Assembly: GCF_001748225.1 (NCBI RefSeq)
Contig: NZ_BDFE01000008.1
Location: 124,001 to 188,000 of the forward strand
Origin: Desulfoplanes formicivorans
GTDB taxonomy: Bacteria; Desulfobacterota; Desulfovibrionia; Desulfovibrionales; Desulfomicrobiaceae
Length of the DNA stretch: 64,000 bases
Reading direction: 5' to 3'
Part shown: piece by piece, positions 1 through 64,000 of the stretch
Layout of the letters: the number at the start of each line of letters is the position of its first letter
How positions within the stretch are numbered: position 1 is the stretch's first letter
Program-made: the position numbers and the translations under genes
Notes under the pieces: model-generated
What the model was told of the DNA's origin: nothing
The model's database searches: none
The model's input: the letters and a program-made list of their open reading frames with translations, nothing else

Positions 1-2
1 GC

Positions 3-635
3 GTGAGTTTTAAAGACCGCCTCTACATACCCGATTCGATCATCCCGGCGACCAGACGGCAACGACAGGCTCTTCAGCCCATGCTTGCCATGCATGCACA
101 GATGAGCGGGAACAAGGATGCTGACGCTGACAGGGAAGCCTTTTTCTTGATTCAGTCCCTTTGGGATACGGCCATGGCCGAGGCAGCCGTCAGCTGGCAC
201 AGGAAAACCGGGCATATGGTGGTCGTTCTGGCCGGAGCCGGGCATGTGGAAAATCGTTGGGGCATTGCGGCCCGCTTGCAGACCCTTGATCCGGATGCGT
301 CTTTGATTTCGGTCATGCCAGCACGGGACAAGGCGGATATGACCCCTCAACAAGCCGATTATTTCTATTTCTGTCCATCGGCCGGGAGCAGCCGTTTGGG
401 ACTCGTGCTGGACATCCGGGATGATATGCTTGTGGTCAGAGGGGTGATGCCCGATTCCAGAGCCGCCAATGCAGGCTTTGAGCCGGGCGATGTGCTGGTC
501 CTGGTTGGCGACCGGCGTATCACAAGCGCCCTTGATCTGCACAAGGTTGCCCTGCCCGCTGCCAAGGAAAACAGAGATCTTGTCTTCCAGGTGATGCGCA
601 AAGGGGTACAAAAAAAGGTGGTTGTCCGGTTTTAG
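3..635 (+). CDS. ChaN-like/PDZ domain protein (5' truncated by window edge)
   Basis: The visible 210 residues are the C-terminal part of a ChaN-type (haem-binding uptake, Tiki superfamily) domain followed by a PDZ domain. The ChaN part shows the GAGHVENRWGI segment typical of its end (about residues 78-88). The PDZ part, about residues 128-205, shows SRLGLVL and the GFEPGDVLVLVGD carboxylate-binding/turn region. The frame is open to the left edge, so the GTG at 3 is probably not the true start and the gene begins outside the window. Family members are usually lipoproteins or periplasmic proteins; no signal peptide can be checked here. Function is known only by family: iron or haem handling combined with a peptide-binding module. 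Confidence 0.75.
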   Translation: MSFKDRLYIPDSIIPATRRQRQALQPMLAMHAQMSGNKDADADREAFFLIQSLWDTAMAEAAVSWHRKTGHMVVVLAGAGHVENRWGIAARLQTLDPDASLISVMPARDKADMTPQQADYFYFCPSAGSSRLGLVLDIRDDMLVVRGVMPDSRAANAGFEPGDVLVLVGDRRITSALDLHKVALPAAKENRDLVFQVMRKGVQKKVVVRF

Positions 636-656
636 GACAATCCATCCTTATGACAT

Positions 657-694
657 AAAAAACCCCTGCAATTATGATTGCAGGGGTTCTTTAT
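657..694. terminator. bidirectional intrinsic terminator
   Basis: A perfect 12-bp stem (661-672 with 677-688) closes a TATG tetraloop between the convergent ChaN/PDZ gene (+) and the 101-residue hypothetical gene (-). On the minus strand the stem is followed by TTTTTT, so termination is strongest in that direction. On the plus strand the tail is TTCTTTAT. Confidence 0.85.
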
Positions 695-742
695 GTCCCG
701 TTTGCACCAATCTGCCTGGTACGCATGCTGGGCTGTGGATAC

Positions 743-1048
743 TTATTTGTCGTTTTTGAGCAAAAAGGTGGCGGAATCCATGTCGTAGATTGCCAGGGGG
801 GCCTTGCCGCCACGTTGTTTCTGTATTTCTGCGGCACGCTGGATGATGCTCATGTCCAGCCAACCGTGGCGTTCCCAGACCTCGGGACTGCGGCTGCTCC
901 AGAGTCTGAACTCGATGACGCCATCATTCTCGCGTACGTACATGCGTTCCTGTTTGTTCATGGGATCGGGATAGTAATAAAGTCCTTTGTCGTCTTTCAC
1001 GTAAAGCTCCTTGCGTGATGCTTTGTCTGTAAACGGTCTGTCCGGCAC
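743..1048 (-). CDS. small hypothetical protein
   Basis: This is a 101-residue, charged, soluble protein with no signal peptide or membrane segment, and I do not recognise the family. It has a tyrosine-rich stretch (GLYYYPDP, about residues 21-28) and a WSSRSPEVWERHGWLDM segment that looks like a conserved core. It starts at GTG 1048 with only a weak ribosome-binding site. It ends before a strong terminator and is the last gene of a minus-strand run below the cyclic-nucleotide-binding gene. An imperfect hairpin (1053-1087) lies between those two genes, so it may also have its own transcript. Confidence 0.6.
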   Translation of the reverse strand: MPDRPFTDKASRKELYVKDDKGLYYYPDPMNKQERMYVRENDGVIEFRLWSSRSPEVWERHGWLDMSIIQRAAEIQKQRGGKAPLAIYDMDSATFLLKNDK

Positions 1049-1052
1049 GTAT

Positions 1053-1087
1053 CGGCCTGCTGGTTGATGCGGACAGGGAGCAGGCCG
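1053..1087. repeat. 9-bp inverted repeat between two minus-strand genes
   Basis: CGGCCTGCT (1053-1061) pairs with AGCAGGCCG (1079-1087) across a 17-nt loop. There is no T-run on either side, so it is more likely an mRNA-processing or attenuating structure than a simple terminator. Confidence 0.4.
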
Positions 1088-1110
1088 GCAGACAGTCTTC
1101 TGAAAAACAG

Positions 1111-1899
1111 TTATTTGCTGGGTGCGCTGGTTGGCATGGAGCCCTTGATCTCGGCCAGTTCCCGGCTGGTTTTGGCAAGGCGCTGGGCCAGGGTTGTTAC
1201 CAGACGCAGTGAAAAGTCGGGGTAGTCGGCAAGCATGGAGATCAGCTGCTCGGGGGAATAGACTTCAAGCACCGAGTTGCCCAGGGAGCGTATGCCAGCG
1301 GTTCTTCCCTCATTGAGCAGAAATGCCATCTCGCCGAATATCTCTCCGGGTTCCGTGATCACGGCCAGCTGATTGCCGTTCTTGACGACTTCAAGGCCCT
1401 TGTCGGTGGAAATGATCCGGTAGATTTCCGTGCTCATTTCGCCATCCTGCATGACCCATTGACCAGGACCCATGGTTTGTATCTTTCCCACGAATTGGGT
1501 CTGCATCTGTCCTGGATGGGTCTTGTCGAGTCGGGCCCAGCTTGCCTCCAGGACATGGGCCAGTCCTTTCAGAATGAGCTGGAGTGTACGCGGAGAATTT
1601 TGCAGGAGGTCATCAACCATGTCGGCCTGATAGGTGGCCACGCGGCAGGGTTCCAGAGCAATGGCCGTGCAGGGGTGGGTCCCCGATGGATTGATGATGC
1701 CCTCAATGCCAAAGGCATGACGTCCACGAAGATGCACGGGAGGTCCATTGCCTTTGGTCAACGCAACACTGCCCCCCAGCAGGATATAAAAACGCAGGGC
1801 GGTTTCACCAGCAGCAAAGAGGGTTGCCCCCTCTGGAAACGATTCAATGGCAGGGGCTGGTGCAGAATGTGTGGCAGGGTTGCTGTGTGCGGCGTGCAT
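1111..1899 (-). CDS. tandem cyclic-nucleotide-binding domain protein
   Basis: This 262-residue cytosolic protein has two cNMP-binding beta-barrel domains and no DNA-binding or enzymatic domain. Domain 1 (about residues 20-115) contains FPEGATLFAAGETALRFYIL. Domain 2 (about 137-245) contains the phosphate-cassette-like GEIFGEMAFLLNEGRTAGI. The cassette of domain 2 is the better preserved and could bind a cyclic nucleotide; domain 1 looks degenerate. The N-terminal 17 residues are Ala/Pro/His-rich and low in complexity. It lies 39 nt after the DUF4911 gene, probably in one transcript with it and the peptidase. A signal-sensing adaptor role is likely; the output partner is unknown. Confidence 0.75.
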   Translation of the reverse strand: MHAAHSNPATHSAPAPAIESFPEGATLFAAGETALRFYILLGGSVALTKGNGPPVHLRGRHAFGIEGIINPSGTHPCTAIALEPCRVATYQADMVDDLLQNSPRTLQLILKGLAHVLEASWARLDKTHPGQMQTQFVGKIQTMGPGQWVMQDGEMSTEIYRIISTDKGLEVVKNGNQLAVITEPGEIFGEMAFLLNEGRTAGIRSLGNSVLEVYSPEQLISMLADYPDFSLRLVTTLAQRLAKTSRELAEIKGSMPTSAPSK

Positions 1900-1938
1900 G
1901 AGCGAGGCGAAATCCTGGTGGATGATGACGGAACGATT

Positions 1939-2232
1939 CTAGGGAGAGATAGAGAAGCAGCTGCGTATGGCTACTGTATCTTCCAATGATTGCACAAGGG
2001 ATACCACTGTTTCACGCATGTCCTCGGCAAAGGTGATGCGGACCAATGCCCTGTACTTGTCCAGTACCGACAGGTACGCCAAATTGTCGCAAGACTCAAG
2101 AATGAACTTGAACAGCGCAATGTCGGTTCGAGGGAGTTCCACATACAGATGGGCGGACCAGCACCGGGGATTGGGGTGGGATCGCGTTGTCCGGGTATCC
2201 TTCCCGAGGTGAGCGGTTTCAGAGGATTTCAT
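1939..2232 (-). CDS. DUF4911 family protein
   Basis: This 97-residue protein has a core (VELPRTDIALFKFILESCDN and a following VRITFAEDM strand) matching the DUF4911 family of short alpha/beta proteins found in sulfate reducers and relatives. No function is known. Its start overlaps the 3' end of the upstream peptidase gene by 14 nt, which suggests translational coupling. The first 25 residues are Arg/Ser/His-rich and unlike the core, so a start further downstream cannot be excluded. Confidence 0.65.
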   Translation of the reverse strand: MKSSETAHLGKDTRTTRSHPNPRCWSAHLYVELPRTDIALFKFILESCDNLAYLSVLDKYRALVRITFAEDMRETVVSLVQSLEDTVAIRSCFSISP

Positions 2233-3286
2233 GGCCGTTCTCCGTTATGACAACCATATGTTCCCACCTGACGCCGCCCCATTGGGGATAGTACAGCCCG
2301 GGCTCCGCCGTGACGACCATCCCGGGTTTGAAAACGGCCTGTGATCGTGGTCCCACTGCCGGCGGTTCATGGGTTTCAAGGCCTACACCATGCCCCAGGG
2401 AATGGGTGAAATGATTATCCAGACCATGTTTGGCAAAATAGTTTCTTGCTGCCTGGTCGGCATCCTTGATGGCTTTCCCGGGCAGATAGTGCTCTATGGC
2501 AAGGCGTTGGGCCTCCTGAACGTGTTTGAGAGTCTCTTGAAAAATCGATGTCGGATGTTCACCGACCCAGAAAGTCCTTGTCTGATCCGAACAATAGCTG
2601 TCCAGGCGGCATCCCGTATCCACAAGGACCGGGCAGTTGTCGGTGATAACTGTTTCCCCCGGAACAGCGTGGGGCAGAGCGCTGTTGGGACCGACGGCTG
2701 CAATGGTTTCGAAACTGAGTTCCGAGGCACCCTGTTCCCTGAACAATTGTTCGATTTTCCAGGCCAGGGAGGCCTCGGCCATGCCCGGGGCGAGAAGGGG
2801 CTCAATCTGTGCAAGGACCTTGTGATTCAATGCACAGCTGTTTTTAAGGGCTTGTATTTCTGTGGCATCCTTGATGGTCCTGAGCTCTTCCACCAGATTC
2901 CTGGTGGGGATGAGGTCCAGGCTTTTGCCAAGAGCCTTGTACTGGGCAACCGACATGGACCCGGCTTCAATGCCCAGAGTACGGATGCCCCTGTCGCGGA
3001 GCCAGGTTGCCATGTGCTCGTCCTTGTTCCCCGAATAAATGAAGATGCGATCCTGGGGCCAGATCCTGGCGGCCGCGTCCTTGTACCGGCCATCCGTAAA
3101 CAGCCAGGCTTCTCCTTCGGAGGTCATCAGGATACATCCCGAACTCTCATTGCACTGGGGATCGTGGAGCTCGAAACCGGAAAGATAAAAGCGGTTGGCT
3201 GCATGGGTGACAAGCAACGCCTTGAGATTGTGGTGTTGCAGCGTGAGGGCGAGTTTTTTTTGACGTTTTTGAACGATTGTCATCAT
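2219..3286 (-). CDS. Xaa-Pro aminopeptidase/dipeptidase family (M24B)
   Basis: This is a cytosolic metallopeptidase that cleaves peptide bonds next to proline. The N-terminal creatinase-like domain (about residues 10-125) precedes an M24 pita-bread domain. The dinuclear metal ligands are visible in order: two Asp in DTGCRLDSYCSDQTRTF, His in HSLGHGVGLETHEPP, Glu in VTAEPGLYY and Glu in WGGVRWEHM at the C terminus. I start it at the ATGATG at 3286 (355 residues), because the longer frame to 3331 would begin inside the terminator hairpin of comEA. The Shine-Dalgarno is weak. It heads a run with DUF4911 and the cNMP-binding gene. Confidence 0.88.
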   Translation of the reverse strand: MMTIVQKRQKKLALTLQHHNLKALLVTHAANRFYLSGFELHDPQCNESSGCILMTSEGEAWLFTDGRYKDAAARIWPQDRIFIYSGNKDEHMATWLRDRGIRTLGIEAGSMSVAQYKALGKSLDLIPTRNLVEELRTIKDATEIQALKNSCALNHKVLAQIEPLLAPGMAEASLAWKIEQLFREQGASELSFETIAAVGPNSALPHAVPGETVITDNCPVLVDTGCRLDSYCSDQTRTFWVGEHPTSIFQETLKHVQEAQRLAIEHYLPGKAIKDADQAARNYFAKHGLDNHFTHSLGHGVGLETHEPPAVGPRSQAVFKPGMVVTAEPGLYYPQWGGVRWEHMVVITENGHEIL

Positions 3287-3314
3287 GTTGGTGCCCGATG
3301 ATTGGAGGTTAAGC

Positions 3315-3351
3315 AACACAAGCGATCCCACCAGATGGGATCGCTTGTGTT
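3315..3351 (-). terminator. terminator-like hairpin after comEA
   Basis: A 16-bp perfect stem (3315-3330 with 3336-3351) has a 5-nt loop and lies 22 nt beyond the comEA stop. The T-run after it on the minus strand is poor (TTGCTTAA), so efficiency is uncertain, but stem length and position fit a terminator separating comEA from the peptidase gene. Confidence 0.65.
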
Positions 3352-3372
3352 AGGCGTTGCACCATGAAGCTG

Positions 3373-3645
3373 TCAAACCTTGATCAGCCCCTTGATCTTT
3401 TGAAAGATTTTGGGGCCGATTCCCTTGACCTGCATGATGTCTTCAATCTGTTTGAAGGGGTGATCCTTGCGATAGGTCACGATCCGTTTGGCGATGGCCG
3501 GTCCTATTCCGGGCAGATCAGCCAATTGCTGTTCCGTGGCCGTGTTGATGTTGACCTTGTCCATGCACAAGCCCGTTCCCAGGCCGACATACATCAATGA
3601 GAATACCAGAAACAGGGCCGCGATTCTGCATTTGATTGATGGCAT
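3373..3645 (-). CDS. ComEA-type helix-hairpin-helix protein
   Basis: This 90-residue exported DNA-binding protein has a signal peptide or membrane anchor at the N terminus (residues 1-23, CRIAALFLVFSLMYVGLG). It is followed by the ComEA repeat of two helix-hairpin-helix motifs: NINTATEQQLADLPGIGPAI and the second, DIMQVKGIGPKIF. ComEA proteins bind incoming DNA in the periplasm during natural transformation, and short versions like this also occur in bacteria not known to be competent. The start at 3645 is fixed by AAGGAGG 5 nt upstream; the frame is open 11 codons further. It is a stand-alone gene; yifB (comM-like) lies upstream in the same direction. Confidence 0.85.
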   Translation of the reverse strand: MPSIKCRIAALFLVFSLMYVGLGTGLCMDKVNINTATEQQLADLPGIGPAIAKRIVTYRKDHPFKQIEDIMQVKGIGPKIFQKIKGLIKV

Positions 3646-4120
3646 TGATTTCCTCCTTGCATAAAATGGGTTGGACATGAAAGCATGACAGTAGGAAATG
3701 TGGATGCCTATATCGTAAGCGCAAGATTAAATCCAGAAAAAATTTGGGAAAGGCATGTGAACGCATTTATTGGTGTTTTCAAAGAAGATGGATGCACTTG
3801 CAGACTGTTTGCATTGATGGTGATGACCGCTTGTTTTTGTGAAATGTTCTGATGATCCGCCATGCAGACACGTTCAACAAAGTGAAGGCAAGCGATCGGG
3901 GATGCCATAACCGTCAGATTCGCCCAGAAGCGTGTAACCACTTGTCTTGTCGGCACGTGGGCAGATGACGACTTGGTAGGGTCGGATAAAGCAGGGTGAG
4001 GCGTGTACATGAAGTTGTGCCAGGGAGTGGCGTGTGTGCGGGGAAGCCGACACGAAAACCCTGCAGGGCGGTGTGTGAGCTCGTCCTGGAAAGTTGAGAT
4101 GGACCGGTTTGCTACACGAA
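3646..4120. other. non-coding stretch, no gene seen
   Basis: About 475 bases separate yifB and comEA. Open frames here have neither a ribosome-binding site nor recognisable protein sequence. Part of it is more AT-rich than the surroundings (3700-3860). It should contain the comEA promoter and the end of the yifB transcript, but no clear -35/-10 pair or terminator hairpin was found. Confidence 0.5.
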
Positions 4121-5656
4121 TCAGAATGATTCGTTTTGGCGGTCAAGGGAGCGGTAGTTGATCGCTTCGGCCAGGTGATGGATGTTGATGGCGTGGTCGC
4201 CCGAGAGATCGGCAATGGTTCGGGCGATGCGAAGAATGCGTGTGAATGCCCGGGCAGAAAGACCCAGTCGTTTGACAGCGGATTCGAGAAATGCGTGTTC
4301 AGTGTCTCCCAACGGGCAGAACTGCTGGAGCCATTTGCCGGAAAGTTGGGCATTGGTCAGCAGGGGGGTGTCCTGATAGCGATGGGCCTGGATAGCCCGT
4401 GCTGCCCCAATGCGGGTGCGCATGGTGGCCGAATCAAGCGAACCTGTATTTTGACGAAGTTCCTTGTATGGTACGGCCGGGACCTCCACCTGCAGGTCGA
4501 TGCGATCCAGAAGTGGACCGGAGAGACGGGATCTGTATCGCTGAATCTGGCTCGGGGTGCAGATGCAGGGATGCCGTTCATCGCCCAGGTAGCCACATGG
4601 GCAGGGATTCATGGCTGCAACGAGCATGAAGTCGGCCGGGTAGGACAAAGAGACTGCTGCGCGGGAAATGGTGACATGGCCGTCTTCAAGGGGCTGCCTG
4701 AGTACTTCGAGAACGTGTTTTTTGAATTCGGGCAATTCGTCCAGAAAGAGGACGCCCCGATGGGCCAGGGAGACTTCACCGGGTTTGGGGTACTGACCGC
4801 CGCCAATGAGTCCTGCGTCGGAAATGGTGTGGTGGGGAGATCTAAAGGGGCGAGATACAATCATGGGGTCTGATTTGAGATGACCCGCCACACTGTAGAT
4901 TTTGGTCACTTCCAGGGCCTCGTCAAATCCAAGGGGAGGAAGAACCGTGGGAATGCGCTTGGCCAGCATGGTCTTGCCGCTGCCGGGAGGTCCGAGAAAC
5001 AGGAGATTGTGCGCGCCTGCTGCTGCGATTTCAATGGCCCGTTTGGCATGTTCCTGGCCCTTGACCTCTGAAAAGTCCACGTGATGCTCTTCACGCAGGG
5101 CCCAGAGGGAATCGAGGTCGCTGCTTGCCGGTTCAATGGTTGTTTCACCCAGGAAAAACCGGATGGACTGGGACAGGGAATCCAGGGGTAAAACCGTCAG
5201 CCCCTTGACCACGGCGGCTTCAGCCGCGTTTTGCCGGGGAACGAACAGGGCCTTGGCCTGCATGTCCCGAGCCTTGATGGCCATGGGCAGGATGCCTGTG
5301 ACCGGCCGGAGCTCACCACTCAGGGAAAGCTCACCCGCCATGTAGTATCCTCGCAGCGCATGTTCAGGGATTTCACCTGCACCGGCCAAAAGGCCGAGAG
5401 CCAGGGGCAGGTCATAACCACTTCCTTCCTTGCGCACGTCTGCCGGTGCGAGATTGACGGTAATTCGCGATGGCGGCAGCTTGAAGCCGCTGTTCTTGAG
5501 GGCGGAAAAAACCCGTTCCTTGCTCTCGCGCACGGCTCCTTCGGCAAGACCGACCATGCAGAAGGCTGGCATGCCGCTTCTGGCCAGGTCCACCTCAAGG
5601 TCGACCGTAAAAGCGTCTATGCCCAAAAGGGCTGTTGTTTCAACCCTGGCGATCAT
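4121..5656 (-). CDS. yifB: YifB/ComM family Mg-chelatase-like AAA+ ATPase
   Basis: This 511-residue protein has the usual family length. An N-terminal Lon-protease-like fold (residues 1-165) is followed by the AAA+ module with Walker A GPPGSGKTMLAKR (about 221-233), the FRSPHHTISDAGLIGGG segment, Walker B FLDELPEF, a cysteine cluster (CPCGYLGDERHPCIC) and the C-terminal Mg-chelatase domain. ComM homologues are hexameric helicases that promote branch migration during integration of transforming DNA. It starts 3 nt after the lepB stop and is probably cotranscribed with lepA and lepB. Confidence 0.93.
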   Translation of the reverse strand: MIARVETTALLGIDAFTVDLEVDLARSGMPAFCMVGLAEGAVRESKERVFSALKNSGFKLPPSRITVNLAPADVRKEGSGYDLPLALGLLAGAGEIPEHALRGYYMAGELSLSGELRPVTGILPMAIKARDMQAKALFVPRQNAAEAAVVKGLTVLPLDSLSQSIRFFLGETTIEPASSDLDSLWALREEHHVDFSEVKGQEHAKRAIEIAAAGAHNLLFLGPPGSGKTMLAKRIPTVLPPLGFDEALEVTKIYSVAGHLKSDPMIVSRPFRSPHHTISDAGLIGGGQYPKPGEVSLAHRGVLFLDELPEFKKHVLEVLRQPLEDGHVTISRAAVSLSYPADFMLVAAMNPCPCGYLGDERHPCICTPSQIQRYRSRLSGPLLDRIDLQVEVPAVPYKELRQNTGSLDSATMRTRIGAARAIQAHRYQDTPLLTNAQLSGKWLQQFCPLGDTEHAFLESAVKRLGLSARAFTRILRIARTIADLSGDHAINIHHLAEAINYRSLDRQNESF

Positions 5657-5659
5657 GAG

Positions 5660-6259
5660 CTACTCGACCATTTTGCCGATCCGGTTCCAGCGAATATTTG
5701 AGAATCCTTCCCAGGACCAGTACAGGATCATGGCTTTTCCTTCTATTTTGTCCCGGTCCACGTATCCCCAGAATCGGGAGTCATAGGATTCATCACGATT
5801 GTCTCCCATGACAAAATATTTGTCGGCAGGAACGGTGATGGGACCAAAATTGTCCCGGACCGGGCTGAAGTCGTTTTGCACGTGTTGGACATACGGTTCG
5901 TTCAGCCTTTCCCCGTTTCGGTAGAGAACCTTGTTGCGCATTTCCAAAACGTCGCCGGGGGTTCCAATGACGCGCTTGATAAAATCCTTGGAAGGATCTT
6001 CAGGAAATTCGAACACAATGATATCCTTGAACTGGGGGTCGGAAAAACGGGCCAGGACAATATCGGTAAAGGGAATCCTGATGCCGTATATAAACTTGTT
6101 GACCAGGAGATGATCCCCTATCTGCAGGGTCTGGAGCATGGACCCCGAGGGGATTTTAAAGGCCTGGACCACGAAAGATCTGATGATGAAGGCCAGAATA
6201 AAGGCGATGATAAGTGCTTCGGCGTACTCTTTCAAGATGGTTTGCCAGCGTGGTTCCAT
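5660..6259 (-). CDS. lepB: signal peptidase I
   Basis: This membrane serine protease removes signal peptides from exported proteins. It has 199 residues with one N-terminal transmembrane helix (about 13-33), the catalytic Ser40 in PSGSM, the catalytic Lys95 in FIKRVIGTPGD, and the closing box MGDNRDESYDSRFWGYV. The residue two after Ser-Met, usually Pro, is Gln here (SMLQTL), a mild deviation. It follows lepA by 44 nt and touches yifB, giving lepA-lepB-yifB; lepA-lepB linkage is common in bacteria. Confidence 0.95.
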   Translation of the reverse strand: MEPRWQTILKEYAEALIIAFILAFIIRSFVVQAFKIPSGSMLQTLQIGDHLLVNKFIYGIRIPFTDIVLARFSDPQFKDIIVFEFPEDPSKDFIKRVIGTPGDVLEMRNKVLYRNGERLNEPYVQHVQNDFSPVRDNFGPITVPADKYFVMGDNRDESYDSRFWGYVDRDKIEGKAMILYWSWEGFSNIRWNRIGKMVE

Positions 6260-6303
6260 GAGTCGGTCCTGATATTGGATGTTGGATGTGGTTCGTGAAT
6301 GGG

Positions 6304-8112
6304 CTATTTGCCGTCATCCACCTGCATGGCGGCCAGAAAGGCTTCCTGGGGAATTTCAACACTGCCCATGCGTTTCATGCGCCGCTTGCCTTCCTTTTGT
6401 TTCTCCAGAAGTTTGCGCTTTCGAGTGATGTCCCCGCCATAGCATTTGGCGGTAACGTTCTTGCGCAAGGGCGCGTTGCGTTCCTTGGCGATGATTTTGC
6501 TGCCAATGGCTGCCTGGATAACGACCTCGAAGAGCTGCCTGGGAATGAGCCGTTTGAGTTTCAACGCCAGGGCACGTCCCCGGTAATAGGCATTGTCCCG
6601 ATGGACGATACAGGACATGGCATCAACAGGATCACCGTTGATGAGGATATCCAGCTTAACCAGGTCCGAGGGCCTGTAATCGACGATTTCGTAATCAAGG
6701 GAGGCGAATCCCCTGGTCATGGATTTGAGTCGGTCGAAAAAATCGTACACGATTTCGGAAAAGGGCAGCTCATAAGTGATGATGACTCTGTTGGCCGTGA
6801 GGTATTTGAGGTCCTTTTGAGTTCCCCGTTTCTCCTCACAGAGTTTGAACACGTTGCCCACATACTCGTTGGGTACGTGGATCTCCATGCGGACGTAAGG
6901 CTCGTTGATCGTGTCGATTTCGCCGGGACTCGGCAGCTTGCTCGGGTTGTCGATTTCAAAGACCTCGCCGTTGGTCTTGTGGATCTCGTATATCACCGAC
7001 GGCGCTGTGGCAATGAGATTCGCCCCGAATTCGCGTTCCAGACGTTCCTGGATGATCTCCATGTGGAGTAGCCCCAGAAAACCCGCTCTGAAACCAAATC
7101 CAAGGGCCTGGGAGGTTTCGGCCTCGTAGGCAAAGGCCGCATCGTTCAGCTGGAGTTTTTCAAGAGCCGATTGCAGAACGCTGTATTCGGCCGGTTCCAC
7201 CGGATACAGTCCGCAAAAGACCATGGGCTTGACGGTCTTGAATCCCGGGAAAGGTTCCTGGGTCGGGTTTTTGGGATGGGTAATGGTATCACCCACGCGG
7301 GCCTCGTCCAGTTCCTTGATGCTGGCGCACAAGAAACCAACCTCGCCAGGTCCGAGTTCCTCAATGTCCGTTGGTTCAGGAGAGAAAACACCCAGTCGGG
7401 TGACCTCGAAATCCTTGCCCGTGGAGTACATCCTGATGGGCTGGCGATTTTTGATGGTTCCCTCAAGGATGCGAAACAAAACCACGACCCCCTGATAGGA
7501 GTCGTACCAGGAATCAAAGATCAAAGCCTTCAGGGGTTGATGGGGATCACCCTTGGGAGAGGGGATTTCACGGACCAATCGCTGGAGAAGCTCCTTTACC
7601 CCTTCACCTGTCTTGGCGCTCACCAGGATGGGGTCGCCACAGTCCAGGCCAATGGCTTCTTCGATCTCCTGGCAGACTTCTTCGGGATGGGCGCTGGGCA
7701 GGTCAATCTTGTTGAGGACGGGAAGCACGTCCAGGTCATGGTCGAGGGCCAGATACACATTGGCCAGGGTCTGAGCCTCGACTCCCTGGGTGGCGTCCAC
7801 CACAAGAAGAGCCCCGTCACAGGCCGCCAGGCTGCGGGAGACTTCGTAGCTGAAATCCACGTGCCCTGGTGTGTCAATGAGGTTCAGAATATACTTTGAT
7901 CCGTCGGGAGCGGTATAGGGAATCCGGACGGTTTGCGACTTGATGGTGATACCTCGCTCCTGCTCCAGCTCCATCCTGTCCAGGTACTGGTCCTTCTTGT
8001 CCCGTTCGGCAATGAGGCCGGTCAGTTCCATGATCCGGTCAGCCAGGGTGGACTTGCCGTGGTCGATATGGGCGATGATGCTGAAATTGCGAATTGTCGT
8101 AATGTCGGTCAT
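6304..8112 (-). CDS. lepA: elongation factor 4 (LepA)
   Basis: LepA is a ribosome-associated GTPase of 602 residues, the normal length for the family. G motifs are visible in order: AHIDHGKST (P loop, about residues 14-22), the switch around [18 protein letters not shown], and NKIDLPSA. The LepA-specific C-terminal domain ends in [16 protein letters not shown]. It acts on elongating ribosomes and affects initiation or back-translocation under stress. It is the first gene of the lepA-lepB-yifB run; about 200 nt upstream separate it from the hydrogenase maturation protease gene. Confidence 0.97.
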
Positions 8113-8213
8113 GCAGGTGTCCGTGGCATCTGATGTGCCTGGAAAGAATCGGTAAGAGTTCTACTCGGTCCAACGGACAGGGATTGACTGTCCATTGGGA
8201 GATGCAAAATCAG

Positions 8214-8240
8214 GGAAGGCACCTCATGCAAGGTGCCCCC
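8214..8240 (-). terminator. possible terminator of the hydrogenase operon
   Basis: GGCACCT (8218-8224) pairs with AGGTGCC (8231-8237) around a 6-nt loop, about 70 nt after the maturation protease stop. The following minus-strand sequence is only moderately T-rich (TTCCCTGATTTTG). A second, weaker hairpin (8175-8193, GGACAG/CTGTCC) lies just beyond. Confidence 0.45.
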
Positions 8241-8310
8241 GGATATGCGTGCGGTGGGAGGGATCGGAGGCAGATAAACGTTGGGTCCTCCCTCGGCACG
8301 TTTTCGTTTA

Positions 8311-8796
8311 TCAGAAATAGGTTTTGACCTTGGCCATGAGCTCGGGAAGCTTGGCCTGAAGGGTCGGGCTGAGGCCTTCTTCCATGGCCTCGGGAATATA
8401 GGCGCTTTGAACAACGAGAATCTTGAGATCAATCCCGGTGCTGTCCCTGAGTTCCTTGAGCAGGTTGGTGGTCGGAAATTGGTGCAGGGTGAAATCCGAG
8501 ATTTTTTTGGGGTCCATCTGGTCCACGTCGATCTCGAAAATTTCGCCTGGCTCCCGATCGCTCTGGGTGACCGCGTCGACCACGACGACCCGTTCGGGAA
8601 GCTTATCGCTGAGGACCATGTCGAAGAGCAGGCCCCTGATGGAGGTTCCCACGTCCAGCAGGGCCACATCATCCGGCACATCCGGGTCCTTTTCCAGCGC
8701 GGCGATCAATGCCGGCCCAATACCGTCGTCGGCATACAGCACATTCCCGCACCCGAAAACAACCACGCGGGAATTGAACATTTTTGACCAATCCAT
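8311..8796 (-). CDS. [NiFe]-hydrogenase maturation protease (M52, FrhD/HycI type)
   Basis: This 161-residue nickel-dependent endopeptidase removes the C-terminal extension of the hydrogenase large subunit after NiFe insertion. The N-terminal VFGCGNVLYADDGIGP box carries the first metal-sensing acidic residue. VVVDAV carries the second, and a His lies in LHQFPTTN. It follows mvhA by 108 nt, and its likely substrate is the 25-residue MvhA tail beyond His456. An intrinsic terminator sits between the two genes, so it may be expressed by read-through at a lower level. Confidence 0.9.
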   Translation of the reverse strand: MDWSKMFNSRVVVFGCGNVLYADDGIGPALIAALEKDPDVPDDVALLDVGTSIRGLLFDMVLSDKLPERVVVVDAVTQSDREPGEIFEIDVDQMDPKKISDFTLHQFPTTNLLKELRDSTGIDLKILVVQSAYIPEAMEEGLSPTLQAKLPELMAKVKTYF

Positions 8797-8840
8797 GTAC
8801 TATCTCCTCATCTTGTCCCGTGTCGGGACGAGCGTTACCC

Positions 8841-8876
8841 AAAAAGGCCGCTGCCCGCTTGGGGGCAACGGCCTTC
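8841..8876 (-). terminator. intrinsic terminator between mvhA and its protease
   Basis: On the minus strand the hairpin AGGCCG-TTGCCC...GGGCAG-CGGCCT (8844-8875, one mismatch and one bulge) is followed directly by TTTTT (8845-8841). It lies 29 nt after the mvhA stop and 45 nt before the protease start, so it would end part of the transcript inside the operon. Confidence 0.7.
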
Positions 8877-8904
8877 TTAATCCATTTGTGTACGGCTGTC
8901 TAAT

Positions 8905-10350
8905 CTAGCGTTTCATGGTATCCAGGGTGTTGCCTTCCCTGTCCTGGATCTTGACTTCCATGGCAATACCGCCATCCAGGCGGTGAGTAGCGCAGCTCAT
9001 TCACGGGTCATAGGCGCGTACGGCCATCTCGATCCTGTTCAGGATGCCCTGGTCGTATTTGCCGTCCTTTATGACCGCCTTGGCGGCCTGCTTGACTGAC
9101 AGGTTCATGGCCGCATTGTTGTGGGTCGTACCAACAATGAGGTTGGCCATGGTGACCATGCCGTTTTCATCGGTCTTGTAATTGTGGATGAGGGTTCCGC
9201 GAGGTGCTTCCACACAACCGAACCCTTCACCAGCCTTGGGTTCGATGTTGGTTGCCCGGATGTCTCTTCCGGTGATCTCGGGATCGTTCAGGAGCTCCTC
9301 GGCGCGTTCTGCACAGTAGACCAGCTCGATCAGACGTGCCCAGTTGTAGAGCAGGGTCAGGTGCGCGGGGCGACCAAAGCTCTTGCGGAAGATTTCCAGC
9401 TCTTCCTGAGCCAGGGGAGTGGCCATCTTGTCACAGACATTGATACGTGCCAGACAATTGGACCGGTAGACACCCACGGGGTCGTTTTCATCGAGTTTCA
9501 GCTGGCCCCAGTTCTTGGCGTAGGGGAACTTGAGATAGCTCCAGTCCTCGATATGCTCGCCGATGTGGTTCTTGTACTCGCTGTACGGGAACTGTTCGAT
9601 CTTGCCGTCAGCGCTCTGGAGACGGAGTTCACCATCATAGAGCTGCAGTGCGCCTTCCTTGTCCACGGTTCCTATGTACCCGGAAGGGAAAACACCCAGG
9701 GTTTTTACCGCGTCCAGGTATTTGGGGAAGACCTCTTCCCGGGCGAATTTCATGGTGAACAGGGCGAAATCCTTGAATTCCAGAACACCCTGGAGAAGTT
9801 CCTTGCGCTCTTCTTCCAGCATGGGCCGGGAGTATCCGCCCACAACAGCGGCCATGGGATGGATGACCTTGCCGGCGAATTTTTCGAGCATCATCTGGGA
9901 CTTGTAGCGCATGTGCACGACTTTCTTGGCCAGGTCCGGAGCGGCGCCCACAATACCCACAACGTTCCGCACGGAATAGTCGGCGTCAGGACCGAGGACG
10001 AAATCCGGAGCGGCCAGAAAGTAGAAGTGAAGGATCTTGTCCGGGATATAGGCCAGCATCTGGCAGAGTTCACGGAGTTTCCGGCCTGTGGGAGGCGGTG
10101 TTACGCCGAGACACTGGTCAGCAGCCTTGTTGGAGGCCAGGTGATGCTGCCAGGGACAGATACCGCAGATGCGGTTGACGATCCGGCAGACCTCTTCAAC
10201 GGGACGGCCGACCACGAATTTTTCAAATCCCCTGAGGGACAAGACATGAAGTCTTGCATCTTCCACATTGCCGCTGTCATCGAGCTGGATGGTGACGCTC
10301 GCGTGACCCTCAATGCGGGAGACCGGGGCTATATTTAATGTCTTACCCAT
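8905..10350 (-). CDS. mvhA: F420-non-reducing-type [NiFeSe]-hydrogenase large subunit MvhA, selenoprotein (in-frame TGA = Sec450)
   Basis: The large subunit of a group 3 (Mvh-type) hydrogenase carries the Ni-Fe site. The N-terminal ligand motif is RICGICP (Cys62, Cys65). At codon 450 the frame meets TGA (9003-9001) exactly after DP. Reading on gives MSCATHR, so the motif becomes DP-U-xx-C-xx-H: selenocysteine in place of the first Cys of DPCxxC, as in known [NiFeSe] enzymes. The frame continues 31 codons to TAG at 8905, giving 481 residues. Residues 457-481 are a plausible cleavable maturation tail. Stopping at the TGA would delete two of the four Ni ligands. A SECIS-like hairpin follows (8968-8984). 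The start has GGAGGAG upstream. It sits 9 nt after mvhG. Confidence 0.93.
8968..8984 (-). promoter_or_regulatory. bacterial SECIS-like hairpin of mvhA
   Basis: In mRNA sense ACCGCC-UGGAU-GGCGGU is a 6-bp perfect stem with a 5-nt loop, whose loop starts 22 nt after the UGA. Bacterial SECIS elements are stem-loops shortly downstream of UGA with G near the start of the apical loop; this fits. The loop and distance are the same as in mvhD. It spans codons 456-461, across the predicted maturation cleavage site. Confidence 0.75.
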
Positions 10351-10359
10351 TATCTCCTC

Positions 10360-11292
10360 CTAACCTAGTTTTTTCAGCATGTTGTGTGCGCCGCAGAACC
10401 GGGCCAGATACCCACGACGGTCCGGCATGGTCGAGGGATCAAAACCGTTGGAAGCCAGGGCGCCCATATAGTCGACAATGGGCTTGGCACCCTTGCGGAT
10501 GGGTCCATAGCAGCCTCGGCAGGGCATACGTGTGCTGATGCACCGAGGGTTGCCGCTTTTGCCGCCACAGCCTGCGCGGGTGACCGGCCCGAGGCAGAGA
10601 AAACCCTGTTCCAACAGGCAGCGCATGTCGTCAATGGGCTTGTCCGGATCGAATACCGGGCTCTGGAGCATGCGCTTGATGTCTGGCAATCCCTTTTTGC
10701 CCTGTTTGATGGTCGGGCAGGTATCGCATACGGACCGTTCAGGCATGGCGAATTCAGTTTTGCCTTCAAGCAGGGCCAGGACTGCGGCCGTTATCCAGTC
10801 AGGATGCGGAGGACAGCCGGGAAGATAGATGTCCACGTCCACAACTTCGTCCAGGGCGTAGCACTTGTCCAGCAAGGGCGGGATATTCTTGGTCGGGGGT
10901 TCTCCGGGATCTGTAGTGGGAGAATCCTTGTACACGAACTGGTTCAGTTCGTCGTTGTCGTACATGTTGATCAGGGCGGGGATACCACCATCTGTGGCAC
11001 ATGTGCCCAAGGCGATTAGGATCTGGCATTTTTTGCGCATTTCCTTGGCGACCTCAACGTGTTCCTCGTTGCGAACGCTGCCGGAAATAATACCAACAAC
11101 AGCTTCGGGAATGTTCATCTCGGTTTCTTCACCGGTCTGCCCGAAGTATTTATGATCCATGATGACCGGGATGTGGACAAACTCCAGGTTGTTGACCAGG
11201 AGATCAACCAGGACATCACCGATATTCAGAGTGGCTATCTCACACCCGGAGCATGAGTTGAGCCATTCCTCGGCAACAGTTACTTTGGCCAT
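10360..11292 (-). CDS. mvhG: F420-non-reducing hydrogenase small subunit MvhG
   Basis: This 310-residue iron-sulfur electron-transfer subunit partners MvhA. The proximal-cluster cysteines are in WLNSCSGCE (Cys14, Cys17), GTCATDGG and LPGCPPHPDW. Further C-terminal cysteines (CDTCP, CLGPVTRAGCGGKSGNPRC, CRGCYGP) would hold medial and distal clusters. There is no Tat signal, so the enzyme is cytoplasmic, as expected for group 3c hydrogenases. The start at 11292 has GGAGG 9 nt upstream. No internal TGA is needed in this subunit. It lies between mvhD and mvhA in the order usual for mvhDGA. Confidence 0.95.
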   Translation of the reverse strand: MAKVTVAEEWLNSCSGCEIATLNIGDVLVDLLVNNLEFVHIPVIMDHKYFGQTGEETEMNIPEAVVGIISGSVRNEEHVEVAKEMRKKCQILIALGTCATDGGIPALINMYDNDELNQFVYKDSPTTDPGEPPTKNIPPLLDKCYALDEVVDVDIYLPGCPPHPDWITAAVLALLEGKTEFAMPERSVCDTCPTIKQGKKGLPDIKRMLQSPVFDPDKPIDDMRCLLEQGFLCLGPVTRAGCGGKSGNPRCISTRMPCRGCYGPIRKGAKPIVDYMGALASNGFDPSTMPDRRGYLARFCGAHNMLKKLG

Positions 11293-11342
11293 ATCTCTAT
11301 ACCTCCATGGGTTGAATCAGTGCATGATTCACCCTGACATCG

Positions 11343-11780
11343 TTAGGCGCTGAAGGCCCGTTTCTTTTTCAGCCGAACAGGATTGGGACCAAGAGTGCGG
11401 ATTTTTTCCGTAAACTCCGTGACGACCTTCTGGAACTTGGGAGCCTCAGCCCCAGAAACCCATTCGATCGCAAACCTTTCGGGGTCGATGCCGAGATCTT
11501 CGAGGACCAGATTGATGGCGTTTGCCCTAGCCAGTGCTTTGTGATTACCATCCAGGTAATGACATTCACCGAGGTGTCAGCCCATGATGATGACGCCGTC
11601 GGCTCCCTTTTCCAGAGCATCGACAACGAGGTTGGGATGAACCATGCCGGAGCACATGACCCTGATGGCGCGCATGTTCGGGGGATATTGCAGCCTGGAG
11701 ACTCCCGCCAGGTCTGCACCGGCATATGCACACCAGTTACAGAGGAATCCGATGATTACAGGCTCGAAATTGTCTGCCAT
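11343..11780 (-). CDS. mvhD: MvhD iron-sulfur subunit, selenoprotein (in-frame TGA = Sec68)
   Basis: MvhD transfers electrons between the hydrogenase and HdrA. Residues 1-67 hold the family core with FLCNWCAYAGADLAGVSRL and MRAIRVMCSGMV. The frame meets TGA at 11579-11577 after GVIIMG. It continues without interruption for 77 codons (HLGECHYLDGN... to TAA at 11343), the second half of the family. The TGA falls on the first Cys of the conserved GCHxGxCHY motif, so it is read as selenocysteine, giving 145 residues. The start at 11780 has AAGGAG 8 nt upstream; the longer frame to 11849 lacks support. A SECIS-like hairpin follows the TGA. It lies 75 nt after hdrA. Confidence 0.94.
11541..11563 (-). 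promoter_or_regulatory. bacterial SECIS-like hairpin of mvhD
   Basis: In mRNA sense the stem is GU-C-AUUACC paired with GGUAAU-C-AC (8 bp with one C-C mismatch), closing the loop UGGAU, which starts 22 nt after the UGA. Loop sequence and distance are identical to the mvhA element. The G-rich short loop fits the SelB-recognised bacterial SECIS pattern. Confidence 0.78.
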
Positions 11781-11855
11781 TGAAACATCTCCTTGTTTAT
11801 GGCTTTTGGTGCGCGAGATCCCGTGTTCAATCCGGGATCTCGCGGCCAAAGTGCG

Positions 11856-14800
11856 TTATATATCCTCCAGGGCAGCCATGACCTGTGCCCTGAGCTGTTC
11901 CGTGGTGAAGCCGTGGACATAGACGCCCTTTTTGGGACAGGTGGCTTCACAAATACCGCACCCTTTGCACAGGGATGCATTGGTTTCGATGTGCCGTCTT
12001 TCTTCCCCGTCCTCGTTGGTATAGGTAACCATGGATATGGCGCCGTAGGGACAGGTATCCACGCACAGTGCACAACCATCACAGTTTTCCGTGGGATAGG
12101 ACTTGATGGAATCAAGGGGCATCTCGGACTTGGACAGGACCACGGACGCCCGTGAGACCGCAGCCTGAGCCTGGGCAATGGCCTCGTCAATGGGCTTGGG
12201 ATAGTGGCACAGCCCGGCAACAAACATGCCGTCAACAGTCATGTCCACGGGACGGAGCTTGGGATGGGCCTCCATGATGAAACCGTCTTCGTTGAGGCCG
12301 CATTTGTAGAGCTCAACCAGTTCGTCACTTTTGTTGGGCACGATGGCGGTGGCCAGAACAAGATAGCTCGGCCGGATGTCCAGAGTCTTGCCGGAGATGG
12401 GATCGTTGACCAGGACCACGAGGTCATCGCCTTCACGGGTGACCTGAGGCTTGTTCTCCAGTGTATAGCGGACAAAGATGACTCCGAGTTCCCTGGCTTC
12501 GAGGTACAGGTCCTCCCGTTCGCCGTAGGTTCGGATATCCCGATAGATGACGAACACGGGCATGTCCGGATTGGCCTTTTTCAGGTCTATGGCCGATTCC
12601 ATGGTGTGGGTACAGCAGGTCTTGCTGCAGTAGGGGCGTTCGGGACAGCGTGAGCCCACGCACTGGATGAACACGGCTCCCTTGGCCTTGGAAACAACGG
12701 GCATGTTTTCCTGGAGTTCCTTGTCGAATTCCAGGTGGGTCATGACCCGTTCGTCCTTGCCGTACAGATACTCGTCAGGCTTGTATTCGGAGGCACCCGT
12801 ACAGACAACGGCAATGCCGTACTTGATGGCCTTGGTTTCTCCGGCCACGTCGATTTCGGTGACAAAGTTGCCCACCGAACCCTTGTTGCTCTTGAGGGTG
12901 GTGTTTTTGAATATCTTGATGTTGGGATGGGCCTCGACCTTGGCGATGAGATCCTCGACATAGGGCCTGATGGGTTCACCCCTCCAGGTCTTGTTGAGGA
13001 GCAGGGCGTTGCCACCCAGGGTGTCGGTCTTTTCAATGAGCATGGTCTCGAAACCCTGATCGGCTATGCCAAGAGCCGTTTTCATGCCGGAAACACCGCC
13101 ACCAACGACCAGAGCGGTCTGATTGACGCCCACGGAGAGATGATCCAGGGGAGCAAGCATGCCCGCCTTGACCACGGCCATGCGAACCTGATCCTTGGCC
13201 TTTTCCGTGGCTTTTTCCTTTTCCTTCATGTGGACCCAGCTGTTCTGGTTCCTAATGTTGGCCATCTCGAACAGATATTCGTTGAGGCCGGCTTCCTTCA
13301 GGGTTTCCTGGAACAGGGGTTCATGGGTCCTGGGCGTACATGCTGCCACGACAACACGATTGAGCTGCTGCTCCTTGATCTCGTTGGCCATGAGGACCTG
13401 AGTGTCCTGAGAGCAGGTGAACATGTTGTTTTTGACGTAGACAACACCCGGGAGGGTCTTGGCGTATTCGGCAACAGCCTCCACGTCCACGGTCCCGGCG
13501 ATGTTAATACCGCATGAGCAGACAAAAACACCGATTCTCGGCTCCTGGCCGGCTACGTCGATTTCAGTGGGAAATGTTTTGTCCTGGGTCATGGTGCCGC
13601 GTACGGAATGCAGATTGGCGGCTGCTTCCATGGCTGCGGACGACGCCTCGGTCACGGACTGGGGGATATCCTTGGGGCCCTGGAATGCGCCGGCAGCAAA
13701 GATGCCGTCCTTGGAGGTGGCCACAGGATTGAAGCTGGTGGTCTCGGCAAAATTGTACTTGTCGAGCTTGATGCCCATGTTCTGGGCCATGTCCAGAGCG
13801 GCCGGTCCGGTCTGCAGACCGACGGAAAGAACAAAGAGATCGAATGCTTCCTTGACCCGTTCACCCGTGGTTGTGTCCATGTACTCGACTATGACACCCT
13901 TGTTGTCGGGGCCGGGATAGATGGTGTGGACGCGATCCGGAATAAAGCGGATGCCTTCTTCCTTGGCCTTTTCCAGGTATTTGTCGAATTCTTTGCCGTG
14001 GGTTCGCATGTCCATGTAGAAAATGGACAGGTCCAGATCGGCGCCGTCGGCGTGCTCGGCCGAAACCATGGCCTGCTTGAGGGCATACATACAGCAGACG
14101 CTGGAGCAGTAGCCGTTGTCACACTTGTTGATGTTACGGGAGCCCACGCACTGCAGCCAACCGACCTTTTTGGGTACGGTATTGTCCGACGGGCGTTCCA
14201 GGTGGCCCATGCACGGGCCGCCAGCAGCCAGGAGGCGTTCGTATTCGAGACTGGTGACTACGTCGGGCAGCTGGGCGTAATCGTAGGTGTCGAACATGGA
14301 GGGGTCAAAAGCCTTGAAACCCGGGGCCGTGATGATGGAACCGACCTGGATTTCGTGGATTTTTTCCGTGTCCGCGAAATTGATGGCGTCTGCGGGACAG
14401 AATTTTTCACAGGCCCGGCATTTGCCTTTCTGTATGAAGATACAGTTTTCGGGATCAAGAGCGTATTTCAGGGGTACGGCCTGACCGTACGGGATGTAGG
14501 CGGCTTTGCGTTTGCTCAGCCCACCGTCGAATTCGTTGGAGACCTTCTTGGGGCATTTTTCCGCGCACATGCCACAGGCAATACATTTGTCGACATCGAC
14601 ATAGCGCGGGTTTTCCTTGACGGTTACGGTGAAATTACCAGCTTCGCCTTCAATCTTCTGTACCTCACTAAGAGTGAGGAGTTTGATGTTCAAGTGCCGA
14701 CCGCACTCTACCAGTTTCGGTGAGAGTATTCACATCGCGCAGTCATTGGTCGGGAAGGTCTTATCGAGCTGGGCCATTGCCCCGCCGATGGCAGACGTCT

Positions 14801-14909
14801 TCTCGATCAGGTACACGTAGTAACCGGTGTCAGCCAGGTCCAAGGCCGCTTGGATGCCGGCAATACCGCCACCGACAACCATGACTGCACCAACTTTCTC
14901 TTGTGCCAT
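11856..14909 (-). CDS. hdrA: HdrA-like flavin/iron-sulfur electron-transfer protein, double-length, selenoprotein (in-frame TGA = Sec60)
   Basis: This is the heterodisulfide-reductase A subunit type, the FAD hub of flavin-based electron bifurcation. From ATG 14909 (AAGGGGG 6 nt upstream) the frame opens with a dinucleotide-binding motif [14 protein letters not shown] (residues 9-22). It meets TGA at codon 60 (14732-14730) in [17 protein letters not shown], and runs on 957 codons. The TGA replaces the second Cys of a conserved CxxC, where some HdrA proteins carry selenocysteine. Two ferredoxin-type motifs follow (Cys109, 112, 115, 119; then KCRACEKFC), then HdrA cysteine motifs (LQCVGSR, YCSSVCC). 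A second FAD domain lies near residue 600 ([10 protein letters not shown]) with a second YCSKTCC, and two C-terminal [4Fe-4S] motifs at about 943-990. It is 1017 residues long, and its order suggests a tandem HdrA fusion. Confidence 0.93.
14690..14732 (-). promoter_or_regulatory. candidate SECIS region of hdrA
   Basis: After the UGA the mRNA can form GAGUGC-GGUCG-GCACUU (14708-14692, 6 bp including one G-U pair). Its GGUC-containing loop starts 27 nt after the UGA, within the range of bacterial SECIS elements. A competing hairpin nearer the UGA, ACUCU-C-ACC-GAAACU-GGU-AGAGU, shares bases with it. Which one forms cannot be decided by eye. Confidence 0.6.
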
Positions 14910-15367
14910 AGTTTACCCCCTTAGCCAGTTGATTTGGTGCTAATGGTATTGAAATATCGCTTATCGCCAGAATCAGGATCATCATGTCATGGGCTTTGAT
15001 CCTGATTTATATGAAAACCAAATAGGTCAGGCAGAATTATGTGCAGAAAATTTATGAGGTTCGTATCCCATGTTCGGAAAAAATGCTAGTCCTTGCGACG
15101 AAGAAATTGAAAAAATAATGGGTGGAATCCAAAAAAAGTCTCACCCGACCGTTTTCGCTTGTGATACCGGGTTGACCCCTTGTTGCGTGATCAGGGCAAT
15201 CTTCCACCTTAATCCCGCTGCGAAATGTGTCAGGATGTCAAAAGAACGTTTATTTTTCCGAACCTTGCACACGATCGTGATTCCCTGTACGTTCCCGTGA
15301 AATGATCGCAGTCTGCCTTTTCCGGCCCTGACATTTCTTTCGTACCACAACGACCGTGGACCGGCCC
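14910..15367. other. divergent intergenic region (hdrA operon / LytTR regulator)
   Basis: About 460 bases are shared by the two divergent upstream regions. The hdrA side holds an 11-bp inverted repeat (14971-15007) and an AT-rich stretch (15010-15060) where the operon promoter is likely. No convincing -35/-10 pair, sigma-54 site or small gene was found. Confidence 0.5.
14971..15007. promoter_or_regulatory. 11-bp inverted repeat upstream of the hdrA operon
   Basis: AATCAGGATCA (14971-14981) and TGATCCTGATT (14997-15007) are perfect inverted repeats with 15 nt between them, 62-98 nt upstream of the hdrA start. It could be an operator for a dimeric regulator, or an RNA hairpin in the leader if transcription starts further upstream. 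Confidence 0.5.
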
Positions 15368-16231
15368 ATGAAAAAACTTACATGCCTGCTTGTGCATCAG
15401 GACCCTGATATCCGTACCGAACTTCGGAAGAAGCTTGCCGAGGTCAAGGGAGTCAAGATCCTCGGGGAAGCTGTTTCCTCGTTCGAGGCTCTGGAAATGC
15501 TGGAATCAATTCCCTATGATGTCTTTTTCCTCGGCACGGAACTGGCCGGCGGGGTAAGCGGAATTGAAATGGCCCAAATCCTTGGTCAACGAAAAACAGC
15601 GCCCATACTCATTTTCCTGGCCAAGGACGAATCCCTTGCCTTCAAGGGTTTTGAACTCGGCGCCACGGACTATCTGCTCTGGCCCGCCACGGTTGAACGA
15701 CTTGGTCGATCCATTCAACGGGCCGCGCTGGTCCTTCCTCCGCATCGTGAACAGGGCCGCGGGGTGGCCGTTCCCCTGCAGGCCAGATCACGGGGAGAAG
15801 AGGAAACCCTGCAACTGGCTTTGGGCGAAAAAGAGGAAGAACTCTTTCTTGAAGCCCTGCGCAAGGCATGGGACCGGAGGCAGGCCAGGCCCGTGGAGAT
15901 CGAAAAACTGCCCATCAACCAGGATGGACGACTGCTGCTCATTCCCTACAGCCAGATTGTTTTCATCGAGGCCTACGAGGATTACAGCTATGTGCATACC
16001 TCCGGGGACAAGTTTTTGACCTCCTACCGGCTCAAGAATCTGGAAGAACGACTCAGAAAACATCGGTTTTTCCGGGTTCATCGCAAATATCTGGTCAATT
16101 TGGAAATGGTCACGGAAATCGCCTCCATGCCCGGCAGCAATTTCATGCTTCGTACGGCAGGCCGCAAAAAGATCGAGTTGCCCATCAGTCGCCGGCGCAT
16201 TGGTGAACTCAAGCAGCTCCTCAATCTCTAA
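15368..16231 (+). CDS. LytTR-family regulator with degenerate receiver domain
   Basis: This 287-residue DNA-binding regulator has a response-regulator receiver fold at the N terminus (residues 4-120) and a LytTR DNA-binding domain at the C terminus (about 180-285; EAYEDYSYVHT, FFRVHRKYLVNL). The receiver lacks key residues. The usual acidic pair is HQD (10-12), and the phosphoacceptor Asp after the third strand is Gly56 (VFFLGTEL, normally FLD). It is therefore unlikely to be switched by phosphorylation. I start at ATG 15368; a GTG at 15356 is an alternative and neither has a strong ribosome-binding site. It is divergent from the hydrogenase operon and upstream of acs, so both are candidate targets. 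Confidence 0.8.
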   Translation: MKKLTCLLVHQDPDIRTELRKKLAEVKGVKILGEAVSSFEALEMLESIPYDVFFLGTELAGGVSGIEMAQILGQRKTAPILIFLAKDESLAFKGFELGATDYLLWPATVERLGRSIQRAALVLPPHREQGRGVAVPLQARSRGEEETLQLALGEKEEELFLEALRKAWDRRQARPVEIEKLPINQDGRLLLIPYSQIVFIEAYEDYSYVHTSGDKFLTSYRLKNLEERLRKHRFFRVHRKYLVNLEMVTEIASMPGSNFMLRTAGRKKIELPISRRRIGELKQLLNL

Positions 16232-16723
16232 CGCCATCTGCCCCGGCACCTTCTCCCCCTGTTTGCGGGGCCGCTTGAGGTTCCAGTCTGCGGGAAACGG
16301 GAGCAACCTCCTGTTTCCCTGTTTTGTTTGGGGGAGGCCTTGCTGCAAAGGAGAAGACATGCCCGGAGGACTTGGCGTTATGCGTGCTGTTTGCAGGTCG
16401 TGGCAGGACGTTGCGGGATGGGCGGGTGAGCATGGAGGGACGATTTTGCCCCTTGTGCGGTTTTTTGGGGTCGGTGCAAGGTTGGATTTTGACAAAAATG
16501 GACCCTGCAACGTGGCGTGAGTTCCTTTTTTCCGTTTTGATCCGTCCAACCGTTTACCCCAGACAGCCCGCCTTTAGCCGATTATTCATCTACATGTCGG
16601 GAAAAATGGGCCACAAGCTTTATTAATGATCAAGATCCTCTGGCAAGGATGAACACCATTCGACAATTTCAATCTCCCCCATTTACGAAGTGCTGATCCA
16701 CCGGCACGACCAAGGAGGATATC
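16232..16723. other. intergenic region between LytTR regulator and acs
   Basis: This holds the regulator's terminator (16290-16331) and the acs leader, with GGAGG before the acs start. A 53-codon frame at 16359-16520 has a good AAGGAG site 6 nt before its ATG, but its sequence is not recognisable and it may be fortuitous. A TTGACA at 16489-16494 could be a -35 element but has no clear -10. Confidence 0.4.
16290..16331 (+). terminator. intrinsic terminator of the LytTR regulator gene
   Basis: A 12-bp stem (16292-16303 with 16308-16319, one G-U pair) closes a CAAC tetraloop and is followed by TGTTTTGTTT. Confidence 0.8.
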
Positions 16724-18646
16724 ATGGAACATAACGGCGCACTGGACTCCCTGCTTCAGGAAGAACGCGTTTTCAGACCGCTGCCGCAACTGGTTATCGA
16801 GGCAAATGTCAATCCCCAAGAATATGATGCCGCCGTCAGGAATGGCAATGACGATTATTTGAGCTATTGGGAAGATGCCGCCAGGGAGCTGGACTGGTTT
16901 CGCAAGTGGAATCAGGTTCTCGACGATTCCAACCCGCCTTTTTACAGGTGGTTTCCCGGGGCCAAGTGCAACATCGTGTACAATGCCCTGGACAGGCATA
17001 TCACCACTGCCAACAAGAACAAACTCGCCCTGATTTGGGAAGGTGAGACCGGAGACACCCAGAAATTCACCTACTATGAACTCTACAGGGCCGTGAACCG
17101 TTTTGCCAACGCCCTGCGTTCCCTGGGCATCAAGAAAGGGGATCGGGTTGTCATCTACATGTCTCCCCTGCCTGAAACGATCATTGCCATGCTTGCCGTG
17201 GCCAAGATCGGTGCGGTCCACTGCATGGTCTTTGCCGGGTTTTCCGCCAAGGCCCTTCGGGAGCGGATCAACGATGCCCAGGCCAAGCTGGTTATCACGG
17301 CCGATGGTTTTTATCGCAACGGCCGGCCCATCAACCTGAAGAAAGTCATCGACGAGGCTGTGGAAGGCTGCGATTCCGTGGACACCGTGGTGGTGGTTCA
17401 CCGGGCCAACGTCCAGGTGGAAATGAACGAACCCAGGGATCTGTGGTATGAAGCCCTGGTCCGTCAGGAAAGCCCCGAGTGTCCCACCGAGGTCATGGAT
17501 GCCAATGACATGCTTTTTCTTCTGTACAGCTCCGGGACCACGGGCAAGCCCAAGGGAATTGTGCATGGTCATGGCGGGTACATGGTCGGCGTTCATCGGA
17601 GTCTCAACTGGGTTTTTGACATCAAGCCCACGGACATTTTCTGTTGTACCGCTGACGTGGGGTGGATCACCGGCCACAGTTATGTTGTCTATGGCCCCCT
17701 CATGGCCGGAACGACCACGGTGCTTTATGAAGGCCATCCCCTGTATCCCCAGGCCGACCGCATGTGGGATGTGATTGCCAAGTACGGGGTGACCATCTTT
17801 TATACCGCACCGACCCTCATCCGCATGCTCATGCGTTTTGGCACCCAATATCCCAAGATGCATGATCTGAGCACCCTGCGGTTGCTCGGTTCGGTGGGCG
17901 AGCCCATCAATCCCGAGGCCTGGGTATGGTTTTACAAGAATATCGGCCGGTCCGAGTGTCCGATCATTGATACCTGGTGGCAAACCGAGACCGGATCGTT
18001 CATCATCTGTCCCTTTCCCATCTCGCTGCTCAAACCCGGGTCGGTGTTCAAACCGCTCCCCGGCATTGAGGCCGATGTTGTTGATGAACAGGGCAACCCC
18101 GTTCCTCCGGGCAAGGGGGGACAGCTCATTCTCAAACGGCCCTGGCCGTCCATGCTCCTTGGTCTGTACAAGGACCCCGAACGGTACAAGGAAGCCTATT
18201 GGAGTCAGGTACCGGGGGCCTATCTGGCCGGAGACGTGGCCCGCAAGGATGAAGACGGATACATCTGGATTCAGGGCCGTTCCGACGACGTCCTGAACAT
18301 CGCCGGTCATCGCATTGGCACGGCCGAGCTGGAAAGCGCTCTTGTGGCTCACCGGGCCGTTGCCGAGGCCGCGGTCATCGGCGTGCCCGATTCCATCAAG
18401 GGCGAGGTTGCCAAGGCCTTTGTCATCCTCAATGAGGACTATAACGACCCCGAAGATCCTGATGAGCTTCTCAAGCAGCTCAAGGATCATATCCGCAGGG
18501 AACTCGGACCTGTTGCCGTGGTCAAGAGTATCGAGATCAGGGAAAAACTGCCCAAGACCCGCAGCGGCAAGATCATGCGCCGTATCCTCAAGGCCGAGGA
18601 AATGGGTGAGGATGTCGGGGATACGTCGACCCTTGAAAACGATTGA
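16724..18646 (+). CDS. acs: acetyl-CoA synthetase (AMP-forming)
   Basis: This 640-residue cytosolic enzyme converts acetate, ATP and CoA to acetyl-CoA, AMP and PPi. Adenylation signatures are present: [11 protein letters not shown] (about residues 264-274), WWQTETGS (about 417-424), [20 protein letters not shown], and the C-terminal [10 protein letters not shown] whose Lys is the acetylation-regulated catalytic residue. It is slightly shorter than the usual 650 but complete at both ends. It has an AGGAGG-type site. In hydrogen-oxidising sulfate reducers acetate assimilation by Acs is common; linkage to the LytTR gene suggests, but does not show, regulation by it. Confidence 0.96.
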
Positions 18647-18703
18647 CGGACCATTGTCCCTCGGTGGCTTCATCATGGGCCTGACCGAGAGAACATTGAA
18701 ATC

Positions 18704-18731
18704 GCAAGGCGGCCGCTGGCCGCCTTTTTCA
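18704..18731 (+). terminator. intrinsic terminator of acs
   Basis: AAGGCGGCC (18706-18714) pairs with GGCCGCCTT (18718-18726) around GCT, followed by a T-run. Confidence 0.85.
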
Positions 18732-18899
18732 TGGGCTCTGTTCTTGAGTTTTTGGGGGAAAAGGGTAAAAAGATGTTGGTGGCCGCAACAAGGCGGGTTT
18801 CCCGGAGAACGGCTCTGGCGGTAGCAGTGACAAGGGGTTTGGTTTGAATGGCATTCCATCTTCCCCGGACCTTGTGATGGCGTCAACAGGATGTGCGTG

Positions 18900-19700
18900 A
18901 TGACAAATCCTTTGTTTCTTTTTGATCTCGGCAACACGAACATGAAAATCTCTCTTGCCTCCCTGCGCGGGGTGGAAAAGAGCCTGGTCGTCCCGACCCG
19001 GGAATACACGTCCGACTCTCTGGGACTGTTGCTAAGGGATGCGTGTTCCTTTTTCGCCATAGCGCCCGACCAGGTCCGGGCCTGGGTGGTTTCCTCGGTT
19101 GTCCCGCCCCTGGACAGAATCCTTGTCGGCGCTGCACAACGTTTTTTTGCCTGCCCGATTTATTTTGTTCCCCACGACATTCCCCTTGCCATTGAGAATC
19201 GTTACGCCAGACCGCGGGAGGTCGGGGCGGACCGATTGGTGGCGGCTTTTGCCGGACGTCGGCTCTTTGAGGACAAGACCCTGATCCTGATCGATTTCGG
19301 CACGGCAACCACGTTTGACTGTGTGCAGGACAATGCCTATCTCGGCGGGCTCATTTGTCCGGGAGTCCTCTCTTCGGTGCGGGCCCTGGGAACAACAACC
19401 GCCAAACTGCCCCAGATCAGTCTGGAGACAACGGGCTCGGAAGTCGAGATCGGCCGGGATACGGCAACAAGTCTGAATCAGGGCATTGTCCACGGATTCG
19501 CGGCCATGGTCGAGGGGCTGACGGATCGACTCAAGAAAAGTCTTGGGGATGATCGGGCCGTGATCGTGGCCACGGGTGGATTCGCCGAAAAGATCGTTTC
19601 CGTCTGTTCGGGTATTGATCATGTCCAACCCGATCTGCTCATGCAGGGCCTGCGCATGGCGTATCGGGACATGATCCGGGAACAGGGGGAAGGGCGATGA
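18900..19700 (+). CDS. coaX: type III pantothenate kinase
   Basis: CoaX phosphorylates pantothenate in the first step of coenzyme A synthesis. The phosphate-binding FLFDLGNTNMKISL motif is at the N terminus (residues 6-19). The second motif is PREVGADRLVAAFAGR and the third is LIDFGTATTFDCV, all typical of CoaX; the length (266) is normal. The start at ATG 18900 is preferred because AGG lies 9 nt upstream, though an in-frame ATG at 18891 exists. It may be cotranscribed with eno 156 nt downstream. Confidence 0.93.
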   Translation: MTNPLFLFDLGNTNMKISLASLRGVEKSLVVPTREYTSDSLGLLLRDACSFFAIAPDQVRAWVVSSVVPPLDRILVGAAQRFFACPIYFVPHDIPLAIENRYARPREVGADRLVAAFAGRRLFEDKTLILIDFGTATTFDCVQDNAYLGGLICPGVLSSVRALGTTTAKLPQISLETTGSEVEIGRDTATSLNQGIVHGFAAMVEGLTDRLKKSLGDDRAVIVATGGFAEKIVSVCSGIDHVQPDLLMQGLRMAYRDMIREQGEGR

Positions 19701-19766
19701 GCCCGGGCATGTACCCTGTTGTCTGTTGTGCTCGGCAATAGCGGTGCGTGAGGGAGACGGGCATGA

Positions 19767-21161
<1,395 letters not shown>

Positions 21162-21165
21162 CATA

Positions 21166-22014
21166 ATGATACTGCTTGATGGAAAAGCGACTGCCGCAGC
21201 CATTCGCAAGGAGCTGGGGGAAAAGGTCGGTATATTGAAGAGTACGACCGGAAAGGTTCCGGGACTGGCGGTCATTCTGGCTGGCGAAGACCCGGCCTCG
21301 GCCGTGTACGTGCGCAACAAGGAACGGGCCTGTGCCGAGGCGGGTATTGTTTCCAAGGGATACAAACTGCCGGCATCAACCACTCAGGAAGAGCTGGAGG
21401 GATTGATCCGGAAGCTCAATGAGGACGATTCGGTACACGGCATTTTGTTGCAGCTCCCCGTGCCTCAGGGATTGGACAGCGATCGGTGCCTTGACCTCAT
21501 TGACCCGGACAAGGACGTGGACGGGTTTCACCCGGTGAGTGTGGGCCGTCTGACTCTTGGGCTGCCGGGATTCAGGTCCTGCACCCCGGCCGGGGTGATG
21601 ACCCTGCTTGATCGTTACGGACTTGATGTTAGCGGCAAGAAGGCCGTGGTCATCGGCCGGAGCAATATCGTGGGCAAGCCCCTGGCCTTGATGCTGCTGC
21701 AGCGCAACGCCACCGTGACCGTGTGTCATTCCCGGACGGCCAATCTGGCCGAGGAGGTTCGTTCGGCGGATTTCGTGTTTGCGGCTGTGGGACGTCCTCT
21801 TTTCGTGACCCGGGATATGGTCAAGGATGGAGCTGTTGTGGTGGACGTGGGCATCAACAGGACCGATGCCGGGCTGGTTGGTGATTGCGATTTCAAGGCC
21901 CTGGAGTCCAAGGTTGCGGCCATGACCCCAGTTCCCGGGGGGGTTGGTCCCATGACCATCGCGCAATTGCTCATCAACACGGTGCGCTCTTTTGAGATGA
22001 AGCAGGGGTTGTAG
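21166..22014 (+). CDS. folD: methylenetetrahydrofolate dehydrogenase/cyclohydrolase
   Basis: FolD is a bifunctional cytosolic enzyme interconverting 5,10-methylene-, methenyl- and 10-formyl-tetrahydrofolate with NADP. It has 282 residues with family signatures EDPASAVYVRNKERAC (catalytic Tyr and nearby Lys), QLPVPQGLD, and PCTPAGVM-like SCTPAGVMTLL. The Rossmann motif is VVIGRSNIVGKPLALMLL, and the C-terminal box PVPGGVGPMTIAQLL. It follows eno by 4 nt and is ended by a strong terminator. Confidence 0.97.
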   Translation: MILLDGKATAAAIRKELGEKVGILKSTTGKVPGLAVILAGEDPASAVYVRNKERACAEAGIVSKGYKLPASTTQEELEGLIRKLNEDDSVHGILLQLPVPQGLDSDRCLDLIDPDKDVDGFHPVSVGRLTLGLPGFRSCTPAGVMTLLDRYGLDVSGKKAVVIGRSNIVGKPLALMLLQRNATVTVCHSRTANLAEEVRSADFVFAAVGRPLFVTRDMVKDGAVVVDVGINRTDAGLVGDCDFKALESKVAAMTPVPGGVGPMTIAQLLINTVRSFEMKQGL

Positions 22015-22068
22015 ATGCGGGAGCAGGTCGGGGATCGCTTCCCGGCACATGTTCCCATGAAATAAGAT

Positions 22069-22106
22069 CCATGAAAAAAGGCCCGCTTGCGGGCCTTTTT
22101 TCATGG
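22069..22106. terminator. bidirectional intrinsic terminator
   Basis: A 17-bp perfect stem (22069-22085 with 22090-22106, GGCCCG/CGGGCC core) has A-tract and T-tract flanks included, between folD (+) and the convergent AmrB gene (-). Confidence 0.92.
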
Positions 22107-22121
22107 ATTGTATCCTGCTGA

Positions 22122-22931
22122 TTACTCGACAATGATTCCCGCATATCCCACAATCTGATCATACTCTCCGTTCACGTCTCCGGAAGTGGCGTAACGGGTC
22201 AGGTAGGCCTTGCGGGCTCCCAGCTCGCGGGCAGCAATGAGCCCCGCAGTCATGGGGAGGACGCCGCACATGGAGATGTGGTTGTGGCGAACGGTGGCAT
22301 AAAGGCCCTCGGGATCCAGGGCCTGGATCTGGTCAATGGCCATGCCATCGAGTTTTTGTGCGGTGTTTGCGGAAACGTAATGGCTCATGTCGGAACTGAC
22401 CACCAGGCTGACCGGTTTGGCTGCGGTCCTGATGGCCCTGGCCAGGGCCATGCCCACTTTTTCGAGGATTTCAAACGTAGGATCGGCAATGGTGATGGGC
22501 ACGATGCGTGTGTCCGGATTTTTGGCGTGCAAAAAGGGGATCTGCACTTCCAGGGAGTGTTCGCGCGTGTGGGAGGCGTAGTCGGCGGCGATGAGGGGAC
22601 TGGCCTGGAGGATGGTCTCTGCCAGATCCGCGTCCACTGCAAGGCTGCCGCCAGGAAAGAGCCAGGAGCCGTCAGGCCAGAGGCCAATGGGGGCTCCCTG
22701 ACCGGTGTGATTGGGACCGAGCAGGATGATGGTTTCGTGAAGGCTGGTTCTGGCCACGGTTTCCCCGGCCACACTTCCTGAATAGATATAGCCTGCATGG
22801 GGAAGCATGGCCAGGATGGTCGGCCGGGTGGAGGCAGCTGTACCTTGGGGCATGTATTGGTTGAGCTGACGATGCAGTGCGCGGGGATCGTCGGGATAGA
22901 ATTGACCGGCTACGACGGGATGTCTGTCCAT
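22122..22931 (-). CDS. amrB: AmmeMemoRadiSam system protein B (Memo family)
   Basis: This 269-residue protein of the Memo/DODA-like fold has metal-site histidines in LPHAGYIYSGSVAGE and REHSLEVQIPFL, and conserved VSSDMSHY and TSGDVNGE segments. Prokaryotic Memo homologues are often encoded with an AMMECR1 protein and a radical-SAM enzyme. The biochemical role of the bacterial protein is not settled, and no AmrA or radical-SAM partner is next to it. It follows the large TPR gene by 12 nt and so is probably in its transcript. Confidence 0.88.
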   Translation of the reverse strand: MDRHPVVAGQFYPDDPRALHRQLNQYMPQGTAASTRPTILAMLPHAGYIYSGSVAGETVARTSLHETIILLGPNHTGQGAPIGLWPDGSWLFPGGSLAVDADLAETILQASPLIAADYASHTREHSLEVQIPFLHAKNPDTRIVPITIADPTFEILEKVGMALARAIRTAAKPVSLVVSSDMSHYVSANTAQKLDGMAIDQIQALDPEGLYATVRHNHISMCGVLPMTAGLIAARELGARKAYLTRYATSGDVNGEYDQIVGYAGIIVE

Positions 22932-22943
22932 GGTCTCCTCCCC

Positions 22944-25859
22944 TTAGTTGAAGGGCTGCAGCTTTTCCTGCAGCTGATCCGCTTCCAGATCCCTGGCAGC
23001 CATCTTGCTGTAGATGGAATCCGGATACATCTTGGTGATCGCCACCAGTTTATTTTTCCATGACTCATTATCCTGATTCAATTTGAACAGGTTGGCAAGG
23101 GTGTACATGTGGGCCGGCCAGGACGGATCGGCCTTGGTCATGTATTTTTCGCATTCCAGTCCCCAGCTCAGGGCCTCCTGGTGACGTCGGGTCGTTGAGG
23201 TGACCCGAATGAGCATGTCCAGACAATCCCGGATCTTGGGCAGATCCTGTTCGGGCATACTCAAAAACAGGGACAGGGCCTCGTGGGCCAGGTTGTATTC
23301 GTTGCGAAGATCCTGTGCCTGTTCGGCGTGCTTGGCCATGAAATACAGGGCATAGGCCCGTTGGGCGTCAGGAAGTTCGACATCGGCAGCCAGCTGTTTC
23401 CACAAGAGGTGGCTTTGATCGGTTTGTCCCAGGTTCTGATGGGCCAGGGCCAGGGTGTATTCGAATTGACGTTTCCGGTTTGCCGAAAGTTTCCAGTCCT
23501 TGATTTCCTGGGAAAGTTTGATGATGTCCTGCCATGATTGGGATTGAACCAGAATGGCCAGGGCCAGATCCAGGGCCGGTCCGGAGCTGGCTTCCCGGGG
23601 GCGTTTGTTCGCAAGCAGCGGCGCGGCCAGCGTGAGAGCCTGGATCGCATGGCCCGTTTTCCAGAGGCTCGTGGCCACGGCCAGACGGGCCATGGGCGCG
23701 GGAGATTGATGAAGAAAGGGATAGGTATTCCACAGGGAAACAATATCCTTGAACCGGTCGCGTTCAATGGCCTTGGCCGTGAATTGCGCAAAGGCCTTGT
23801 TGCCCACCTCAAGGGCCTTGGGAGTCAGTTCCTGTTGGGGATAGTTGTTGATGAAATCTGCAACCGCCTGCAGGGTATCCCTGTATTGATCGTTCCATAA
23901 TTGCCACATGGCCAATTTGAGCTGAGCAACCGGGGCCAGGGGGCTGTCGGGATAGGTGGCAATGATCTGGGAGTAAACCTGTTGCGGCCGCAGGGAATAG
24001 GGCTTGTCAAAGACGGAAAACATGGTGTCGATGGAGGGCTTGTCAAAAACACCTTCCTCGGCAAGACGCATTTTGGCGATCAGTCCACCTTCCTGATCGG
24101 GAAATTGTTCGGCTGTTTTTTCGTAAATTTGACGAGCCGCCTTTGTCTTGCCGGTCATGACGTAAATATCTCCCAACCGGGCCAGGGCGATGTCCACATC
24201 CTTGGCCTGGGGGGTCAGATTGACATACGTCCAGAATTCTTCCTTGGCAGCAGAAAGACGCTTGTTTTTGAAATCAATATACCCGGCCAGCATGAGGAAG
24301 GCGGGGTCCTTGAGGTAGTAGCGTGGCCAGCGTTTTTGCACGTAATCCATGATTTCAAAGGCCTGCTTGAAATAACCAAGTTCCTTGAGGGCCTTGGTTA
24401 GGCCAACGGCGCAGCTTTGCGTTATGGCATTGTCCGGATAGTTCTGAACTACGTATTGGAAACGATCCGCTGCCTGCTGATAGTCTTTGGCGTTCAGATA
24501 ATGTTCACCCATATAGTAGTAGGTCAGGGGAACATTGGTGTCATGGGGATATTTCGATCGGATGAGGTTGAAATATGCCTGGGCCTCGGGAATATTGTTC
24601 ACCTTGACATTGATCAGCCCCATGCTCAGCAGGGCCGATGGCAGTCTTGGTGATTGAGGGTTGAAACTGATCGCTTGTTGAAACGCCGACATGACTTCCT
24701 GGAAACGGGAGTCCAAGTCGTTGTGGAATTTTTGGAACAGGGCCTCGGCTTTCAGGTACAAGGCCTCTTCCCCGAGAACATCGGGCAGTGCAGGCTGATC
24801 AAGCATGTCCTGCAAGATGTCCAGGGCCGCGTCTATTTCTCCGTTTTGCAAGGTGCCCTTGGCGGTGGTCATGCGCTCCTTGAAAGAGGGAGCTGCTGTT
24901 GCGTTGGTTGTGGCATCCGTCGGCGGTGAGGCAAAGGAGGCGGCTTTATCGTTTTGGTTGGTCGGAGATCCAGAAGGGTTGTCCTTAGATGATGACTCGG
25001 TGTGCTGGTCGTGTTGCGAGCTGCTGTCTTGGGCAACGGTACGAACATGTGTAGTCTGCTGATTGCGGGCAATGGTCTTGTTGGCTTTTGCTCTGCCGCT
25101 GGTGGGACGTGAGGCTGGCGCAGTTGCCAAGGGTGTATGAGCATCGCCAAAGGCTTCTTCTGCGGTCTGAAATTTGACCTTGAAGCGGAGTGTTCCCGGA
25201 CTTTTTGGCCCTGTGTTGTCTGGGATATCCCCGGACGAATGAAGAGCCGTGGCATTGATGACAACAGACTGTCCCTTTTTGGGCTGGACTGTTGGGGGCA
25301 GAGGAACGGTTTGAGTGGATGCCGTAGAACCAGATGGTTCGGGCGTGATTTCTTGCGGGGCAGCATGTGCACGACGGGCAGGCGCCTTTGGAGATTCCTT
25401 GCCGGACGGTCCTTGTTGCTGCGCTTTTTTCTGCAAGGCCATCTTGGAGGGTTGCCATTGGGCTCCCAAGGGATCGTGGAAAAGGTCCAGAATAAGTTTG
25501 TGGTCACCTGGAAGGGGAAAATAGATAAACCCAAAGGCAGGGGATTTGAGGTGGATGGTTATGGCACGCTCAGAGGGGGTTATATTGGTTATCATCCTGG
25601 AGACACTGAGATCAATGGGCGCGGGCCGGGGCTCCTGGTTCCAGATGGATGGCGGCAGGGTCAGGGTGATGGCTGTCCGGCCGGTTCTTTTGAGGGAGAA
25701 CGTCGGGACGGTGCGGTCAAAGGCAAAGACAAGACGTTCTTTTTGGGGATAATGGTGCCACGATTGGGTCATGCCAAGGGCAGTGCCGGGAAGCCACAGG
25801 GCCATGATTGTTCCCACGCAGAGTACAAGGAAGTTCTGTGCTCTCCGGAATAATGTCAT
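22944..25859 (-). CDS. large exported tetratricopeptide-repeat protein
   Basis: This 971-residue protein has an N-terminal signal peptide (residues 1-29, LVLCVGTIMALWLPGTALG). A beta-rich AMIN-like segment follows (about 30-125, LVFAFDRTVPTFSLKRTG), then a low-complexity Pro/Ser/Thr/Gln linker (about 150-320). A long array of TPR helices fills residues about 330-960 (for example YYYMGEHYLNAKDYQQAADRFQYV). This layout suggests a periplasmic scaffold acting at the cell wall or outer membrane. I start at ATG 25859; the frame extends to 25910 but the extra residues are not signal-like. There is no clear ribosome-binding site. Function is unknown. Confidence 0.82.
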   Translation of the reverse strand: MTLFRRAQNFLVLCVGTIMALWLPGTALGMTQSWHHYPQKERLVFAFDRTVPTFSLKRTGRTAITLTLPPSIWNQEPRPAPIDLSVSRMITNITPSERAITIHLKSPAFGFIYFPLPGDHKLILDLFHDPLGAQWQPSKMALQKKAQQQGPSGKESPKAPARRAHAAPQEITPEPSGSTASTQTVPLPPTVQPKKGQSVVINATALHSSGDIPDNTGPKSPGTLRFKVKFQTAEEAFGDAHTPLATAPASRPTSGRAKANKTIARNQQTTHVRTVAQDSSSQHDQHTESSSKDNPSGSPTNQNDKAASFASPPTDATTNATAAPSFKERMTTAKGTLQNGEIDAALDILQDMLDQPALPDVLGEEALYLKAEALFQKFHNDLDSRFQEVMSAFQQAISFNPQSPRLPSALLSMGLINVKVNNIPEAQAYFNLIRSKYPHDTNVPLTYYYMGEHYLNAKDYQQAADRFQYVVQNYPDNAITQSCAVGLTKALKELGYFKQAFEIMDYVQKRWPRYYLKDPAFLMLAGYIDFKNKRLSAAKEEFWTYVNLTPQAKDVDIALARLGDIYVMTGKTKAARQIYEKTAEQFPDQEGGLIAKMRLAEEGVFDKPSIDTMFSVFDKPYSLRPQQVYSQIIATYPDSPLAPVAQLKLAMWQLWNDQYRDTLQAVADFINNYPQQELTPKALEVGNKAFAQFTAKAIERDRFKDIVSLWNTYPFLHQSPAPMARLAVATSLWKTGHAIQALTLAAPLLANKRPREASSGPALDLALAILVQSQSWQDIIKLSQEIKDWKLSANRKRQFEYTLALAHQNLGQTDQSHLLWKQLAADVELPDAQRAYALYFMAKHAEQAQDLRNEYNLAHEALSLFLSMPEQDLPKIRDCLDMLIRVTSTTRRHQEALSWGLECEKYMTKADPSWPAHMYTLANLFKLNQDNESWKNKLVAITKMYPDSIYSKMAARDLEADQLQEKLQPFN

Positions 25860-26158
25860 CACGGGATATTTGTGCTCATGGTACGCTATGTTTTCGGTTG
25901 CAATGGGCATGGTTCGGACGCGTCATTACGTGTGATCGTGCAAAAAAACCGTGGAGGCCGGCGAGGGAACCCATGGTTGTCGGTCTACCTGGCAGGGTCG
26001 GGAAAAGATGCATGAAAAAAGTCTGGTAGTGAACTTCGATACGGCAAGAAAATGAACTTCTGAGCCGTGTTTTGTTTCTCCATGCAAAAATTGTGGCAAG
26101 ATTTGCGCACAAGCCAAGCGATGCCCCTCAATGTCTGCCAACAAGCATCTCCATCCGG

Positions 26159-27181
26159 TCAGGACGTGATTTTTTTCTTTTTTAGCTTTTCGATCAGTGT
26201 AGTACGCTTGATCCCCAGAATCTCGGCAGCCTGATTTTTGACGCCGTCAGCCATATACAGGGCTTCCTTGAGCAGGTGGGTTTCCATGATGTCAAAGAAA
26301 TCCTTGAGCCCCACGCCCTGCTCCTGCATGTCTCGCACGGCCGGGAAGCGGAAGCCTTGAACCATGGGTCGGGTTTGAACCTTGGGGGGAGGAGAGACTT
26401 TGGTTCCGGTTTCTTTAAGGATTTTGTCCGGAAGATCCATCGGCGTGATGACGTCCCCATCACACAAGATGCTCAACCGTTCCATGAAGTTTTCCAGTTC
26501 GCGGACATTGCCCGGCCAGGAGTATGACAAAAGAATGTTTTGAGTTTCCTCAGCCAGTCGCATGAGGCATCGGTTCTGGTGCTTGCAGAATTTTTGCAGG
26601 AAATAATGGGCCAGCAAAGGGATGTCCTCCTGACGTTCCCGCAGGGGTGGTAAGTGAATGGGGATGACATTGAGGCGGTAAAACAGGTCTTCCCGGAAGT
26701 TGCCCTTGGCCACTTCCTGTTCCAAATCTCGGTTGGTCGCAGCAATGATTCGGACGTTGGCCTTGTAGGTTTTGGTGCCGCCGACCCGCTCGAACTCGCG
26801 TTCCTGCAGCACCCGAAGGATCTTGACCTGCAGGCTCAGGTCCATTTCCCCGATTTCATCGAGGAACACGGTTCCTCCATCAGCCAGCTCGAAGCGGCCA
26901 GCCCTTGTTCTGATGGCATGGGTGAAGGCTCCTTTCTCATGGCCAAAAAGTTCGGATTCCAGAAGCTCGCCAGGGATGGCCCCGCAATTGACCGGCACGA
27001 AGGGAGCCCCTGTTCTCTTGCTGTTGCGATGCAGCGCCCTGACCATGAGTTCCTTGCCCGTGCCGGATTCCCCGCTGACCAGAACCGTGCTGTCAGTGGG
27101 GGCCACCTTGCCTAGGATGGCAAAAACCTCCTGAAGGGCCGGGCTTTGGCCGATGATTCCCGAAGTGTCCAATGTCATCAT
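26159..27181 (-). CDS. sigma-54-dependent transcriptional activator without receiver domain
   Basis: This 340-residue protein consists of an AAA+ sigma-54 interaction domain and a Fis-type helix-turn-helix only. Walker A is GESGTGKE (37-44), Walker B is [12 protein letters not shown], and the arginine-finger region is [14 protein letters not shown]. The C-terminal HTH is [19 protein letters not shown] (about 315-333). The sigma-54-contact loop, usually GAFTGA, is GAFTHA (84-89). With no sensory domain it may be constitutively active or controlled by a partner, as PspF is. It lies near an orphan flagellar rod gene, and a sigma-54 promoter precedes fliK elsewhere in this window, so a flagellar role is possible. 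Confidence 0.9.
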
Positions 27182-27551
27182 GAGAACTCCACGTGTGCGA
27201 AAGTGATTCTTTGCAAAGCTTGTCTTGCATCAGTATGTGAGCAAGGCCGTTTATGTCAATAAAATGACAGAAATTTTTGTAAACCTTTTCATGCAGGTCG
27301 GAAGCGCGGTGGAGCCGGTGGAACTGTCTGAGCAGTCCCGAACGTCTGGTCAGGAGGAGGACGCCCCGCATGGATGGGGTGTCTGGTCAGACATTTTATG
27401 ACAAAAAGGGATGGGAATCGCTGAAGGCATCCAGGAGGGGATGGCAAAGCATGGCAGGATCAGGATCTGCGCCGTATGAAGACCGCAGGATCTGACAGAT
27501 GCGCGAGGGCAACTGACCGGCACATGAAACAAGGGGGGCTGGCCCGAAGGG
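27182..27551. other. non-coding stretch, no gene seen
   Basis: About 370 bases lie upstream of the sigma-54 activator gene. An AT-rich part at 27200-27295 probably holds its promoter. No recognisable frame, terminator or -24/-12 element was found. Confidence 0.45.
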
Positions 27552-27893
27552 TCACACCATTTCGTTGATCAGTTTTCCCTGGAGAAAGGCCTGGGACGAA
27601 AGCGTGGTCGCGTTGGCATCATAGGCCGTCTGGGTGGCGGTCATCTCCACCATTTCCCGGGTCAGATCCGTGGTGCTGGGAGCGGTTTCCTTGTCGGGGA
27701 GACTGGATGGCTGGAGGGGTGGTTGGTTATCATCCTGACGGATGGTTGCCCGAACACCCCTGGTGGAGGTTTCCTGCATGTCCACCCGGTCATGGGTGAA
27801 ACCCGGGGTGTTGACATTGGCAATATTGTTGGATGTGACCTGTTGCCGTGTCTGGAAGGCGTGCAGGGCGCTGGCTGAAATTTCCAGGGACAT
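27552..27893 (-). CDS. short flagellar rod/hook-like protein (FlgC-like)
   Basis: This 113-residue protein has both halves of the flagellar rod signature. The N-terminal SALHAFQTRQQVTSNNIANVN is followed by TPGF, and the C-terminal helix is DLTREMVEMTATQTAYDANA. The middle is short and hydrophilic, as in FlgB/FlgC rather than FlgE/FlgG, but it is shorter than FlgC (about 140-150). The start at 27893 has AGGAGG 7 nt upstream. It is not next to other rod genes; its neighbours are the sigma-54 activator and folE2. It may be an accessory rod or hook-filament component. Confidence 0.72.
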   Translation of the reverse strand: MSLEISASALHAFQTRQQVTSNNIANVNTPGFTHDRVDMQETSTRGVRATIRQDDNQPPLQPSSLPDKETAPSTTDLTREMVEMTATQTAYDANATTLSSQAFLQGKLINEMV

Positions 27894-28048
27894 GGGCAAT
27901 CCTCCTCTTTACAGGCTCTGGCCGCTTGTACCCTGCCGGGATTCAGGGGGGCATCAGGCGGCCTTCATGGTGATCCCAAACATGATGACAGGGTTTTGTA
28001 GCTGCTCGTACCACGGTTGCACGGCGTGGGCAATGTTTTGTCAGACCA

Positions 28049-28816
28049 TTACATGGTTTCTATGCAGGCGTAGGCACTGTGGTTGTGGATGGACTCCATG
28101 CTTTCCACCTCGACCTTGTAGCCGTGAACCTGGGGGTGCTTTGCCAGGTTTTGGGCCGCATTGCGGACAACGTCTTCCACAAAGGCTGCATTGTCAAAGG
28201 CCGCATCCGTGACAAATTTTTCGTCCTCCCGCTTGAGCAGGGCGTGAACCGGTGACGATCCCGCCTGCTGTCCAATATCGATGAGGTCCTCTATCCACAA
28301 GAGGCCTGAAAATCTGGCCTCGATCCTGACCATGGCGCGCTGGCTGTGGGCTCCATGGTCGCAGATGGCCAGGGAACATGGACACACGGTCATGACCGGC
28401 ACGTCCACACCGAGGATCATTTCCATGTCTCTGCCTTCGAGCCTGCCCTGCAGGGAGCATTGGTAATCCATGAGGGCCGGACTCTTGCTCACTGGCGCGC
28501 TCTGCTCCCGGAAATAGGGAAAACTGAAGTGCAGATGGGCCCGCTTGGCCTGGAGTCTAATGGTCAGATCCTCAAGCAATTGCTTGAAGCTGGCGTAATC
28601 GAGAATCCCGGTCCAATCTCCCAATGCCTCGAGAAAACGGCTCATGTGCGTTCCCTTGAACGCCGCAGGCAGATCGACACTCATGTCCATGGTGGCGACG
28701 GTATGCTGCTGTCCCTGTTCCCGATCGCGAACGATCAGGGGGTGGGTGAGATTCTTGACCCCGACCCTGTCAATGGCCAGGGGGACCCGTGACGGGCCAC
28801 TCTGAATATCCTGCAT
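28049..28816 (-). CDS. folE2: GTP cyclohydrolase FolE2 (type IB)
   Basis: FolE2 converts GTP to 7,8-dihydroneopterin triphosphate, the entry to folate and queuosine synthesis. It is the metal-promiscuous form used instead of zinc FolE. It has 255 residues with the metal-site Cys in [20 protein letters not shown] and the conserved Glu and His in [11 protein letters not shown] near the end. It begins immediately after the nikR stop, so the two are translationally coupled. queD, a later step in queuosine synthesis, is also in this window. FolE2 is often tied to metal limitation, which makes the pairing with a nickel regulator notable. Confidence 0.93.
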
Positions 28817-29236
28817 CTAGATGATTTCCTTACCCGTGGTCGAGAGGCTGAGTTTTCCGTATTTGACCCCCTTGGTGGAGATCAGTCGCTGGGAGGTCTG
28901 GCGGATATGCTCTCCCTCGCCCCGCAGGATGAGCACTTCCATGCAATTGTGGTGGTCAAGGTGGACGTGCATGCTCACGGTGATCACGTCCAGGGCGTTA
29001 TGCTGGATCTCGGTGATTTTCTGGGCCAGATCGCTTTGATGGTGGTCGTAGACCAGGGTGAGCGTACCAACCATTTCCTTGTTCAGATCTTTCCATTCTT
29101 CTTCCACAAGGGTGTTGCGGATGAGATCGCGAATGGCTTCGGATCGGGTCTGATAACATTTTTCTTCACACAGGGCGTCGAATTTATCGAGGAGTTCGGA
29201 ATCCAGAGAAATCCCGAAGCGGATAGTTTTGCCCAT
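28817..29236 (-). CDS. nikR: nickel-responsive regulator NikR
   Basis: NikR is a ribbon-helix-helix repressor that binds DNA when loaded with Ni(II). It has 139 residues. The N-terminal RHH domain is [17 protein letters not shown] plus [12 protein letters not shown]. The C-terminal ACT-like domain carries the square-planar nickel site HVHLDHHNC (two His and the Cys), with the further His in YDHHQ. The start has AAGGAG upstream. Nickel control fits a genome with [NiFe] hydrogenases; its operators were not identified, and no nickel transporter genes lie next to it. Confidence 0.96.
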
Positions 29237-29378
29237 GCAGGTTCTCCTTGCGACAACATGGTTTACAAATGGATGATCCGTGGGGCACCTCTATGGTAGA
29301 GGATCTGGACCAGTCTGTCGGACAGGTCATCCTCATTTACAATGAAAAGGGGCAAAGGACAATGGATACCCTCTGGGA

Positions 29379-30032
29379 TTACAGGGTCAGCTGCATGAGC
29401 TTGACGGACATGTCCATGGTATGGAGGGCCTGTCGGGTGGTTTCGATTTCTCGGACCTGCCAGCCCTTCTGGATGAGTTGACCCCATACCGGCTGGGTGA
29501 CCGTACGTTCCGGGGTACCAAGAATGATGCGTCCTTTAGGGGCCAACATCCTGTCGAACAGGGTGGCAATGGGTTCGAAAAAGCGTTGTTCGTAGAGAAT
29601 GTCGCCTCCCCAGATGCAGTCGAAAACTGCCGGTCTGAAAGCCGGCCTGCACCAGTCCATCTGAACCCACAAGGGAGAGGGAACCTGGTTGATGGCCGTG
29701 TTTTTCCGGGCAAAATAAACCGCAGGCCATTCATAGTCCAAGGCCACGACCCGGGCACCCAGAGATGAGGCAATCAGGGCCGTGAGGCCCAGGCCGCAGC
29801 CCAGATCCAGACATCGTTTGCCCCGGATGGATTCCGGATTGTCCTCAAGCCACCGGGCAAGGACCAGGCTGGCAGGCCAGAGTTCAACCCAATAGGGAAT
29901 ATGGTTGTCGTCTCCCTCATCTTCCATGGCGTCCCACAGGGTTTCAAGGTCGGCGATACGCTCAAGAGCCCAGGTTCGTCCGGCAATGTCCACGTGGATG
30001 CGTGAGGTTGGCCAGGTGGTGAAATCAAGCAT
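29379..30032 (-). CDS. class I SAM-dependent methyltransferase (METTL/PrmA-like)
   Basis: This protein of about 217 residues has the SAM-binding motif CLDLGCGLGLTALIASSLGA and the following acidic VVALDYEWPAV. It also has the IPYWVELWPAS segment characteristic of the protein-lysine methyltransferase 16-like group, and a WGGDILYE motif after strand 4. The substrate is probably a protein, but it cannot be named. I start at ATG 30032; the frame is open to 30170 but the extra 46 residues look non-coding. No good ribosome-binding site is visible. It follows gpt by 210 nt. Confidence 0.78.
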   Translation of the reverse strand: MLDFTTWPTSRIHVDIAGRTWALERIADLETLWDAMEDEGDDNHIPYWVELWPASLVLARWLEDNPESIRGKRCLDLGCGLGLTALIASSLGARVVALDYEWPAVYFARKNTAINQVPSPLWVQMDWCRPAFRPAVFDCIWGGDILYEQRFFEPIATLFDRMLAPKGRIILGTPERTVTQPVWGQLIQKGWQVREIETTRQALHTMDMSVKLMQLTL

Positions 30033-30242
30033 GCATGAAAACAGGTGTGAAGATGGCAGTCGGCCGTGGAAAACGGTCTTCTGGTTGAAGTGTCCTGTTG
30101 CCGAAGGTGGTGGCACGTACGCCCTTTGGCGGCTAACCAGACACAGGACCGGGCGAGGATCATGGCTCAAGATCCAGTCTTGGAATATGGATGCACTGGA
30201 AAGGCCGTCAGATCGCCACGCGCAGGGTGTTGTAGCCTGTTC

Positions 30243-30752
30243 TTATTCTTTGGACGAAGGATTCTGCTTTGTGGCTGCTTGGCGTTGCGCAATGGGCTCG
30301 GCAAGTCTGAGCTCGGAATCCCAGGGAAACAGAACCCAGGTGTCCTGGCTGACCTCGGTGACAAAGGTGTCCACGAGAGGTTTTCCCTGGGGTTTGGCAT
30401 ACACCGTGGCAAAATGGGCCTTGGGCAGCATCTGGCGGATCACTCCGGCAGTCTTGCCGGTATCCACGAGATCGTCGATGATGATCCAGTCCTGGCCGTC
30501 GCCTTCCACGGCCTTGAGAACCGAAATGTCTCCCTGGGACTGCCATGAATAGCTGACCACGCAGACCGTATCCACCAGACGAATTTCCAATTCTCTGGCA
30601 ACAATGGCCGCAGGAACCAGTCCGCCCCGGGTGACGGCAATAATGCCTTTCCAGGTTCCCTGGTTCATGATTTTCCAGGTCAGGGCCTTGGCATCTTGGT
30701 GGAGCTGTTCCCAGGACACCGGGTACATTTTCGTGTATCTGTCTGTTGGCAT
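30243..30752 (-). CDS. gpt: xanthine-guanine phosphoribosyltransferase
   Basis: Gpt salvages guanine and xanthine by transferring phosphoribose from PRPP. It has 169 residues with the PRPP-binding motif WIIIDDLVDTGKTA, the N-terminal AVTRGGLVPAA loop and the C-terminal TWVLFPWDSE box near the base-binding site. It directly follows the BMP-type ABC permease pair by 54 nt, so uptake of nucleosides or bases and their salvage appear to be in one operon. Confidence 0.94.
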   Translation of the reverse strand: MPTDRYTKMYPVSWEQLHQDAKALTWKIMNQGTWKGIIAVTRGGLVPAAIVARELEIRLVDTVCVVSYSWQSQGDISVLKAVEGDGQDWIIIDDLVDTGKTAGVIRQMLPKAHFATVYAKPQGKPLVDTFVTEVSQDTWVLFPWDSELRLAEPIAQRQAATKQNPSSKE

Positions 30753-30806
30753 GATGAAAAGGATGCAAAAGATGAAAATAAAGGAAAAAAAGACGACAAG
30801 GAGCGC

Positions 30807-31727
30807 TCAATCCGCGGGTTCGATGTTCACGCCCAGAGCGCCGGGAGCCTGGGAGCCCTTGCCCTTGATGGAGGACAGGACCAGCACGAGGATGGTCAGG
30901 GCGTAGGGGAGCATCATCAGGAGGGATGACGGAATATTGGTGCCCACGGCCTGAAGCCGGAACTGAAAGGCCATGACGCCGCCGAAGAGGTAGGCCCCAA
31001 GAACCGCCTTGCCTGGTTTCCAGAAGGCAAAGATGACCAGGGCCACGGCGATCCAGCCTCTGCCTGCAGTGATTCCGTTGGTCCACAGATGGGTATAGGC
31101 CAGGGAGAGATAAGCCCCACCAAGGCCGATGAAAAAACCGCCCGTCAGGATGCCTGCCCAGCGGTACGCCTTGATGTTGATGCCGGCAGCCAGGGCTGCG
31201 TCAGGATATTCACCCACGGAACGCAGGGCCAGGCCTGTCTGGGTGTGCCTGAACACGAACCAGACCAGCACGGGAAGACAATAGGACGTGTAGATCAGGG
31301 CGTCATGATGAAAGGCAATGGGACCAATGATGGGTATGGAACCGAGCAGGGGGAAGGAAAAGGGAGTAAAACCGGGCGCATTCTGGCCCACGAACGGAGT
31401 GCCCCAATAATTGGCCAGTCCGGTTCCCAGAATGGTCAAAGCAAGGCCCGAAACAACCTGATTCCCCTGAAAATGCAGGCAGACAATCCCGTGAATGGCT
31501 CCCATGAGGGCTCCGAAAGCCCCGCCGGCCAAAAAGCCGAGCCAGGGATTGCCTGTGAGCATGGCGACGAGAAAGCCTCCGAACGCCCCGCAGAGCATCA
31601 TTCCCTCTACCCCGAGATTGAGCACCCCGGATTTCTCGGTGATGATTTCTCCAAGGGTGGCATAAAGGATCGGGGTCCCGGACTGGATGGTCGCTGCAAA
31701 AAGAGGAATAAGGACGTCGATGTTCAT
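30807..31727 (-). CDS. ABC transporter permease, nucleoside (BMP-linked) type
   Basis: This 306-residue integral membrane protein has about 8-9 hydrophobic segments, with the family core GEIITEKSGVLNLGVEGMMLCGAF split around residue 30. Further motifs include GNQVVSGLALTILGTGL, typical of the NupQ/YufQ (BPD_transp_2) permeases. It forms the second half of a heterodimeric nucleoside importer with the upstream permease. The C terminus is hydrophilic. It lies 221 nt downstream of the first permease gene, with an inverted repeat between. Confidence 0.9.
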   Translation of the reverse strand: MNIDVLIPLFAATIQSGTPILYATLGEIITEKSGVLNLGVEGMMLCGAFGGFLVAMLTGNPWLGFLAGGAFGALMGAIHGIVCLHFQGNQVVSGLALTILGTGLANYWGTPFVGQNAPGFTPFSFPLLGSIPIIGPIAFHHDALIYTSYCLPVLVWFVFRHTQTGLALRSVGEYPDAALAAGINIKAYRWAGILTGGFFIGLGGAYLSLAYTHLWTNGITAGRGWIAVALVIFAFWKPGKAVLGAYLFGGVMAFQFRLQAVGTNIPSSLLMMLPYALTILVLVLSSIKGKGSQAPGALGVNIEPAD

Positions 31728-31778
31728 GGTAACGGTGTTTCGTTGTTGGAAGGCATGTTTTTTTCGTCAAGGTGCGCG

Positions 31779-31819
31779 GTTTGAAGTACGCGGTTTCCGG
31801 TGCGCAGTGTACTTCAAAC
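31779..31819. repeat. 11-bp inverted repeat between the two permease genes
   Basis: GTTTGAAGTAC (31779-31789) and GTACTTCAAAC (31809-31819) can form a stem with a 19-nt, GC-rich loop. There is no long T-run. It may modulate expression or mRNA stability between the permease genes. Confidence 0.5.
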
Positions 31820-31948
31820 AGTAGGTGATTTGTGTTTTCCCGGACAGGGCCGGCACGGTTGCCTTGTCTGGAAATTACGGCAGACTCTATGTATCCACAT
31901 CACGGGTTGCTGTGCACTGCATGCTGAGCCTTCCTGTACGTTGAAAAA

Positions 31949-33025
31949 CTATTTTCCGGACGATTTTTTTCTGCCCGAAATCGTGTAATGCTGGAAAAAA
32001 CTGCTTGCCAGAATAGTCAGGAGGATCAGCCCCTCCATGACGCTGCCAAAAGCGGCCGGGACCTGGAGGTCGAGCTGAATGCCTTCCACGCCCACGCGAA
32101 GTCCGGCCAGAAGAAACGAGGCCACGCCAATGGACAGGGGGTTGAGGCGGGCCAGCCAGGCAACGACAATGGCCGTGTAGCCGTATCCGGCCATGATGGT
32201 TGGCTCAAGGCGGTTCAGGGAAGACGATGCTTCCAGAAATCCCGCCCATCCGGCCAGGGCCCCGGAAAAAACCATGACCATGACGATCAGTCCGTTATAG
32301 GGAAGCCCGGCGTATTTGGCGGCACGCGCGTTTTCACCGCAGGCCTTGAGGGCGAATCCGTACCGGGTGTACTTGAGAAAAACGGTCATGAGCATGCCGA
32401 TGACCATGCAAAGCACAATTCCCCAGCTCACATTGGTTTCTCCAATAAATCCCACTATGGCGCCTGGAGAAAATGTCGGAGTCATGGGCATGCCGAAACT
32501 GGCCGGGTCCTTCCATGGGCCATAGACCAGATACTCCAGGACAAGGATGCCGATGTAGTTGAGCATCAGGGTGACAATGATTTCGTTGACCCGGAGCTTG
32601 ATTTTCAGCAGGGCCGGGATGAGTCCCCACAAGCCGCCCAAAAGGGTGGCGCATGCCAGCATCAGGGGAAGGAGAAGGTACCAGGGCAGACCGGGAAAGG
32701 TCAGGGCCGCCCAGGTGGCTCCCACACTGCCCAGGGCGTACTGGCCTTCGGCACCGATATTCCAGATTTGTAGCCTGAACGTGATGGCCACGCCCAGGGA
32801 ACACAGAAAAATGGGCACAGCCTTGGCCAGACAGTCCTGAATGGCCCAGCTTGTCCCGAATCCGGATTCGAGAAAAAGGAGTATGCCGCCCAGAGCCGGT
32901 TTTCCCTGCAGGGCCAAGAGTCCTGCGCTCACAATCAGGGAAACCAGAACAGCCGAGCTGAGAACAAGACAGGTTCCCCACCAGGGGAGGGGAACCTGTC
33001 TTTTGTGCACGCGGATATCGAGCAT
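31949..33025 (-). CDS. ABC transporter permease, nucleoside (BMP-linked) type
   Basis: This 358-residue membrane protein of the NupP/YufP type has a first helix at about residues 18-38, then about 8 more hydrophobic segments. Conserved segments are LQIWNIGAEGQYALGSVG, LKIKLRVNEIIVTLMLNYI and YGFALKACGENARAAKYAG. It lies 12 nt after the substrate-binding protein gene and pairs with the second permease. The usual gene for the double ATPase of this transporter class is missing between the binding protein and the permeases. Confidence 0.9.
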   Translation of the reverse strand: MLDIRVHKRQVPLPWWGTCLVLSSAVLVSLIVSAGLLALQGKPALGGILLFLESGFGTSWAIQDCLAKAVPIFLCSLGVAITFRLQIWNIGAEGQYALGSVGATWAALTFPGLPWYLLLPLMLACATLLGGLWGLIPALLKIKLRVNEIIVTLMLNYIGILVLEYLVYGPWKDPASFGMPMTPTFSPGAIVGFIGETNVSWGIVLCMVIGMLMTVFLKYTRYGFALKACGENARAAKYAGLPYNGLIVMVMVFSGALAGWAGFLEASSSLNRLEPTIMAGYGYTAIVVAWLARLNPLSIGVASFLLAGLRVGVEGIQLDLQVPAAFGSVMEGLILLTILASSFFQHYTISGRKKSSGK

Positions 33026-33037
33026 GTTTATTCGGTG

Positions 33038-34102
33038 TTATTTGGTTGAGCCCTGCACGCCCTGGACAAGCCAGTCCATGCCCAGCAATTGCTCGTCAGT
33101 GGCGCTTGTGCCGGCCGGGATGACCACCTTGCCGGTCTGATCCTTGACGGGACCGGCAAATACCTTGAGGGTACCGTCAATAATGGCTTTTTTGGCAGCC
33201 AGCACCTTTTCCTGGAGGTCCTGGGGAACCATGGGGCCAAAGGGCGCGAGATCAATAATACCGGATTCCAGCCCGGGCCAGTAACTTCCGGTCTTCCAGG
33301 TTCCGTTCTGTACCTGGGTGACGATCTTCTTGTAGAAAGGACCCCAGTTCCATACCGGAGCGGTCAGGTGGGCCTTGGGAGCGAAGCGGGACATGTCCGA
33401 ATTGTACCCAAGGGAATATTTGCCTGCTTCCTGGGCTGCTTCCTGAACCCCAGGCGTGTCCTGGTGCTGGGCGATGACGTCACACCCTGTTTCCAGCAGA
33501 CTCTTGCCCCCTTCTTTTTCCGTGGCAGGATCATACCAGGTTTTGGTCCAGACAACATTGACCTGGGCATGGGGATTGACCGCCTGGACACCCAGGGTGA
33601 AGGCGTTGATGCCCCGGATGACTTCGGGGATGGGGAACGCGGCCACGTAGCCGATCTTGTTGGAAGTGGTCATGCCTCCGGCAACCATGCCCGAGAGATA
33701 GCGGGCCTGATACATGCGGCCGAAATAGTTGCCCACGTTTTTGGATGATTTGTAGCCCGAACAGTGCATGAACACGGCTTTGGGAAACTGCCTGGCAACC
33801 TTGAGGGTCGGATCCATGTAACCGAAACTGGTGGTGAAGATCAGGTCGTACCCCTTGCGGGCCATGTTCTTGATCACCCGTTCGGAATCGGCGCCTTCGG
33901 GTACGGCCTCCACATAGGATGAGGTGACCCCTGGCATCTTGTCGATGGCCTGGCGACCCAGTTCATGGGCATAGGTCCAGCCGGCATCTCCGATATGTCC
34001 TATGTACACGTAACCGACCTTGATATCCTTTGCCCCGGCAGTACCTACTCCGGCGCATACCAATGCGATCATTGTCGAAAGCAGTGTGAAAAAACGAATC
34101 AT
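33038..34102 (-). CDS. BMP-family ABC transporter substrate-binding protein
   Basis: This 354-residue periplasmic binding protein of the basic membrane protein (Med/PnrA-like) family is usually specific for purine nucleosides. The signal peptide is residues 1-24 (LLSTMIALVCAGVGTAGA), with no lipobox Cys seen. The body starts IKVGYVYIGHIGDAGWTYAH, matching the family's N-terminal box, and continues with KTWYDPATEKEGGKSLLETG. The start at 34102 is preferred because AGGAG lies 8 nt before it; an ATG 6 nt upstream is too close. It is the first gene of the transporter-gpt run. Confidence 0.91.
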   Translation of the reverse strand: MIRFFTLLSTMIALVCAGVGTAGAKDIKVGYVYIGHIGDAGWTYAHELGRQAIDKMPGVTSSYVEAVPEGADSERVIKNMARKGYDLIFTTSFGYMDPTLKVARQFPKAVFMHCSGYKSSKNVGNYFGRMYQARYLSGMVAGGMTTSNKIGYVAAFPIPEVIRGINAFTLGVQAVNPHAQVNVVWTKTWYDPATEKEGGKSLLETGCDVIAQHQDTPGVQEAAQEAGKYSLGYNSDMSRFAPKAHLTAPVWNWGPFYKKIVTQVQNGTWKTGSYWPGLESGIIDLAPFGPMVPQDLQEKVLAAKKAIIDGTLKVFAGPVKDQTGKVVIPAGTSATDEQLLGMDWLVQGVQGSTK

Positions 34103-34233
34103 TGTCATCACTCCTGGAAAGTTGGTAAAAGACAGTGGCCATAACAAATGGCTGGGCTTTGAGCCTCAGCCAAGGGTCTTGCAGCAAACGTGATTTGTCC
34201 CGATACCCTAGAGTTCACGACCTGGCAATAGAA

Positions 34234-34764
34234 TCAGGCGCTGTGTATCCATGTCCGGATGCGCTGGACCTCATCGGGCCAGTCAGGTCCCAGCCGGCGG
34301 TTGAGAAAAAGGGAAAAGACCACGTCGAGATAACCAAGGCATGTTTCCATCAGGTACATTTTTTCCAGGAAAATGGCATCGGGGTCGTCCCCCTCTTCCA
34401 CATGGGTGTCCACCTTGGGGGTCTTGAGCCCGGTCAGGGCAAAATTGTCGGCATTGATCTGGACCTGCCAGACGTTTTCGTCGTGTTCGATGCGCAGCTT
34501 GGCCTGGCCGACCTTCTTGCCGGTCTTGAGCCCGGCCCGGGCCTCTCTGAGTTCGGCCATGGGACCGCTGCATACGGCAGTTTCCTTGCCTTCCCCTTCG
34601 CCGCCCTGGACAGCGATCCGCTGCTCGACGAGCAGGACAAAGCTTTCGCCTGTTGGGGTTTGAAACATTCCTTGCTGCTGTTCGCTCGTGGCCCAGAGCC
34701 AGGTCAGGAAATCCTGGCCGATATTTGATCCCTGCTCTGCCGCACGTTCAAGATTGATATCCAT
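34234..34764 (-). CDS. hypothetical protein, possible C-terminal half of RdgC
   Basis: This 176-residue soluble protein has a FLTWLWATSEQQQ segment (about residues 19-31) and a strand-rich KLRIEHDENVWQVQINADN region. These resemble the C-terminal part of RdgC-type nucleoid proteins. It starts 22 nt after the stop of the gene that matches the N-terminal part of RdgC. I therefore suggest the two form one split RdgC-like protein; this rests on weak pattern similarity. If wrong, it is a co-operonic protein of unknown function. Confidence 0.55.
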   Translation of the reverse strand: MDINLERAAEQGSNIGQDFLTWLWATSEQQQGMFQTPTGESFVLLVEQRIAVQGGEGEGKETAVCSGPMAELREARAGLKTGKKVGQAKLRIEHDENVWQVQINADNFALTGLKTPKVDTHVEEGDDPDAIFLEKMYLMETCLGYLDVVFSLFLNRRLGPDWPDEVQRIRTWIHSA

Positions 34765-34786
34765 ACGATTGTTTCCCGGGGTCCTG

Positions 34787-35401
34787 CTAGATAAAGATGG
34801 TCGGTTCCAGATTTTCCAATTCTTCGAGACGGTGAAGGCCCATGGCGCCCAGGGCCTGGAAAAACGGTGTCTGGGGTTCCAGATTCAGGCCAAAGGTCTT
34901 GGTGAAGAGTTCCTCGAAGAGTTCCTTGACCTTGTCTGTTGTGTTGCCAAGGTACACGAGCTGTTTGTCCGTATCCCAGACAACATTGAAATAGGCGGGA
35001 ATGGGCAGTGTTCTGGCCCGGAGTTTGAGTTTGACCTGTTCCTTGATTTCGGTCTTCTGATCTCTGGTCAGGAATTTCTTGCCCTGGGCTTTCATCAGTT
35101 CCAGTTGATGCTCCATGGCTAGCTGAACATGCTTTTTCAGGACCGCTGCCGGGATGCGTCGGGTGTCGATGCGCAGACTGAAGGCGAGGTAGGCCCCTTT
35201 TTCCGGCGGGGCGGTTTTCCATTGTTCGTCAAGCATGTTGTCGAAACAGACCCAGCCGAAAGAGCGTTCGTCAGCGGTTTCGTCAATATCCCTGAAGGCG
35301 AAGGTACGAAGTCTTTCGTTGACCTCGGCCCAGAGTTCCTTGGGAACTTCTTCGACAATGCGGTATCGTGTCAGACTGGTGGAAGCGGCAAGAATGGACA
35401 T
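34787..35401 (-). CDS. RdgC-like recombination-associated protein (short form)
   Basis: This 204-residue protein has RdgC-type features: RSFGWVCFDNMLDE near residue 50-60, and the long charged helix KTEIKEQVKLKLRARTLP, after which RdgC has an Asp-anchored strand (NVVWDTDKQLVYLGN here). A final segment, ELFTKTFGLNLEPQTP, follows. RdgC binds double-stranded DNA as a ring and limits RecA action. E. coli RdgC is about 300 residues, so this is short, and the missing part may be the downstream gene. The start at 35401 has GGGAGA upstream. It is divergent from the GH57 gene. Confidence 0.72.
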   Translation of the reverse strand: MSILAASTSLTRYRIVEEVPKELWAEVNERLRTFAFRDIDETADERSFGWVCFDNMLDEQWKTAPPEKGAYLAFSLRIDTRRIPAAVLKKHVQLAMEHQLELMKAQGKKFLTRDQKTEIKEQVKLKLRARTLPIPAYFNVVWDTDKQLVYLGNTTDKVKELFEELFTKTFGLNLEPQTPFFQALGAMGLHRLEELENLEPTIFI

Positions 35402-35642
35402 GGGATCTCCCTGGAAATCCGGCAGCAGGTAGCATGGGAAATTCATCCTGAAAACGGGTTGCTACTTGCCCTGTTTTGTCCGTAAAGGCAAATGAAACAA
35501 CAGGGCGCATGTGCTGGGAATAATATGATATAATAATGAATAAATTAAATAGGATATAAACTAAATCGCGGAATGGTGTCCCCGTGTGGACGCCATCTTC
35601 CTGCTGGTTGACGAAAACGCATGTCCCCTAATCGGAGTTTAT
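35402..35642. promoter_or_regulatory. AT-rich divergent promoter region
   Basis: The segment 35518-35565 is much richer in A/T than its surroundings and contains overlapping TATAAT-like elements (TATGATATAATAATG). It separates rdgC (-) from the GH57 gene (+). Exact -35/-10 assignments are not clear. Confidence 0.45.
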
Positions 35643-37829
35643 ATGTCAGGCTATGTGTGCATCCACGGACATTGTTATCAACCCCCCCGGCTTGATCCCT
35701 GGGTGGAGGAATTTCTGGCCGAGCCAAGCGCGGCCCCGTACCTGAACTGGAATGAACGGATCGCCAAGGAGTGTTATTCGCCCCTGGCGTGGGCCCGACG
35801 CATGGAACAGGGCAAGGTGGTCGAGATCATCAATTGCTACGAATGGATCAGTTTCAATTTCGGACCGACCCTGCTTACCTGGATGGAACGTCATGCCCCG
35901 CAGACGTATGCCCGGATTCTCCAGGGGGACGCCAGAAGTCAGGCGCGGCTGGGGCATGGCAATGCGCTGGCCCAGGTTTATCACCATGCGATCATGCCCT
36001 TGAGTACGGACTCGGACAAGGACATTGAAATTGCCTGGGCCATCCAGGATTTTGAGGCCCGGTTCCAGCGCAGGCCCGAAGGCATGTGGCTGGCTGAAAC
36101 CGCAGTGGACACCCCGACCCTTGAGGCCCTTGCCCGGGCCGGGATCGGATTCACCATCTTGGCTCCGCATCAGGCCAAGGCCGTGGCCACCCTGGATGGC
36201 AAACACGTTTTTGGCGTGGATGAAACCACGCTGGATACCTCGGCGCCGTATCGGGTCAATCTGCCTTCGGGAAACAGCATGGTTGTTTTTTTCTACAACG
36301 GTCCCCTGTCCAGAGCCGTTGCCTTTGAACAGCTTCTGGCCGATGGCGAGAGCTTTTTCCGACGCATCGTGTCCCAGGCTGGAGCAGGCCTTTGTTCCCT
36401 GGCCACGGACGGGGAATCCTATGGCCATCACTTCACCTTCGGGGAAATGGCCCTGGCCTATGCCATCCACAGGTTGCGCACGGACCCCAAAGGGTACGGA
36501 CTGACCAACTACGCGGCCTGGCTCGAAAACCATCCGCCATCCCAATCCGTGATTCTGCACGAACCTTCCTCGTGGAGCTGCATCCACGGGGTGGAGCGGT
36601 GGAAGAGCGATTGCGGATGCACGGATGGCGGGCATCCGCAATGGAAGCAGCATTGGCGACAGCCGTTGCGGCGTTCGCTCAATTATCTCCGGTACTATGT
36701 GGAAGATCATTATCGGCGCAAGGCGCGCCCCCTTTTTCACGATCATGCCGCGGCCCTCAAGGACTATGGTCTGGTCCTTGCCGGCAAACAGGATCGGGCC
36801 TCCTTTCTTGAGGAACAGTGTACTCCAAGGGGCCGCGAACAGGAAGAATTGTGCCTGTCCCTTTTGACCATGCAACGGTGGTCTCTGGCCAGTTTTGCCA
36901 GTTGCGCCTGGTTTTTCGACGACCTCGGACGTATTGAACCGGTCATCGTCCTGACCTGTGCACTGCGCTCTCTGGAAGTGCTGCTGGCCACCGGAGGCCG
37001 GGATGTTTCTCCCGGGTTTCTGGAAATTCTCGAGGAGGCCCAGTCCAATGATCCGTCCAAGGGGGATGGGGTTGCAATCTGGAAGAACTTGGTTGTTCCC
37101 CGGCGCATGGATCCCCTCCATCTTGCAGGAATGCTCCTTGTTCTGGGGAGCAAGAGGCTTGAATGGCCGGGTGTGGAGGCTTTCCTGGTCAACAGGCGTG
37201 ACGACCAGAACGGCTTTACCGCTTCCCTGTCCGTGACTTGGCAGCGCACGGGAACACGCCAAAAACGATCCCTTGGCGGCACATGCGGTACCGGCGAGCA
37301 GGTGTTCAGCATTGACGATGGCCAGGCCACGTATGTGGTCCCTCGGGATATGCATGCCCAGGTCCGGGGCTATCTGACCTGGCAGCGTACTAGTGAATTT
37401 GAGGCCGGGGAACGCCAACGTCTGGTTGAGATGGCAGATCAATGGTCATGGCTTGTGCAGCCCTTTGGGGAAGGCCAGACATCGCCCCTTGGCCATCCCG
37501 GAGCCATTGTTCCCGGTGTGGCCTGGCTGTGGATTCGCGGTGATGTTGTTTGTTCTGATGCTCAAAAACAGTGGATGAGGCGTTTTTTTGCCGAGAACAT
37601 GCACGCAGTTGCCCAGGTCGGTTCCCTGCTTACCAGCCAGGTACGTACCCTGCTCGACAAGACGCCTCTGCCCGGAACGATCATTCTGGACATGATCGAA
37701 CGGGCTCGCGCAATTGGCGTGGAACCCTATTGGTGGAATGTGCAGAATGCCATCTGGACCGGCAGGGACCGGCAGGAAATTCTGGTCATAGCCAAGGCCG
37801 TGGGCATGGTCATTGAGGGCGAATCATGA
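35643..37829 (+). CDS. glycoside hydrolase family 57 / DUF3536 protein
   Basis: This 728-residue cytosolic protein has an N-terminal GH57-type (beta/alpha)7 domain: CIHGHCYQPPRLDPW at residues 5-19, GMWLAETAVDTPTLEALA around 155, and ATDGESYGHHF around 265. A DUF3536 C-terminal domain follows. GH57 enzymes act on alpha-glucans (amylases, branching enzymes, 4-glucanotransferases). The E and D in the WLAET and TDGESYGHH regions are plausible catalytic residues. Start 35643 has GGAG 6 nt upstream; the frame is open 19 codons further. Its stop overlaps the start of the WD40/caspase-fold gene (ATGA), so the two are translationally coupled. Confidence 0.88.
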   Translation: MSGYVCIHGHCYQPPRLDPWVEEFLAEPSAAPYLNWNERIAKECYSPLAWARRMEQGKVVEIINCYEWISFNFGPTLLTWMERHAPQTYARILQGDARSQARLGHGNALAQVYHHAIMPLSTDSDKDIEIAWAIQDFEARFQRRPEGMWLAETAVDTPTLEALARAGIGFTILAPHQAKAVATLDGKHVFGVDETTLDTSAPYRVNLPSGNSMVVFFYNGPLSRAVAFEQLLADGESFFRRIVSQAGAGLCSLATDGESYGHHFTFGEMALAYAIHRLRTDPKGYGLTNYAAWLENHPPSQSVILHEPSSWSCIHGVERWKSDCGCTDGGHPQWKQHWRQPLRRSLNYLRYYVEDHYRRKARPLFHDHAAALKDYGLVLAGKQDRASFLEEQCTPRGREQEELCLSLLTMQRWSLASFASCAWFFDDLGRIEPVIVLTCALRSLEVLLATGGRDVSPGFLEILEEAQSNDPSKGDGVAIWKNLVVPRRMDPLHLAGMLLVLGSKRLEWPGVEAFLVNRRDDQNGFTASLSVTWQRTGTRQKRSLGGTCGTGEQVFSIDDGQATYVVPRDMHAQVRGYLTWQRTSEFEAGERQRLVEMADQWSWLVQPFGEGQTSPLGHPGAIVPGVAWLWIRGDVVCSDAQKQWMRRFFAENMHAVAQVGSLLTSQVRTLLDKTPLPGTIILDMIERARAIGVEPYWWNVQNAIWTGRDRQEILVIAKAVGMVIEGES

Positions 37830-40798
37830 GGGGGAGCATGGAAAACGGATTCACCAGACGAGGGGCCGTGGGTATGCTGAAACTGATTATCCTGTTTCTG
37901 GCTGTTGTGGCGTGTTTGCCGTCAGTGGCCCGGAGCCAGCCTGTCCCCATGATTGTGGACACCGGTGGGCATACCGCTTCCATTCGGGCCATGGATGTCT
38001 CTCGGAACGGCCGTTGGCTGGTTACGGGGAGCGAGGATAAGACCGTTCGCATCTGGGATGTGATACAAAAACATTGTCTGCAGATGATCCCCATGACTTC
38101 GCCCCCTGGGTTGCAGGGAACTGTTTTTGCCCTGGATATCGCCCCTGACGATCGCATCGTGGCCGTGGGAGGTCTGATGGGTGGGCAACCTGGTGATGTT
38201 GCCATGGGCCGGGTTTTGCTGCTGTCCCTGCCCGAGGGAACGTGCATCGCAACGCTGGAGCATGCTCCCAGTCCGGTCCACGCCATTGCCTTTTCCCCGG
38301 ACGGCAGATTGCTGGCTGCGGGATCGGAAGACGGGATCGTCAGGATCTGGGATATGGACCAGGGCACACTTGTGCACAGCTTTCATGGTCATGGAGGCAC
38401 GGTGGGCTGCCTGGCATGGATTGATGCCAGTCGGCTTGTGTCCGGCGGTGACGATGGTCGGATTCTTGTCTGGGGGATGGACGAACTGGCTCCCATCGGG
38501 ACCCTTTCCGGGCATACCGGCCGGGTTGCTTGTCTGGCAGTGTCGCCCGACGGCACCATGCTGGTTTCTGGCAGTCATGACGGAAGTGTGCGGGAGTGGG
38601 ATCTTGCCGCCATGCAACATGTCCGACAATGGTCGCTCCAGACGGCGTCGATATTGAGTCTGTCCTTCAGAGGTGACGGGAAGTTTGTTCTTGCAACCAC
38701 CGGGGGGTTGGGCCTGGGGAGTGGCCGGTGCATGATCGTTGATCCGGAAACGGCCCGGGTCAAGACCCTGTTTTCCGGGCATGTCCAGGGCGTGAATGAG
38801 GGCCTGTTCGTTCCCGGGACATCCCTGGTCGCTACAGCGGGTGAAGACCAAACCGTGCGGTTGTGGGATACCCAAAAGGGGAGACTGGTTCACCGGTTTG
38901 TGGGACGCGGTTGCCGTATCACGGAAGTCGGTTTCGGCCCCGGGGGGGACCGGATTTTCTGGAAGATTGGCCCATCTGTCCTTCGGGCACCAGATAATAC
39001 AACGCATGCTGTCAGGCCGGAAACCCTGGAGATGCGGTTTCAGGAAGGGTATTTGGATGTTGCTGCCGTTTCTTTGCCCGCGGATGTCCAAGGGCCGTTT
39101 CTCAATGTTGGAACACGCCGTCTGGTGCGCAATGTCGGGGCGGATGCCACACGCAGTCTGCTCGAGGTCTATGACCATGATCAGCGTCGGTTCATGATCA
39201 ACCGGACTTATGAGGACAAAAGAGAACATACGGCAGCTTCCTTCACGCCGGACGGCAGGTATGTTGTCAGCGGTGGCGGGCGTGGGGCTCTGGCCATGTA
39301 CCGGGTTCAAGATGGCGTCAAGGTGCGTGACTTCAAGGGGCATACAGGGGGAGTTACCTGTCTGGCTGTTTCCCCGGATGGTACACGGCTGGTTTCGGGA
39401 TCACTGGATCAGACGGTTCGCCTTTGGAATCTTGCTACCGGCGAATTGCTGGCAACCATTCTGTATGCGACCAATGATGAATGGATCGCCTGGATCCCGG
39501 CAGGGTATTATGCCTGCTCGCCTTCAGGGGAATCTCTCCTTGGCTGTCTTCTCGCTTCCGAGAATAATAACAACCACGATATATTGCAGGTGGTTCCTGC
39601 AGAAACCTTTGCCCGGTATCTCTACCAACCGGACCTTGTCCGGGCGACCATCTCCCAGGGCCGTTCAGCCGCGGCCCTGGATCGAACCGCTTTGCTGCCG
39701 GTCACTTCCGAGTTCTTGAGCCGCCATCGTCCGCCAGGCATTGATCTGGTCAGCCCTGCAGACGGGGCGGTTCTCGGGTCCCGCCAGCAGGAACTGCTTG
39801 TTTCCCTGCACGCCCGGGGAGATGATCCGATCTCATGCAGGCTCCGGGTCAACGGTTTTGGCAGGGACATGCCCCAACCAGAAGCAGGCTGGTCCGGTCA
39901 CCTTCGTGTTCCCGTGGTGCTGGAACCCGGGGAAAACACCGTGGGTTGTGTTTGTGAGGGTCCGCACGGGGCGCGATCTAGCGCCGAGATCCAGGTCCAC
40001 CTCCCGGAGGATGGAAACGCAACCAGAAAAATGCCCGGTGATCTGTATTATCTTGGTGTGGGTGTGGAGCGCCTGGGCGCCTTTGCCCACATGGATCTGC
40101 CCACGTCTTCGGACGACGTGAAAATGGTCGCCCGTCTGTTCACAACGCTGCGAGGCAGGGGGTATGCGAAGGTGCATGAGCGCCTTGTGAGCGATGATTA
40201 CGGCCACCCACCGACCAGGGCGCATATCCATGATGCCCTGGCCTGGCTGGAACAGGCTGGTCCGCGGGATACGATCATTGTCATGCTTGCCGGCCAGGGC
40301 GTGCTGGACCAGGATGACCGTCCGGTTTTTTTGCCCAGGGACACTCGCCCTCTGGGACGGCATGGATACGCTTGGGAGAGCGTTGTGGATATCGATTCCC
40401 TTTTGGTCAGGCTCGGCAAGCTCAAGGCCCGGACCCTGGTTTTGTGCGATGTGGCCCATACCGGCCCTCTGGACATGACCCGGATCATGCGCAGAGCCCG
40501 GGCCCTGGGGGTTGCCGTGCTTTCGGCCACCCGTGGATGGCAAAAGACCGCTCCTGCGTATGCGTCCATCCCCTGTTCTCCCCTTGCCTACGCCGTGTTC
40601 AAGGGGATCGGTCCAGGGCTGTTGGCAGATGCCTCAGGAGACGGCCGGGTCGATCTTGACGAATTGGGCGCGTATGTGACCAGGGAGGTTCAGGCCATAG
40701 ACCGCAAGCTCGTGCCGTCTCTGGTTGTGCCTGTGGGGTATGGGCAATGGATGGTGGCTGATTCGGGTATGGGGAGCAGGGTCACGGGTCGGGATTGA
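37826..40798 (+). CDS. exported WD40-repeat protein with degenerate caspase-like domain
   Basis: This 990-residue protein has a hydrophobic export signal at about residues 17-37 (LKLIILFLAVVACLP). WD40 repeats cover about residues 45-370 and 475-560 (for example DKTVRIWD, DGIVRIWD, DQTVRLW), with a propeller break between. A C-terminal domain (about 735-985) has the caspase (C14) fold. There the usual catalytic AGHG is AGQG (Gln824), and DxCHxG is DVAHTG (Ala877), so both catalytic residues are lost. An EF-hand-like DASGDGRVDLDELG segment follows near residue 935. It overlaps the GH57 stop. A scaffold or sensor role is likely; the activity, if any, is not proteolytic. Confidence 0.85.
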   Translation: MRGSMENGFTRRGAVGMLKLIILFLAVVACLPSVARSQPVPMIVDTGGHTASIRAMDVSRNGRWLVTGSEDKTVRIWDVIQKHCLQMIPMTSPPGLQGTVFALDIAPDDRIVAVGGLMGGQPGDVAMGRVLLLSLPEGTCIATLEHAPSPVHAIAFSPDGRLLAAGSEDGIVRIWDMDQGTLVHSFHGHGGTVGCLAWIDASRLVSGGDDGRILVWGMDELAPIGTLSGHTGRVACLAVSPDGTMLVSGSHDGSVREWDLAAMQHVRQWSLQTASILSLSFRGDGKFVLATTGGLGLGSGRCMIVDPETARVKTLFSGHVQGVNEGLFVPGTSLVATAGEDQTVRLWDTQKGRLVHRFVGRGCRITEVGFGPGGDRIFWKIGPSVLRAPDNTTHAVRPETLEMRFQEGYLDVAAVSLPADVQGPFLNVGTRRLVRNVGADATRSLLEVYDHDQRRFMINRTYEDKREHTAASFTPDGRYVVSGGGRGALAMYRVQDGVKVRDFKGHTGGVTCLAVSPDGTRLVSGSLDQTVRLWNLATGELLATILYATNDEWIAWIPAGYYACSPSGESLLGCLLASENNNNHDILQVVPAETFARYLYQPDLVRATISQGRSAAALDRTALLPVTSEFLSRHRPPGIDLVSPADGAVLGSRQQELLVSLHARGDDPISCRLRVNGFGRDMPQPEAGWSGHLRVPVVLEPGENTVGCVCEGPHGARSSAEIQVHLPEDGNATRKMPGDLYYLGVGVERLGAFAHMDLPTSSDDVKMVARLFTTLRGRGYAKVHERLVSDDYGHPPTRAHIHDALAWLEQAGPRDTIIVMLAGQGVLDQDDRPVFLPRDTRPLGRHGYAWESVVDIDSLLVRLGKLKARTLVLCDVAHTGPLDMTRIMRRARALGVAVLSATRGWQKTAPAYASIPCSPLAYAVFKGIGPGLLADASGDGRVDLDELGAYVTREVQAIDRKLVPSLVVPVGYGQWMVADSGMGSRVTGRD

Positions 40799-40881
40799 TT
40801 CCTGATGTCCGGTCATGCCTTGTGGACGGCCTTGCCGTACAGGAACCAGGAGAGCATGTTGTGCCCATGTTTATCAACTGC

Positions 40882-40944
40882 CCGGGTATCCACGCAGGGG
40901 CCGCGTCTGGCAGTTTGTTGTCAAGAGTCTTGGTGGATACCCGG
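40882..40944. repeat. 12-bp inverted repeat between convergent genes
   Basis: CCGGGTATCCAC (40882-40893) and GTGGATACCCGG (40933-40944) are perfect inverted repeats with a 39-nt loop, lying between the WD40 gene (+) and trmFO (-). There is no T-run. It may act as a shared transcript-end structure. Confidence 0.5.
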
Positions 40945-40955
40945 TGTAGGTGCGT

Positions 40956-42290
40956 CTAGGTGCGGGGTTCGCCTTGGAGCCATGTTGTGAAATCATTGAC
41001 CGCTCGCGCTGCATAGAGCTTTTTGCGGTCCTTTTTGGAGGCCCGGCGGTTCAGCCCCGGCATGAGACCGAAGTTGACATTGGACGGCTGGAATTTTTTG
41101 GCCGGAGTTTGAAGATGGTTTAACAGGGCTCCCAAGGCGGTTGTGACCGGAGGAAGGGAGGTGATTCGTCCCGCCAGGAACAGGCCAAGCCAAAGCCCGG
41201 TGGCCGCCGATTCCAGATACCCTTCCACCCCGGTGATCTGCCCTGCCAGGAAAAAACCGGGTTTGTTTTTCAGTTCCATCTGGGGAGTGAGCACCTTGGG
41301 CGCATTGACAAAGGTATTGCGGTGAATGGAGCCCATGCGTTCGAATTCGGCGTGTTCCAGCCCGGGGATCATGGAAAAGATCCTTTGTTGTTCGGGATAG
41401 GTGAGTTTGGTCTGGAAGCCGACCATGTTCATGGCTGTCTTGTCCCTGTTTTCGCTCCTGAGTTGGACACAGGCAAAGGGCTGCTTGCCCGTACGCGGAT
41501 CAATGAGGCCCACGGGCTTGAGGGGGCCAAAGGCCAGGGTCTGATCGCCCCGGTCGGCCATGGTCTCAATGGGCAGACATCCGTCAAAATGGATTGCCTG
41601 TTCGAATTCCCGGGGTTTGACCCGTGTTCCCTGTTTGAGGGCCTGGACCAGGGCTGTGTATTCTTCCTCGTTGAGAGGACAATTGAGATAGTCCTTTTCC
41701 TCGGGATGGTACCTGGAACCCCAAAAGGCCTTGTCCATGTCAATGGATTCCGTGACCACGATGGGGGCGATGGCATCGTAGAAGTAGAGATCCTCTTCTC
41801 CTGCAGCTTCCATGAGGCTTGCTGTCAGGGGGGGCGAGGCCAGGGGGCCGGCCGCGATGATTACCTTTGCAAAGGGTTCCAGATCCGGATCATCCAGGGA
41901 GGTGATTTCCTTGCGGACAATGGTCAGGTGGTCCATGCGTTCCAGCTGCTCGGTCATTGCGGTCGAAAAAAGCCGACGGTCCACGGCCAGGGCTTTGCCT
42001 GCGGGAATGGCCGTATGCCGGGCAACCTGCATGATTACGCTTTCAAGGAGCTCCATTTCCTGTTTGAGCAAACCGATCCCGCTTTCCGGATCCGTGGATC
42101 GCAGGGAGTTGGAACAGACCAGTTCAGCCAGTCCTTCCTGGTTGTGGGCCGGTGAGAACCGGACGGGTTTCATTTCAAAAAGCGTGGTGGGAACGCCGGA
42201 TCGTGCCAGCTGGTAGGCGGCCTCGCTTCCGGCCAGTCCGCCGCCGATCACGGCGATGGCAGGGGTGCTCAAGGGGGACGTTGTGGGCAT
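40956..42290 (-). CDS. trmFO: folate-dependent tRNA (uracil-54-C5)-methyltransferase TrmFO
   Basis: TrmFO is a flavoprotein that forms ribothymidine 54 in tRNA with methylene-tetrahydrofolate as carbon donor. It has 444 residues with the FAD motif IAVIGGGLAGSEAAYQLA, the family stretch LVCSNSLRS, GLLKQEME, the catalytic Cys region KDYLNCPLNEEEY, and the C-terminal GRITSLPPVTTALGALL. The start at 42290 lacks a clear ribosome-binding site; an upstream TTG at 42326 is less likely. The presence of folD in the window matches its use of methylene-folate. Confidence 0.94.
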   Translation of the reverse strand: MPTTSPLSTPAIAVIGGGLAGSEAAYQLARSGVPTTLFEMKPVRFSPAHNQEGLAELVCSNSLRSTDPESGIGLLKQEMELLESVIMQVARHTAIPAGKALAVDRRLFSTAMTEQLERMDHLTIVRKEITSLDDPDLEPFAKVIIAAGPLASPPLTASLMEAAGEEDLYFYDAIAPIVVTESIDMDKAFWGSRYHPEEKDYLNCPLNEEEYTALVQALKQGTRVKPREFEQAIHFDGCLPIETMADRGDQTLAFGPLKPVGLIDPRTGKQPFACVQLRSENRDKTAMNMVGFQTKLTYPEQQRIFSMIPGLEHAEFERMGSIHRNTFVNAPKVLTPQMELKNKPGFFLAGQITGVEGYLESAATGLWLGLFLAGRITSLPPVTTALGALLNHLQTPAKKFQPSNVNFGLMPGLNRRASKKDRKKLYAARAVNDFTTWLQGEPRT

Positions 42291-42715
42291 GATGATCGTC
42301 TGGTGGTTGAAGGTTCCTGGGGACAACCCGGAAAGGTACGGGTGCGCAGTCTGGATGCTTGGCTAATCTGTTGAAGACTAACTGTCCAGCCTTCCGGGTG
42401 AGGTGTATGGCTGCAACAAGACTTACGCATGTATTGACTAAAAAAAGTCCATAATATAGCCATGGTATGTTATGCCTTGCCCACATGGGGCATGGATGCG
42501 CACAGCGTTCGGCCCGGATTGCACAGGGTCACGCAGGGTGCGTTGGCGAACGGGCGGCATTCGCGTTGTTTGCTATGATGCGTGACGCACATTGTACTGA
42601 CAAGGGTGTTCAAAACCCGTTGCCATAATCGACCTTCCTGCCACGCGACCGGGAGGCGTTGGTGGTCCGGGAATGAAGTGTGAGACGATTTCGCTCTAGA
42701 AAAAGGAGAAACGCA
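42291..42715. other. divergent intergenic region between trmFO and gap
   Basis: About 425 bases. A possible gap promoter is TTGACT (42434-42439) with TATAGC (42455-42460), spaced 15 nt and so suboptimal; it would leave a leader of about 250 nt. No riboswitch or small gene was recognised. Confidence 0.4.
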
Positions 42716-43723
42716 ATGGCTATCAGGATTGGGATGAACGGGTTCGGGCGGATTGGTCGTTACATGACCAGGCTTCTGGCCGGGGATAATGATTTGGAAC
42801 TTGTGGTGATCAATGCGCATCGCGGAACCAATGGTGATCTTGCGCATCTGCTGCGCTACGATTCCGTGCATGGAACATTTGCCAGATCCGTGGAGGCCAA
42901 CGACACGGGTTTTGTGCTGGATGGCAGACAGGTGGCCATTGAACGGAACGCCCCGGCAGAATGGGATTGGGGCAAATACGATGTGGATATCCTCCTTGAG
43001 ACCACCGGGATTTTCAAGGACCGCGAGCATTGCCAGAAACATCTGGATGCCGGGGCCCAAAAGGTGATTGTCAGTGCGCCGGCCCCGGAGGCGGACGTGA
43101 CCGTGGTCATGGGGGTCAACCAGGAAGAATACGATCCTTCCCACAAGATCATTTCCAATGCCTCCTGCACCACCAACTGTCTTGCGCCTGCGGCCAAGGT
43201 CATCCATGACACTTTTGGGATCAAGCACGGCCTCATGACCACCATTCATTCCTACACCATGAGCCAGCGGATTCTGGACGGTACCCACAAGGATCTTCGC
43301 CGGGGCCGCGCAGCTGCCTTGTCCATGATCCCCACGACCACGGGGGCGGCCAAGGCCGTGACCAAGGTCATTCCTGCCCTGGCTGGCAAACTGGATGGCA
43401 TGGCCGTGCGCGTGCCCACGCCCAACTCGTCCCTGGTGGATTTTGTGTGCGAACTGGAAAAGCCAACCAGCGTCCAAGAGGTCAATGATGCCCTCAAGGC
43501 GGCTTCCCAGGGCCCCATGAACGGGCCCCTGGGGTACAGCGAGGAGCCCCTTGTTTCCATTGACTACAATGGAAGCATCCACGGCGGCGTGGTGGACTCC
43601 CTGTGTACAGCGGTCATGGACAAGACCATGCTCAAGCTCTTGCTGTGGTACGACAATGAGGCCGGGTTCTCCAATCAGCTGCTTCGGTTGACCAGGATGG
43701 TGGCCGCTTCTGTCAAAGGATAA
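42716..43723 (+). CDS. gap: glyceraldehyde-3-phosphate dehydrogenase, type I
   Basis: This glycolytic and gluconeogenic enzyme converts glyceraldehyde-3-phosphate to 1,3-bisphosphoglycerate with NAD. It has 335 residues. The NAD motif is IRIGMNGFGRIGRY, the catalytic Cys is in SNASCTTNCLAP (about residue 150), and the anion-site is THKDLRRGRAAALSMIPTTTGAAKA. The C terminus is WYDNEAGFSNQL. The start at 42716 has AAAAGGAG 7 nt upstream; the frame continues 12 codons further without homology. It ends before a strong terminator. Confidence 0.97.
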   Translation: MAIRIGMNGFGRIGRYMTRLLAGDNDLELVVINAHRGTNGDLAHLLRYDSVHGTFARSVEANDTGFVLDGRQVAIERNAPAEWDWGKYDVDILLETTGIFKDREHCQKHLDAGAQKVIVSAPAPEADVTVVMGVNQEEYDPSHKIISNASCTTNCLAPAAKVIHDTFGIKHGLMTTIHSYTMSQRILDGTHKDLRRGRAAALSMIPTTTGAAKAVTKVIPALAGKLDGMAVRVPTPNSSLVDFVCELEKPTSVQEVNDALKAASQGPMNGPLGYSEEPLVSIDYNGSIHGGVVDSLCTAVMDKTMLKLLLWYDNEAGFSNQLLRLTRMVAASVKG

Positions 43724-44025
43724 CGGCAGGTCGTGACCGGCGGCGGGGAACAGGATGAACCTCCTTGCCCGCGCCATCTGGAACGCGATGTCCTGTGACG
43801 GGGAGGTAGGACGGTGTTCACATGACCCCGGAGAGATGAACAATCAGGTTGGATCGCCTTCCTGCAAGAAGCAGTTGTTCGAAATCATTGCGGAATCCGT
43901 TTGCGTTGGGACGGATTCCGTTTTTTTTGTTTGTGGCCGATCTTGCCATCGGAGCTGTTGTTCTCTAGGAAAACAGGTCTTCACCTTTCGTGGATCATTC
44001 AGGCTTCCAACCCCATCCCTCATCT
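43724..44025. other. intergenic region between gap and dnaE
   Basis: About 300 bases, holding the gap terminator (43891-43929) and, after it, about 95 bases that must contain any dnaE promoter. No ribosome-binding site is seen before dnaE. No gene was found. Confidence 0.5.
43891..43929 (+). terminator. intrinsic terminator of gap
   Basis: CGGAATCCGT (43891-43900) pairs with ACGGATTCCG (43911-43920) around a 10-nt loop, followed by eight T. Confidence 0.9.
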
Positions 44026-47000
44026 ATGCCAGACTTCACCCATCTTCATTGCCATACCGAATATTCCCTGCTGGACGGAGGTATCCGCATCAAGGATCTC
44101 TGCGCCCAGGCCGTTGATTTCGGATTTTCTTCGGCTGCCATCTCCGATCACGGGAATCTGTTCGGGGCCCTGGTTTTTTATCAGACCGCCAAAAAATTCG
44201 GGATCAAGCCGATTATCGGGTGTGAGGTGTATGTCACCCCCGGCAATATGCAGGACAAGGACACCCGAACCAGGTACCATCTCCTGCTTTTGGCTCAGAA
44301 CAACCAGGGGTACAAGAATCTGGTCAAGCTTGTTTCGGACAGTTTCCTGGACGGATTCTACTACAAGCCCCGGGTGGACAAGAACAAGTTGCGCGAGTGC
44401 AGTGAGGGGCTCATTGCCTCGTCTGCCTGTCTTCAGGGTGAGGTGTCCTATGCCCTTCGCAACAAGGGGTTTGACGATGCCCTGGCTGCGGCCAGGGAGT
44501 ACGCATCCATCTTTCCGGACCGGTTCTATCTCGAGCTCATGGTCAACGGGCTCAAGGAGCAGGAACGGGTCAACGAGCAGATGAAGGAGCTTGCCGAGGC
44601 CACGGGTCTTCCCCTGGTGGCCACCAATGACTGCCACTACCTGTACAAGGAAGATGCCGAGGCCCATGATATTCTGCTTTGCGTGGGCACGGGCAAGCTG
44701 GCCAGTGATCCCAAACGGCTCAAGTTTGATACGGACGCGTTTTATTACAAGCCCCTTGAGGTCATGGAGCACGAGTTCAGGGATTGTCCCGAAGCCCTGG
44801 AAAATGCCGCACGCATTGCAGACTCCTGCAACATCGACTTGGTTTTGAACCAGCACTATTTTCCTGTGTATGACGTCCCCGAGGGCAGGACCCTGGACGA
44901 GGAGTTTATCAAGCTGTCCAAAGAAGGTCTCAAACACCGTCTGGAGCAGCTTCCCTACAAGGTGGACGAAAAGGTCTACCATGAACGCATGGACCAGGAA
45001 CTGGAGGTCATCTGTCAGAAGGGATTTCCCGCCTATTTTCTCATTGTGCAGGACTTCATCAACTGGGCCAAGGGCAAGGGGATTCCCGTGGGGCCGGGGC
45101 GTGGTTCGGCTGCCGGGAGTATTGTTGCCTGGTCCCTCAAGATCACGGATCTTGACCCCATCAAGTACCATCTTTTTTTTGAACGGTTCCTCAATGTCGA
45201 ACGCGAGTCCATGCCTGATATTGACGTGGACTTCTGCTACAACCGCCGGGAAGAGGTCATCCGCTATGTGACCGAGAAATACGGCAAGGATCATGTTGCC
45301 CAGATCGTTGCCATGGGAACCATGAAGGCCAAGGGCGTTGTCCGGGATGTTGGCCGGGTCCTGGATATCCCCCTCAAGGAAGTGGACAAGATCGCAAAGC
45401 TCATTCCCGACGATTTGGGCATGACCCTGGACAAGGCACTGGAGCAGGAGCCCGAACTGGGCAAGCTCATGCAGGCCGACGCCCGGGTGCACAAGCTCAT
45501 CACCATCTGCAAGCGACTTGAGGGGCTGGCTCGTCACGCGTCCACCCATGCCGCCGGGATCGTCATCTCCCAGAAGCCCATGACCGAATATCTGCCGCTG
45601 TTCAAGGGCAAGAAGGGCGAGGTAATCACCCAGTTCGACAAGAAAAAGGTGGAAGTGGCCGGGTTGATCAAGTTCGACTTTCTGGGTCTCAAAACCCTGA
45701 CCGTGATCGACGACGCCCTGAAGCTCATCCGGAAAAACGGCAAGCCCTTGCCGGATATAGAAAAATTGCCCCTGGATGATCCCCAGTCCTTTGAGCTGTT
45801 GTGCCGGGGAGAGAGTGACGGGGTGTTCCAGCTGGAGAGTTCGGGCATGAAAAATGTCCTGCGGAGCATGCGGCCGAGCTGTTTCGAGGACATCATTGCC
45901 CTGCTTGCCCTGTACCGGCCCGGGCCCCTGGAAAGCGGGATGGTGGATCTCTTTGTGCGCAGGAAACATGGCGAGGAAAAGGTGGAGTACCCCTATCCCA
46001 GTCTTGAGCCCGTGCTCCAGCCCATTTTGGAAGATACCTATGGGGTCATTCTCTACCAGGAACAGGTCATGAAGATCGCTTCGGATCTGGCCAACTATTC
46101 CCTGGGAGAAGGTGACATTCTGCGCAGGGCCATGGGCAAGAAGGATCCCGCGGTTATGGCCAAGCAGCGGACGCGGTTTCTTCAGGGAACCCGGGAAAAC
46201 AACATCCCGGACGAGGCCGCCGAGTACATCTTCGACCTCATGGAAAAGTTCGCCGGGTACGGGTTCAACAAGTCCCACAGTGCGGCCTATGCCCTCATTT
46301 CCTATCAGACGGCCTACTTGAAGGCCCATTTTCCGGCCGAGTTCATGGCCGCCATGATCACCTCGGAGGTGAACAACACGGACAAGGTCATGGCCCATGT
46401 GAACGCCTGCCGGGAGATGGATATTCCCGTGCTCCCTCCGGATATCAACAAGAGTGAAAACGGGTTTACGGTTGAAGGGGAAAAGGTGCGTTTTGGCCTG
46501 TCCGGCATCAAGGGGGTTGGGGGCAATGCGGTGCAGGCCATTCTCGAAGAGCGTGAAGAATCCGGTGAATTCAAGAGCCTGCTTGACTTTTGCCAGCGGG
46601 TGAACATGCGTAAGGTGAACAAGAAGGTTATCGAGAGCCTGACCAAGAGCGGGGCCATGGACTGCCTGGGATGTTCACGCCGATCCATCATGGCCGGGAT
46701 GGAGCGGGTCATGGCCATGGCCCAGCGATCTTCCAAAAGCAAGACCGGCGGGCAGCTTTCCTTCATGAGCATGGTCACGGACACGACCTGTTCCCTGTCA
46801 GGCCTTGGCATGGATATCGAGGAGGCCCGGCTGGCCGAATATCCGGACGAGGAAAAATTTCAGATGGAAAAGGAGGCTTTTGGCTTCTATCTCATTGGCC
46901 ATCCCCTTGCCCCGTATCGGGAAGAGATTCATCGCCACGGATACGCCACCCTGGAACGCTTGCGTGAATCTTCGGTGGGTACCGAGGGCAAGGTGGCCGT

Positions 47001-47517
47001 GATTGTAACGGCCAAAAAGGAGATCCTGACCAAAAAAGGGGACAAGATGGCCTTTTGTCAGGTGGAGGACCTGACCGGTACCGGGGAGGTGATTGTCTTT
47101 CCCGAGGTTTTTCTCCGTTTTCGGGACGAATTGGGCAGTGAAGAGCCCTTGCTTCTGGAGGGGGTGGTCATCAAGGATGATCGTGATCAGGCCCGTGAAG
47201 AGGACGGATCCGTACTCAAATTGCGGGCTGTGACCTTCAAGCCCCTGGCAGCTGCCATCCAGGAAGGTATTGCTGCTGTTTCCATCCATGTGATCAACCC
47301 CACCAGCGACGTGGATGTTTTTATCAAGGGCCTCAAGGATATTCTGTCCAGATATCCCGGGGAAAATCCGGTTCATCTGACCCTGGAAATGGACGGTTTC
47401 GTCTGCACGGTCCGACTTGGTCCCGCCTTTCAGGTGAGCACCGGACCGGTGTTCTGGAAGGAGATCGAGACCTGGAAGGCAGGGGTTATGCAAACAACAA
47501 GGGCTCAAGGAGAATGA
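44026..47517 (+). CDS. dnaE: DNA polymerase III alpha subunit
   Basis: DnaE is the replicative DNA polymerase catalytic subunit. It has 1163 residues, normal for DnaE1. The N-terminal PHP domain begins FTHLHCHTEYSLLDG. The polymerase domain contains GPGRGSAAGS (about residue 360), the catalytic aspartates PDIDVDF (about 400) and GVFQLESSGM. Helix-hairpin-helix elements are near GIKGVGGNAVQAI, and an OB-fold is in the C-terminal quarter (DKMAFCQVEDLTGTGEV). I start at ATG 44026 because the PHP domain begins at once; an in-frame GTG at 43990 also lacks a good ribosome-binding site. queD follows 3 nt later. Confidence 0.97.
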   Translation: MPDFTHLHCHTEYSLLDGGIRIKDLCAQAVDFGFSSAAISDHGNLFGALVFYQTAKKFGIKPIIGCEVYVTPGNMQDKDTRTRYHLLLLAQNNQGYKNLVKLVSDSFLDGFYYKPRVDKNKLRECSEGLIASSACLQGEVSYALRNKGFDDALAAAREYASIFPDRFYLELMVNGLKEQERVNEQMKELAEATGLPLVATNDCHYLYKEDAEAHDILLCVGTGKLASDPKRLKFDTDAFYYKPLEVMEHEFRDCPEALENAARIADSCNIDLVLNQHYFPVYDVPEGRTLDEEFIKLSKEGLKHRLEQLPYKVDEKVYHERMDQELEVICQKGFPAYFLIVQDFINWAKGKGIPVGPGRGSAAGSIVAWSLKITDLDPIKYHLFFERFLNVERESMPDIDVDFCYNRREEVIRYVTEKYGKDHVAQIVAMGTMKAKGVVRDVGRVLDIPLKEVDKIAKLIPDDLGMTLDKALEQEPELGKLMQADARVHKLITICKRLEGLARHASTHAAGIVISQKPMTEYLPLFKGKKGEVITQFDKKKVEVAGLIKFDFLGLKTLTVIDDALKLIRKNGKPLPDIEKLPLDDPQSFELLCRGESDGVFQLESSGMKNVLRSMRPSCFEDIIALLALYRPGPLESGMVDLFVRRKHGEEKVEYPYPSLEPVLQPILEDTYGVILYQEQVMKIASDLANYSLGEGDILRRAMGKKDPAVMAKQRTRFLQGTRENNIPDEAAEYIFDLMEKFAGYGFNKSHSAAYALISYQTAYLKAHFPAEFMAAMITSEVNNTDKVMAHVNACREMDIPVLPPDINKSENGFTVEGEKVRFGLSGIKGVGGNAVQAILEEREESGEFKSLLDFCQRVNMRKVNKKVIESLTKSGAMDCLGCSRRSIMAGMERVMAMAQRSSKSKTGGQLSFMSMVTDTTCSLSGLGMDIEEARLAEYPDEEKFQMEKEAFGFYLIGHPLAPYREEIHRHGYATLERLRESSVGTEGKVAVIVTAKKEILTKKGDKMAFCQVEDLTGTGEVIVFPEVFLRFRDELGSEEPLLLEGVVIKDDRDQAREEDGSVLKLRAVTFKPLAAAIQEGIAAVSIHVINPTSDVDVFIKGLKDILSRYPGENPVHLTLEMDGFVCTVRLGPAFQVSTGPVFWKEIETWKAGVMQTTRAQGE

Positions 47518-47520
47518 ATC

Positions 47521-47949
47521 ATGACACGTAACGGCCGATGGCGTCTTCGTGTGCGTACGGATTTCAGTGCTGCCCATCAGCTCAGGCATTACCAGGGCAA
47601 GTGCGAAGCCCTGCATGGGCACAATTTCAGTGTGGAGGCCGAGGTCGCAGGGGACCAGCTGGATGCGAAAGTCGGGTATCTCATGGATTTCAAGGACCTC
47701 AAGAACCGCTTGAACCAGGTGGTGGATACCCTTGATCACACCTGTCTGAACGATCTGCCCGGGTTTTCCACGTGCAATCCCACTTCCGAGGAATTGGCCC
47801 GGTACATTTTCGAGGCCCTTGACGCCTTGTTGCAGGACAGTCCTGTTCGACTCTGTTGGACCATGGTTGCGGAAAAGGACAGCTCCATGGCCTTTTATGA
47901 ACGGTGTGATCACGCCAGCCAGGATGACTGCCGGAGGGGAATCTCGTGA
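47521..47949 (+). CDS. queD: 6-carboxy-tetrahydropterin synthase QueD
   Basis: QueD converts dihydroneopterin triphosphate to 6-carboxy-tetrahydropterin in queuosine (preQ0) synthesis. It has 142 residues with zinc-binding His in FSAAHQLRHYQGKCEALHGHNF (first His, then HGH) and the catalytic Cys in KCEALHG. The dyad partners lie in TLDHTCLND and the C-terminal Glu in VAEKDSS. Its GTG-overlap with dtd (4 nt) and 3-nt spacing after dnaE indicate one operon. folE2, supplying its substrate, lies at 28 kb. Confidence 0.93.
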   Translation: MTRNGRWRLRVRTDFSAAHQLRHYQGKCEALHGHNFSVEAEVAGDQLDAKVGYLMDFKDLKNRLNQVVDTLDHTCLNDLPGFSTCNPTSEELARYIFEALDALLQDSPVRLCWTMVAEKDSSMAFYERCDHASQDDCRRGIS

Positions 47950-48431
47950 GGGCGGTCATCCAACGGGTCCGCCGGGCACGGGTATGTGTTGCGGAGCAGG
48001 AGGTCGGGGCCATTGGCAAGGGCATGGTTGTTCTTCTGGGCTTTGGAGAGGAGGAATCCCCGGACGTGGTCCATTCCCGCATGTGGCAGGGTTTTTTGAG
48101 CAAAATCGTCAACCTGCGGATTTTTCCCGGTGACAAGGGGCATTTTGATCGTTCCCTGCTCGAGGTCCGGGCAGGGATTCTTCTGGTGTCCCAGTTCACC
48201 CTGTTTGCCGATTGCAAAAGGGGAAGGCGGCCGTCCTTTTCCGCTGCCCTTCAGCCGGAATTGGCCCAAGGGCTTTTCAATGCGTTTGCCTGGGATCTGG
48301 AACAGCTTTGCCCGGAGGTTGCAACCGGTGTTTTTGGTGCAGACATGGATGTGGAGCTTGTGAATTGGGGGCCGGTGACCCTGACTCTGGACAGCAGGGA
48401 CCTGTTCCCAGGGGAATATCAGGAGGCATAA
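47946..48431 (+). CDS. dtd: D-aminoacyl-tRNA deacylase
   Basis: Dtd removes D-amino acids (and glycine) mischarged onto tRNA. It has 161 residues with the DTD1 motifs SQFTLFAD (active-site) and NWGPVTL (cross-subunit Gly-Pro motif, normally NxGPVT), and the N terminus MRAVIQRVRRARV typical of the family. It starts at GTG inside the end of queD. It is the last gene of the dnaE-queD-dtd run. Confidence 0.95.
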   Translation: MRAVIQRVRRARVCVAEQEVGAIGKGMVVLLGFGEEESPDVVHSRMWQGFLSKIVNLRIFPGDKGHFDRSLLEVRAGILLVSQFTLFADCKRGRRPSFSAALQPELAQGLFNAFAWDLEQLCPEVATGVFGADMDVELVNWGPVTLTLDSRDLFPGEYQEA

Positions 48432-48530
48432 GCAGATCACCGGGCGTTCTCGTGACCATATTGTAGCCGCATTCTGCCTGGGGGCGTTTCCTGTTGGCAG
48501 CATGCAGTGTTCCTACGCGAGGAGGATGAG

Positions 48531-49622
48531 ATGCCCTATTTTCTCAACCATCATTTTGACCCCGACTTTGATCACCAGAAATTGTCTCCCAAGGTACTTG
48601 AAGGGGGCAGTGTGGATCATCGCAAGCTCGGGTACGTTCAAAACGTGCTCAAGGGAGACGTTTTGGCCAATTGGATGGAAATTCCTCCCCACGAGGTGAC
48701 TAAATACGATCCGCGCTTCATTTATGAGCACAAGGCGTTTCCCATGGGGCGCAATTGTCTTGTGGATCCGGAATCGCCGGATATTTTGCGGGCCGGAGCC
48801 GATGGGTATGTCTTTTATCTTGATGGAACCATCAACGTCAAAAAGGTGCTCAATGTTCGCGGAGATGTTGATTACCATACCGGAGATATCCGGTTCGTCA
48901 GCGATATTATCATTCATGGGAGCGTACGTTCCGGGTTCCGGGTCCGGGCGGAAAACATCCGGGTGCATGGAAATGTGAACGGAGCGACTATTCTGGCCAA
49001 TAGGGCCCTGCAGGTGGATGGGGGCATCAAGGGGGCTGGCAAGGCGGATATCCGAGCTAAAAGGATGTTCAAGGCCCGGTTTTGCGAGAACGCATTTGTT
49101 CGCTCCGGTCGCGATATGCTCATTGACGGTACCTGTTATCACAGTGACCTGCTGGCCGTGCAACGTCTTGTCATCAAGGGGCGTCTGCAAGGGGGCTGTG
49201 TTGCCTGTTCCGGTACCGTGTTCGTCCAGGAACGGATCGGCTGCGGCATGGGGGGAAGAACCCAGCTGATGTTGGGATGCAATCCCGTGCTGTTATGGAG
49301 GGCCAGGAAGCTGGATGCTGAGATTGCCTCCCTCAAAAATTGGGGGGACCAAAAGAAGCCCATGGAGATCGCGGACTCTCGATTCTTTCGAGACAGGGAG
49401 TCCATGGCCCGCCGTCTGGAATATCTTCTGGTCCGGCAGCGCACAATTCGTGAGGCTCTTGATGTGTCTTTCAATCCCTCGTCCCGCCTGGTCGTTCCCG
49501 GCGAGGTCCTTCCGGGGGTAGATATTCGCATGGGTCCGGACCATTTCAGGGTTGAAGAGCCCCTGCGCAATGTGTGTTTCTTTTTCAGGGATAATGCCTT
49601 GTGCCATGCCTCACCGGCCTGA
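48531..49622 (+). CDS. FapA (DUF342) family protein
   Basis: This 363-residue cytosolic protein has the central right-handed beta-helix of FapA/DUF342 proteins, visible as repeated short strands (GSVRSGFRVRAENIRVHGNV, then VDGGIKGAGKADIRAKRMF). A coiled helical part follows (about residues 265-320). FapA-like proteins are often encoded near flagellar genes and may act as polar landmarks or assembly factors; the role is not established. The start at 48531 is set by AGGAGG. It precedes motA by about 100 nt. Confidence 0.8.
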   Translation: MPYFLNHHFDPDFDHQKLSPKVLEGGSVDHRKLGYVQNVLKGDVLANWMEIPPHEVTKYDPRFIYEHKAFPMGRNCLVDPESPDILRAGADGYVFYLDGTINVKKVLNVRGDVDYHTGDIRFVSDIIIHGSVRSGFRVRAENIRVHGNVNGATILANRALQVDGGIKGAGKADIRAKRMFKARFCENAFVRSGRDMLIDGTCYHSDLLAVQRLVIKGRLQGGCVACSGTVFVQERIGCGMGGRTQLMLGCNPVLLWRARKLDAEIASLKNWGDQKKPMEIADSRFFRDRESMARRLEYLLVRQRTIREALDVSFNPSSRLVVPGEVLPGVDIRMGPDHFRVEEPLRNVCFFFRDNALCHASPA

Positions 49623-49723
49623 ACCCCTGATATAACGGATGGTCACGTGCCACAACGTGACGGCTTCAGGCTTTTCCGGGTGCACGGGCAAGGTCAGACA
49701 TCTTTAGCGTACACGTAATCATC

Positions 49724-50482
49724 ATGGATATAGGAACATTGTTGGGCATTGTTGCCTGTTTTGGTCTGATTGGCACGGCCATGCTTTTGGGCGGGAGTTT
49801 GGGGGCCTTCATTGATGTCCCCTCGGTATGCATTGTTGTAGGCGGCACGTTTGCCGTGACGTTTATCATGTACCCCATGGGTACGGTTTTCGGGGCATTT
49901 CGGGTGATGATGAAGGCCTTTTTTGCCAAGACTCCCAACCCCCTTGATCTCATTACCAGGATCGTGGGGCTTGCAGAGCTCGCACGCAAGGAAAGTCTGG
50001 TGGCCCTGGAAAAGGCGGAAGTGCCCGATCCCTTTCTTAGAAAAGGGGTACTCATGGTTGCTGACGGTACTGAAGAACACCTGGTCCGTTCCATTCTGGA
50101 AACAGAGATCAATTTTATGAAGCAGCGCCACCGGCAGGGGCAGGGAATTTTCAAATCCATGGGAACCATGGCTCCGGCGTTCGGCATGATCGGAACTCTG
50201 GTCGGTTTGGTGAATATGCTCCAGAATCTGGACGACCCTTCGTCCATTGGTCCGGCCATGGCCGTGGCTTTGCTGACTACTTTCTACGGTGCTGTTCTGG
50301 CCAATGTGTTCTTTTTACCCATTGCCACCAAACTCGGGGAACGATCATCCGAAGACACGTTGTACATGGAAATTGTCGTGGAAGGAGTCATTGCCATCCT
50401 CAAGGGCGAAAATCCCCGGATTGTCAACGACAAGCTCGAGGCCTACCTTGCCCCGGTGTTGAGGGAGAATGATACCCCGTGA
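49724..50482 (+). CDS. motA: flagellar motor stator protein MotA
   Basis: MotA forms the ion channel of the stator with MotB and drives rotation by contact with FliG. It has 252 residues with four transmembrane helices: about residues 3-22, 31-51, 149-169 and 181-203. The cytoplasmic loop lies between helices 2 and 3. Conserved motifs are GGTFAVTFI, GTMAPAFGMIGTLVGLV and LLTTFYGAVLANVFFLPIA. motB overlaps the stop by 4 nt. Confidence 0.95.
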   Translation: MDIGTLLGIVACFGLIGTAMLLGGSLGAFIDVPSVCIVVGGTFAVTFIMYPMGTVFGAFRVMMKAFFAKTPNPLDLITRIVGLAELARKESLVALEKAEVPDPFLRKGVLMVADGTEEHLVRSILETEINFMKQRHRQGQGIFKSMGTMAPAFGMIGTLVGLVNMLQNLDDPSSIGPAMAVALLTTFYGAVLANVFFLPIATKLGERSSEDTLYMEIVVEGVIAILKGENPRIVNDKLEAYLAPVLRENDTP

Positions 50483-51237
50483 ACGGTGAGCGCAACAAAG
50501 AACAACCCCTTCCCGGGAAGAGAAGTCAGGAGCAGCCAAGCGAGGAGGGTGCACCCGCCTGGATGGCGACCTTTGCCGACCTTATGTCCCTCTTGCTGAC
50601 CTTTTTTGTGCTCTTGTTGTCTTTTGCCAATACGGATATCCATAAATTTCAGGATATGATAGGGTCCATCAAGGATGCTTTCGGGGTTCAGGTGAAGCGT
50701 GATCAGGATAGTTATATCGCTTTTTCTCCTTCCAGATTCGAGCGGGACAACATTACCATGACCCCTCAGAACCGGGAGGCTCTGGGTCTGAATATGGCCC
50801 TGCAGGCGGCCTTGCAGGAGGATGAGACCCTCAAGAAGAACGTGGATTTTCAACCTGATGATACCGGCCTGCTCATGCGTATTGGCAGCGAGGTTATGTT
50901 TGCGCCGGGTTCAGCTGTCCTGGCCCGGGAAGCGGAACCGGTTCTTCAGCAGGTGATCAAGGTCATGGGTGAACATAATCTTGACCTTGTCATACGTGGA
51001 CATACCGATGATGTCCTCACCAGTTCTTCCATGTATCCTTCCAACTGGGAGCTTTCTTCGGCCCGGGCCGCGGCTGCCGTACGTTATATCCTTGAACACA
51101 GCTCCATTTCTCCTTTTCGGCTCAAGGCAGTGGGATATGCGGGCACCCGCCCCCTGCTCCCCAACACCTCTGTGGCAAACCGAAGGGCTAACAGGCGGGT
51201 GGAATTTTATTTCAAGCATCCCGATCTCGGGCACTGA
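50479..51237 (+). CDS. motB: flagellar motor stator protein MotB
   Basis: MotB anchors the stator to peptidoglycan and carries the ion-binding Asp. It has 252 residues. The single transmembrane helix WMATFADLMSLLLTFFVLLL holds Asp34, the proton or sodium site. The C-terminal OmpA-like domain (about 120-245) has the LVIRGHTDDV motif and NRRANRRVEF near the end. It starts at GTG overlapping motA (4 nt), the usual coupled arrangement. Confidence 0.95.
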   Translation: MNGERNKEQPLPGKRSQEQPSEEGAPAWMATFADLMSLLLTFFVLLLSFANTDIHKFQDMIGSIKDAFGVQVKRDQDSYIAFSPSRFERDNITMTPQNREALGLNMALQAALQEDETLKKNVDFQPDDTGLLMRIGSEVMFAPGSAVLAREAEPVLQQVIKVMGEHNLDLVIRGHTDDVLTSSSMYPSNWELSSARAAAAVRYILEHSSISPFRLKAVGYAGTRPLLPNTSVANRRANRRVEFYFKHPDLGH

Positions 51238-51286
51238 CCCCGCAGGGATTACCAACAACCTGTTTCGGATTTCTCCGCAATCATGA

Positions 51287-53008
<1,722 letters not shown>

Positions 53009-53080
53009 ATTGCCAGCCACCTTGTTTTCCTCACATTCCATTCGCTTCTTGATGGTGAAGACAATTTCCAAGGTATGCGC

Positions 53081-54484
53081 ATGAAACCGATTCTCGTTAT
53101 CCAGATGCAGCGCATGGGCGACCTCATCATGACCTTCCCCCTGCTGTTGTGGCTTGAACGCCGCTATCCGGGACGGGAGATCATTGTGGTGGCAGAACCG
53201 CGTTTTTATCGGGATCTGGCCCCATTGGGGCCTGCTGTTAGGTACGTATCCCTGTCCGACCTTCAGCTCATACTGGATCGGGAGTACAGCCTTGTTATCA
53301 ATGTCAGTCATCGTCGCCAAGGAGCTTTTCTGGCCGGTAAGGTCAGGGCCGAGGAAATCATTGGCCCATACCTGGATTTGGAAAATCGTTTGTACATTCG
53401 GGGAGACTGGCAATTATACCGGGCGTCCCTGGTTGAGTGCAACCGGCACAATACCTTCCACTGGGCGGAATTGAACGCCCTTGATGTCATCCCTCTAGCT
53501 GATGTTGGTGCCACCTTGTGGCCAGAGCCGAGACGTCTTCCTCTGGGCAATGCCCGGGTGGGTATCTTTCTCGGGGCTAGCCAGGATGAAAAACGCCCGG
53601 TTGCGTCCTTTTGGATCGGTCTGGCCCAGGGACTTCTGGCCCGGGGAATGCGCCCGATTCTTTTGGGCGGACCTGCCGAACAGGATCTTGGCAATCGGGT
53701 GGCCAGGGGCCTGGGTATGCCCGTGTTGAACCTTGCGGGCAAAACATCCCTGGACCAATTTGCTCGTATTGGTCAGACCCTGCAGATTATGATCACCCCA
53801 GACACCGGTCCCATGCACTTGGCTGCATGGACCGGGCTTCGGACGCTTAATCTGTCCATGGGACCGGTCAATCCCTGGGAGACAGGGCCCTATCAGAAAG
53901 GCCATTACATCCTCAGGACGAGCATGAGTTGTTCGGGATGCTGGTCGTGTCGGTTTGGCGTGCCCCGGTGCACACAAACCTTTGATCCCGACAAGATCGT
54001 ACGTCTGGTGGTTGAGGTGATTCGTCACCGGGAACACAATCTTGCCAAAATGACCTTCCCCGGCCTGGAACTGATGCGCTCCGCCCGCCATCTTGGGGGC
54101 TTTTGGCTGGACGCCCTTGCTCCCGGTCCGGAGGACCCTTCGGCCAGACAGGCCCTGGATCGATTCTGGCATGGGGTATGGAAATGGCATTTCAAGGCAT
54201 GCGACGAGGAGCAGGCCCGAGGGGCTGCTGCCGGGCTTGTGCAGGCCTTCCCTGTCCTTGTTAAAACAATGCGCGCCAGACTGGTTTCCCTGTGCCGCGT
54301 AGTTGCCACTCATGGTGGCCGGACATCAGGTCAGGGGGATGATCTTCTGGTGTCATCAGCCATGCCGTGCCTTTCTCCTTGTGTAAGTTTTGCTCGGCTT
54401 ATCCTGGAAAACGGCAATTTCGCTCGCTCCTCATATCTATCCGTTCTCACGCTGTTGGAACGTATCCTTTCCCTGCTCGAATAA
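53081..54484 (+). CDS. glycosyltransferase family 9 protein (heptosyltransferase-like)
   Basis: This 467-residue GT-B fold protein resembles ADP-heptose:LPS heptosyltransferases. Features are IQMQRMGDLIMTFPLLLWL at the N terminus, GIFLGASQDEKRPVA and the donor-site ITPDTGPMHLAAW with TLNLSMGPVNPWETGP. A cysteine-rich SMSCSGCWSCRFGVPRC segment follows. The last about 130 residues are extra and helical. The start at 53081 has AAGG 7 nt upstream; a second ATG lies at 53075. It lies between the CgeB-type gene and fliK, suggesting surface or flagellar glycosylation. Confidence 0.85.
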   Translation: MKPILVIQMQRMGDLIMTFPLLLWLERRYPGREIIVVAEPRFYRDLAPLGPAVRYVSLSDLQLILDREYSLVINVSHRRQGAFLAGKVRAEEIIGPYLDLENRLYIRGDWQLYRASLVECNRHNTFHWAELNALDVIPLADVGATLWPEPRRLPLGNARVGIFLGASQDEKRPVASFWIGLAQGLLARGMRPILLGGPAEQDLGNRVARGLGMPVLNLAGKTSLDQFARIGQTLQIMITPDTGPMHLAAWTGLRTLNLSMGPVNPWETGPYQKGHYILRTSMSCSGCWSCRFGVPRCTQTFDPDKIVRLVVEVIRHREHNLAKMTFPGLELMRSARHLGGFWLDALAPGPEDPSARQALDRFWHGVWKWHFKACDEEQARGAAAGLVQAFPVLVKTMRARLVSLCRVVATHGGRTSGQGDDLLVSSAMPCLSPCVSFARLILENGNFARSSYLSVLTLLERILSLLE

Positions 54485-54535
54485 TCCCTCATAATCCCCT
54501 GTAGTGGTGTGATACCCGGTATATTCCGGCTGACT

Positions 54536-54551
54536 TGGAACGACTCTTGTA
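54536..54551 (+). promoter_or_regulatory. sigma-54 promoter of fliK
   Basis: TGGAACG-ACTC-TTGTA matches the -24/-12 consensus TGGCACG-N4-TTGCA at 10 of 12 fixed positions with the correct spacing, and it lies 25 nt before the fliK start. Class II flagellar genes are commonly driven by sigma-54. Confidence 0.7.
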
Positions 54552-54576
54552 AAAGTGGCGTTCAAGGAGGTCGTGT

Positions 54577-56280
54577 ATGCAGATTTTTTCCCCCCTGAAC
54601 CAATTGGTCAGCCAACCGGTTCCAGGCTCGTCAGCTTGGGATTCTGAACCGGAAAGGGAGACCGATACTCGCTTTGACACGTGTTTTTCCGAGATGCTGT
54701 CGGCGGATGATAACGTGGATAATGATGCCTGTTCGCGTGCATCCCAGCAGACTTCCGAAACGATGAAGGCTGATGAACCAGATACCAAGCAGGAATATTT
54801 TTCCCCTGCTACGGAACATGATGAGGCTCAGCTCCGGGAAAATGTTGCAGGGTCTGATGCTCCTTGGGAAGCACATGATCAGTCCCTGCCCGAGACATCG
54901 GCCATGTCAGAAGATGAACTTAGCAAACTTTTGGATCAGTTTTTGGGGTTGATTCGGAGCCGTTCTGGGGAATCGGTTGCCGATATCCAATCCGGGCCAA
55001 CAGGTTTGAATCACAGGAGTTCTGAGAATGTCGGAAGCTTCCAGCCGTATTTTTTAGCGGGCAAGAAGCAGCAAGGCCAGGGAGTTGTGGAAGAATTCAG
55101 TGAGCTCAAGGATGCTTTACGCCAACTGGGACAGCGTTTTGCCAACAAGGACTTGGACGCGTTGTCCGGCCATGAGCTGGCCCGGCAGATGCGGTCCATG
55201 AGTGTTTCCGCGGAAGACGTGGCGGCTATTAAGGACATGCTGCGCAAAGTGTTGGGAAGAGATGGCGAGGGCATGTTGTATCCCGGTGGCCAGCTTGCCA
55301 ACGAGCAGGCAGTGTCTGAAACCGGGGTCGGAGAAGCTTTCCCTGCAGAAAGGCAGGCCTTGCGATCCCTGTTCAATGACAAGGTGCATATGGATCCGGC
55401 TCCTCGGCAGGAGACACCTCGTCATGGCAAAGGTACAGAGGAGCAACAGCGATTTTCCCTCGGGAAATCGAATGTTGTTGAAAAGACGTCCTCCAGTGAG
55501 TCTGCAGGCCAGACACGTGTGGGGGATCAAGATGAACAGCAGCGTTTTTTCCTCGGGAAATCGAACGTTGTTGAAAAGACGTCCTCCAGTGAGTCTGCAG
55601 CCCAAGTACGTGTGGGGGAATTCCAAGGCGAAAACGCTGGCCTTACGGGCCGAAAACCGGGGTCTTCAGACCAGGAAACCAGCCGCGACTCAGGTTTTGC
55701 GGGCTCCAAAGATCATACCGCCAAGGTTGCGGATACCACTTCTCGTTCCGAGACCCTGTTCGCACGAGCGCTTCTTGAAGGAGAAGCTTCGGATCAGTCC
55801 AGGATAACGAATCGTTCCAACGTGTCTCGCCATGTTTTGGAGCAGGTGCAGCAAGGGGCTTTCCGTACCCTCGGACAGGGGAAAAAACAGCTTTCCTTGC
55901 AGCTTAATCCTGCGGATCTGGGCACGGTGAACGTTATTCTTCAAGTCAAGGGCAAAGAGGTTAACGCCATTTTGAAGACCAGTCACGAGGATACCTCGCG
56001 CATCCTGGGTGAACATATGGTTCAGCTCAAGGATCATCTCGAAAAACAGGGTCTTAAAGTGGTGAGGCTGGAGGTCCAGAATCAGATGGCCTCCAATGAT
56101 CAATCCGGTCAGTGGAGCAGTGGTTCCGAACACAACCAGTCCAGGGAACGGTACGAGGCCGATATGCGGGAATTGCGTTGGCGCTCGCTTCGGAGTGAAG
56201 GTGAAGTTTTGGCCCGTGATGTGCAAACTGGAGAACATACGGTAAATGTTTCCCCCCGGGGAGTTGATTTTTTCGCATGA
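54577..56280 (+). CDS. fliK: flagellar hook-length control protein FliK
   Basis: FliK measures hook length and switches export specificity. It has 567 residues: a hydrophilic, low-complexity N-terminal two-thirds, then the conserved C-terminal Flg_hook domain (about residues 425-510). That domain contains LSLQLNPADLGTVNVILQV, the GLKVVRLEVQ end and the ILGEHMVQLKDHLEKQ helix. The central part holds a 31-residue tandem duplication (55441-55620). The start at 54577 has AAGGAGG upstream, and a sigma-54 promoter lies before it. flgD and flgE follow on the same strand. Confidence 0.9.
   Translation: MQIFSPLNQLVSQPVPGSSAWDSEPERETDTRFDTCFSEMLSADDNVDNDACSRASQQTSETMKADEPDTKQEYFSPATEHDEAQLRENVAGSDAPWEAHDQSLPETSAMSEDELSKLLDQFLGLIRSRSGESVADIQSGPTGLNHRSSENVGSFQPYFLAGKKQQGQGVVEEFSELKDALRQLGQRFANKDLDALSGHELARQMRSMSVSAEDVAAIKDMLRKVLGRDGEGMLYPGGQLANEQAVSETGVGEAFPAERQALRSLFNDKVHMDPAPRQETPRHGKGTEEQQRFSLGKSNVVEKTSSSESAGQTRVGDQDEQQRFFLGKSNVVEKTSSSESAAQVRVGEFQGENAGLTGRKPGSSDQETSRDSGFAGSKDHTAKVADTTSRSETLFARALLEGEASDQSRITNRSNVSRHVLEQVQQGAFRTLGQGKKQLSLQLNPADLGTVNVILQVKGKEVNAILKTSHEDTSRILGEHMVQLKDHLEKQGLKVVRLEVQNQMASNDQSGQWSSGSEHNQSRERYEADMRELRWRSLRSEGEVLARDVQTGEHTVNVSPRGVDFFA
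55441..55620 (+). repeat. 93-bp tandem duplication inside fliK
   Basis: Two copies (55441-55533 and 55534-55620) code for nearly the same 31 residues (LGKSNVVEKTSSSESA core) and differ at few bases; the core SNVVEKTSSSESA is identical at the protein level. The duplication keeps the frame. Confidence 0.95.
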
Positions 56281-56292
56281 TACGAGGTCGCC

Positions 56293-57015
56293 ATGTCCGG
56301 AATCCAAACAGCTGGTAACATATTGGGAGCCTATGAACGGGATCAGGCTGCAGCATCTCAGGGTACGGGTGATGCCACCGAGCTGGGCAAGGATGCCTTT
56401 TTGCAGCTTCTGGTCACCCAGCTGGAGAATCAGGATCCGCTGGAGCCCATGGAAGATACCGAGTTCATCTCCCAGCTGGCCCAGTTTTCCAATCTGGAGC
56501 AAATGACCAACATCTCGGAAGGGATTGATACGCTGGTGGAGAACAGTACTCAGGATATGCTCAACGGGGTAAACTACATCGGCAAGGGAGTTGTGTCGGC
56601 CGGAAGCACGATCAGCAAATCTGGGGAAGAATCGAGCACCCTCTATTACACCATTGACGAATCTGCAGTGAAGATGACCATCAATATTTTCGATGCTGCC
56701 GGTAATCTGATCGATTCAGAGGAAGTCGGAGCCCAGCAGGCAGGAACCTATGCCTTTAATTGGGATGGGATTGACTATGACGGTCAGGAGCAGCCCGATG
56801 GGACGTATTCGGTCACTTTTGCTGCTGAAGACGTCAATGGCCAGCCGGTGCTCACCAGCACGGAGGTGGCTGGTATTGTCACCAGTGTTGAGTCTCTGAA
56901 CGGACAGACCTTGCTTAACCTTTCCGACGGACGTTCCGTGAATATGCTTGATGTTCGTGAAGTAGCCATGGTTTCTCAGGAAACCGGTCAGGATACACAG
57001 GGTGAGTCAGAGTAG
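56293..57015 (+). CDS. flgD: flagellar hook assembly protein FlgD
   Basis: FlgD is the hook-capping scaffold. It has 240 residues with the export and capping region [20 protein letters not shown] (about residues 37-56) and [14 protein letters not shown]. The FlgD Ig-like and Tudor-like domains follow ([17 protein letters not shown] and [17 protein letters not shown]). It starts 12 nt after fliK and is followed by flgE after 88 nt. Confidence 0.95.
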
Positions 57016-57103
57016 TAGGGGACCATCAAAAGTGTTCGACCAGAATGATGCACAACGACCCGCGTTCGACACGCTTGGTCGATGAGGGGAAAAGGAGGAA
57101 ATT

Positions 57104-59074
57104 ATGGGATTGTCAGCGGCTTTGTATTCGGGGACCAGTGGGCTCAAGGCTCACGGGGAATCCATGACGGTCATTGGTAATAATATCGCAAATGTGAGTA
57201 CGGTTGGTTTCAAAGGGTCCCGGCTTCATTTTGAGGATGCCCTGAGCCAGGCAACAACAACAGCATCTGGTATCGGACAGATAGGTCGCGGCGTGCAGGT
57301 TGGCACTGTCATGGCTGATTTTGCCCAGGGTTCTCTGGAGACAACCACCGAGGCGACCGACCTGGCCATTGGCGGAGACGGTTTTTTTGTGGTCTCCCCT
57401 CCAGGTGAGGATATTCAGTACTATACACGAGCCGGTAATTTCCGCTTTGATTCCGATGGCAAGCTGACTGACCCGCATGGCTATGTGGTCCAGGGGTGGA
57501 AGGTGCAGAACGACAACAACCCCATCGCTGCGACAAGTACGCAAACGGAAAGCTCGGCCGCCAAGATCGAAGGCGTACCAACGGATATTGTTCTGGATAA
57601 TTTTCAGTCTCCCCCTCAGGCAACATCCCATGTGGACATCATGACCAATCTTGATTCCCAGTCCACGGATCATGCCACAGATACGACAGATCCGATGTTC
57701 GCCATGTTTAGAAATTGGGATGGCACGCAGGATGAGCCCCTTGGCGACAGCATGTATGCCTATCAGTCGACCCTGAAAACCTACGATCAAAACGGCAGCG
57801 CCCATAACATGACGGTGTATTTTGATCCGGTCAGAGACGATACGGTTACTGGTGCGGCAAATGGTAGTCAGATCTGGGAATACATGGTGACAGTTCCTCC
57901 GTCAGATGACGGGAGAGTGCTTGATGACGGAACCGCATTGTCCACTACTTCATCTGCCGGAGTTCTCATGATAGGAACCCTGACATTCAACCCGGCCGGT
58001 GAGCTGGTCAATACATCTGCGTTCACGTTGCCCAGTGACGCGGCAACTGCCACTGATTTGTCGGGCTGGACCCCGGCTGATTTCTCCAGTGACGGTTATC
58101 CCATTTGTACTGCCAATTTTCTGGGGGAAGAAGATGCCTCGGGAACCAATCAGTCCAATCCCAAAAATATTGAAATCAATTTCGGGATAAAAAATACAAC
58201 AACCGCCTGGGACGGAGCTCCTGCTAATGCCGCAGCTGTTGGGACGGATATAGCGCTGCTTCCCGAGATTGCGGACAGTACCATCTCGGCCCTTTCGTCC
58301 ACCAGTTACAATACGGGTTCAACCACGCTGTTTCAGTCTCAGGACGGGTATACGGCCGGTTTTCTCCAGAGCGTTTCCGTTGACCGTGACGGCATTCTCA
58401 CGGGGAGCTATTCCAATGGCCAGGTTTTGGAACTCTATGCCCTGACTCTGGCAGATTTCAATGATCAGTATTCGCTGTATCGTGAAGGAGGTAATCTTTT
58501 TTCCGAAACCCGTTCGTCCGGACCGCCGCTCACGGGCATGGCCAACTCCAGTGGTAAGGGGGCCATTGCTTCCAACTCCCTGGAACAATCCAACGTTGAT
58601 CTGGCCACGGAATTTGTGAACATGATCACCACCCAGAAAGGATATCAGGCCAACAGCAAAACCATCACCACCACCGATGAAATGCTCTCTACCCTGATTC
58701 AGATGAAACGACAATTCCTTTTACCATTTCTGGTCTTCAAAAAGCCCGCCTTTTGGCGGGCTTTTTGGGTTGGCATGCAGGGCCTTGATTGCATGTGGTG
58801 GTCCCGGATGCTACATGCAATCATCGCATGGAAATGGCATGGTGCCCACGGGATGGGTGTTAGCAAACACGGTGTTGTCTATAACAAGGAGGAGTGTCAT
58901 GCTCGCAAGCTTTACCATTTTGCCCATGGGTGTGGGCGAAGAATTGCGGGAGCATATTGCAGCGGTGGTGGATCTGGTGGATGGGTCGGGGCTCGATTAC
59001 AAGGTCGGGGCCATGCAGACCACTCTGGAAGGAGATCAGGCCAAGGTGATGGACTTGATCATGCAATGTCATAA
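57104..59074 (+). CDS. flgE: flagellar hook protein FlgE with missing stop codon
   Basis: FlgE is the hook structural subunit. The N-terminal rod signature is LYSGTSGLKAHGESMTVIGN, with NIANVSTVGFKG. The usual C-terminal helix is EFVNMITTQKGYQANSKTI, TTTDEMLSTLIQMKR. Family proteins end at about this point (Arg536, 58709-58711). Here the next codon is CAA at 58712 where TAA would be expected, and the frame runs on 120 codons through an intrinsic terminator and into the next gene. Transcripts ending at that terminator would have no stop codon. It could be a real stop-loss or a sequence error. AGGAGG precedes the start. Confidence 0.9.
   Translation: MGLSAALYSGTSGLKAHGESMTVIGNNIANVSTVGFKGSRLHFEDALSQATTTASGIGQIGRGVQVGTVMADFAQGSLETTTEATDLAIGGDGFFVVSPPGEDIQYYTRAGNFRFDSDGKLTDPHGYVVQGWKVQNDNNPIAATSTQTESSAAKIEGVPTDIVLDNFQSPPQATSHVDIMTNLDSQSTDHATDTTDPMFAMFRNWDGTQDEPLGDSMYAYQSTLKTYDQNGSAHNMTVYFDPVRDDTVTGAANGSQIWEYMVTVPPSDDGRVLDDGTALSTTSSAGVLMIGTLTFNPAGELVNTSAFTLPSDAATATDLSGWTPADFSSDGYPICTANFLGEEDASGTNQSNPKNIEINFGIKNTTTAWDGAPANAAAVGTDIALLPEIADSTISALSSTSYNTGSTTLFQSQDGYTAGFLQSVSVDRDGILTGSYSNGQVLELYALTLADFNDQYSLYREGGNLFSETRSSGPPLTGMANSSGKGAIASNSLEQSNVDLATEFVNMITTQKGYQANSKTITTTDEMLSTLIQMKRQFLLPFLVFKKPAFWRAFWVGMQGLDCMWWSRMLHAIIAWKWHGAHGMGVSKHGVVYNKEECHARKLYHFAHGCGRRIAGAYCSGGGSGGWVGARLQGRGHADHSGRRSGQGDGLDHAMS
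58738..58769 (+). terminator. intrinsic terminator of flgE, inside its open frame
   Basis: CAAAAAGCCCGCC (58738-58750) pairs with GGCGGGCTTTTTG (58755-58767) around TTTT: a 13-bp perfect stem with its own T-run, 27 nt after the expected end of FlgE. Confidence 0.92.
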
Positions 59075-59207
59075 CCTGATGATGGCACGCGCCCCCAGAG
59101 TGCTCACCTCCATCACCCTGGACGATCGCAAGGGAGCTGCCAATCGTCTGGAGGGAAAGGTGGCTGATGTGGAAACCGTCTTGGGAAGGCAGGTCAGGCA
59201 TGAGTAA
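58899..59207 (+). CDS. MTH1187-family thiamine-binding protein (UPF0045)
   Basis: This 102-residue ferredoxin-like-fold protein of the MTH1187/YkoF type is described as thiamine-binding. The segment MGVGEELREHIAAVVDLVDG and the YKVGAMQTTLEGDQAKVMDL region are conserved. The start is fixed by AAGGAGG 8 nt upstream. It lies after the flgE terminator and within the over-long flgE frame, in another frame. Its 3' end overlaps the next gene by 8 nt. No TPP riboswitch was recognised upstream. Confidence 0.82.
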   Translation: MLASFTILPMGVGEELREHIAAVVDLVDGSGLDYKVGAMQTTLEGDQAKVMDLIMQCHNLMMARAPRVLTSITLDDRKGAANRLEGKVADVETVLGRQVRHE

Positions 59208-60234
59208 TCTGGTGGGCAAACCAAGTCCTTCCCGCCTGGAAACCCTGGTGCAGGGTGCCCTGGGTGCGCCCAGCAAACAGGTTCTGGTGGGTCCTGGTCC
59301 CGGTCTGGACGCTGCCATTCTTGAAACCGCTGACGGCCGGGTCATGGCCATTGCCGAAGATCCCATTTTTCCGGCTCCGGGGCTCCCCCTGGATATCATG
59401 GGATGGTTCACCGTGCATATCGGGGCCAGTGATGTGGCCGTGACAGGAGTCAAGCCGGAATTCATGACCTACACCCTGCTGTTGCCACCCCATTGCCCGG
59501 AAAAGGATGGACGGACCATCATCAACAGTATTTCCCATGCGGCCAGTGAACTGGGCATCACCATTGTGGGCGGGCATACGGGCTGGTATGGAGCCGTGAA
59601 TCTGCCCACAGTGGGTGGAGTAACGGTCTGGGGACACGCAGACAGGGATGCCTGGATTTCCCCTGGCGGAGCCAGGCACGGGGATATGATCCTCATGACC
59701 AAGGGACCGTGCATCGAGGCAGCCGCTCTGCTGTCCATTGTGTATCAGGACCGGCTTGCCCGTGAACTTTCTTCAGAGATGCTTGCCAGTTTGAGGCGCC
59801 GGGTGGACCAGACCTCTGTTGTCAAGGATGCTCTTGTGGCCTTTGAGACCGGAGGTGTACATGCCATGCATGATGCCACTGAAGGCGGGGTCATGGGAGG
59901 CCTTTGGGAAATGTCGGCCGCCTCGGGCATTCCCGTGGACGTGAACTTTGATATCATTGCAATACCCGAAGACATTGCCGCCCTTGCAAGGGTGCTGGGG
60001 TTTGATCCCTGGCAGGCCATCAGCGAGGGAACCCTGCTGGCGGCTGTTGCGCCCGAGGCGGTGGCCGGAGTTCGGGAGGCATGGTCCCGGGCGGGCATTG
60101 GCAGCATGGTGCTTGGCAGATTTGATGCCGCCTTGGAGAAAAATACCCTGGTTCGCCATGGAACCCGGCAGATTTTGCAGGAGCCGGAAAAAGATCCCTT
60201 TTGGGAGTTGTTTTTTGCCGGCCTGGAAACCTGA
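59200..60234 (+). CDS. AIR-synthase (PurM/HypE-like) family protein
   Basis: This 344-residue protein of the PurM/HypE/ThiL/SelD ATP-binding superfamily has the N-terminal VGPGPGLDAAIL, SDVAVTGVKPEF and VGGHTGWY motifs. The C-terminal half has HDATEGGVMGGLWEM and ISEGTLLAAV. It resembles HypE most but lacks the C-terminal Cys that HypE uses for carbamoyl transfer (the chain ends FFAGLET). It overlaps the thiamine-binding gene by 8 nt, so it is coupled to it. A thiamine- or nucleotide-related kinase activity is possible but not shown. Confidence 0.78.
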   Translation: MSNLVGKPSPSRLETLVQGALGAPSKQVLVGPGPGLDAAILETADGRVMAIAEDPIFPAPGLPLDIMGWFTVHIGASDVAVTGVKPEFMTYTLLLPPHCPEKDGRTIINSISHAASELGITIVGGHTGWYGAVNLPTVGGVTVWGHADRDAWISPGGARHGDMILMTKGPCIEAAALLSIVYQDRLARELSSEMLASLRRRVDQTSVVKDALVAFETGGVHAMHDATEGGVMGGLWEMSAASGIPVDVNFDIIAIPEDIAALARVLGFDPWQAISEGTLLAAVAPEAVAGVREAWSRAGIGSMVLGRFDAALEKNTLVRHGTRQILQEPEKDPFWELFFAGLET

Positions 60235-60321
60235 CCACACTGCCCCGAGGTTTCATCCCGCAACCCTTCTTTCTGTTCTGGTGACCAATACGGCTGCCAG
60301 AACGCACATTGCGTGATCACC

Positions 60322-61569
60322 TCACGTCCGGTTTGCCCGATATGTCTGCAGAAACAGGTGCGGTGCAAGGTCGGGATGGTCGCTGCGCAGTACATAGTTC
60401 AGTCCCGGGTGAGCCTGGGTTACCCCTTCTCCGGTTTCCTTTTCCACACGAAACAAATCCGGGCCAAGAACCGGCCGTTTGAGTCCCGGGGCCATGATGG
60501 CCACCGGACCTGTCACATCCCAGGGATTCTTGACGGCAATGATCCAGGAATCAGCGTTCACCCGCCGGATGATCCGGGCAAGAATGATACTTTCCGGTTC
60601 TGATTGCGGGGTAAAGAATATCTGGCGTCTCGGGCAGAAAAATCCCGAACTCAACGGACGGGTTGCTGCCTGCGAAAGACAGTCCACGTATGTGCCCGGC
60701 CGGAAATTCTTCGAAGCCGCATCGTCCAGGGCCGTGCGATAGGCGTCCACCACCTGGCAAAGATAGGCCGATGTTTTCATGCGGCCTTCGATTTTCAGCG
60801 AGGTGATCCTGTTTTTGATGAACCAGGGTAGATATTTGACCAGACAAAGATCCTGGGCGCTGAGGATGCGGGAATACTCCTCGTCCTGGGTGATTTCCCA
60901 GAGTCCTTCTCCCGGCCGTGTGCGTTCGTCCACCCGAATGGCCACGGTTTTGTAGTCGAACCGGCAGGGATGGGTGCACAGTCCCTGGTTGGCGGAGCGC
61001 TGGTTGAGATGTGCGCTGAGCAGACAGCGTCCTGAAATGGCCATGCACATGGCTCCGTGAACGAATAGTTCCAGTTCGAGCTCGCTCTTGACGCTTTGAG
61101 CAATGGCCCGGATGGCCGAGGCACCCAGTTCCCTGGCCAGGTTGATTCGGCTGACGCCCATGTCCTTCCAGAACATGGCCGAGGCACTGTTTGAGGTATT
61201 GGCCTGGGTGCTCAGGTGGATGGGAATGTGGGGGGTGATTTTTTGCGCCAGGCGGACAATACCGGGATCGGCAATGATCAGTGCGTCCACGGGCAGGGAG
61301 CCCAGTTGTTCCAGTTGGGCCATTACCCCGGGCAGGTGTTTTTCCCACGCCAGGATATTGAGACAATAGTAGACCTTGACTCCATGTGCATGGGCAAAAT
61401 CAAGGGCCTCGAGTAACCGGTCCGGAGAAAACCCCTGGGCCTTGGCCCGCAGGTTGAATGCTGTGCCTCCGAGATAGACGGCATCGGCGCCATAGGCCAC
61501 GGCGGTTTCCAGCTTTTCACGGTTGCCGGCCGGAGCCAGAAGTTCGGGAAGGGGAATTGATGAAGGCAT
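60322..61569 (-). CDS. peptidase U32-family protein (TrhP/RlhA type)
   Basis: This 415-residue protein has the TIM-barrel core of U32-family enzymes: LLAPAGNREKLETAVAYGADAVYLGG at the N terminus (split over residues 11-36) and the Cys-rich ISGRCLLSAHL / QGLCTHPCRF region. The MFWKDMGVSRINLARE and SLKIEGRMKTSAYL motifs follow. Such proteins hydroxylate tRNA U34 or modify 23S rRNA using prephenate-related chemistry; despite the name they are not known to be proteases. Conserved Cys residues could hold an iron-sulfur cluster. Convergent with the AIR-synthase gene. Confidence 0.88.
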   Translation of the reverse strand: MPSSIPLPELLAPAGNREKLETAVAYGADAVYLGGTAFNLRAKAQGFSPDRLLEALDFAHAHGVKVYYCLNILAWEKHLPGVMAQLEQLGSLPVDALIIADPGIVRLAQKITPHIPIHLSTQANTSNSASAMFWKDMGVSRINLARELGASAIRAIAQSVKSELELELFVHGAMCMAISGRCLLSAHLNQRSANQGLCTHPCRFDYKTVAIRVDERTRPGEGLWEITQDEEYSRILSAQDLCLVKYLPWFIKNRITSLKIEGRMKTSAYLCQVVDAYRTALDDAASKNFRPGTYVDCLSQAATRPLSSGFFCPRRQIFFTPQSEPESIILARIIRRVNADSWIIAVKNPWDVTGPVAIMAPGLKRPVLGPDLFRVEKETGEGVTQAHPGLNYVLRSDHPDLAPHLFLQTYRANRT

Positions 61570-61845
61570 GGGAAAAAGACGGGATAGATGATGGAGGATG
61601 CAGACAGTTGATTGAGAAGGATCAGACGGTTCCGGACGAGGTGGTGCACTCGGGTTGAAGTTTCAAGTGTGTTCCCTTGGGTGCAAACCCCGTACAACTG
61701 AGTGTCTGGTTGCGTGTGGAGACGATGGACGGGGTGGTCCGGACATTGCTGATTGGACAAGGTCCCTAGGATGTATATTGCAGTCTACGCACGGCAGCAG
61801 CTGTTTCCACACCTCAAGACCACGCTTTCGGGCAGGCGCCGTGTC

Positions 61846-62706
61846 CTAGACGGGCAGGCCGTGCTCCTTCCGTCGATCCTTAAAGGCCTGCAGCAAGGTA
61901 TAGGGGCCCTCGAGATTGCCCCTGCCGATGCCCAGTTCAATGTCCGGTTTCACGGTACCGTGAAAATCCGAGGACGTACTTGGCAGCATGTTGAATCGTT
62001 TGCACAGGTCAAGGTATTTGCGGGTCTGATCCGGGGAATGCAGGGAATAGTAGGCCTCGATGCCTTCGACGCCCAGATTGCAGAGGCGCTGGATTTCGGC
62101 AGCTTCGGCCTCGCCAGCAAGCTTCAATGAATAAGGGTGCGCCAGAACAATGGTTGCCTGTTCCTTTTTCAGGGCGGCAATGGCTTCCTGGGGCGTCAGT
62201 TTGTCCTTGGGGATGTACGCGGCTCCGGTTGACCCAAGGTACAGGTCAAAGGCCTGCTTGATGGAGGAAACAACCCCTTTTTGCATGAGCACCCGGGCAA
62301 AATGGGGACGGCCCATGGTTCCGTTGCCCGCCATGTCCAGAACGTCCTGAAATGTGATGTCAATGCCCAATTGGTTCAGTTTGGCGACAATCCGCTTGTT
62401 ACGCGTGGCCCGCTTGTCCCGAAGGCCTTTGAGAACCCTGTTGAGATGCGGAGCATCCGGTGGGACCCACAGCCCTACGATGTGCATGAACCCGGGTTGG
62501 AAGGTCACGCTTAATTCGCATCCGGGAATGACTTCGACCCCGTATTTTCTGCCCGCTTCCATGGCCTCGTGCAGGCCGTTGGTGGTGTCGTGATCAGTCA
62601 GGGCAATGGCTTGCAACCCCAGATCATGGGCATGCTTGATAAGTTCCGATGGCGTCAGTGTGCCGTCCGAGGCCGTGGAGTGTGCGTGAAGATCAATCGC
62701 TGCCAT
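61846..62706 (-). CDS. PHP-domain phosphoesterase (YciV/RnaAM-like)
   Basis: This 286-residue metal-dependent phosphatase of the PHP family has the first metal motif at the N terminus (IDLHAHSTASDGTL), then ALTDHDTTNGL, PGCELSVTF and the final SDFHGTVKP. Family members dephosphorylate 3'-phosphoadenosine 5'-phosphate or trim RNA 5' ends. The start at 62706 has AAGGA upstream and gives the usual N terminus. A longer frame to ATG 62793 also has a plausible AGAGGA site and would add 29 residues, so the start is uncertain. Confidence 0.87.
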   Translation of the reverse strand: MAAIDLHAHSTASDGTLTPSELIKHAHDLGLQAIALTDHDTTNGLHEAMEAGRKYGVEVIPGCELSVTFQPGFMHIVGLWVPPDAPHLNRVLKGLRDKRATRNKRIVAKLNQLGIDITFQDVLDMAGNGTMGRPHFARVLMQKGVVSSIKQAFDLYLGSTGAAYIPKDKLTPQEAIAALKKEQATIVLAHPYSLKLAGEAEAAEIQRLCNLGVEGIEAYYSLHSPDQTRKYLDLCKRFNMLPSTSSDFHGTVKPDIELGIGRGNLEGPYTLLQAFKDRRKEHGLPV

Positions 62707-62830
62707 GATGTCCTTGGGCTGGCTGACCAGTCCCGGGGGTTCGTGACCAAAAAGACCGAACCCGTTGCAGAGCAAAAAAGGATAGCCCTGCATGGTGACT
62801 ATCCTCTGAAAAAAAGATCAAATGACGTGT

Positions 62831-63049
62831 CTACTTGAATCGGTAGGTGATTCTGCCGCGGGTCAGGTCGTAGGGGGAAAGTTCCACCTTGACCCGGTCG
62901 CCAGGGAGGATACGTATATAGTATTTGCGCATTTTACCGGAAATATGTCCCAAAATGGTGTGTCCACTGTCCAGTTTCACCTGGAACATGGCATTGGGGA
63001 GTGCTTCTTCGACAACGCCTTCAACTTCGATTGCTTCTTCTTTGGCCAT
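62831..63049 (-). CDS. infA: translation initiation factor IF-1
   Basis: IF-1 is a 72-residue OB-fold protein that binds the ribosomal A site during initiation. The full-length sequence [19 protein letters not shown], with [17 protein letters not shown] and [11 protein letters not shown] at the end, is diagnostic. It is separated from the PHP gene by 37 nt and probably heads that run. The upstream ribosome-binding site is weak. Confidence 0.97.
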
Positions 63050-63277
63050 GGATGGTACCCGTGTTTGCTGTTGTGATGGTCATGCATCCATTCAAAATGG
63101 ATACTTGCTCTTTGATAAAAGTAAATGCATAGCCGCGGCAACAAGCAAAGTCAACATGTCCATCAGGTTTCCGGACGATCCGGGATACGCTGGTGGCGTC
63201 AGGGTGAAAACGGGTCTTGCAGGAAGTTTCTGGCGGACCGTTGGTGCAAACAAGCTAGCTTCTCAAGGAGAAAAGGG

Positions 63278-63937
63278 GTGCCTGTAACCAGAAAGGAGTG
63301 TATCAGATGTGGCACGTGCTGTCATAAGGGAGGCCCGGGGCTGCATGTGGAGGATAAACAACTTATTGAATCCAGGGTCCTTGAGCCGGGTGATCTGGTT
63401 TGTTTCCGCAAGGGCGAATTCGCCTTTGATCAGCTTGGTCAGCGGGTGGCTCCCCTTGAGCGGGAATTGATCAAGATTCGGGGCAAGGGGGGCAGCTGGG
63501 AGTGTTGTCTGTACGATCCCCAGGCAAAGGGATGTCGGATCTACCAGAATCGTCCTCTGGAGTGCCGTACGCTCATGTGCTGGGATACCGGTCCCATGGA
63601 GGAACTCATGCAACGGGACGATCGGCTGACACGGGCCCATCTTGTTGCCGAGGATTCGGCCATGGCCCAATTGATCCATCTTCACGAGGAACAATGCGGT
63701 CTGGACCGGGTAGCCGCTCTCATACGGGAAGGGGACATGCAGAGTGCTGCCACGCGTCAGGAACTCATTGATCTTTGCCTGTATGATCTCAGCTTCCGGG
63801 AAGTTGTTGTGGAGCAGGCCGGATTGCAGGAGAATATTGTGGAGTGTTTTTTGGGTCGTCCCCTTTTCAGGGCGGTTTTGGGATATGATCCCTGGTTGGG
63901 TTCGCAGGATTTTTTGGGGCATTTTGCAAACAGGTAG
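63278..63937 (+). CDS. YkgJ-family cysteine-cluster protein
   Basis: This 219-residue cytosolic protein has the CxxCxxCC-type motif CIRCGTCCHKGG at residues 8-19 and further cysteines in ECCLYDPQAKGCRIYQNRP and LECRTLMC. These define the zinc- or iron-binding YkgJ family. The function is unknown. It starts at GTG 63278 with AAGGAG upstream. The helical C-terminal half (about residues 100-219) is specific to this longer version. It is divergent from infA. Confidence 0.82.
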   Translation: MPVTRKECIRCGTCCHKGGPGLHVEDKQLIESRVLEPGDLVCFRKGEFAFDQLGQRVAPLERELIKIRGKGGSWECCLYDPQAKGCRIYQNRPLECRTLMCWDTGPMEELMQRDDRLTRAHLVAEDSAMAQLIHLHEEQCGLDRVAALIREGDMQSAATRQELIDLCLYDLSFREVVVEQAGLQENIVECFLGRPLFRAVLGYDPWLGSQDFLGHFANR

Positions 63938-64000
63938 CTCGCGATTTTGCAGCATGTCGCTATGCGGTGATCTTACTTCTCTGGTCATCAAGGCCGGTAC

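Follow-up and report, generated by a model that had tools for sequence, protein, structure and literature searches.

The flgE locus of Desulfoplanes formicivorans

Desulfoplanes formicivorans is a free-living sulfate-reducing bacterium, of which strain Pf12BT was sequenced. The window, i.e. the whole stretch of 64,000 nucleotides analysed here (positions 124001-188000 of contig C8), carries a copy of flgE, the gene of the flagellar hook protein, together with the genes flgD and fliK that are expected to adjoin it (Table 1). The gene starts at the ATG at 57104, with AAGGAGGA immediately 5' of it. Its product contains, in the order typical of FlgE, the domains PF00460 (Flg_bb_rod), PF22692 (LlgE_F_G_D1), PF07559 (FlgE_D2) and PF06429 (Flg_bbr_C), all above their cut-offs. 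The FlgEFG subfamily model TIGR03506 of NCBIfam reached its cut-off as well; among the 25 of 27 matches listed, every FlgE equivalog model of NCBIfam stayed below its own. In a quick tree, the terminal branch of this FlgE is unremarkable (0.27), and the gene is free of decay other than the lost stop described below.

Table 1. Features at and around the end of flgE, in coordinates of the window
Feature	Position	Strand	Basis
fliK-like gene, hook-length control (PF02120)	54577-56280	+	Pfam
flgD (hook cap), upstream neighbour; open frame, FlgD domains	56293-57015	+	Pfam
flgE coding sequence to the conserved C-terminal QMKR, 536 aa	57104-58711	+	Pfam domains; at most 69% identity to relatives' FlgE
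CAA at the stop position of the relatives read	58712-58714	+	sequence; stop here in 29/29 relatives
Predicted in-frame tail QFLLPFLVFKKPAFWRAFW before run-off at the terminator	58712-58768	+	translation; inferred
Predicted accidental 120-codon flgE extension upon terminator read-through, ending at TGA 59072-59074 in the next gene	58712-59074	+	ORF, translation
flgE terminator: 13-bp hairpin, A5/T5 arms	58738-58767	+	hairpin scan, fold; position as in relatives
Next gene, Thiamine_BP family (PF01910); Shine-Dalgarno-like AAGGAGG upstream	58899-59207	+	Pfam; sequence

The final conserved codons of flgE are CAG ATG AAA CGA (QMKR), and codon 537 is CAA instead of a stop. The frame then remains open past the terminator hairpin until a TGA located within the next gene, for a total of 656 residues, and the 120 additional codons overlap the gene of the thiamine-binding protein. 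Between position 58712 and the end of the hairpin, stops are absent from all three frames, the last stops of the two frames not used by flgE lying 90 and 64 nt upstream of where the hairpin ends. The sequence-only reading of this region had claimed that flgE meets no stop before its own terminator, that this terminator is a 13-bp hairpin shortly after the conserved gene end, and that CAA is a single substitution away from a stop. These claims all hold, the last one also in view of the stops of the relatives.

The thiamine-binding protein gene has a counterpart in a same-genus genome (G001), 76% identical and preceded, as judged by eye, by a LysR-like gene. The junction between flgE and this gene is therefore not common to the genus. 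Elsewhere in the window, the minus strand encodes at 27552-27899 a mini rod protein of 115 residues that consists of the Flg_bb_rod and Flg_bbr_C ends only and shows a below-cut-off likeness to the FlgB and FlgC models.

The end of flgE in related genomes

The comparison with the flgE of relatives that the sequence-only reading had called for was performed on 29 relatives, each a different genome of the same family or order, taken from the best 30 loci of 55/61 matching genomes (own genome included). In all 29, a stop codon (TAA, TAG or TGA) is found exactly after the equivalent position. The same residue is followed by a stop in 17 further FlgE copies, except for 4/17 in which the stop comes one residue later (extra S or V); these copies were hand-picked from the remaining matches, with their ends assessed visually on the final residues. 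The end of flgE was read in this way in only part of the FlgE-matching genomes. Within the D. formicivorans genome itself, a second FlgE-like gene and a FlgG-like gene both end in MKR followed by a stop.

Sequence patterns were in addition searched in 297 genomes of the order. The pattern KTITT...KR followed by a codon whose first base is not T, which is blind to sense codons beginning with T, was matched in a single genome, at the flgE of D. formicivorans, and in none of the 296 others (0/296). Because the reversed control of this pattern was matched in 4/297 genomes, a lone match is within chance, and its weight comes from falling on flgE. The pattern KTITT...KR followed by TRR (stop) was matched in 51/297 genomes, from which D. 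formicivorans is absent; the 51 listed matches are all true stops, those elsewhere not each being confirmed as flgE, and no match was noticed for the reversed control. Both patterns see only KTITT...KR genes with AAR and CGN codons, i.e. 52/297 genomes in all. Many of the 51 genes with a stop are those already present among the 29 relatives and the two tests are not independent.

No second assembly of the species was found for comparison, and the only same-genus genome, which is 77% complete, yielded no flgE match. In a wider contig collection, further copies of the locus were found neither by protein scan nor by a DNA pattern with the base left open (own-genome records possibly excluded).

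The terminator hairpin

The arms of the hairpin (58738-58750 and 58755-58767) form 13 perfect pairs around a TTTT loop, and 26 nt separate position 58711 from its first base. The region 58690-58780 folds with -30.5 kcal/mol (z = -3.67), a stability equalled by 0/200 shuffles. The hairpin was identified by our own hairpin definition and was not listed by a simple terminator scan of the window; our explanation is that its T's sit in the 3' arm and that the scan requires a T-run after the stem. Under our definition, the window contains six strong, strand-specific hairpins at four places. The last stop in the flgE frame lies 1685 nt before the hairpin's end, compared with a maximum of 433 nt, in any frame, for the other strong hairpins. 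Among the strong terminator-like elements listed, a perfect 19-bp hairpin with A/T-rich arms on the minus strand (22067-22108) is the longest.

The hairpins following flgE in the relatives were compared under a strict definition with mismatches disallowed, by which 16/29 relatives were scorable and the other 13 were left unscored. Counted from the last sense codon, the distance to the hairpin start is 18-32 nt in 15 of these 16 relatives and 80 nt in the remaining one. A second in-frame stop is absent before the hairpin start in 13/16 and before the hairpin end in 12/16; in one of these 12 (L022), a stop is located a few bases behind the hairpin. Judged by its placement, the 58738-58767 hairpin is the usual flgE terminator at a normal position. 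By the same comparison, the lack of a back-up stop is unremarkable and the unusual part is the loss of the stop itself. Since a back-up stop is mostly absent, the loss of a single codon would suffice to make most such genes non-stop at the terminator. The whole event reduces to one lost stop.

Predicted ribosome rescue and fate of the protein

Transcripts ending near 58767 would contain no stop, and ribosomes would reach their 3' end and need rescue. The sequence-only reading had suggested tmRNA for this role; the genes are indeed present and the rescue itself is plausible. The genome encodes a tmRNA with the tag ANNDNYAYAMAA, identified by a family match over the cut-off and confirmed by ARAGORN; the family search was weakly positive or better in all 14 control genomes, archaea included, and only the over-cut-off match was used. 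It also encodes SmpB (193 bits, cut-off 27) and ArfB (L056:1480-1896 in G000 C4; NF006718, 189 bits, cut-off 100). The organism therefore has the genes to rescue ribosomes by trans-translation as well as without tagging.

The two routes would have different outcomes. Through tmRNA/SmpB, FlgE would be marked for proteolysis. Through ArfB, it would be set free with some 19 additional residues that are largely hydrophobic; the predicted tail has a mean Kyte-Doolittle hydropathy of +0.65 (+2.1 for its first nine residues). The C-terminal helices of FlgE are described as forming a 16-Å channel in the Campylobacter hook (PMC5097172). In the account of the Salmonella hook, the C-terminal helix, which extends to the last residue named, Arg 402, lines a channel whose inner surface is tiled with polar and charged residues (PMC6769732). 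Because the FlgE C-terminus lines this narrow export channel, a tailed FlgE should assemble poorly or block export, and a hydrophobic tail inside the channel should hinder either process. Read-through of the terminator would produce the 656-residue protein with an accidental tail of 120 residues. A gene caller applied to the flgE frame would yield this same protein, which calls for caution in annotation. The sequenced stock would be expected to contain less FlgE and to be poorly motile or non-motile, a loss that could be avoided if the second FlgE-like gene or a partial activity compensates.

Origin of the missing stop codon

Three origins had been put forward from the sequence, namely a sequencing error, a recent mutation affecting motility and an intended non-stop design as known for E. 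coli arfA. The recent mutation is best supported, the gene being otherwise intact and a stop being found in 29/29 relatives. It is probable that a stop-loss point mutation, confined to the sequenced strain or to its lineage, changed the stop of the main flgE into CAA; the remaining gene and its normal terminator are unaltered. We infer that the base is real rather than an assembly error and that the change is recent. The recent date is suggested by the otherwise normal state of the gene and by the lack of internal stops in the other flagellar genes met. In a partial survey, flgD, fliK, motA, motB, the flgF/flgG-like genes, three Flagellin_N and seven Flg_bbr_C matches were all unbroken in the matched stretches. 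The flgE allele resembles ordinary damage to the end of a gene rather than a designed feature.

According to PMC5460402, which cites the species description of 2015, the type strain is motile. This is at odds with a non-functional main hook gene, unless motility was recorded before the mutation arose, the second FlgE-like gene takes over the role of flgE, or the called base is incorrect. The mutation may have occurred during cultivation once motility had been recorded, in which case the sequenced stock may differ from the phenotype given in the species description.

The last of these conditions, i.e. a draft consensus wrong at one base in a strain that really has a stop at codon 537, is an unlikely though conceivable alternative to a recent mutation. 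Strong hairpins are able to disturb sequencing reads on one strand, and the terminator hairpin 26 nt away could have done so. The genome of Pf12BT is a short-read draft of 3,000,979 bp in 26 contigs, assembled with Velvet followed by gap closing with Platanus, and the reported motility would agree with an intact flgE (PMC5460402). The proposal of a sequencing error is possible, but the Illumina coverage is reported to be 370x, which makes a consensus substitution error unlikely (PMC5460402). Moreover, the base is far from the ends of contig C8, which extends to position 225046 or beyond, and no broken flagellar genes were met elsewhere in the parts examined.

It is far less probable that the loss is real, long-standing and tolerated, either because the second FlgE-like gene builds the hook or because the tailed FlgE works well enough. 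The second gene (C20:47400-49067, equivalent to L035:2401-4068) does code for all four FlgE Pfam domains, has a proper stop and is located about 10 kb before flgF/flgG-like genes. It might help to explain the motility, whose report (PMC5460402) would also agree with a tolerated loss. However, this copy is divergent, with 47-49% identity over the full length, the window FlgE being the nearest by identity, and its terminal branch in a quick tree is 0.84, a long branch whose placement is unsure. Its neighbours are pnp, truB, a DHH-family gene and the genes of IF-2 and nusA; pnp, truB, IF-2 and nusA separate it from the flagellar genes, whereas the copy in the window is grouped with flgD and fliK. 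The absence of any decay in the window flgE apart from the stop also argues against a long-standing loss.

An equally improbable origin is that flgE is stop-less by design, with the level of FlgE or the assembly of the hook depending on tmRNA or ArfB, as for arfA and brfA. An intrinsic terminator preceding any in-frame stop is the layout described for brfA (PMC6881298), the genes for tmRNA, SmpB and ArfB are all in the genome, and a working hook would agree with the described motility (PMC5460402). The likeness to E. coli arfA and Bacillus subtilis brfA is limited to one respect, i.e. a terminator or hairpin before the in-frame stop that leads to a non-stop mRNA. In both genes, the hairpin is described as lying inside the coding region and as contributing to the feedback control of a ribosome-rescue factor (PMC8012679, PMC6881298). 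By contrast, the flgE hairpin starts 26 nt beyond the conserved end of the gene, where the terminator is normally found, and the product is the structural protein FlgE according to its Pfam domains. The relatives read keep their stop, and the non-stop arrangement was absent from the 29 relatives, from the 17 further copies and, by pattern, from the 296 other genomes. A tail would furthermore project from the C-terminus described as lining the channel (PMC5097172, PMC6769732). The arfA-like design put forward from the sequence was rejected on these grounds, the arrangement being unconserved and the hairpin standing at the ordinary flgE terminator site. Its extension, in which the main hook protein would be made from a non-stop mRNA and the balance between tmRNA tagging and ArfB release would set its amount or assembly, tying motility to rescue capacity, is less credible still. 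A programmed frameshift to a stop was likewise rejected, no stop being available in any frame from 58712 to the end of the hairpin.

Relation to known stop-loss events

Stop-loss (non-stop) mutations are an already known kind of event. The flgE allele resembles those of other bacteria in having a sense codon in place of the stop, one substitution away from that of the relatives, a terminator before the next in-frame stop, and predicted run-off and rescue. Nothing basic differs from the known cases, except that here the gene is a hook gene of a draft genome, known from sequence alone. No literature on the present case was found among the titles and abstracts matched. If the base is real, the locus offers a natural test of how a non-stop mRNA for a structural protein is handled in a bacterium with both tmRNA and ArfB. 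Readthrough of stop codons giving non-stop complexes and tmRNA tagging is mentioned in PMC8012679, citing Ueda et al. 2002; unlike in such readthrough, the stop of flgE is itself missing from the DNA.
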